Virus record (IMG/VR): IMGVR_UViG_3300029286_003654
Span: 1-26,029 of that record
Reading direction: 5' to 3' (one strand)
Source: a virus
DNA length: 26,029 bases
How positions within the stretch are numbered: position 1 is the first letter of the stretch; each line of letters opens with the position of its first letter. Position numbers and translations under genes: made by a program. The notes beneath the pieces are model-generated. The model saw only the letters and a program-made list of their open reading frames with translations. It ran no database searches and was not told where the DNA came from. Of the stretch, positions 1 to 26,029 are shown one piece after another.

Positions 1-103
1 AATATTTTCAGGGATTTTGAGAAATTTGCGCAGCTTATAAAGGCGATTGATTGACGTAATTTAAGACGGTATAAAGTACTATTAAACGATCAATAAATAC
101 CCA
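1..103. other. AT-rich edge, no gene seen
   Basis: This short AT-rich stretch lies downstream of the last leftward tail gene. I see no ORF, no convincing terminator hairpin and no recognisable transposon end. In a Mu-like phage the right attachment end would be expected near here, but the sequence alone does not show where phage ends and host begins. Confidence 0.3.
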
Positions 104-271
104 TTAAACTGTAGTTACATCTGGATGAGAGAACCCACCTGCAGCATCATACAAATCACCAATCCAGAACCCCTCTTCCAACGCTACCCATCCCTGTGAA
201 TCCGAAAAATCCGGATCATCAGAGATAACAACATTGATGATTATCCCATCAATAATTACAGCATATTTCAT
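104..271 (-). CDS. small tail-fibre-associated protein
   Basis: This is a protein of about 55 residues lying 10 bases downstream of the fibre gene. A TTG codon further upstream (292) would overlap the fibre stop. I chose the ATG at 271, which begins MKYAVIIDG. The pattern of a short beta strand (YAVIIDGIIINVVI), an acidic linker and a tryptophan-containing C-terminus is common in small proteins encoded just after phage fibres. Their exact role, possibly fibre assembly or tip cap, is not established. There are no membrane segments. Identification rests on position and general pattern, so the function is tentative. Confidence 0.6.
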   Translation of the reverse strand: MKYAVIIDGIIINVVISDDPDFSDSQGWVALEEGFWIGDLYDAAGGFSHPDVTTV

Positions 272-281
272 ACGCGTCTCA

Positions 282-1247
282 TTATAATTCAATTATTACA
301 ACACCACTCCCACCAGCGAAACCACCTGCACCTGCAGAACCACCAGCTCCAATTATAATCTGATAGGTATTCCCTATCACAAGATTGGATAACATCCTGA
401 TCACATAACTACCACTTTTACCATTATAAGTGGAACCTCCAGCACCAGAACCGAAAGCACCTGGTCCAGCAAGAGCTGGCTGAATATATGATGCCCCACC
501 CAACGTCGGTGTTGGGTCTCCAGAATATCCATTTATTCCACCGGATATCCCTGCATATCCCTGACCATTTGATACCGCCTGAAAGGTGATATACCCAGAA
601 TCAATAAACCCTGAAAAACTGGATTCACCACCATTATTTACTGGTGTAGTATTCTTTGAACCTTGACCACCGCCAATGACAGTTATTTTTGCAGTCTTTC
701 GTGTTGCGACCCAATTTCCTGACGACGTAAATACGATCATATCACCAACTATATCACCTGATCCCAACAGGCTCAAGCCATGAAATGTTTTCAACACTGA
801 CCATAACGCTGACGTCCCATTTGTACTCAGGATTTTGCCAGAGTTACCCGTATGATCCGGAAGCGGATCCAACTGCTTCCAGTTCGTCGGGTCACTTGCA
901 GGATCAACCGTTCCGCCGCCATCTGTCTTACGAGCATAGCGTAAAAAGTTTGTTGGTGACCACCTTACCGATCCAACTGTATAAGTGGTGCCACTAATCC
1001 ACACCGAAGCATTCACTATAAGTATTGCACTGGCCAGTATCGCCTCTGCGTCCTGAGTTGATAAAGCATCATTTGAGACTTGTGTCGCAACGCTGTTAAC
1101 CTCAGACACAAACGTGTTCAGAGTTGTAATCAGTGTGCCGGTTAACCAAGGAATGAGTACGTCAACATGAGCACTAAAAAGGGCCCTGGTGTCTGTATTC
1201 CGGTTAGGATTTGTTCCATCATAAGGAGTGAGAGCCGAAATTGTCAT
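282..1247 (-). CDS. glycine-rich tail fibre / receptor-binding protein
   Basis: This 321-residue protein is the likely host-recognition fibre. The N-terminal 70 residues are probably helical and tail-attaching. Residues about 81-127 form a small module resembling carbohydrate-binding modules of the CBM5/12 kind: a YTVGS strand, a tyrosine, and a P..DP.NW motif. Residues about 135-150 carry the GKILSTNGT..LW pattern frequent in phage fibres. From about residue 165 to the end it is glycine-rich (IGGGQG, GAGGSAGAGG) and finishes with GSGVVIIEL, the signature of glycine-rich fibre-tip domains. It follows the distal tail protein and precedes a small partner gene. The receptor cannot be predicted. 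Confidence 0.8.
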   Translation of the reverse strand: MTISALTPYDGTNPNRNTDTRALFSAHVDVLIPWLTGTLITTLNTFVSEVNSVATQVSNDALSTQDAEAILASAILIVNASVWISGTTYTVGSVRWSPTNFLRYARKTDGGGTVDPASDPTNWKQLDPLPDHTGNSGKILSTNGTSALWSVLKTFHGLSLLGSGDIVGDMIVFTSSGNWVATRKTAKITVIGGGQGSKNTTPVNNGGESSFSGFIDSGYITFQAVSNGQGYAGISGGINGYSGDPTPTLGGASYIQPALAGPGAFGSGAGGSTYNGKSGSYVIRMLSNLVIGNTYQIIIGAGGSAGAGGFAGGSGVVIIEL

Positions 1248-1260
1248 TTTACTATTGATA

Positions 1261-2175
1261 TTATGTTAAACCTTGCAATCGAACCGTACACCTAACGTAT
1301 CGGCCATCACGAAATACACGCTCAAAATCCCGGAATAGGGCGTATAGAATAAAACTCTCCAGAATCTCATCTCCCTCATTATTGCAATCATAAATCGCAG
1401 CTTTACCACAATTAGCCTTAAAGGCTCGATGCACAGCGTCAACTTTATCAAACCGGAGCATCAGAGTCAAATCAATGTCGTCGCCAGAACCTCCTGGAAC
1501 AACCATCGGTAGCGAACTCGACGACTTATTACTGTAATCGACCAACCTCGTAGATAATCCTTTCTGCGTATTCCCGATATCAAAAGTCACTCCTGGCCGC
1601 AAAACTCCACACTTAGCAATCGCTGTAGACACATGAGTTACACGAAAAAGGAGCCGGGAGTTTGGTCCATACCGAGGAAATGCCCAAACGACTGTCGTTT
1701 TCAGAGTGATATCCTCAAAAAAGTACTCCCACCAATCTGCTGAACTGATAGGATTCCGAAGATCAAGCACCTCAGTTTTTATCTCCTCAAGACCAACCAT
1801 ATGAGTCAACTCAACCTCAACGGCATCGAGATTATATAACCCAACATAATCACACCCGGCACCACTCACCTCACCCGAAAACGATTCCAGATACTGGCTC
1901 TGAGTATTGCGCATATTATCAAACATGGCCCACCGATCAGTAGTCCCGATCAGCTCCCATCTACTCGAATCAAGACTTGGTACTTGATCTGTTCCTGCTG
2001 CTACGATTGCCGTCTTACACTTATAAACGTAATGAGGTGTCGTTGCACCATCGTAGACAAGATTCCCTACACTATACGCAGCAGAGACCCAAGCCGATAT
2101 CACAGCACCCAGATAGTAGTTCACCGGTATCGAGGAGCTATTGAGCACCACATCCGGAAGAGTCACAATCTTCAT
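1261..2175 (-). CDS. distal tail / baseplate protein with carbohydrate-binding-like module
   Basis: This 304-residue protein starts within the stop of the tape measure gene (ATGA overlap), so it is translationally coupled and probably sits at the distal end of the tail. Residues about 26-77 resemble the same small sugar-binding-type module as in the fibre: AWVSAAYSVGNLVYDG, HYVYKCKTA, then PSLDSSRWELIG. The remainder is beta-rich with no catalytic motif that I recognise, and there is no signal peptide or membrane segment. Siphovirus tails normally have several tip proteins between tape measure and fibre. Here this is the only one, so it may combine roles. Function is inferred from position. 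Confidence 0.65.
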   Translation of the reverse strand: MKIVTLPDVVLNSSSIPVNYYLGAVISAWVSAAYSVGNLVYDGATTPHYVYKCKTAIVAAGTDQVPSLDSSRWELIGTTDRWAMFDNMRNTQSQYLESFSGEVSGAGCDYVGLYNLDAVEVELTHMVGLEEIKTEVLDLRNPISSADWWEYFFEDITLKTTVVWAFPRYGPNSRLLFRVTHVSTAIAKCGVLRPGVTFDIGNTQKGLSTRLVDYSNKSSSSLPMVVPGGSGDDIDLTLMLRFDKVDAVHRAFKANCGKAAIYDCNNEGDEILESFILYALFRDFERVFRDGRYVRCTVRLQGLT

Positions 2176-5100
2176 CCTGTCACCACCATGGTTCTTATTG
2201 ACGATCCACCAACACTTACCCTATCAAGTATATTTGACACCCTCCCCAAAAGCACTTTGTTATCACCATCAACACCAAGCATAGTCTCAAGCAGTGATAT
2301 AATTCGGGCTTGCTGCGCCTCAGTACTCGCATTCAGTGATGACATCGACTCGATAGTTGAGACCGTCGTATCCATTGCAGAGACAATATTCCCCGAGCTT
2401 GAGACCGCAAGTGATGACATCTCCTTGGTTGCGCTCTGTACTGCTGCCGGCAACATCCCAACCGAATCAATCAGCGTATACAGCGTCGAGAACACAGGAG
2501 TCATCAGTTCCGAGATATTACTTACTTGAGATCCAAGATCAAGCAAGTTATCAGCGCTCATTTCCGCACCTGACGCAATACTACTGGTCATACTCTTCAA
2601 AACCGGGTCAAGGATTGGCATCATCACATCTTCGACCGTCCTCTGGATCAATATTGATCGTATTGCAGCATTAAGCGATTCCTGGACATTCTTCTTTAAC
2701 GCAGCAACACCAGCCTCAACAGATGTTGACGCCATTGCCGCTTCAAACACTCCAGAAATATTATCAACAGTCATCCCAAGCAGTGCTGCCGCAAGCTCAC
2801 GGAAACGTGCTTCTTCAACTCCAGCAAGATTACCGGCCTGAGCAATCATGTAATCATACTTGATACCTATATCACGCAACGTATTCGTCACGCCAGAACT
2901 TGCAAGAGAATTAATCGTCGCTCCAACGGTATCCATCACAGATATAACCGACATCAAATCGGTGATTTCTTGAGCTCCACCACTCCAATTACGGCTATCG
3001 TTAAGCAACCGATTCCCCGGGTCGTTTACATGATACATCCCGTCGATAGTTTTCAGTGGATTCGCGTCCTGCAGAGCAGCGACTCCAGAGAAATTATATC
3101 CACCAGCGGCCAAGAGTGCGGCTGATGTCGGCCCGCCATTAAGACCTGACTGCAGGATTGCATCATAAGCACTCATGCGATCCGCGTTCCGTTGATCTTT
3201 CGCAGCCTGTGACGAACTCAACAGACTTAACCCAAAACCAATAACGCCCCCAATAACCGCCCCTACCGGACCCCCAATTGATAACCCGGTCATTGCTCCG
3301 GATGCGCCCCCAGATATGGCTGAACCAGTTGATCCACCAATCATCTGCCCGACAGCGTTAGTAATACCAAGGATTCCTGATTCTGTTCTATTTTTCTTGT
3401 CCGTACCATCAGCATTTGTCGCGGAAAACTCCTTTATCGCTGAAGAGAGGGTATCCAACCCTTTAATACTCGTCCCGGTCGCCGCCTCAAACGCAGTCCC
3501 AATACTGGTAACCGCATGAGCAATCCGAGTAGTTTGCTCATCATAAGCATCCGCAGTTGCCTTAATAGCATCCGTTTGCCCTTTATGCGCATCAGTAACC
3601 GCTTCCGTCTTTTCCCGTAACCGCTCCTTCGATTCGCCATTCGCCGTCTCAGCCTTCTTGTTAATAGCTATCTCGGCCGTTAGTGCTACCACTTCATCAC
3701 CATATTTCTTTGTCGCTTCAGCAACGGTAAGCGTCTTCTCAGTCCCGAGCGTAAGTGCTTTTTCCGCATCATCAAGAGCACCTTTAATTTCTTTTTCCAG
3801 CTTCCCCTGATAATCCTTTGCGGCATTATACTCTTTGGTTGCAGCAGTCATTTCTTTCGTCCGATCCTTTGACAACCCCTGCGATACAAGAGCCGCATGA
3901 AACGCCTGGACAACCCTATCCTCAGCCTGGGCCAGCGTCATCGTCTCTTTACTATTACCACTCAAAGCCTCTCTTGAATCATCCAAAGCATCGGACCAAG
4001 CCGCATTTTTGCGAGCTGCATCCTCAGCCGACTTTGCATGCTTATCAGCTGCAGCTCCACCTTTTACGATTGCTCCTGTTGAACCCTCAACCGCTGGTTT
4101 ATGCTTCTTGAATTCTTCAGCCTGCTTTGTGATGGATTCGGTAAGTTTCTGAAACTGAGCAATTTGATCAGTTCCACCACCACTCATGATCGACAGCGCT
4201 GTAGATCTACCTTGAGCGGTATTATTCATCCATTCAGATGCTTTCCGAGCCTGATCGGCCTTAAGCATGTAATCTTCATACTGAAGCCCGAGATCGTTAA
4301 AAAATCCCCGAACAGCAGGAGCTAAACCAAATGTGAGGGCATCAGCAACCTCATTAATCTTAACAAATGCACCCCAAACAGTCTTCCCCAATTCAACAAA
4401 CCCCAAACCAAGACTCTCAACAACCAACCAGGCAGTTCTCAACCCACGATCAAGGTCTGACATTTTCTCAATCGGTTGATCAAGAACACCACTGGCGCCC
4501 CCGAGAGAAATAAGACTATCTTTTGCACCAATCAGGGCCTCTTTAAATAAGTCAGAATTTATAATCGCATCACCGATCTTATTCTTCACCGACTCAAATG
4601 CCGCCCAAGCCTGCTTTTGTAAAAAATCGCTCGACTGGGCCATCTGGTTGAACGCCGTATCAGTCGCACCGGCATTATTTCCCATCTCCTTGAGATCATC
4701 AGAGAATGCTTTTGCAGCTGTACCGGTTAACGGCATAATTGCCCGCAAAGCTTCCTCTCTGGTGAAGAGTTTGTTGATAGAGATACCCGAAGCCTCGCTT
4801 GCACGCTCAACCAGCTTTAACGCTCCCTCAAGACCGCCGCCAGTCTTGATCAAGTTATCTGACTCAACACCGATCGACCGCAAAGCCGTTATCATATCCT
4901 TGCTTGGCTTCTGCAGCTCCATAATCGCCGCTGATATGCCGGTGACCGAGACAGATGTCGATTGTCCCTGTACTGTCAGAGCCGCCAATGCGGCACCAGC
5001 CTCATCAACCGACACTCCGGCTGGAGCAGCTACGGCCGCAAGTACGCCGAACTGTGAGCCAAGATCATCCATCGTCGTTTTACCGAGCTTGACAATCGTA

Positions 5101-5651
5101 AAGAGATCATCAGATACAACACCAACCTCTTCAGCCGTCAAGCCATACGCACTGATAACCGTCGTCAGAACATCTGCAGCTGTCGACACTTCCGTGACAC
5201 CACCAACAGCCAACTTTGCACTCTGTTCAAGTATCAACGCCGAATCGGCTGCATCAGTAAATCCGGAGGAAACGATATCGTACCGAGCCTTCACGAGAGA
5301 ATCCATTGCCTGTCCACTCGTTATCGAAAGAGCAGACAACTCCTCTTTCATCCGCTTGATTTCTCCGTCTGACAATCCACCCATCAGTGTACCAATCTCC
5401 CGGACGCCCTTATCAACCTTCGACGCACCGTCAACAACATCCAGAAGAGCTGCTCCCACCGCAACGATACTGCCAGCAGTAAAAGCACCAGAGATAAGCC
5501 CACCCATCTCGCCAAAAACGCTTGACAGGCCGGATGAACTTTTATGGATACTCTTGATGCCACCATCGACATCACGTAGAGGAACTCCTCCCTGCGTATC
5601 ATAATCGATCAGGACTTTAAGCTTGATATCAGAGCCAGATGATACTGCCAT
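2172..5651 (-). CDS. tail tape measure protein
   Basis: At 1159 residues this is the longest gene in the window. It lies just after the tail chaperone pair, as tape measures do. The N-terminal third resembles the TP901-type tape measure core, with repeated small-residue helices (ALAALTVQGQS, KLAVGGVTEVSTAADVL). The middle (about 520-720) is charged and coiled-coil-like, rich in Lys, Glu and Ala. A hydrophobic glycine-rich segment (about 755-815, including GGPVGAVIGGVIGFGLSLL) could enter the host membrane during DNA injection. At roughly 0.15 nm per residue the predicted tail is about 170 nm. ATG is at 5649-5651, with a GGAG-like site just upstream. Confidence 0.9.
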   Translation of the reverse strand: MAVSSGSDIKLKVLIDYDTQGGVPLRDVDGGIKSIHKSSSGLSSVFGEMGGLISGAFTAGSIVAVGAALLDVVDGASKVDKGVREIGTLMGGLSDGEIKRMKEELSALSITSGQAMDSLVKARYDIVSSGFTDAADSALILEQSAKLAVGGVTEVSTAADVLTTVISAYGLTAEEVGVVSDDLFTIVKLGKTTMDDLGSQFGVLAAVAAPAGVSVDEAGAALAALTVQGQSTSVSVTGISAAIMELQKPSKDMITALRSIGVESDNLIKTGGGLEGALKLVERASEASGISINKLFTREEALRAIMPLTGTAAKAFSDDLKEMGNNAGATDTAFNQMAQSSDFLQKQAWAAFESVKNKIGDAIINSDLFKEALIGAKDSLISLGGASGVLDQPIEKMSDLDRGLRTAWLVVESLGLGFVELGKTVWGAFVKINEVADALTFGLAPAVRGFFNDLGLQYEDYMLKADQARKASEWMNNTAQGRSTALSIMSGGGTDQIAQFQKLTESITKQAEEFKKHKPAVEGSTGAIVKGGAAADKHAKSAEDAARKNAAWSDALDDSREALSGNSKETMTLAQAEDRVVQAFHAALVSQGLSKDRTKEMTAATKEYNAAKDYQGKLEKEIKGALDDAEKALTLGTEKTLTVAEATKKYGDEVVALTAEIAINKKAETANGESKERLREKTEAVTDAHKGQTDAIKATADAYDEQTTRIAHAVTSIGTAFEAATGTSIKGLDTLSSAIKEFSATNADGTDKKNRTESGILGITNAVGQMIGGSTGSAISGGASGAMTGLSIGGPVGAVIGGVIGFGLSLLSSSQAAKDQRNADRMSAYDAILQSGLNGGPTSAALLAAGGYNFSGVAALQDANPLKTIDGMYHVNDPGNRLLNDSRNWSGGAQEITDLMSVISVMDTVGATINSLASSGVTNTLRDIGIKYDYMIAQAGNLAGVEEARFRELAAALLGMTVDNISGVFEAAMASTSVEAGVAALKKNVQESLNAAIRSILIQRTVEDVMMPILDPVLKSMTSSIASGAEMSADNLLDLGSQVSNISELMTPVFSTLYTLIDSVGMLPAAVQSATKEMSSLAVSSSGNIVSAMDTTVSTIESMSSLNASTEAQQARIISLLETMLGVDGDNKVLLGRVSNILDRVSVGGSSIRTMVVTG

Positions 5652-5666
5652 AACCCTCGCTACTCC

Positions 5667-5840
5667 TTAATGATACTCATGTTCTCTTTTCCAATCCTCC
5701 TCCTCTTTCAACACCCGGAAATAAGCCCGCCACCAATTCATTTCCTCTTCAGAAACCTCCTCTTTGATACGAGCGATACTCATCCCCAGCCTTTCCGCAA
5801 GAGCAAACCAGTCCTTTAAGCCGGGGTCGTCGTAAAATCC
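5667..5840 (-). CDS. tail assembly chaperone, frameshifted T-like extension
   Basis: This reading frame is open from 5840 to a TAA at 5667 and is in the -1 frame relative to the upstream chaperone gene. It encodes about 55 residues containing GLKDWFALAERLGM and EEEMNWWRAYF, a helical, Trp-rich pattern typical of the C-terminal extension of lambda G-T-like chaperones. It lacks a good start of its own at its 5' end, although an internal ATG exists. The most plausible expression is -1 slippage near the TTT codon at 5834-5836, preceded by another T. This would give a fusion of about 164 residues. The slip site is not a classic heptamer, so the exact position is uncertain. Confidence 0.6.
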   Translation of the reverse strand, partial: GFYDDPGLKDWFALAERLGMSIARIKEEVSEEEMNWWRAYFRVLKEEEDWKREHEYH

Positions 5841-6160
5841 TCAACAGCATCATCGACTGATTTTGTTTTCTGGATTTCCTTGTACAGCTCTTCGAACTCT
5901 CCCTGGAAGTGCATCTCATTGACTTCCGGATACTGCTCATTCGTAAACAAACGCTTCCTGTTTTCATCAAGCGCTTTAACGACGGCAAATGCTGCCCACA
6001 TTGATGCTGAGGCCTCATTATCGCCCATAAGAGCCTTTGCGTTTTCCGACTCTTTCCCCGATAGTGGAAGGAAATAAACATTCTTCTTCCACGATTTTAC
6101 AAAATGGAAACGAAGCGGAATAACCTTTTCAATCCCCCTTAAATCATCAATAAATGCCAT
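5816..6160 (-). CDS. tail assembly chaperone (G-like)
   Basis: This 114-residue soluble acidic protein lies between the tail tube and tape measure genes, the fixed position of tail assembly chaperones in siphoviruses. Such proteins coat the tape measure before tube polymerisation and are absent from the virion. The sequence starts MAFIDDLRGIEKVIPLRF and ends in an acidic helix (SVDDAVEDF) followed by TTTPA. The terminal codons overlap a -1 frame that continues for another 55 residues, which supports the assignment. It is identified by gene order and the frameshift arrangement rather than by strong sequence motifs. Confidence 0.7.
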   Translation of the reverse strand: MAFIDDLRGIEKVIPLRFHFVKSWKKNVYFLPLSGKESENAKALMGDNEASASMWAAFAVVKALDENRKRLFTNEQYPEVNEMHFQGEFEELYKEIQKTKSVDDAVEDFTTTPA

Positions 6161-6204
6161 GAATAACCCTCGTTAAACGTTGATTAAATGTCTTCCGCCA
6201 CATA

Positions 6205-6630
6205 CTATATAGCCACACCCTTTGTTGGTTTTGCTGCATACACCAGCTTGAATGTCCCCTGCTGGACTTTATTTTTTCCGTCACTTCCACGCTTCGGAAC
6301 ACCCGTCACAAATGCACTGCCAGACCACTCCTCAGCACCAGTAGTCTTCCCGTCCGGGTAAAACTTCACTGATGCGATCACGGTCTTTGCATCAAATGCT
6401 GCCCATAGCGCCACCTGTCCAGTTGTATCTGCAGAGTCCAGGCTGCAGGTCACCTCAATCGACCGAGGTTCCTTCGCTGCTCCTATACCAAGCACTTCCG
6501 GTTCGTCATCGTGTAAAGACTCGGAAAGAATCGCCTCCCGTTCCGGTATCGTGAACGTTGTGGTGATAATGTGCTGCACCGCGGCGGTCGCCAGATACAG
6601 ATCAGCGAGATTTGTCGTCTTTCTTGCCAT
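6205..6630 (-). CDS. major tail tube protein
   Basis: This 141-residue protein resembles siphovirus tail tube proteins. It has alternating beta strands, a central ALWAAFDAKTVIASVKFYPDG segment region (about residues 73-95), and a C-terminal strand pair ending KLVYAAKPTKGVAI. It is followed by the chaperone pair and tape measure and preceded by a terminator-like protein, the standard order of a non-contractile tail module. No sheath gene is present nearby, which argues against a Mu-like contractile tail. The start overlaps the end of the small upstream gene by 29 bases, and an SD-like GGAGG lies about 6-8 bases before the ATG. Confidence 0.75.
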   Translation of the reverse strand: MARKTTNLADLYLATAAVQHIITTTFTIPEREAILSESLHDDEPEVLGIGAAKEPRSIEVTCSLDSADTTGQVALWAAFDAKTVIASVKFYPDGKTTGAEEWSGSAFVTGVPKRGSDGKNKVQQGTFKLVYAAKPTKGVAI

Positions 6631-6775
6631 CAGTCTCCTCCTTTTTTGTTTTTTCTACACTCTCTTTCCTTTTCCATCCTGTCTTCTGCAGGTACTCCGC
6701 CACCCACGGAAGAGCAGGGAGCACCTCACCCGATTGTGGATGTACCATATCGACATACACCTCAGTTTGCTGCAT
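6602..6775 (-). CDS. small tail-module protein, unknown
   Basis: This protein of about 57 residues bridges the terminator-like gene and the tail tube gene. It overlaps the former by 14 bases and the latter by 29. I chose the ATG at 6775 because GGAG lies six bases upstream, in preference to the ATG at 6787. The first half is ordered (MVHPQSGEVLPALPWVAEYLQKTGW). The second half is a highly charged Lys/Glu/Asp tail. Many phages have a comparable small gene before the tube gene, and Mu gp38 occupies a similar place. I do not recognise a function. Confidence 0.55.
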   Translation of the reverse strand: MQQTEVYVDMVHPQSGEVLPALPWVAEYLQKTGWKRKESVEKTKKEETDGKKDDKSR

Positions 6776-7202
6776 TTGCAACTCCATCTACAGTTTGATA
6801 TTCAGTTTTGTACGTTATTGAGACTTTCGTATGCTTCAAAGCTCCCAACGTCACAAATTCCCGACGCTCACCGCCATAAATAAGGTTTGTCGCCAGACTA
6901 TTGAAAAACCGACCACCGACACGATCTCCATAAAGCGCCGCCTCCACCTCCACCTGTACCTGACCTGATACCGTATAATCATCACCGCCCACATACACAT
7001 CAACCACCAGTTCCACCTCTTTCTGAGTCGCTTTTGTCGTCCCCCCAGTTGGAGTCTCACCACCAAGCGACACACACAACCCCGGCATTGTCCCTGGAGT
7101 CAACGGGTGAACACGCCCTTGATACACTCGGGAACCCGTCGTCGGCAACCCCGTCAAAAGTGTCATCAAACGCGAAAGAATCTGTGTCTGCACATGGCTC
7201 AT
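6762..7202 (-). CDS. tail terminator / completion protein-like
   Basis: This 146-residue protein lies between the gp37-like gene and the tail tube gene. Its pattern is an N-terminal helix (IHLSRLMTLLTGL-like region), a strand (SRVYQGRVHPL), PGLCVSLGGE, then EVELVVDVYVGG and a C-terminal HTKVSITYKTEYQ strand. This resembles the small alpha/beta fold of tail terminators such as lambda gpU, which cap the tube at the head side. It starts four bases inside the stop of the upstream gene. Assignment is by position and predicted fold and would need a profile comparison to confirm. Confidence 0.55.
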   Translation of the reverse strand: MSHVQTQILSRLMTLLTGLPTTGSRVYQGRVHPLTPGTMPGLCVSLGGETPTGGTTKATQKEVELVVDVYVGGDDYTVSGQVQVEVEAALYGDRVGGRFFNSLATNLIYGGERREFVTLGALKHTKVSITYKTEYQTVDGVANAAN

Positions 7203-7690
7203 ATCGGCATCTCCACCTGTGAAGAAAAATTAACCACAATTCCATAAGCCCAGGCACCCTTAACCTCCGTCACAAAGTCATCCTGTACCAACTCCCCACC
7301 ATCAACACAGCCTGCAGGGAGAAATCCGATCAACCGCAAAGCACAGATATCAAGCAGCTCATAAATTCCCGACCCACTATCCCGAGCCGCAAGCGACCGG
7401 GAAAAAATCTGTACCTCATACGACATGGTTCTATCCTGCACAACAATCGAGCCCGCAACACGCTTACTTCCATACTTGCTGCCCACGTACCGTACAACCA
7501 CCGCACCAGTCTGAGCCAACTGGAGTAAAAGCTGCTCACTCGGGTTACTCGGGTACGACTCAACCCTCACCGGAGCCACAATAGGATCTCCGTCAAGCAC
7601 CGGCATCATCTTGATCAGCTCCGGTACACCCTCAATCTCAGCCTGCAGCCGATCTTTGATAGCCTCCTCGATGGCAACAATCACACTCAC
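7199..7690 (-). CDS. Mu gp37-like protein (DUF1834)
   Basis: This 163-residue protein resembles the gp37/DUF1834 family of Mu-like phages, thought to act in head-tail connection or neck assembly. It begins with a helix (MSVIVAIEEAIKDRLQ), then ESYPSNPSEQLL, a strand VVVRYVGSKYG, then the QDRTMSYEVQIFSRSL motif with LLDICALRLIGF, and ends with a beta strand. It is coupled by short overlaps (ATGA) to both neighbours. In Mu gp37 follows gp36 directly. Here a lysis cassette separates them. The family name is moderately certain and the precise role is inferred. Confidence 0.7.
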   Translation of the reverse strand: MSVIVAIEEAIKDRLQAEIEGVPELIKMMPVLDGDPIVAPVRVESYPSNPSEQLLLQLAQTGAVVVRYVGSKYGSKRVAGSIVVQDRTMSYEVQIFSRSLAARDSGSGIYELLDICALRLIGFLPAGCVDGGELVQDDFVTEVKGAWAYGIVVNFSSQVEMPI

Positions 7691-7944
7691 TGCACAACAG
7701 GTGTAAAATTAATCCAGGTGCCTTCCGGAATATCCGCCTTCGCAGGCACCCAACTTTTCCTATCCTGAGAGGGGAGCCATACCGGCCAATCTTTCACCAT
7801 CTTGCCCAACCGGGCTACACCTGTAGTTTCACCTGGTGCGACCAAAATTCGGGACTGCCCGCACCCACTAACCATCAGGGTGCTTGCCAGGCAACAGGAT
7901 ATCAGCCATACCCGACTCAACAACAATCTTTTCAAACTCATCAT
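7687..7944 (-). CDS. small lipoprotein, spanin-like candidate
   Basis: This 85-residue protein starts MMSLKRLLLSRVW and continues with a hydrophobic stretch ending in the lipobox VSGC (Cys28). That predicts a processed, lipid-anchored outer-membrane protein. I chose the ATG at 7944 because GGGGAGGGGAG lies six bases upstream, in preference to the ATG at 7968. The mature part is short and rich in Trp, Pro and Lys (DWPVWLPSQDRKSWVP). It overlaps the preceding gene by about 75 bases in another frame and sits in the lysis cassette, as outer spanins (Rz1) do. I see no obvious inner spanin partner, so this role is a hypothesis. Confidence 0.6.
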   Translation of the reverse strand: MMSLKRLLLSRVWLISCCLASTLMVSGCGQSRILVAPGETTGVARLGKMVKDWPVWLPSQDRKSWVPAKADIPEGTWINFTPVVQ

Positions 7945-8080
7945 CAGCCACTCCCCTCCCCGGAGCATTTACCAGTTCATCGCTCATTATTGATCTGACA
8001 GCCGCCCGCAACAACGGCAAAACCGTTGGAGACATTGCTGCGCTCAGCAACAACGCCAGAGCCTTCTCCAACAAAGCCAT
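7868..8080 (-). CDS. small lysis-cassette protein, unknown
   Basis: This 70-residue protein starts two bases after the stop of the preceding small gene and overlaps the lipoprotein gene. Its first half is rich in Ala and Leu (MALLEKALALLLSAAM, VLPLLRAAVRSIM) and could be amphipathic or weakly membrane-associated. The second half is acidic and soluble. Between an endopeptidase and a lipoprotein it could assist lysis, for example as a holin-like or spanin partner. There is no clear transmembrane helix with charged flanks, so no function is assigned. Confidence 0.5.
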   Translation of the reverse strand: MALLEKALALLLSAAMSPTVLPLLRAAVRSIMSDELVNAPGRGVADDEFEKIVVESGMADILLPGKHPDG

Positions 8081-8082
8081 CC

Positions 8083-8298
8083 TCAGTCCGAAATCTTAAA
8101 CGCTGACCGAACCTTTGCGAGGATTGGTTCAACAACTGCGTCGTCGATTGGTGTTACCGTGGAGTCAACAAGACCCTGCAGATTGTCGATCACCGCGTCA
8201 GCGGCTAACTCAATTTTCTCGTCAGGAACATATGCCAGCATCGCTTTGATGGCCGTCTCAAGAAACGAGGCTACTGTAGTTTCAATAGAATTCATCAT
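8083..8298 (-). CDS. small lysis-cassette protein, unknown
   Basis: This 71-residue acidic helical protein has GGAGAA seven bases before the first ATG. It contains the pattern DEKIELAADAVIDNLQ followed by TPIDDAVVEPILAKVRSAF, seen in short proteins encoded next to phage endolysins. No signal peptide or convincing membrane segment is visible. It lies between the M15 endopeptidase and two further small genes and is likely co-transcribed with them. Function is unknown. Confidence 0.6.
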   Translation of the reverse strand: MMNSIETTVASFLETAIKAMLAYVPDEKIELAADAVIDNLQGLVDSTVTPIDDAVVEPILAKVRSAFKISD

Positions 8299-8334
8299 AA
8301 GAGTTCTCCATTTATCGGTTTTAAGTTTTACTTG

Positions 8335-8742
8335 TTATGAAATCAACTCGAAATGCACCAGGTCATCAAAGACATTATCAATCACCTGCGTATCGCCATC
8401 CCAGTCTCCACCCCACCTGATCGGGATCCCCCTGATCTTGGCAATGCCAAGAACAAACCCGGCAAAAAGCGTCATCCGCTCCCGATCTTGCCAATCAATC
8501 GGGCGTGATGGCCGATCAAAAGGCCCGACATCAACCGCCAGAGAGACAACGGGGTTGTGCTTGCTCTTTGGCCAAGGCGTTTTTGAGTTCCCGCCCCGAA
8601 CAGCGGCGTCCTGATCTGCCTTTGATCGATGACCACAAAGCACTACACAGTCAAAATGCGTGACGACCTCACGAAAAAGAGACTGCAAACGAGGGTCACA
8701 AGTCGCCAACCGCTCCTCTGATATCTTCCCAAAACTTGCCAT
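8335..8742 (-). CDS. endolysin, M15-family peptidase
   Basis: This 135-residue protein is a zinc-dependent cell-wall endopeptidase of the M15 (VanY/D,D- or L,D-peptidase) type that would cut peptidoglycan cross-bridges or stem peptides at lysis. The zinc-ligand pattern is visible: SKHNP with His62, then AVDVGP with Asp71, and a C-terminal LVHFEL with His130. The GHRSKADQDAAVRGG segment is also typical of phage M15 enzymes. The length matches single-domain endolysins. No signal peptide is present, so export needs a holin-type function. AGAGG-like ribosome binding sequence lies about eight bases before the ATG. It sits within the capsid/tail operon rather than beside the terminase genes as in Mu. 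Confidence 0.85.
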   Translation of the reverse strand: MASFGKISEERLATCDPRLQSLFREVVTHFDCVVLCGHRSKADQDAAVRGGNSKTPWPKSKHNPVVSLAVDVGPFDRPSRPIDWQDRERMTLFAGFVLGIAKIRGIPIRWGGDWDGDTQVIDNVFDDLVHFELIS

Positions 8743-8873
8743 AAATCAAAATCCTCTTACCATCAGGGGAAGGAACCCCGTTTAATCGCGTTAAATGATA
8801 CTTTAGCGGACAAAAACACCCCACCAAACGAATATTGACACTCCCGACCCATCAGCCACCGCCAGAGAGCCCT
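8743..8873. other. 131-base gap with small inverted repeats
   Basis: This gap lies between gp36 and the endolysin gene. It contains GGGG-AAGGAA-CCCC and TTTAA-TCGCG-TTAAA inverted repeats close together, upstream of the endolysin ribosome binding site. They could slow transcription or act as a weak terminator or processing site, but no U-tract follows. I see no further gene here. Confidence 0.25.
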
Positions 8874-9356
8874 CTACAGCTCATCCAGGTTAATCACCGG
8901 TAGAGGGTAATCATCATCCAGCAAGCCACCCATAAAGCCCTGGCGAAACCTATGCCTGGTGTACGACACCATGGGAGCATGCGCTTCAGCGACCGTATCC
9001 GTTCCCCCCGTATCAATCCGGAACGTATTGGCCGTTATCGCCCTCAACTTATCCTGGAGCCGCTTGTACGACTGCTGCAAGGAATCACTCACCTCATCAC
9101 CCATCCGCCGCACAAGCAAGTAATACCGCATCAATTGCGCAGTCAACTCAACAATCTCATCCGGAACAGGATCAAACGGCACCGTATACAACCCCCGGCA
9201 AAACAAATGCACATCAGTCACTGCCGACGCATTACACGCCTCCAGATTCGCCAGTGCGGCCGCATCCATCGTCCCCGAGTTATAATCATCACAGCACTCA
9301 ATGATCTTCTGCAGAGGCATAACCCCCTGCAGATATGTCACATCAACGTACAGCAT
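8874..9356 (-). CDS. Mu gp36-like head-tail connector (DUF1320)
   Basis: This protein of about 160 residues resembles the DUF1320/gp36 family found after the major capsid gene in Mu-like phages, probably a head-completion or adaptor protein. Characteristic features are MLYVDVTYLQG at the N-terminus, helix-rich middle with DEIVELTAQLMRYYLL, and a C-terminal segment with MVSYTRHRFRQGFMGG. I chose the ATG at 9356, whose first base is shared with the upstream TGA (TGATG). A TTG at 9359 would add one residue. This coupling also shows that the upstream -frame is really translated. Confidence 0.75.
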   Translation of the reverse strand: MLYVDVTYLQGVMPLQKIIECCDDYNSGTMDAAALANLEACNASAVTDVHLFCRGLYTVPFDPVPDEIVELTAQLMRYYLLVRRMGDEVSDSLQQSYKRLQDKLRAITANTFRIDTGGTDTVAEAHAPMVSYTRHRFRQGFMGGLLDDDYPLPVINLDEL

Positions 9357-9572
9357 CAACCACCCTCCTCAATCGCCAATATTGCGGAAGTAAACGCCTC
9401 TTCATAAGCCTCCACCCAATCATCGACATCAGTACTCGGCACGATGATCGTCTGGCAAAAAATCATCATTCAGCGACGCGGCAGTGAGTCCCACAATATC
9501 AGTAATAGCCGGAGCCGACGGTGACTGAGGCACCAATGGTTCGACATGCGTCCCCATCTCATCAAGAGCCAT
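9356..9572 (-). pseudogene. gp35-position small gene split by a frameshift at a T6 run
   Basis: Two overlapping pieces are visible. An ATG at 9572 opens a frame beginning MALDEMGTHVEPLVP that ends at a TGA at 9429. A +1 frame, continuing after a run of six T on the coding strand, reads IIVPSTDVDDWVEAYEEAF and stops at a TGA that overlaps the gp36 ATG. Joined at the T run they make about 71 residues, matching a small gene at the Mu gp35 position between capsid and gp36. Possible explanations are a recent indel, a sequencing error, or programmed +1 slippage. I do not recognise the protein. Confidence 0.5.
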
Positions 9573-9603
9573 ACCTTACCCTATAAATAAATTATAAAAC
9601 CGA

Positions 9604-10548
9604 TTAAAGCCGGACACCAGGCAACACCGCAACGCTCCGCACATTCAGCGCCCGCGAGTCTGTGCGCAACTCTACGAGCTGCTCATAAAAGTTTCCGACC
9701 TTTGTCATCGCATAAACCTTCAAGCCATTCTTTGTTGTCATCATCGAGAAGAACTCCTTGGCGCCAGATCGGAACGCATAGACACTTGAGCAATCCGTAC
9801 TGGTACCCTTCGTCTCTGTCTGCGGGATAATTTCCGACCCATCAAACTTGAACCCTGCATGAACCACAGGCACACCATTAAACGTGTTGATGAGCCTGCC
9901 GTACTTGTCAACTGTCGTGCCACACTCCGCAGCCGCAAACGAGCTAAGCCGAGCCCACACCAAGCTGTTCATAACCAAGCACTGCGCGCCAAACGCCACG
10001 CTCATAATTAATAGCTGCAACGCCTCCTTAAACTTCATTTGGCTCGCCACTGCGGTATCGCTGATACCCGCAAGTACCTGCATACCGTTCGCGCCCATAT
10101 TGGTCAGAGTCTGGCTCGCAGCAAGTGCAGCAACGGTTTTCTTCAGTCCATTAAACTGCACCGGCGTCTGAGTGGAATCGCCAACCACCAAAAACTCATT
10201 AATGTTGCGCCCAAGCGTAAGTCCAAATGATGCCAGTTCACGCTGCATCTCGGAAGGGATGTCGCCACCCTCTTCCTCATAGCCCACATCAAGTCGTATT
10301 GCCTTGCCCAGCGTGGTCAGCGAATAATTGGCATACGAAGGTTCAACCACAAGAGGCGAAGCGTAATCGGAGCCTATGGTACGGAACGTCGCACCGGTGT
10401 TAACATTCGCATCCGTACGCACCTTAGCCGTACCGCCTGGCGAATAAAAAAAATGGACATAATCCAGAAGCGGGGCTGCAAGCCGGATATTGTCAAGTAC
10501 AAGCCGTGAAAGATCATCACTGGAAGAAACCTCATACAGTAAACCCAT
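9604..10548 (-). CDS. major capsid protein
   Basis: This 314-residue protein follows the protease/scaffold gene and precedes gp36, the position of the major head protein (Mu gpT). The sequence has features expected of an HK97-fold capsid: an N-terminal arm (SSDDLSRLVLDNI), a long spine region with KAIRLDVGYEEEGG and LGRNINEFLVVGDS, FNGLKKTV, an A-domain stretch with LVMNSLVWARL, NTFNGVPVVHAG, and a C-terminal GNFYEQLVELRTDSRALNVRS strand region. No ribosome binding site is obvious, only an A-rich leader. It is probably processed or assembled with the upstream protease. Confidence in the capsid role is high and in the exact family moderate. Confidence 0.85.
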   Translation of the reverse strand: MGLLYEVSSSDDLSRLVLDNIRLAAPLLDYVHFFYSPGGTAKVRTDANVNTGATFRTIGSDYASPLVVEPSYANYSLTTLGKAIRLDVGYEEEGGDIPSEMQRELASFGLTLGRNINEFLVVGDSTQTPVQFNGLKKTVAALAASQTLTNMGANGMQVLAGISDTAVASQMKFKEALQLLIMSVAFGAQCLVMNSLVWARLSSFAAAECGTTVDKYGRLINTFNGVPVVHAGFKFDGSEIIPQTETKGTSTDCSSVYAFRSGAKEFFSMMTTKNGLKVYAMTKVGNFYEQLVELRTDSRALNVRSVAVLPGVRL

Positions 10549-10617
10549 AATCGTTTTAGTTATAGTCGTTAATCAATCCGCCCTGAATATTCTGTTTTCA
10601 TCCTCATCTCCGAGTAG

Positions 10618-11745
10618 CTACACCGACCCAGCCTTTGCTGCCTCAAACTGCTCCATCAGAACCAGTTGCACAGGATCGACTCCTGGAGAGGATTCTTCCA
10701 CGACTTTCGCTTTGTCACTCGTGGCAACAGTCTCAAAGCTCACCGCAGGTTTTGCTCCGGAAATCATAGTACAGAACACATCGTATGCGCTCTGCTCAAC
10801 ACTCTTTCCGTCCTCTTCGAACGTCAGCGGTTGTTTGATCTCCTGCAATGCAGTCAGGATCGCAACAACCTGCGGCTTCACCCTGGGCGTTACGACGGTT
10901 ACATGATCGGCGCAGAACTGTTCTATAACAACTGCCTGTCGTCTCTTCGTCTCATCGGCAACCTGTGTCAACAAGATTGCGTTCTCGACTATCAGCCGAT
11001 CCATCTTTTCTTTCTCGTAAACGGTCATAGGGGAGTCCTCCTCATAAGTCATAGGGGAGTCCTCCTCATAAGTTGGTGTTGGTACGGCCTCGCCATTCTC
11101 TAACTCCACGTCGGGAGGCAGAGGCTCTTTCAGCATTGCAATCATGTATGGCGGAAAGTACTTATCTGCGGCATCAATGCCGCTCTGATCGATCTCACGG
11201 TCACGGATGCGCTGAATCACCGATGCGACATCGTCCATCCAGATCTGGAGTCTCCACTTCCAGTCCGCCTCAAAAGCCTCTTTCAGACCAAGGTCGTCTG
11301 CCTGGAACTCTACCTCTTCTTTGTAGACCGGCGCAACAACAGTAGCCGAAGCCTCAAACGCCGACCCAAGACCAGTCACCGCAGGGTTATCGGTAAATCC
11401 GATGTGCACGATCTCACCCTTCAGTCCAAGTCCGATGCTCACCTCGCTGATTCCGACCTTCTTCAAGCCTTTGAGGAACTCCGTGGCCATCTCCTTTGGC
11501 ACCACAGACAAATACGTCCTGCCACCATTTTCGAAAACTTCGAGGCTGTCACGCTCGGCATAACCAAGTACCGGTAAATTGTTTTCAGGGTGCCGGAACG
11601 TGTAAGGGATCAACACCGGAGAGTGCTCCAGGGAACTCTCATAGACACCATGAACCCTTTCCGGAGGCCACACAGCCTCCTCAGGGTTACTCTTCCGATG
11701 TACCCCGGAAGCAAAAATGTAGTGCCGTTTAAAGCTCAATTTCAT
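10618..11745 (-). CDS. prohead protease / scaffold (Mu gp32 I-like)
   Basis: This 375-residue protein resembles the Mu I (gp32) protease-scaffold. The N-terminal half has the gp32 layout: KLSFKRHYIFASGVHRKSN, WPPERVHGVYESS, LPVLGYAERDSL, EVSIGLGLKG and HIGFTDNPAVTGLG. The C-terminal half is charged and helical (PMTVYEKEKMDRLIVENAIL and following), as expected of an internal scaffold. It would direct prohead assembly and then degrade the scaffold. It is the first gene of the leftward late operon, about 190 bases from the divergent head operon. Residues about 225-240 contain a duplicated YEEDSPMT unit. The catalytic residues were not assigned. Confidence 0.8.
   Translation of the reverse strand: MKLSFKRHYIFASGVHRKSNPEEAVWPPERVHGVYESSLEHSPVLIPYTFRHPENNLPVLGYAERDSLEVFENGGRTYLSVVPKEMATEFLKGLKKVGISEVSIGLGLKGEIVHIGFTDNPAVTGLGSAFEASATVVAPVYKEEVEFQADDLGLKEAFEADWKWRLQIWMDDVASVIQRIRDREIDQSGIDAADKYFPPYMIAMLKEPLPPDVELENGEAVPTPTYEEDSPMTYEEDSPMTVYEKEKMDRLIVENAILLTQVADETKRRQAVVIEQFCADHVTVVTPRVKPQVVAILTALQEIKQPLTFEEDGKSVEQSAYDVFCTMISGAKPAVSFETVATSDKAKVVEESSPGVDPVQLVLMEQFEAAKAGSV
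11025..11072. repeat. perfect 24-bp tandem duplication
   Basis: Two identical adjacent 24-base units lie inside the protease/scaffold gene. They preserve the reading frame and duplicate the peptide YEEDSPMT. They fall at the probable junction between the protease part and the scaffold part. Confidence 0.9.
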
Positions 11746-11934
11746 TGCCGTTTAATTAAAGTTCACCAAAGTTCACCCACTGATATAGCAAGCAACTTAC
11801 CCCCTCGCATCGGCTAATCTGGTGTGCAATTCTTCGCCGAAACGATTCAACGACAAGCATCTTTGGATATAGGCACCATCTCCTTGGTAAGTTGTTAGCG
11901 TAAGCTCAACAACCAGTCACAAAATCACTGCACC
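11746..11934. promoter_or_regulatory. divergent late promoter region with mirror-image boxes
   Basis: This 189-base gap separates the leftward capsid operon from the rightward head operon and contains no gene. GGTAAGTTG occurs on the + strand at 11886-11894, and its exact reverse complement lies at 11793-11801, 84 bases away. Each box is followed, on its own strand, five or six bases later by a possible -10: TATATC leftward (11783-11788) and TAAGCT rightward (11901-11906). There is no consensus -35, which suits activator-dependent promoters. A tandem AAAGTTCACC pair lies at 11758-11777, and a GTTGTT...AACAAC dyad at 11891-11913. Confidence 0.5.
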
Positions 11935-12333
11935 ATGGACTTTTTACCATCCAATGCCACAGATCTTGCCAAGACACTTGGCATTGCCGTTCTCCTTTTT
12001 TTTAGCGTGCTGGTCGTTGGCGGTCTCATGATTTCCTATATGCGCATCGAAACACGCAAGTGGGAAGATCGGGAGAAGCACGCGACTGTTGTTTACCAAT
12101 CGATCATTAAGCGGGTAGCCGAAAGCCAGGAGAAGGAATATCATTTGCTCAAGGCCACGCTCGATGATAATCGTGATCAAATATCAATCAACCGTGGTCT
12201 TGTCGAGCGCATCAAAACAATGCAGCGTGACCACGAAACCTCCATGCGCGACATCTTCGACAAGCTATCGCGGATCCTTGAAGACCGCTGCCGGCACCAC
12301 CTCATCAATACTCCCAAGCCAAAACAGTCATGA
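11935..12333 (+). CDS. membrane-anchored coiled-coil protein, first gene of head operon
   Basis: This 132-residue protein has one strong transmembrane segment (about residues 14-35, GIAVLLFFSVLVVGGLMISY) followed by a charged, coiled-coil-like cytoplasmic or periplasmic domain. Mu-like phages carry comparable single-pass coiled-coil proteins (for example gp25, DUF2730) just upstream of the small terminase gene, where roles in lysis or packaging have been suggested without proof. It could also be an inner spanin, since the topology fits, and a lipoprotein occurs in the other late operon. The start has no SD sequence. The stop overlaps the next start by four bases (ATGA). Confidence 0.6.
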   Translation: MDFLPSNATDLAKTLGIAVLLFFSVLVVGGLMISYMRIETRKWEDREKHATVVYQSIIKRVAESQEKEYHLLKATLDDNRDQISINRGLVERIKTMQRDHETSMRDIFDKLSRILEDRCRHHLINTPKPKQS

Positions 12334-12584
12334 GTATCCTCTCAGATCTTCGCCTCAAACACCGAGGCCAGCTCGATCAGCTCCGCAAACAGCGAGCAAA
12401 TCTCGAAAGTGCGGCAAACGACGCCCTCATCATCGTCCTGATGAAATCCGACCCGCACGCACCCATCGAAACCCTGAGCACAGACGCCATTCTGCGTGCC
12501 GCAAAAAACCTGCACGATACCGTCACCGTCATCAAGACCGTTGACAATCAGATCGCGATGATCGACGAAGAGCTGAACGGATAA
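12330..12584 (+). CDS. small helical protein, unknown (Mu gp26 position)
   Basis: This 84-residue protein is coupled by an ATGA overlap to the preceding membrane protein gene. It is entirely helical: a basic N-terminal coiled coil (LRLKHRGQLDQLRKQRANLE), a middle hydrophobic stretch (ALIIVLMKS), and a C-terminal helix VIKTVDNQIAMIDEELNG. It lies directly before the small terminase gene, as Mu gp26 does. No function is assigned. Confidence 0.55.
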   Translation: MSILSDLRLKHRGQLDQLRKQRANLESAANDALIIVLMKSDPHAPIETLSTDAILRAAKNLHDTVTVIKTVDNQIAMIDEELNG

Positions 12585-12587
12585 GAG

Positions 12588-13013
12588 ATGGCCAAAAAAG
12601 CGGAACTATACACGGAAGCCGAACGGCTCTACGTGCAAGAACATCTCGGGCAGGCCGACATAGCCCAGCGCCTGGGCGTGGCCGAGCGAACGATACGCTA
12701 TTGGGCAACGGAAGGGAAGTGGAGCGATAAAAGGGGGGAACTTGCAGAGACGACCGGCAAGACCCACGAAAAGCTCTACAAGCTCATCCAGAGCCTCACG
12801 GACAAAGCAATACAGTCTTGCGAGAATGGTGAGGAACCAAGCCAGAGCCAACTCTACTTCATCGGCAAGATGGCGCCACTGCTCCTCAAGCTCCAGACCT
12901 ACGAACAACACGAAGAAGCTGCAACTGAGCCCGAAGCCGAAAAGCCGAAGCAGCTAACCGACGACACCATCCGCCGTATTGAGGAAGAGATCCTCGGCAT
13001 CCGGAGAGCGTGA
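12588..13013 (+). CDS. terminase small subunit (DUF1804-like)
   Basis: This 141-residue protein recognises DNA for packaging. Residues 8-45 contain the pattern AERLYVQEHLGQADIAQRLGV followed by AERTIRYWATEGKW, a helix-turn-helix typical of the DUF1804/gp27 small terminases of Mu-like phages. The remainder is helical and acidic (about residues 100-141), suitable for oligomerisation and binding the large subunit. GGATAAGAG lies just before the ATG. The last bases overlap the large terminase gene region, and gene order is the same as in Mu. Confidence 0.75.
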   Translation: MAKKAELYTEAERLYVQEHLGQADIAQRLGVAERTIRYWATEGKWSDKRGELAETTGKTHEKLYKLIQSLTDKAIQSCENGEEPSQSQLYFIGKMAPLLLKLQTYEQHEEAATEPEAEKPKQLTDDTIRRIEEEILGIRRA

Positions 13014-13015
13014 CG

Positions 13016-14440
13016 ATGGCACCAAACCTTAACCGATACTTTCTTCCGTACCAGATCGCCTGGTTGATCGACGACAGTCCCTTTAAAATTTGGGGGAAAA
13101 CCAGGAGGGGAGGAATGACTTATGTGCAAAGCTATGAAGACGTTCGGGATGCCGTAGCCGGTCGCTGGGACGTCTGGTTTTCATCGGCAGATGAGACCGC
13201 AGGCAGGGAGTACATCCTTTACTGCGAGATGTGGGCAAAGTTATTCAACGAAGCCGCCAAGGCTTTCGACGAGCAGGTACTCGATGACGATGGCCATCCG
13301 ATCACCGTGAAACGCATCACCTTCCGCAACGGTATGCGCATCACAGCACTTACCAGTTCGCCAAGTCAGTTCCGCAGCAAGGGTGGAAAAGTTGTGCTCG
13401 ACGAATTTGCCTGGAACAAAGATCAGGACGCCCTATGGGCTGCCGCTGAACCGGTCACAACCTGGGGATTCCCGTTGCGCATCATCTCGACGCACAACGG
13501 CATGAGCTGCCGCTTCTATAAACTGATCCAGAACGCTGCAGCCGTCGGGGCTGTCGTCCACAAAACCACCATCTACGATGCTGTCGAGCAAGGCCTTTTT
13601 GACAAGATTTACGGCCGCAAGACCACGCCTGCCGAACGGATCAAGTGGCTCAACGAGAAACGCTCCAAGGCCGGGCCTACATCGTGGGATCAGGAGTACT
13701 GCTGCAACCCGATCGACGAATCGACCGCATTCCTCACTTACGGCCTCATCGAAGGATGCACTGAGAAAGGATTGCTGCTGGCGCTCGAAGAACTCCGCAA
13801 CCCCTTTGTCCTTGGTATGGACATTGGCCGAAAGCGCAACCTCTCCGTCATCTGGGTTAACGAGCTTGCCGGACGTCGGCACCTGACGCGCATCGTCCAT
13901 CCGATGGAAAAGACCGCCTTCAGGATCCAGTACGCCACGCTCAAGACCTACCTGCAGCACCCGCTTTGTCATCGGGCCAGCATAGACAATGGAGGCATGG
14001 GCGCACAGATCGCCGAAGATGCACAGACCGATTTCGGCATCTACCGTGTAGAATCCGTCACTTTCAACAATGCCGGTAAGAGCCGCATGGCCGAACTGGT
14101 CAAGACATTGATTGAAGATCGTGACTTCCTGCTGCCCGGATACGGCCCGCTTGCTGACGTCATCCGTGAAGACTTTCATAGCATGAGGCAGGTCGTCAGC
14201 GCCGCAGGCAACACTCGGTTCGACCCTTCCGAGAATGAAGAGAACCCGAACAGCCACGCAGATTTCTTCTGGTCGGCAGCTCTGGCCGTCAACGCCGGAG
14301 GCACCACCGCACCCGAAATCATTGGATCAATCACTACGAAGAGCATGGATGAGATCATCGAACGAAATCGACGTCTCGACGCAATTTTTGAAGGCTACGA
14401 AGGCCGATTCGACCACTCTTTAACCCGGACATTCCGATAA
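13016..14440 (+). CDS. terminase large subunit (Mu gp28-like)
   Basis: This protein of about 474 residues is the packaging motor. The Walker A-like motif GKTRRGGMT is near residues 27-36 and the Walker B motif VVLDEF near 127-131. The C-terminal RNase H-fold nuclease begins at LGMDIGRKRNLS (Asp near 269) and continues with the SIDNGGMG segment. The length agrees with Mu gp28. I chose the ATG at 13016, seven bases after GGAGAG. A GTG at 13010 overlaps the small terminase stop but is too close to that site. The gene ends in TAATG, sharing a base with the portal start. Confidence 0.9.
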   Translation: MAPNLNRYFLPYQIAWLIDDSPFKIWGKTRRGGMTYVQSYEDVRDAVAGRWDVWFSSADETAGREYILYCEMWAKLFNEAAKAFDEQVLDDDGHPITVKRITFRNGMRITALTSSPSQFRSKGGKVVLDEFAWNKDQDALWAAAEPVTTWGFPLRIISTHNGMSCRFYKLIQNAAAVGAVVHKTTIYDAVEQGLFDKIYGRKTTPAERIKWLNEKRSKAGPTSWDQEYCCNPIDESTAFLTYGLIEGCTEKGLLLALEELRNPFVLGMDIGRKRNLSVIWVNELAGRRHLTRIVHPMEKTAFRIQYATLKTYLQHPLCHRASIDNGGMGAQIAEDAQTDFGIYRVESVTFNNAGKSRMAELVKTLIEDRDFLLPGYGPLADVIREDFHSMRQVVSAAGNTRFDPSENEENPNSHADFFWSAALAVNAGGTTAPEIIGSITTKSMDEIIERNRRLDAIFEGYEGRFDHSLTRTFR

Positions 14441-15702
14441 TGCCACGCATCACCACATCAAAAACCATTACGCAGGAAATCGCTGTCCGCACCTACGTCG
14501 AAGCGGCCCTCCATGTCACGCGCCTCCTGCCGCACCCGTCGAAAGTGCTCAGCAACATCTGCCAGCGTATCGACGTCTACGACACCATCATCAAGCAGCC
14601 CGACGTTGCCGCTGTTGCACGGCGGTTCCGCGATGCAATCAAGGCACTCGAATGGGACGTTACCCGCACCACTGATCGCAGCCAGCGTGCCGAATGGGCC
14701 AAGAGCGTCATCAAAGCCCTGCCGCTCAACACCATCATCCCTGCAGCATGTTCCGCTCGTGACTATGGATACACGGTCTTCGAAGTGATGTGGGCTCAGG
14801 TCGATGGCCAGCTCCGCATCATCAACCTTGAAGAAAAACCTCGCGAATGGTTTTGTTTTGACCAGGAGAACAAACTCATCCTTATCACCCGTGCCAACCC
14901 GCAAGGGTTACGAGTGGACGAGAACTGGCCAAAAAAGTTTTTAGTAGTCCAGCACGAAGCGAGCTATAAAAACCCTTACGGCAATGGGTTGCTTGATGAA
15001 ACGTACTGGTATGCCAAAGGCCTCGCCGCCAATTTTGAATTCCATATTTCATTTCTTGAGGACGACGGAAGGGATCACTGGATGGGATGGGTTCCGCAGA
15101 GTAGCACCAACGAGTATAAGATAAAGGTCGAAGCTACACTCCGTGCATTGCGCAACGCAGCCGTAGCCGTCATCGAAGAGGGCACACGAGTAGAAAAAAT
15201 CGAGAATAAGGGGCGCACATCTACCTCCGAAGCATACGAGATATTCAAAAAGTCCTGCCGGGGGACCATCAACATGCTCTGGCTCGGATCCGACCTTGCA
15301 ACCAACGCCCAGGGTACCGGCTCGTACGCCAGCTCAAAGAGCGGCATCGAAATTCAGAGTTCGGCCATCGACTCAGGCAAAGAACTTGCCGAAGACCTCA
15401 TTAACCAGGCACTCGCATGGATGCTTGAACTCAACAATGTTCCCGACGACGGCTCAGTTCGGTTCGAACTCTTCGACCCACCGGAGAACGACAAAACGCA
15501 AGCAGATATCGATCATATATACGCACAGGCCACCGGACGGAAACCGAGTGACCAGCTCCTCGCCAAACGGGGATACGAGCCGGGAGACTGGGTAGACTCT
15601 GCGTCAAGGGCGCAACCCACCGGAGTTGCTCAATCCTTTGAATCAGGCTACGACATCAACGCACTGATCGAGGCCGCTGAAGCCTTAAAAAAAAAGCACT
15701 GA
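14440..15702 (+). CDS. portal protein (DUF935, Mu gp29-like)
   Basis: This 420-residue protein forms the portal ring through which DNA enters and leaves the head. It matches the DUF935 family: an N-terminal arm, VYDTIIKQPDVAAVARR, the core YGYTVFEVMWAQV, PREWFCFDQENKL, FLVVQHEASYKNPYGNGL, then GTINMLWLGSDLATNAQGTGS and the C-terminal LNNVPDDGSVRFELFDPPE. Start and preceding stop share one base (TAATG). It ends EALKKKH encoded by a run of nine A. The sequence there (A_AAA_AAG, then CAC TGA) is an ideal -1 slippery site into the gpF frame. Confidence 0.9.
   Translation: MPRITTSKTITQEIAVRTYVEAALHVTRLLPHPSKVLSNICQRIDVYDTIIKQPDVAAVARRFRDAIKALEWDVTRTTDRSQRAEWAKSVIKALPLNTIIPAACSARDYGYTVFEVMWAQVDGQLRIINLEEKPREWFCFDQENKLILITRANPQGLRVDENWPKKFLVVQHEASYKNPYGNGLLDETYWYAKGLAANFEFHISFLEDDGRDHWMGWVPQSSTNEYKIKVEATLRALRNAAVAVIEEGTRVEKIENKGRTSTSEAYEIFKKSCRGTINMLWLGSDLATNAQGTGSYASSKSGIEIQSSAIDSGKELAEDLINQALAWMLELNNVPDDGSVRFELFDPPENDKTQADIDHIYAQATGRKPSDQLLAKRGYEPGDWVDSASRAQPTGVAQSFESGYDINALIEAAEALKKKH
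15690..15696 (+). other. A_AAA_AAG slippery heptamer at portal end
   Basis: In the portal reading frame the codons are TTA AAA AAA AAG CAC TGA, so A_AAA_AAG is in the phase needed for tandem -1 slippage. The -1 frame is the gpF frame and is open from 15681 onward. A four-pair CGGC/GCCG hairpin could form at 15703-15720. No proven stimulator is visible. Confidence 0.5.
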
Positions 15703-15785
15703 CGGCAAAAAGTCCCGCCGACATCCTCGACGCCCTCCCCGACAATGATTTTATCGCTGCCTGGTCGCTCGCCCTCGAATCCGCG

Positions 15786-17027
15786 ATGAACAACGCTTGG
15801 GATCGTGGCGCACGACACATGGACGCCCTCACCGGTACAAGCCGATCATCGGCTACATTCGAAGGCGACACTATCAATCTGCCAATCTCCTTCGGCAACA
15901 AGGATGCTGCTGCTTTCCACCGAGTCAAATCCATTACCTCGGCGATCATCAAGGACGCCGAGCTTGCTGAAGCGATCAAAGAGAGTCTTGCCCAGGCGCT
16001 TGAAACCGGGCAGAGCCTAGCCGAATGGAAAAAGGATGCAGGCACCGTTTTTGACAAACTTGGCATCTCACGTCTAAACTCCTGGCAGGCCGAGTTCATC
16101 TACAGCAACGAAAGCGGGCTCGCTTACGGGGCAGGTAAGTGGGCCAAACTGCAAGCGGTAAAAAGCAGCTTTCCCTACTGGCGCTTCTCAACAATGAAGG
16201 ATCACCGAGTCCGTCCGACTCACCGCCTCCTTGAAGGTAAGGTCTTTGCAGCGGACAACAAACAGTTCTTCCCGCCCATCGGCTGGCTCTGCCGTTGTGT
16301 TGCCATACCGATCAGCCGCAGGGAAGCCGAAAATCTCGGTATCACCAAGCCCGACACCGTCACTCCAGAGATGCAGGCAGAACTGAAAAACGCTGAATTC
16401 GTCGGCGAAAAGGTCGGACTTTTCGAAGACTGGCTCAACGAAAAAATGAAAACCCTCGACTTTCTACGGAAGGAACTGATAAAAGCGGCCGTAGCTGACA
16501 TCCAGCTTGGAATCTCTGAGACGTATACCGCCTATACCGCAAGCGGAAAGTTTACAGAGGTAACCAACAACAAAGAGACCGGCGCGTTCATTTTCAAACA
16601 CCTTGATGCTGACCAGCACGATCTCAAAGCCAACCTCGACGCGGCAGAACGGCTCTACACAAACGACTGGTCAGTCGTCATCAACAAGCATGGCTATGCG
16701 CTGAACGAGAAGAATCCTGAACTTACCATCATCGATAAACAGGGCCGGAGGTGGCTCTCTGACCTCAAGACACCGAAAACAACCGTCAGTAAAGGGGTAA
16801 AAAATGCCGTAGAGAGTGCTGTCAAACAAGAATTATCGCATGTCGTCATCGACATCGCGACTGGCTCATCACTCAACAATGTTGCAGAAGGTATTACCCG
16901 CAGCTTTGGTAAATGCCATTCCATGCAGCGCATTATCATCTTGATGGGGCCTAATGCCGCCGAAATAACAAGGGACGACTATGCGATGGGAAAGGTGCTT
17001 GTGGAGCTTAAAAGAAGGCTGAAATAA
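15786..17027 (+). CDS. gpF-like head morphogenesis protein with C-terminal nuclease-like domain
   Basis: The 413-residue frame contains the Mu gpF core at about residues 95-175: a helix AEFIYSNESGLAYGAGKW, then KDHRVRPTHRLLEGKVF and PPIGWLCRCV with Asp139, His146, Cys169 and Cys171. A helical linker follows. Residues about 255-395 form an extra domain with KNPELTII, WLSDLKTP (Asp326, Lys328), a helix ending KQELSHVVIDIA, and a last strand RIIILMG. This resembles CdiA-type tRNase or related restriction-fold toxin domains. The ATG at 15786 has no SD. The same frame is open back to 15681 (TAKSPADILDALPDNDF), so the true N-terminus may come from frameshifting out of the portal gene. Confidence 0.8.
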   Translation: MNNAWDRGARHMDALTGTSRSSATFEGDTINLPISFGNKDAAAFHRVKSITSAIIKDAELAEAIKESLAQALETGQSLAEWKKDAGTVFDKLGISRLNSWQAEFIYSNESGLAYGAGKWAKLQAVKSSFPYWRFSTMKDHRVRPTHRLLEGKVFAADNKQFFPPIGWLCRCVAIPISRREAENLGITKPDTVTPEMQAELKNAEFVGEKVGLFEDWLNEKMKTLDFLRKELIKAAVADIQLGISETYTAYTASGKFTEVTNNKETGAFIFKHLDADQHDLKANLDAAERLYTNDWSVVINKHGYALNEKNPELTIIDKQGRRWLSDLKTPKTTVSKGVKNAVESAVKQELSHVVIDIATGSSLNNVAEGITRSFGKCHSMQRIIILMGPNAAEITRDDYAMGKVLVELKRRLK

Positions 17028-17140
17028 AAAATGCGATGCGGGGAAGACCGGAGCCTTTCCCCTGGGTGGGTCGGCATTACCCGTTAACCCTCCTCATCGC
17101 AAAATCAATATACCAACATCGTACGAAACCACAAAACATC
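17028..17140. other. 113-base gap with GGGGAA/TTCCCC hairpin
   Basis: Between gpF and gpG-like genes a hairpin GGGGAA-11-TTCCCC spans 17040-17062, followed by a shorter GGGT/ACCC pair. There is no T-run, so it is not a typical terminator. It could be an mRNA processing or stability element. An upstream ATG at 17036 would prolong the next gene through it, but the peptide looks non-native. Confidence 0.3.
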
Positions 17141-17653
17141 ATGAGCAGCCCTATTCTTAGCATAAAAATAATCGGTCTTTCCGAGGCTGAAAGCCTGATC
17201 GGACGCCTTCCTACCCTGTTCAAAGCCGTCCTTACCGACAGCTACACCCTTGCAGGCATCGGAACGGTACTGCTCAAGAGCGCCATCACCACACTCGACC
17301 AGGGAGGACGCCCCCTCTACAAGCCTCTCGCACAGAGCACCATAAACCAGCGCTGGCACAAAGAACAAAAGCGCACTCCAGGTAATCGTGCCAACCGCCA
17401 AGGCATCGTCTCAAACCAGCCCTTAAAAAAAACCGGCATCCTGCGTGAATCGCTCACTTACACCGTAAGCGGCAACAGCCTCACCCTCAACTCGATCGGA
17501 TACCTCAAATATCACCAGTTTGAAGCTGACAGAATCAAAGCACGCTTCCCGGCACGGCCCGTCTGGGGAATCCACGACGAAGACAGGGCCGACATCGCCG
17601 ATATCATCACCGAGCAACTCAGCAATGCCATAACATCATACACACGCGCATGA
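17141..17653 (+). CDS. virion morphogenesis protein (Mu gpG/gp31-like)
   Basis: This 170-residue protein matches the Mu G (gp31) / phage virion morphogenesis family, thought to help attach tails or complete heads. Features are an N-terminal amphipathic helix, AGIGTVLLKSAITTLDQGG, a basic loop with RWHKEQKRTPGN, the motif PLKKTGILRESLTYTV, GYLKYHQFEAD and FPARPVWGIHDEDRADI, the last being the strongest family signature. I chose the ATG at 17141 because residues upstream in the longer frame (from 17036) look non-coding. The stop overlaps the next ATG by four bases. Confidence 0.8.
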   Translation: MSSPILSIKIIGLSEAESLIGRLPTLFKAVLTDSYTLAGIGTVLLKSAITTLDQGGRPLYKPLAQSTINQRWHKEQKRTPGNRANRQGIVSNQPLKKTGILRESLTYTVSGNSLTLNSIGYLKYHQFEADRIKARFPARPVWGIHDEDRADIADIITEQLSNAITSYTRA

Positions 17654-18318
17654 ACATCACACCCAACACCATAGCAAACCGCAGCAGCAATCAGCTCCAG
17701 ATGACGGAGCTGCTCGGCAAACTCAAGGCCGCTGGCGTTCGGCAGGATGACGTCGCCGCCCTTGGCTGTAAAACCGAACCCGAAGCACTCAGGCAAGCTG
17801 CCCAGCACCTCACACCAGCCACCACCGGCGAAATCATTGACGCACTGCATGAGATTGAGCGCATCAAGCTCAAAACCTATCAGAGCGTCAAAGTAGCCGG
17901 AATCGAACCACCACCCTACGCAGGAATACCTGATAGCCTGAAAGGCATCAGCAAAGCCGACCTCCGCACCGTTGTCGACAAGTGCCGTAAAACCACTTTC
18001 GCCAGTGGAAACAAGTATCAGCCACTACCGACGCACGACGAATCCTGGCAAATCTACGCTGCCGTCTTTCAGGAATCCCACATTATCCGTCAACGCGCAA
18101 AACACCTCAAGACAGGAGCCATCCCAACCTTCAACGACGACGAAATCAGGAACGCCGCCACATGGGGATTCTGGCACGATATGACCCTTGACCTGCGCAG
18201 GCGAGCATTCCAGCTCCTGCCCGACGACGTCCAGAACTCCATCGCCAACCGGTGCAAAGGCAACCCCGACAGCGCAATGCAGGCCACAAAAGAACACTAC
18301 GATGAACTGTACCCCTGA
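17650..18318 (+). CDS. hypothetical protein, late head operon
   Basis: This 222-residue soluble protein is translationally coupled (ATGA) to the gpG-like gene. It is mostly helical: an N-terminal region with QMTELLGKLKAAGV, RQAAQHLTPATTGEIIDAL, a middle PPPYAGIPDSLKGISKADLR, and a C-terminal NAATWGFWHDMTLDLRRRAF. No membrane segment, signal peptide or catalytic motif was seen. It may be a minor virion or assembly factor since it shares the operon with head genes. I do not recognise its family. Confidence 0.6.
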   Translation: MNITPNTIANRSSNQLQMTELLGKLKAAGVRQDDVAALGCKTEPEALRQAAQHLTPATTGEIIDALHEIERIKLKTYQSVKVAGIEPPPYAGIPDSLKGISKADLRTVVDKCRKTTFASGNKYQPLPTHDESWQIYAAVFQESHIIRQRAKHLKTGAIPTFNDDEIRNAATWGFWHDMTLDLRRRAFQLLPDDVQNSIANRCKGNPDSAMQATKEHYDELYP

Positions 18319-18339
18319 CGCATTCTTATTCTATACATC

Positions 18340-18368
18340 TTGCGGAAGTCAAAAAATATATCTATGAT
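18340..18368 (+). promoter_or_regulatory. candidate sigma70-type promoter for the Mor-like gene
   Basis: TTGCGG (18340-18345) is followed after 17 bases by TATGAT (18363-18368), a five-of-six match to TATAAT. The predicted start is about 15 bases before the ATG at 18390. This would let the activator gene be transcribed independently of the late operon. Confidence 0.4.
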
Positions 18369-18389
18369 GAACAAAACCCCACACTCATC

Positions 18390-18644
18390 ATGTTTAAACA
18401 CGAACTGCTTGACTTCATCGCCACCCATGCGAGCCCCCAAACGGCTGCTCTTGTGCAGCAATCATTTGGGGGAGAGTCCTTCTATATTCCGAAACGCAAA
18501 ACCGACGAAAAGCAGGCCTTTATCGAAAACAATTTTGGTAAAATGGACACCCGCCACCTTGCCCGAGCAACCGGCCTAAGCGTCCGTGCCGTCCAGCTCC
18601 GCCTCAACCGCCCCATCAGCAAAGGTCAGCAACAACTATTCTGA
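18390..18644 (+). CDS. Mor-like transcriptional activator
   Basis: This 84-residue protein resembles the DNA-binding part of Mor/C-type activators. The beta-strand motif GGESFYIPK (27-35) corresponds to the conserved Gly-Gly..YIPK strand. It is followed by AFIENNFGKMDTRHLARATGLSVRAVQLRL, the typical helix-turn-helix (about 43-72), here quoted in parts: AFIENNFG, HLARATGLS. Mu Mor is about 129 residues, so much of the N-terminal dimerisation part is missing or shorter. It is the last gene of the rightward block and faces the early operon across a shared terminator. It is a good candidate for activating the divergent late promoters, though direct evidence is lacking. Confidence 0.7.
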   Translation: MFKHELLDFIATHASPQTAALVQQSFGGESFYIPKRKTDEKQAFIENNFGKMDTRHLARATGLSVRAVQLRLNRPISKGQQQLF

Positions 18645-18649
18645 CAACA

Positions 18650-18680
18650 AAAAAGCCCTGGCTCATCACCAGGGCTTTTT
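18650..18680. terminator. bidirectional rho-independent terminator
   Basis: The hairpin AAAAAGCCCTGG (18650-18661), loop CTCATCA, CCAGGGCTTTTT (18669-18680) is a perfect 12-bp inverted repeat with GC core and A/T flanks, so it works on both strands. It separates the converging head/Mor operon and the early operon, ending six bases after the Mor-like gene and about 40 bases beyond the last early gene. Confidence 0.93.
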
Positions 18681-18718
18681 GCTGATAAACCTTCGTTTAA
18701 CAGACTTTATAGGTAAAT

Positions 18719-19159
18719 TTACCGAATAAACGACAGCACCCGTAACTTCCAAACACCCTTTTCAACCTGCTCAATTTTTCCCGCGTAAACTGTCCTGAGC
18801 ATAGCTCCGAACGAATTCTGTGAATCAACCCACGAGACCACAGTGTAGACTTGTCCCTCTCGATGAATACTCGTGTTATCCCGCTCCGAATCCGGAAACT
18901 GTGCCGTTGAAGGAGCCTTCAGCCTCAACTTCACATACTCCTTCGTGTAATAAAACGCCCCAAAAGAATCATCACGCTCAATCCACGATAAATCCGGCTT
19001 CGCGGGTGCTTTCGACTTCAAAGACCCATCATTTCCTAAAAAAAACGCAATCACAAAAGCCACAAGAACAACACTGAACACGATCGATGCCCCAAGGTTG
19101 ATATTACTCGGAGTATAGTCTTGCCGCGAAGGTTGCCCGCTGTAAGGATTATCAGCCAT
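18719..19159 (-). CDS. single-pass membrane protein, last early gene
   Basis: This protein of about 146 residues starts at the ATG at 19159, with GGGGTG eight bases upstream. A start at 19183 would add eight residues with no better signal. The N-terminus is polar (MADNPYSGQPSRQDYTPS), then a transmembrane segment IVFSVVLVAFVIAFFLG, then an extracytoplasmic domain. That domain contains YVKLRLKAPSTAQFP and VVSWVDSQNSFGAMLR, a pattern widespread in bacterial and phage envelope proteins of unknown function. Position in the early operon could suit superinfection exclusion, but this is only an inference. Confidence 0.75.
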   Translation of the reverse strand: MADNPYSGQPSRQDYTPSNINLGASIVFSVVLVAFVIAFFLGNDGSLKSKAPAKPDLSWIERDDSFGAFYYTKEYVKLRLKAPSTAQFPDSERDNTSIHREGQVYTVVSWVDSQNSFGAMLRTVYAGKIEQVEKGVWKLRVLSFIR

Positions 19160-19226
19160 AATAACACCCCGGAAAGTTAACAATACTGCATAGTACGTAA
19201 ATCAAATAATAATCACACAAGATAAT

Positions 19227-19676
19227 CTACCGTTCTATCTGCGCACGCATTTGCTCAAGCGCAAACTTGATCCGCCCGACGTGATCCCGCTCGATCCACT
19301 CCGGACTGCCAATATCAAACCGCTTGTACAAAAAGGTGTGGTATGCTGACAAGGCATCACGCCGATTTGTCTGCCTTGTAACATCCATCCACATCGCTTC
19401 AAGCATGCGCAGTTGGCGGCCAGTTGCCATCAACGCCGACCGCCCCTTCAACTCCCGATACGGCTGCCGAAACTGCTGATGCTCTTGGATTCTGTCAACC
19501 ATCTCCTGTAAAACCTTTGCCACAGCATGCCCCTGGGTGATCGTCAACTCCTTACAGCTTTCAACATCATAGCCCCACAACAAAGACCGGTAGTTCTCCT
19601 CCGAGATTCCCGATAATCCCTGCAGCGTCTTGATCCGCCGCACAATCATCGGCGGCAACTCATACTTCACCGTCAT
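19227..19676 (-). CDS. gemA: GemA / Mu gp16-like regulator (DUF1018)
   Basis: This 149-residue protein matches the GemA/gp16 family of transposable phages. In Mu, GemA affects host gene expression and gyrase-dependent DNA supercoiling, although the mechanism is not settled. The signature is MIVRRIKTLQGLSGI, then YRSLLWGYDVESCKELT, and RSALMATGRQLRMLEAMW, followed by a C-terminal helical domain with ALSAYHTFLYKRFDI. The start overlaps the preceding gene stop (ATGA). The family always lies in the early region after the transposition genes, consistent here. Confidence 0.85.
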   Translation of the reverse strand: MTVKYELPPMIVRRIKTLQGLSGISEENYRSLLWGYDVESCKELTITQGHAVAKVLQEMVDRIQEHQQFRQPYRELKGRSALMATGRQLRMLEAMWMDVTRQTNRRDALSAYHTFLYKRFDIGSPEWIERDHVGRIKFALEQMRAQIER

Positions 19677-20098
19677 AGCTCAATGACCTCCAACCCCTCA
19701 AGCTTTTTATACTGGCGGATGAGCACTGAAGCTGTCGGAAAACAGTAGTCGAACGATACTCTCACCTTATCCGGATACTTCTTTTTCAGGCTGTTAACCG
19801 CCGCCAACTCACGCTTGCTTTTCCCGGCCAGTTCCCCTTTTTTAAAAAGAGTGATTGTTTGCGTCCTCTTCCTCCAAACCTTTTCAACAAAGGGGTCGTA
19901 ATGCTTGCTCTCTTTCCATCCATTTGCAGGCTGTATCTTCTCATCGATATAGACGAACAGCTTGTACGAAAAGCCCGACTTTGCTGTGTTCAACCAGCGG
20001 ATAGTAAGTTTCCTTCCGTCAAGGCTGAACGTTGTGCTTAAAAAGAGGCTATTCAATTCTTCCTCAAGAACCTTCCACTTCTCCGCTGAAATTGCCAT
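19673..20098 (-). CDS. hypothetical early protein
   Basis: This protein of about 141 residues lies between the tRNA-like element and gemA. I chose the ATG at 20098. A TTG at 20107 would add three residues. It looks like an alpha/beta soluble protein: an N-terminal helix EKWKVLEEELNSLFLS, strands with RKLTIRWLN and SYKLFVYIDE, then a basic region KVWRKRTQTITLFKKGELAGK and VRVSFDYCFPTASVLIRQYKKL. No catalytic motif is evident. It is coupled by four bases to gemA and may be a nucleic-acid-binding accessory protein judging by its basic centre, but this is speculative. Confidence 0.6.
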   Translation of the reverse strand: MAISAEKWKVLEEELNSLFLSTTFSLDGRKLTIRWLNTAKSGFSYKLFVYIDEKIQPANGWKESKHYDPFVEKVWRKRTQTITLFKKGELAGKSKRELAAVNSLKKKYPDKVRVSFDYCFPTASVLIRQYKKLEGLEVIEL

Positions 20099-20131
20099 TT
20101 CCGTCAAATTTTATTTATGAAACTATACCTT

Positions 20132-20199
20132 TACCAGACCGGAAGGAATCGAACCTCCGACGCGCTTATGCCAAACGCGCCACACCCATCAGTCTGGTA
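20132..20199 (-). ncRNA. tRNA-like element lacking one arm
   Basis: On the minus strand, TACCAGACTG pairs with CGGTCTGGTA (ten pairs, one G-U). Inside are a hairpin CGCG-TTTGGCATAAG-CGCG and a perfect T-arm, GGAGG-TTCGATT-CCTTC, with consensus T-loop bases. The inner hairpin resembles a D-arm (loop with GG), so the anticodon arm would be missing. Alternatively it could be read as an anticodon arm with GGC, leaving no D-arm. At 68 nt it is too short for a complete tRNA, and no CCA is encoded. It begins seven bases after the AP2-like gene stop and ends about 33 bases before the next start. Confidence 0.6.
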
Positions 20200-20205
20200 C
20201 AACAA

Positions 20206-20766
20206 TCAGTACTCCTCCTTCAGCTTTTCAACTGTTGATTTCATCCCATACTCGATATCCTCAGACCGCACAGCCCCGTCCAGCACGAGCAGCTCCGCCA
20301 GCGCAATTATAGCGCCAAAAGAAACCGCCAAAGGCACCCCGTTCAACACTTTTGCCTTTCCCCTCTTCTCGTAAAGACCATAATTAATAATCCTCTGAGA
20401 GGAAGAACACACCGCCAAAGCAGCTTCATCTGTCGTCGCGAGTATCTTATCGAGATCCCGATACTTCGGCGGCTTAACCGACCGCTCAAACGGCGTCCCG
20501 TTCGCCTGCTTTGATGCCGACAAGGCGTACTGTTCCGCAGCATGAGCACGGGCTCTTATCGCTTCCCCCTTCGAGTTGCACCACAAGTGAAAAACCTGTT
20601 TTTTCCCGACATGCAAATAAGACCGCCACATCCGTCTTTTCGCGGAATAAGATACCCCAACGACATACTTTGTGTCCGTTAGGTCAATCTCAACGCTCTG
20701 AGCAACCGACGGCATCACCTTCGCGATAAACGTCGTCGCCGCCGGTAACCGCTTCCGCTTACTCAT
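20206..20766 (-). CDS. AP2-like DNA-binding domain protein, early
   Basis: This 186-residue protein overlaps the upstream membrane gene by eight bases. Residues about 33-83 resemble the compact AP2 DNA-binding fold known from phage homing endonucleases and integrases: YVVGVSYSAKRRMWRSYL, then HVGKKQVFHLW and KGEAIRARAHAAEQY, i.e. three strands with Trp/Arg pattern followed by a helix. No HNH motif is seen, so it is probably a DNA-binding regulator rather than a nuclease. The C-terminal part is helical with LAVSFGAIIALAELLVL, possibly a buried helix. The role in the early operon is unknown. Confidence 0.55.
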   Translation of the reverse strand: MSKRKRLPAATTFIAKVMPSVAQSVEIDLTDTKYVVGVSYSAKRRMWRSYLHVGKKQVFHLWCNSKGEAIRARAHAAEQYALSASKQANGTPFERSVKPPKYRDLDKILATTDEAALAVCSSSQRIINYGLYEKRGKAKVLNGVPLAVSFGAIIALAELLVLDGAVRSEDIEYGMKSTVEKLKEEY

Positions 20767-21001
20767 ATTGACTCTCCGGAAATTTCAGAGAAATATTGAC
20801 ATCGGCAACCCTCGACCCAAGCCTCAAAAGCCAAAGCCCGGCACACAAAACCATGGTGCCAAACCACAACCGAATAGCAACCAGACTCGGATTTATCATT
20901 TCTTTCATCCCAGACATAAACGAGCCGAATGCTATGATCAACATCACCCACCCGCAAATTATCCATACAGTAACGACCACCCGTACATTCTCCGAACTCA
21001 C
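20759..21001 (-). CDS. two-helix membrane protein, early
   Basis: This 80-residue protein has two predicted transmembrane helices, VVVTVWIICGWVMLIIAFGSF and LWFGTMVLCAGLWLLRL (each shown in part), with a short polar loop and a soluble C-terminus. It starts with GTG at 21001, overlapping the preceding TGA by four bases (GTGA). This is one of two early-operon membrane proteins here. In other phages such early membrane proteins can block superinfection, but nothing in the sequence proves that. Confidence 0.65.
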   Translation of the reverse strand: MSSENVRVVVTVWIICGWVMLIIAFGSFMSGMKEMINPSLVAIRLWFGTMVLCAGLWLLRLGSRVADVNISLKFPESQYE

Positions 21002-21216
21002 AGCACACCTCCCTTGGGTCTGTTTTGCTCATCAGCAAGCACTTTTAACCCGGTCGCAAGAGCCTCAACAGACCCGCAAACCGATTTCAATGCCTCTTCT
21101 ATCGCCATCATCCTCTCATCTAACTGCGACACGCTCGTTATTACCCGATTCCACATGATGTACGTCGTGATCTCTTGCTGATGATCCACGTATCCCGCCG
21201 TAAATGGATTACTCAT
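20998..21216 (-). CDS. small early protein, helical, unknown
   Basis: This protein of about 72 residues starts at the ATG at 21216, which overlaps the previous stop in ATGAGTAA. Upstream codons in the same frame have no good start. It reads MSNPFTAGYVDHQQEI, then a helical region with SVSQLDERMMAIEEALKSV and SVEALATGLKVLADEQN, likely a short coiled coil. It is coupled on both sides within the early operon. No family is recognised. Confidence 0.5.
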   Translation of the reverse strand: MSNPFTAGYVDHQQEITTYIMWNRVITSVSQLDERMMAIEEALKSVCGSVEALATGLKVLADEQNRPKGGVL

Positions 21217-21394
21217 GATCCACACCCTCCATAAATTGTAGTTCAATTTTACTGCGGATAATCCGCACCATCTGCGGATCCCGCAACAGCTCTGCAAAAG
21301 CAAACTGGCACTCAAAAGCGTCCATGGGAAAAGACATTATCATCTCATCCACAAGCACTTTCAAAGCCCTTTTTACCACCGGTTGCAGCTTCAT
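21209..21394 (-). CDS. small early protein, unknown
   Basis: This 61-residue helical protein (MKLQPVVKRALKVLVDEMI, FECQFAFAELLRDPQM) is coupled by an ATGA overlap to the zinc-ribbon gene upstream and by an eight-base overlap to the following gene. Tight packing supports that it is translated. No domain is recognised. Confidence 0.5.
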   Translation of the reverse strand: MKLQPVVKRALKVLVDEMIMSFPMDAFECQFAFAELLRDPQMVRIIRSKIELQFMEGVDHE

Positions 21395-21771
21395 TTTGCA
21401 CCTCCATACAACCGATCTATCACGCCGTCACACTTGATCGACCGCCCCGTTTTAAACCCATTTGCGCCCCGGAAAAAGCCCCAATGGGGCTCATACCCAG
21501 CAATTTCAGGCCCCGGCTTCCGCATCGTGACGCCCTGATGCGTCACCAGCGTCCTTTTATAATCACCCCGGCACAAATCCATCTCACACGGCATCATCTT
21601 CTCATTTACAGTCTTGATAAAATGTATCTTTTGACCGCAAGCCGGGCAAAACTGAGGCCCACGCACACCCTTCAGCTCCACCAGCTCCTTGTTATCCCTC
21701 AGTTCAGGCCTCTCCGAAACGTCAGAATATCCGTTCCGGATAACCTTCTCATCGACAAACACCTTTACCAT
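21391..21771 (-). CDS. zinc-ribbon early protein
   Basis: This 126-residue protein has a ribbon-like motif FCPACGQKIHFIKT (Cys42, Cys45) followed by MPCEMDLC (Cys62, Cys67) and a distal Cys114. The arrangement CPxC, I-x-IKT, K-MPC and a later GYEPHWGFF resembles small phage proteins of unknown role found near replication or transposition genes. A strong site, GGGAGG, lies before the ATG. The gene is 17 bases downstream of the MuB-like gene, so the protein may assist transposition or host take-over. That is inference. Confidence 0.65.
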   Translation of the reverse strand: MVKVFVDEKVIRNGYSDVSERPELRDNKELVELKGVRGPQFCPACGQKIHFIKTVNEKMMPCEMDLCRGDYKRTLVTHQGVTMRKPGPEIAGYEPHWGFFRGANGFKTGRSIKCDGVIDRLYGGAK

Positions 21772-21788
21772 AATATCTTCCCTCCCAG

Positions 21789-22745
21789 TTAAAAAATTTT
21801 GACAGACTCAGCCGTATCAACAATCATCCGCTCCGTCAGCACTTCGCCAGCCTTGATCCTCGGCAAAATGTTGTACGTCAGCGTCTCCAAAAACCGCGCA
21901 GACCCGCCAGACGCCTTCAAAAAAGCACTCGCAAACCCGTTCAACTCAGCTATTTCCGTACCAACCAGCGCAGACACATCACTCAACCCAAGGTCGGCAA
22001 CCCGCATCCGCAGCTTGAACCGGTCAACCAGATACTCATGGCTCTTCCGCGCACGAGCCAGCATCGTGTAAAAATTCTCCTGCCCGATAAACAGCAGCCC
22101 ACACCCGCTCCAGTCATTAATCTGACGCACCGCATCCAGCAGCTCCAGCGGGATATTCTCAGCTTCATCAATAATCACAAGGCTTTTTGCCTGCTGCAGC
22201 TTCTCGCAAATCTTCACAAGCATCCCGTAAGCGCTCTTTTCCGTAGCATCAAGCGGAGCCGCAATAGCACCGATAAGCTGCGTACGTGTCATAAACGACG
22301 ACGTGCGGATATAAATCACATTGCTGTTCGATGCCGCGTACATCTCCGCAGCCGTCGTCTTCCCGCGTCCACCGCTACCCGTCAACAACCCCATCAAACC
22401 TTGCTGCTGGCAGCTCTTAGCCACACTGAACACAATGTTCGTCACCGACGTATTCACCCGCCGGAACTTCCGAGATATCACGTTTCCCGAAAAAAACCGC
22501 TTCTGCAAAATCCGCTCCAATGCCGACCGCAAAGCAATCTCAAACGTCCTGTCATCATTTTTTGAGTACGTGCCCTTCAGCCAGGTGGAGAGCGCAGCGC
22601 CTGAATACCCCGCCTCATCAGCAATCGACTTCTGAGACGCACCATTCTGGCAAATCAGCTTCACCAATCCCTGCAACTCATCCACGCTCATCGTCTGCAC
22701 CGCCTCCGCCCCCGGAAGCATTGCCACTTGTGTAGTTTCACTCAT
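21789..22745 (-). CDS. MuB-like transposition AAA+ ATPase
   Basis: This 318-residue protein is the target-selection ATPase partner of the transposase. It begins with a helix-turn-helix (ASQKSIADEAGYSGAAL, about residues 36-57), as in MuB. The ATPase has Walker A GSGGRGKTT (residues 123-131) and Walker B LVIIDEAE (Asp193, Glu194), then LLFIGQENF, a sensor-like segment, and SARFLETL near the C-terminus. MuB is about 312 residues, so the length is normal. It lies 82 bases downstream of the transposase gene with a hairpin between. No SD sequence is seen before the ATG. Confidence 0.9.
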   Translation of the reverse strand: MSETTQVAMLPGAEAVQTMSVDELQGLVKLICQNGASQKSIADEAGYSGAALSTWLKGTYSKNDDRTFEIALRSALERILQKRFFSGNVISRKFRRVNTSVTNIVFSVAKSCQQQGLMGLLTGSGGRGKTTAAEMYAASNSNVIYIRTSSFMTRTQLIGAIAAPLDATEKSAYGMLVKICEKLQQAKSLVIIDEAENIPLELLDAVRQINDWSGCGLLFIGQENFYTMLARARKSHEYLVDRFKLRMRVADLGLSDVSALVGTEIAELNGFASAFLKASGGSARFLETLTYNILPRIKAGEVLTERMIVDTAESVKIF

Positions 22746-22786
22746 TGTCGTAGTTTTTAAGGTTGTAGTTGTTCTTTCTTTCCCGT

Positions 22787-22822
22787 AACAGACCGCCGGT
22801 GTCCGCCGGTGGCCTGTTTTTT
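22787..22822 (+). other. terminator-like hairpin between A and B genes
   Basis: AACAG-A-CCGCCGG pairs with CCGGTGG-C-CTGTT around a six-base loop and is followed on the + strand by a T tract. It contains the tandem nine-mer CCGCCGGTG. The T tract suits termination of + strand (antisense) transcription. On the mRNA strand it would be a stem-loop between the transposase and ATPase genes. Confidence 0.5.
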
Positions 22823-22827
22823 ATCAC

Positions 22828-25020
22828 TCAAAACTCATCCTCATCACCGCCATAGTACGCGGCAGCAAGCCTCAAATTCTCCAGATTCATCCTGTCCCGC
22901 TCATCTTGAGTCATCCGTCCCCTCGCACCATCCGTACCCGTCGCCACCTCCGCCACCGCCTTCCGACGCTGCTCAAGCTCCCGCGTAGACGGCACAACCT
23001 GCGCCACCTGAGACGCCATCGCATCATAAAACCCGGTCGCAATCTGGCTCCGAGCCATACTCTTTGCCGCACTCTTCAACGCACCCTGCTCATCAAGAGC
23101 CGCAACAAGCCGGGCCCGATCCTCATCACTGCCAAGGTTCCTCGCTGATGGATGGTGCCCACTCATCAAACTATCCGTAGCCTCACAAATCAGCGTCTCA
23201 CCCCGCTCATCAAACACAAAAACCCGCTCCGACCCCATGGTGTCAAGCAAATCATACCGCACCACAAACCGCTTCTCACCACTCTTGTACCCGAACAGCT
23301 CCGGCGCATAAAACTCACGCCCAAACAACCTGATTTTGCTGTTATGCACCGTCCGCACCTCACCCGCCATCATCAAAAACTGCAACTCAGCATCACCAAT
23401 CAGCCGATGCTCAAAGTCCGCTTTCAGCCGCACCCGAGCGATCGACTCCTCATACACCTCCAACGGCCTCCGACCAGGATGAAAAGCACTCTTCGAAGCC
23501 GGAGTCGTCGCATACTCCCGGATCCACTCCAACAGCATCATATTCACCTCCGTCACCTCCGGAATCGCGCCACCCGTCATCCGCTCACGCAAATCACGAG
23601 CAATCTTCTCATTCCGATGGTCCGACGCTACCCGGTTCGGTACCGAGTTCCCCAAATACGTCGGCATCCGCTTCTCAAACTCATGCATCGTCCCGAAATA
23701 CCGCTCGATAGGCTTCGACTGACCATGGTAAGGCAGCGCATTCAAACACTCGATGAATCCGAAAGGCTTCAGCCGCTCAAACAGCCCGAGGAACTCCCGT
23801 TCGCCAAAAATATTCAGCGATTTCCGCTCCTTCTTCCCGAAATACTTACTGTTAAAAGCCCGGCCATTGTCTACATACATTTCACGAGGCACGAACCCTA
23901 TGGTCTTGATCGCTCGCCGATAGGCCGACGCAATCACGGCCGTATTCTCCGAAGCCGCAAAATCCCAACCAACCGGCATTCCTGAATGGAAATCAAACAC
24001 CAGAACAAGCGTCATCCGCTTCGGCTTCCCGGATATCGGGTCACGCATCGTGAAATTGAACGTATGCCCGTCAGAAACCAGCTTGTCACCAACCTCAATC
24101 TTGTCATTATCCCGCCGCAACGAAGGCAAATGCCTGTCATTCAACGCCTTCTCACCATCCCGCATCAAATCGTGCAGATAGGCATTCTCGACAGAGTGCT
24201 TTCTCACCCAACGGGCAAGCGTCGCATCACTGCACCGCACCGGATACCCCTCCGACGCAAGCTTCTTCTTCGCATACTGAACAATCTCCGCATACGTCAG
24301 CGAGTTCGGATGCAAAGCAAACTCCATCAACGCCTCACCCTCACGCATACTCACCATCATAATATCCCGAATAGCTCCGTACTTTGTGGCCAACCCATAC
24401 GGATCACCATCAGCCGCCTTCAGCATCTTCTGCCAAACATCCAGCGTCTTCCAGTGTACACTCCCTATAACCGCCCGTTCTTCCTCAAGTTCAAGGTACC
24501 CGCCACGATTAAACCGCTCGCAAAACGCCGCCTTCCGGTCAAGCAGCTTTCCCTTTCCCGACCGGATAAACGCCTGGTAAAGTTTCAAGACAGAATTCCG
24601 CTTCAGCGCCCGGTCAGCATTATAATCAGTCACCCTCGACCGCTCCCGAAACGCCTCATTTCTCGCCTCGATCTGCTCCGACGTCATCGGCTGCACATCC
24701 GCCACAATCCGGTGATATTCGCGTATTCCATCAGCCGGCAACGCCGAGAAATGGATCTGATATGGACGCCTTCCATCACGCACAATCTGACGGCACTCTT
24801 TGGCGTATTTTCCATTCAAGCAACGGTACTTTATTGTGCTTTTTTGTATGCCTGATATTTGGCTGAATTGTTCAACACTTAACCATCCAGCCTGTTGCCG
24901 TAACTCACTGATTTCTTTATCACTTATGGCGTTTGGCCAGCTTTTTCCAGTTTGGCCGACTTTTTGGCCGACTTTTGGCTGACTTCCAAAACCATCTGAT
25001 ATAGGGATGATCGTGCTCAT
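22828..25020 (-). CDS. MuA-like DDE transposase
   Basis: This 730-residue protein catalyses replicative transposition. The N-terminus has a Mu-type DNA-binding domain (about 44-95, GWLSVEQFSQISGIQKSTI and following), then helical DNA-binding domains, and an rve-type core. The catalytic triad is Asp317 (VSDGHTFNF), Asp384 (MYVDNGRAF) and Glu439 (KPIERYFG). Spacings of 67 and 55 agree with MuA (67 and 56). A beta-barrel domain follows, then a charged C-terminal tail that would contact the ATPase. The ATG overlaps the preceding stop (ATGA). The N-terminal residues 13-29 are encoded by repeated TTTGGCCGACTT-like units. Confidence 0.95.
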   Translation of the reverse strand: MSTIIPISDGFGSQPKVGQKVGQTGKSWPNAISDKEISELRQQAGWLSVEQFSQISGIQKSTIKYRCLNGKYAKECRQIVRDGRRPYQIHFSALPADGIREYHRIVADVQPMTSEQIEARNEAFRERSRVTDYNADRALKRNSVLKLYQAFIRSGKGKLLDRKAAFCERFNRGGYLELEEERAVIGSVHWKTLDVWQKMLKAADGDPYGLATKYGAIRDIMMVSMREGEALMEFALHPNSLTYAEIVQYAKKKLASEGYPVRCSDATLARWVRKHSVENAYLHDLMRDGEKALNDRHLPSLRRDNDKIEVGDKLVSDGHTFNFTMRDPISGKPKRMTLVLVFDFHSGMPVGWDFAASENTAVIASAYRRAIKTIGFVPREMYVDNGRAFNSKYFGKKERKSLNIFGEREFLGLFERLKPFGFIECLNALPYHGQSKPIERYFGTMHEFEKRMPTYLGNSVPNRVASDHRNEKIARDLRERMTGGAIPEVTEVNMMLLEWIREYATTPASKSAFHPGRRPLEVYEESIARVRLKADFEHRLIGDAELQFLMMAGEVRTVHNSKIRLFGREFYAPELFGYKSGEKRFVVRYDLLDTMGSERVFVFDERGETLICEATDSLMSGHHPSARNLGSDEDRARLVAALDEQGALKSAAKSMARSQIATGFYDAMASQVAQVVPSTRELEQRRKAVAEVATGTDGARGRMTQDERDRMNLENLRLAAAYYGGDEDEF
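24932..24985. repeat. four TTTGGCCGACTT-like direct repeats
   Basis: TTTGGCCAGCTT (24932), TTTGGCCGACTT (24951 and 24963) and TTTGGCTGACTT (24974) lie at 19, 12 and 11 base spacing, inside the beginning of the transposase gene. They encode the low-complexity peptide SQPKVGQKVGQTG. They may be protein-binding sites such as a transposition enhancer, or only slippage products. Confidence 0.6.
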
Positions 25021-25226
25021 ACCGCTTTCCGGAGAGTTTTTCTGAAGCTCTTCACAATTGCTTGGCGTTCCTGCAACTTCCTGTCAAACAACGCTGCAAG
25101 AAAAGGGTCAGGAACCTTCGACTTGAACAGCGCGGTATGCACATTCCCCGAATCACGCCCAAGTTCATCAGCAATCTCCTTCAGGATGCCCCGGTAAGGA
25201 TGGCGGCGCAAATCAACGTTCTTCAT
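25017..25226 (-). CDS. small HTH protein at the ner position
   Basis: This 69-residue basic protein is the first gene of the early operon, where Mu has ner. It contains a helix-turn-helix-like pattern GILKEIADELGRDSGNVHTAL (about 14-34, shown in part: EIADELGRDSGNV) and a basic C-terminus (SFRKTLRKAV). It probably binds DNA and could negatively regulate the early promoter as Ner does. Its sequence does not clearly match Mu Ner, so the name is by position. It overlaps the transposase start by four bases. Confidence 0.65.
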   Translation of the reverse strand: MKNVDLRRHPYRGILKEIADELGRDSGNVHTALFKSKVPDPFLAALFDRKLQERQAIVKSFRKTLRKAV

Positions 25227-25248
25227 GTTTTTGCTTTTTACTATCTTG

Positions 25249-25312
25249 TTATTACCTTGTGACGATATAAATGTAATAAAACTTATTACCCAAACAAACA
25301 GGTATCGTAATA
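25249..25312. promoter_or_regulatory. operator and early promoter region
   Basis: A perfect palindrome GTAATAA-AAC-TTATTAC spans 25273-25289. A matching half-site TTATTACC lies at 25249-25256 and a near half-site GTAATAT at 25306-25312. On the minus strand TTGGGT (25293-25288) and TTATAT (25270-25265), 17 bases apart, form a candidate early promoter whose spacer holds the palindrome, so bound repressor would block it. The repressor gene, starting at 25319, has no SD sequence. Confidence 0.55.
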
Positions 25313-25318
25313 TTTTTT

Positions 25319-26029
25319 ATGACAGAGAACATTTATTCCCAAAGACTCCTCCTCTTTATCGAAAAGAAAGGATGGTCTAAATCTGCTTTAGGGCGTGTAT
25401 TAGATATAAAAAGGCAGAATATAGGCAGGTACTTCACCGGCGAAGCTGACCCAAGAAAGATTGTAATAAATTTGATACCACACGGCCTTAGCCTTGATTG
25501 GTTTTTGACCGGTGAAGGGGAGATGTATGTCAAAAAAGAAGGCCCAACAGGAGCCGACGGAGAGAAAAAAGAAAGCAACCAACACAACGCAGAGGGCGAC
25601 CGCGCGCAAAACGACACAACGCCCGTTCAACACCCGCAAAACGACCGTTTAACGCCCGCGCAACAGATCGCCAACGCCAACAACGACGCACCCGCGCTAC
25701 CGACGCCACACAGCCGTTTAACGCCCGCACAACAAGCCCTGAACGCCAACGCCACATCGATAGCCATCAAAACCCACCCATTCCTCTACGAAGCCATAGG
25801 CTACCGGCTTGCTGTCCACGAACTTGATATAATAGAAGGAGATATTCTCGTTATAGACCCAACCCTAACCGCCGAAAGCGGCGACATCATCCTGCGCAGC
25901 AGCCCCGAAGGCCCCGAACTCGCAAAATATCAGCCAGGAGAAAAAAACACCAAAGGCATCGTCGTCGGCCTAACCCGCCAATACCCCGCAATTCACCGCC
26001 AACCAAGCCAAGAACCACCAGCCGGATAG
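25319..26029 (+). CDS. phage repressor, HTH plus degenerate LexA/S24-like domain
   Basis: This 236-residue protein is divergent from the early operon and should keep it off in the lysogen. Residues about 10-70 form an XRE-type HTH (WSKSALGRVLDIKRQNIGRYF) and end with GLSLDWFLTGEGEMY, the usual phage repressor linker. Residues 75-148 are low complexity with the motif RLTPAQQ repeated twice. Residues about 158-218 resemble an S24/LexA fold (LDIIEGDILVIDP, SGDIILRS, ELAKYQPG with Lys203). The position of the catalytic Ser is occupied by Ala or Val, so RecA-stimulated self-cleavage is unlikely. Its stop is the last base of the window. Confidence 0.85.
   Translation: MTENIYSQRLLLFIEKKGWSKSALGRVLDIKRQNIGRYFTGEADPRKIVINLIPHGLSLDWFLTGEGEMYVKKEGPTGADGEKKESNQHNAEGDRAQNDTTPVQHPQNDRLTPAQQIANANNDAPALPTPHSRLTPAQQALNANATSIAIKTHPFLYEAIGYRLAVHELDIIEGDILVIDPTLTAESGDIILRSSPEGPELAKYQPGEKNTKGIVVGLTRQYPAIHRQPSQEPPAG

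Follow-up and report, generated by a model that had tools for sequence, protein, structure and literature searches.

Transfer RNA-Like Element in the Early Operon

The early genes of a Mu-like phage are interrupted by a short RNA element that has the acceptor stem and T-arm of a tRNA, and the question arises of what such an element, which carries no decoding arm, is kept for. The window analysed here is a 26,029-nt virus record (IMG/VR IMGVR_UViG_3300029286_003654), whose minus-strand genes include those of a Mu-type transposase, a TnpB-type ATPase and GemA. The TnpB protein has relatives with 74–76% identity in Chlorobiaceae assemblies (L005–L007) and a relative with 84% identity in another viral contig (L004), so the window derives from a Mu-like phage of green sulfur bacteria (Chlorobiaceae). 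The tRNA-like element is located on the coding strand and fills the gap between an AP2-like gene and a phrog_5671 family gene, after which gemA comes next (Table 1). The placement in the early operon, proposed in the initial annotation, is supported, and the element lies between co-directional early genes. An intrinsic terminator and a promoter were looked for at the element, and neither was found.

The AP2-like gene lies upstream of the slot in all relatives. Its products are 26–50% identical among the slot relatives; Pfam AP2 matches are weak, with the domain detected in three of the 12 family members (best E 0.0019). The protein has no relative in the PDB, and a TBLASTN search against 50,697 annotated phages gave no match, nor did a BLASTN search with the gemA/p144 region against annotated phages.

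Table 1. Features of the tRNA-like element and its neighbouring genes in the window
Feature	Position	Strand	Remarks
Whole tRNA-like element, extended ten-pair stem	20132..20199	(-)	Sequence and RNAfold
Acceptor 5' strand CAGACTG (positions 1-7)	20190..20196	(-)	Stem extended by 20197-20199
Linker ATGGGTGT, 8 nt, single-stranded	20182..20189	(-)	ATSGGTG in L007 and L068; candidate reduced D-arm giving the elbow G-G
Inner hairpin GGCGCG-N11-CGCGTC	20159..20181	(-)	Where the anticodon arm would be
T-arm GGAGG-TTCGATT-CCTTC	20142..20158	(-)	Perfect consensus
Acceptor 3' strand CGGTCTG (positions 66-72)	20135..20141	(-)	Stacks directly on T-stem; G73 = 20134; extension to 20132
Expected RNase P cut, 5' of position 1	20196..20197	(-)	9 nt past upstream stop codon; predicted from the acceptor/T ruler (PMC4919913)
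AP2-like gene, 186 aa	20206..20766	(-)	Upstream; AP2-like DNA-binding domain and conserved C-terminal part
phrog_5671 family gene	19673..20098	(-)	Downstream; 142 codons including stop; ATG at 20098, 35 nt past position 73
GemA (PF06252)	19227..19676	(-)	Next early-operon gene

RNAfold confirmed the fold described in the initial annotation: ten pairs form the outer stem, which encloses a single inner hairpin and a T-arm of 5 bp with a 7-nt loop (−31.2 kcal/mol). The mean of the shuffled sequences was −20.6 kcal/mol (z = −3.7), and one of the 200 shuffles was as stable as the element. The two acceptor strands and the T-arm make up a 12-bp helix, as in tRNA, and three further pairs lengthen it outward. 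This ten-pair stem holds for the window but is not a trait of the family, as the relatives have 7–8 pairs followed by N73–C74, whereas the window has G73–U74. The inner hairpin, previously noted for its GG-containing loop, does fold, but a reading of it as the D-arm is not supported. The GG of its loop is not conserved, the relatives carrying TTTGACAGGG and TTGTGACATGG at that place, and in relatives its stem is swapped for other sequence (TTCCCGG...CCGGGAG). Because the conserved GG sits in the 5' linker (AUGGGUG/AUCGGUG) and not in the hairpin loop, a reduced D-arm is better sought in the linker, and the hairpin occupies the position of an anticodon arm.

A strict motif (7-bp acceptor with no more than two G-U pairs, 5-bp T-stem and GTTCRANNC loop) occurs once in the window, where 0.015 matches are expected, and ten times across 723 kb of Mu-like loci, where 0.1 are expected from shuffled sequence. 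Eight of these ten matches are in the slot, one is a clean element in L052, and one is AT-rich (L058). L052 is a different Mu-like record; at 10139–10341 it has a minimal element of acceptor, hairpin and T-arm (GATCCGG...CCGGATC). Ahead of this lies another stem that may be acceptor-like (GTCACTG...CAGTGGC), and the two perhaps form a tandem pair.

Comparison with tRNA and tmRNA Models

The bacterial tRNA and tmRNA models suggested as a check in the initial annotation did not place the window element in either family. It does not match the tRNA family (RF00005) at the gathering cut-off, and no tmRNA, i.e., a tRNA-like domain with a tag-encoding mRNA part, was found by ARAGORN or Rfam. The acceptor stem and the T-arm with its TTCRA loop are present. 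An anticodon arm with a 7-nt loop is absent: the hairpin has 6 or more bp and an unsuitable loop, and an 8-nt linker follows the acceptor. The element has the contiguous 12-bp acceptor/T stack and the consensus T-loop that are determinants of bacterial RNase P substrates (PMC11143913, PMC4919913). The earlier description as tRNA-like, with acceptor and T-arm but no decoding arm, agrees with both the fold and the relatives. Other Rfam matches at the element (snoRNA, lncRNA) are at chance level.

ARAGORN calls a tRNA-Ala(GGC) at 20134–20209, which needs a different, mismatched acceptor. That the element is this functional tRNA is extremely improbable, although one relative, L072, does hold an intact tRNA-Gln(UUG). 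The acceptor chosen by ARAGORN conflicts with the compensated acceptor described below, the host tRNA-Ala(GGC) is unrelated, Rfam gives no tRNA match at gathering, and relatives of the same clade have no anticodon arm. Decoding by the window element is ruled out by its structure. Among the relatives, L072, L005 and L161 pass RF00005 with 65.8, 33.1 and 31.8 bits, while L004 fails with 24.8 bits.

The Slot in Related Phages

Relatives were traced via the AP2-like gene, transposase, TnpB and GemA in IMG/VR and 98 genomes of the host class. The slot downstream of the AP2-like gene could be read in 15 distinct cases, 13 of which, the window included, contain a tRNA-like element. Such elements, of which none had been known to the initial annotation in Mu-like phages, are in fact common in related phages; in the open-licence literature, none is described for Mu-like or Chlorobiaceae phages. 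An exact DNA pattern for the T-arm and acceptor has no match in IMG/VR, because the stems differ in every relative.

The elements are diverse. L007 (G003) and L068 (G082) share a linker; L004 (= G080) and L090 are tRNA-Leu-like with the middle deleted, and L059 and L161, which also resemble tRNA-Leu, have a D-arm and a long interior. L005 (G001) and L006 (G002) both have the acceptor TCTGTTG/CAACAGA, while their D-stems, T-stems and interiors differ; in these two, a small extra ORF separates the AP2-like gene from the element. The other carriers are L062 (same as L010), L071 (G015), L092 and L072 (G079). The T-loop of L092 is off consensus, and L071, L092 and L062 are imperfect in the acceptor or T-loop.

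The slot of L063 has no element. In L069 (G028), the element has been lost relative to L090, apparently through recombination between two flanking palindromic repeats: in L090 (185–320), the palindromes GTAGGGGCGTAT...TACGCCCCTAC flank the element, whereas the end of L069 has a single copy and no element. Loss in closely related phages had been named as a sign of decay; the element is missing from one close relative, L069, and from the more distant L063, so it is dispensable in some lineages. No element is present in the corresponding gap of L002 and L003, distant p144 relatives/gemA operons from other hosts.

The distance from the upstream stop codon to the element is 7–14 nt in eight of the 13 cases and 33–51 nt in L004, L059 and L071; it is about 12 nt by eye in L062, and L090 is cut off. 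The next start codon follows 9–121 nt beyond position 73. Position 74 is C in 12 of the 13 elements, and position −1 is T in about half. Host tRNA genes encode C74 in nearly all cases, and most are without the full CCA.

Loss of Decoding and Capture of tRNA Genes

The interiors of the elements vary from 6 to ~110 nt and are hypervariable and unalignable. Among the 13 elements, the anticodon arm is intact only in L072 and is lost or replaced in the others. The body of the L072 element and the tRNA-Gln of its own assembly (G079) share 97% identity, whereas acceptor pairs 2–5 and base 73 have been changed. Judging from the sequences, decoding is not the conserved property, and the slot has demonstrably and repeatedly held tRNA genes whose anticodon region was lost or scrambled, while the 7 + 5 bp acceptor/T helix and the T-loop were kept. 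A D-arm or linker bearing G-G is also kept in most elements.

In the L072 element (1401–1472 (-); L077 in G079), the replacement of the acceptor pairs is compensated, which makes charging questionable. L161 (5572–5718) has a ~100-nt interior with a second T-arm-like hairpin (GAGAG-TTCAATT-CTCTC), suggesting a nested capture. As for the window element, a particular host tRNA was rejected as its origin, since its likeness to host tRNAs is confined to the T-arm.

Compensated Changes in the Acceptor/T Helix

Base pairs were counted in the 12-bp acceptor/T helix of ten aligned minihelices; a MAFFT alignment that puts the inner hairpin one column off was not used for these counts. In this helix, 99.2% of cells are paired, compared with 61.8% in shuffles, both partners have changed in ten of the 12 pairs, and all slid registers are far worse. 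The window and L007 differ at 13 of the 24 stem bases without the loss of any of the 12 pairs (P ~2e-5 in simulated random substitution). The corresponding P values for pair retention are 0.005 for L005/L006, 0.002 for L059/L161 and 0.015 for L007/L068. The elements of L004 and L090 differ at two of ~50 positions (~96% identical), their flanking coding DNA being 73–76% identical.

These figures have to be read with the caution that a slot refilled by another tRNA gets its pairing for free, and part of the covariation may reflect replacement rather than selection. L010, at least, is a case of refilling: up to the slot, its flank and that of L006 share 92.5% identity, and a different element follows. 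Clearly co-descended lineages are therefore the stronger evidence. From the slot on, L006 (7402–8112) and L010 (4970–5061) appear to have undergone cassette exchange: their elements are unrelated, and one has the phrog_5671 gene and the other does not.

Compensatory changes in relatives, named beforehand as the test, are abundant, and uncompensated stem changes such as a pseudogene would have are not seen apart from the imperfect L071, L092 and L062. The compensated changes, keeping the acceptor/T helix after decoding was lost, argue against simple decay. The processing site, elbow mimic and captured tRNA offered as separate options in the initial annotation are in part one story, since the relatives show that tRNAs were captured in the slot, lost the anticodon region and kept the acceptor/T helix.

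Possible Role of the Element

We propose, with a probability of roughly one half, that the element is a captured, anticodon-less tRNA that has been domesticated and now marks the early transcript for processing of the RNase P type, in the manner of vertebrate mascRNA; among the options named previously, the cis processing site is the best supported. This reading is favoured because the place and the 12-bp helix are conserved, neither a terminator- nor a promoter-like site was found at the element, C74 is present in 12 of the 13 elements as in host tRNA genes, and bacterial RNase P takes its measure along the acceptor/T stack, starting at the elbow, and accepts acceptor/T hairpins on their own as substrates (PMC11143913, PMC4919913). 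The hosts carry type A RNase P RNA, and the same slot is used in 13 distinct phages and prophages. The conservation of place and helix and the loss of decoding are direct findings, whereas we infer that the RNA is cut, by which enzyme, and with what consequence for expression. The nascent early mRNA would fold the tRNA elbow, and host RNase P would cut 5' of the acceptor stem, in most cases 7–14 nt past the upstream stop codon. A tRNA 3'-maturation enzyme would trim the other side; RNase Z (TIGR02651) has no match in four Chlorobiaceae genomes (G001, G003, G079, G082) and was found in all 14 control genomes. The downstream mRNA would thus be freed from the upstream part, the two halves of the early operon would decay or be translated differently, and the small excised RNA would perhaps be a by-product. 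Several points count against processing. With its extended ten-pair stem and without C74, the window copy is a less than ideal substrate for RNase P and for 3' trimming, and it may be processed less well than its relatives; L063 and L069 have no element; the acceptor or T-loop is imperfect in L071, L092 and L062; RNase Z had no match in the four host genomes; and neither a D-arm nor a long interior would have to be kept if the element served for processing alone.

The elements may instead be neutral relics, the slot being a recombination hot spot for the capture of host or phage tRNAs that then decay, with structure still visible since the captures are recent. Clear captures, such as the tRNA-Gln body in G079 and the tRNA-Leu-like L059, L161, L004 and L090, the exchange between L006 and L010, and the absence of the element from L069 and L063 all fit this explanation. 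Decay would, however, break stems, yet nearly every element retains all pairs of the acceptor/T helix after loss of the anticodon arm, and pairing is held in the co-descended L007/L068, L005/L006 and L004/L090 as well. We regard neutral relics as rather unlikely. An excised, matured and stable RNA acting in trans as a tRNA mimic, which would titrate or recruit a host factor reading only the elbow and acceptor, is unlikely too; candidate targets are RNase P, the CCA-adding enzyme, T-loop modifying enzymes and a tRNA-targeting defence enzyme. The parts kept are those of the elbow (D-like G-G, T-loop and acceptor), with the anticodon dispensable; the prevalent C74 resembles that of host tRNA genes; and the tRNA-Gln acceptor captured in G079 is altered relative to the host copy as if to avoid charging. 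But a single copy lies within an mRNA, and no separate promoter was found for it; the elements differ greatly in identity, size and interior; the neighbouring genes include no conserved partner for defence or modification; and two relatives do without the element. A bolder proposal, for which the chances seem poorer still, is that the Mu-like lineage time and again converts the host tRNAs it captures into anticodon-free 'elbow RNAs', which would mature like tRNAs, act in trans on a host factor that handles or attacks tRNAs, and have an acceptor remade against charging.

A phage family in which tRNAs are drawn into a single operon slot and reduced to acceptor, elbow and T-arm shows how such elements arise, and intermediate stages are visible in the tRNA-Gln with a changed acceptor, the tRNA-Leu with a rebuilt or deleted middle and the minimal 63-nt form. 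RNase P-dependent control of early genes in a transposing phage thereby becomes directly testable.

Comparison with Known Systems

The main known cases of anticodon-less tRNA mimics that direct processing come from vertebrate MALAT1/MENbeta, plant viruses and tmRNA. The tRNA-like domain of tmRNA, an RNase P substrate, likewise consists of an acceptor, a D-like part and a T-arm without an anticodon arm; the window element is far shorter, and the elements inspected have no G3-U70 alanine signal. Cleavage of operon RNAs by RNase P is known, and the host enzyme also cuts phage RNAs, namely the C4 antisense RNA of P1/P7, the M3 phage RNA, T4 tRNA precursors and the gene 32 mRNA (PMC11143913). These are phage transcripts that use host RNase P, as proposed here; however, the phages are unrelated, and the T4 RNAs are true tRNAs or an mRNA. 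C4 and M3 are not known to preserve a canonical T-arm across a family. Integrating elements leave tRNA gene fragments (PMC9897764), which are also partial tRNA sequences in mobile DNA; those are partial copies at integration sites, whereas the element described here has both acceptor strands, which covary, and sits well inside the early operon of a phage that transposes.

The best Rfam match in shape is the vertebrate mascRNA-menRNA (RF01684; MALAT1, MENbeta), to which the window, L007 and L068 score 21.6, 34.9 and 33.3 bits, all below the gathering threshold of 42.5. RNAs of that family are cut by RNase P and RNase Z and receive a CCA end. When the element is aligned to the model, the linker falls on the reduced D-arm and the hairpin on the anticodon stem. 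mascRNA is a processing signal, and the two guanines of its reduced D-arm dock on the T-loop (PMC11693755). Both RNAs have an acceptor, a reduced D-arm with two guanines, a hairpin for the anticodon arm and a consensus T-arm, and both lie within a longer transcript. The phage element differs in lying between coding genes and in that its cleavage is predicted; common descent is implausible, and the resemblance, by analogy, is one of shape only and not of family membership.
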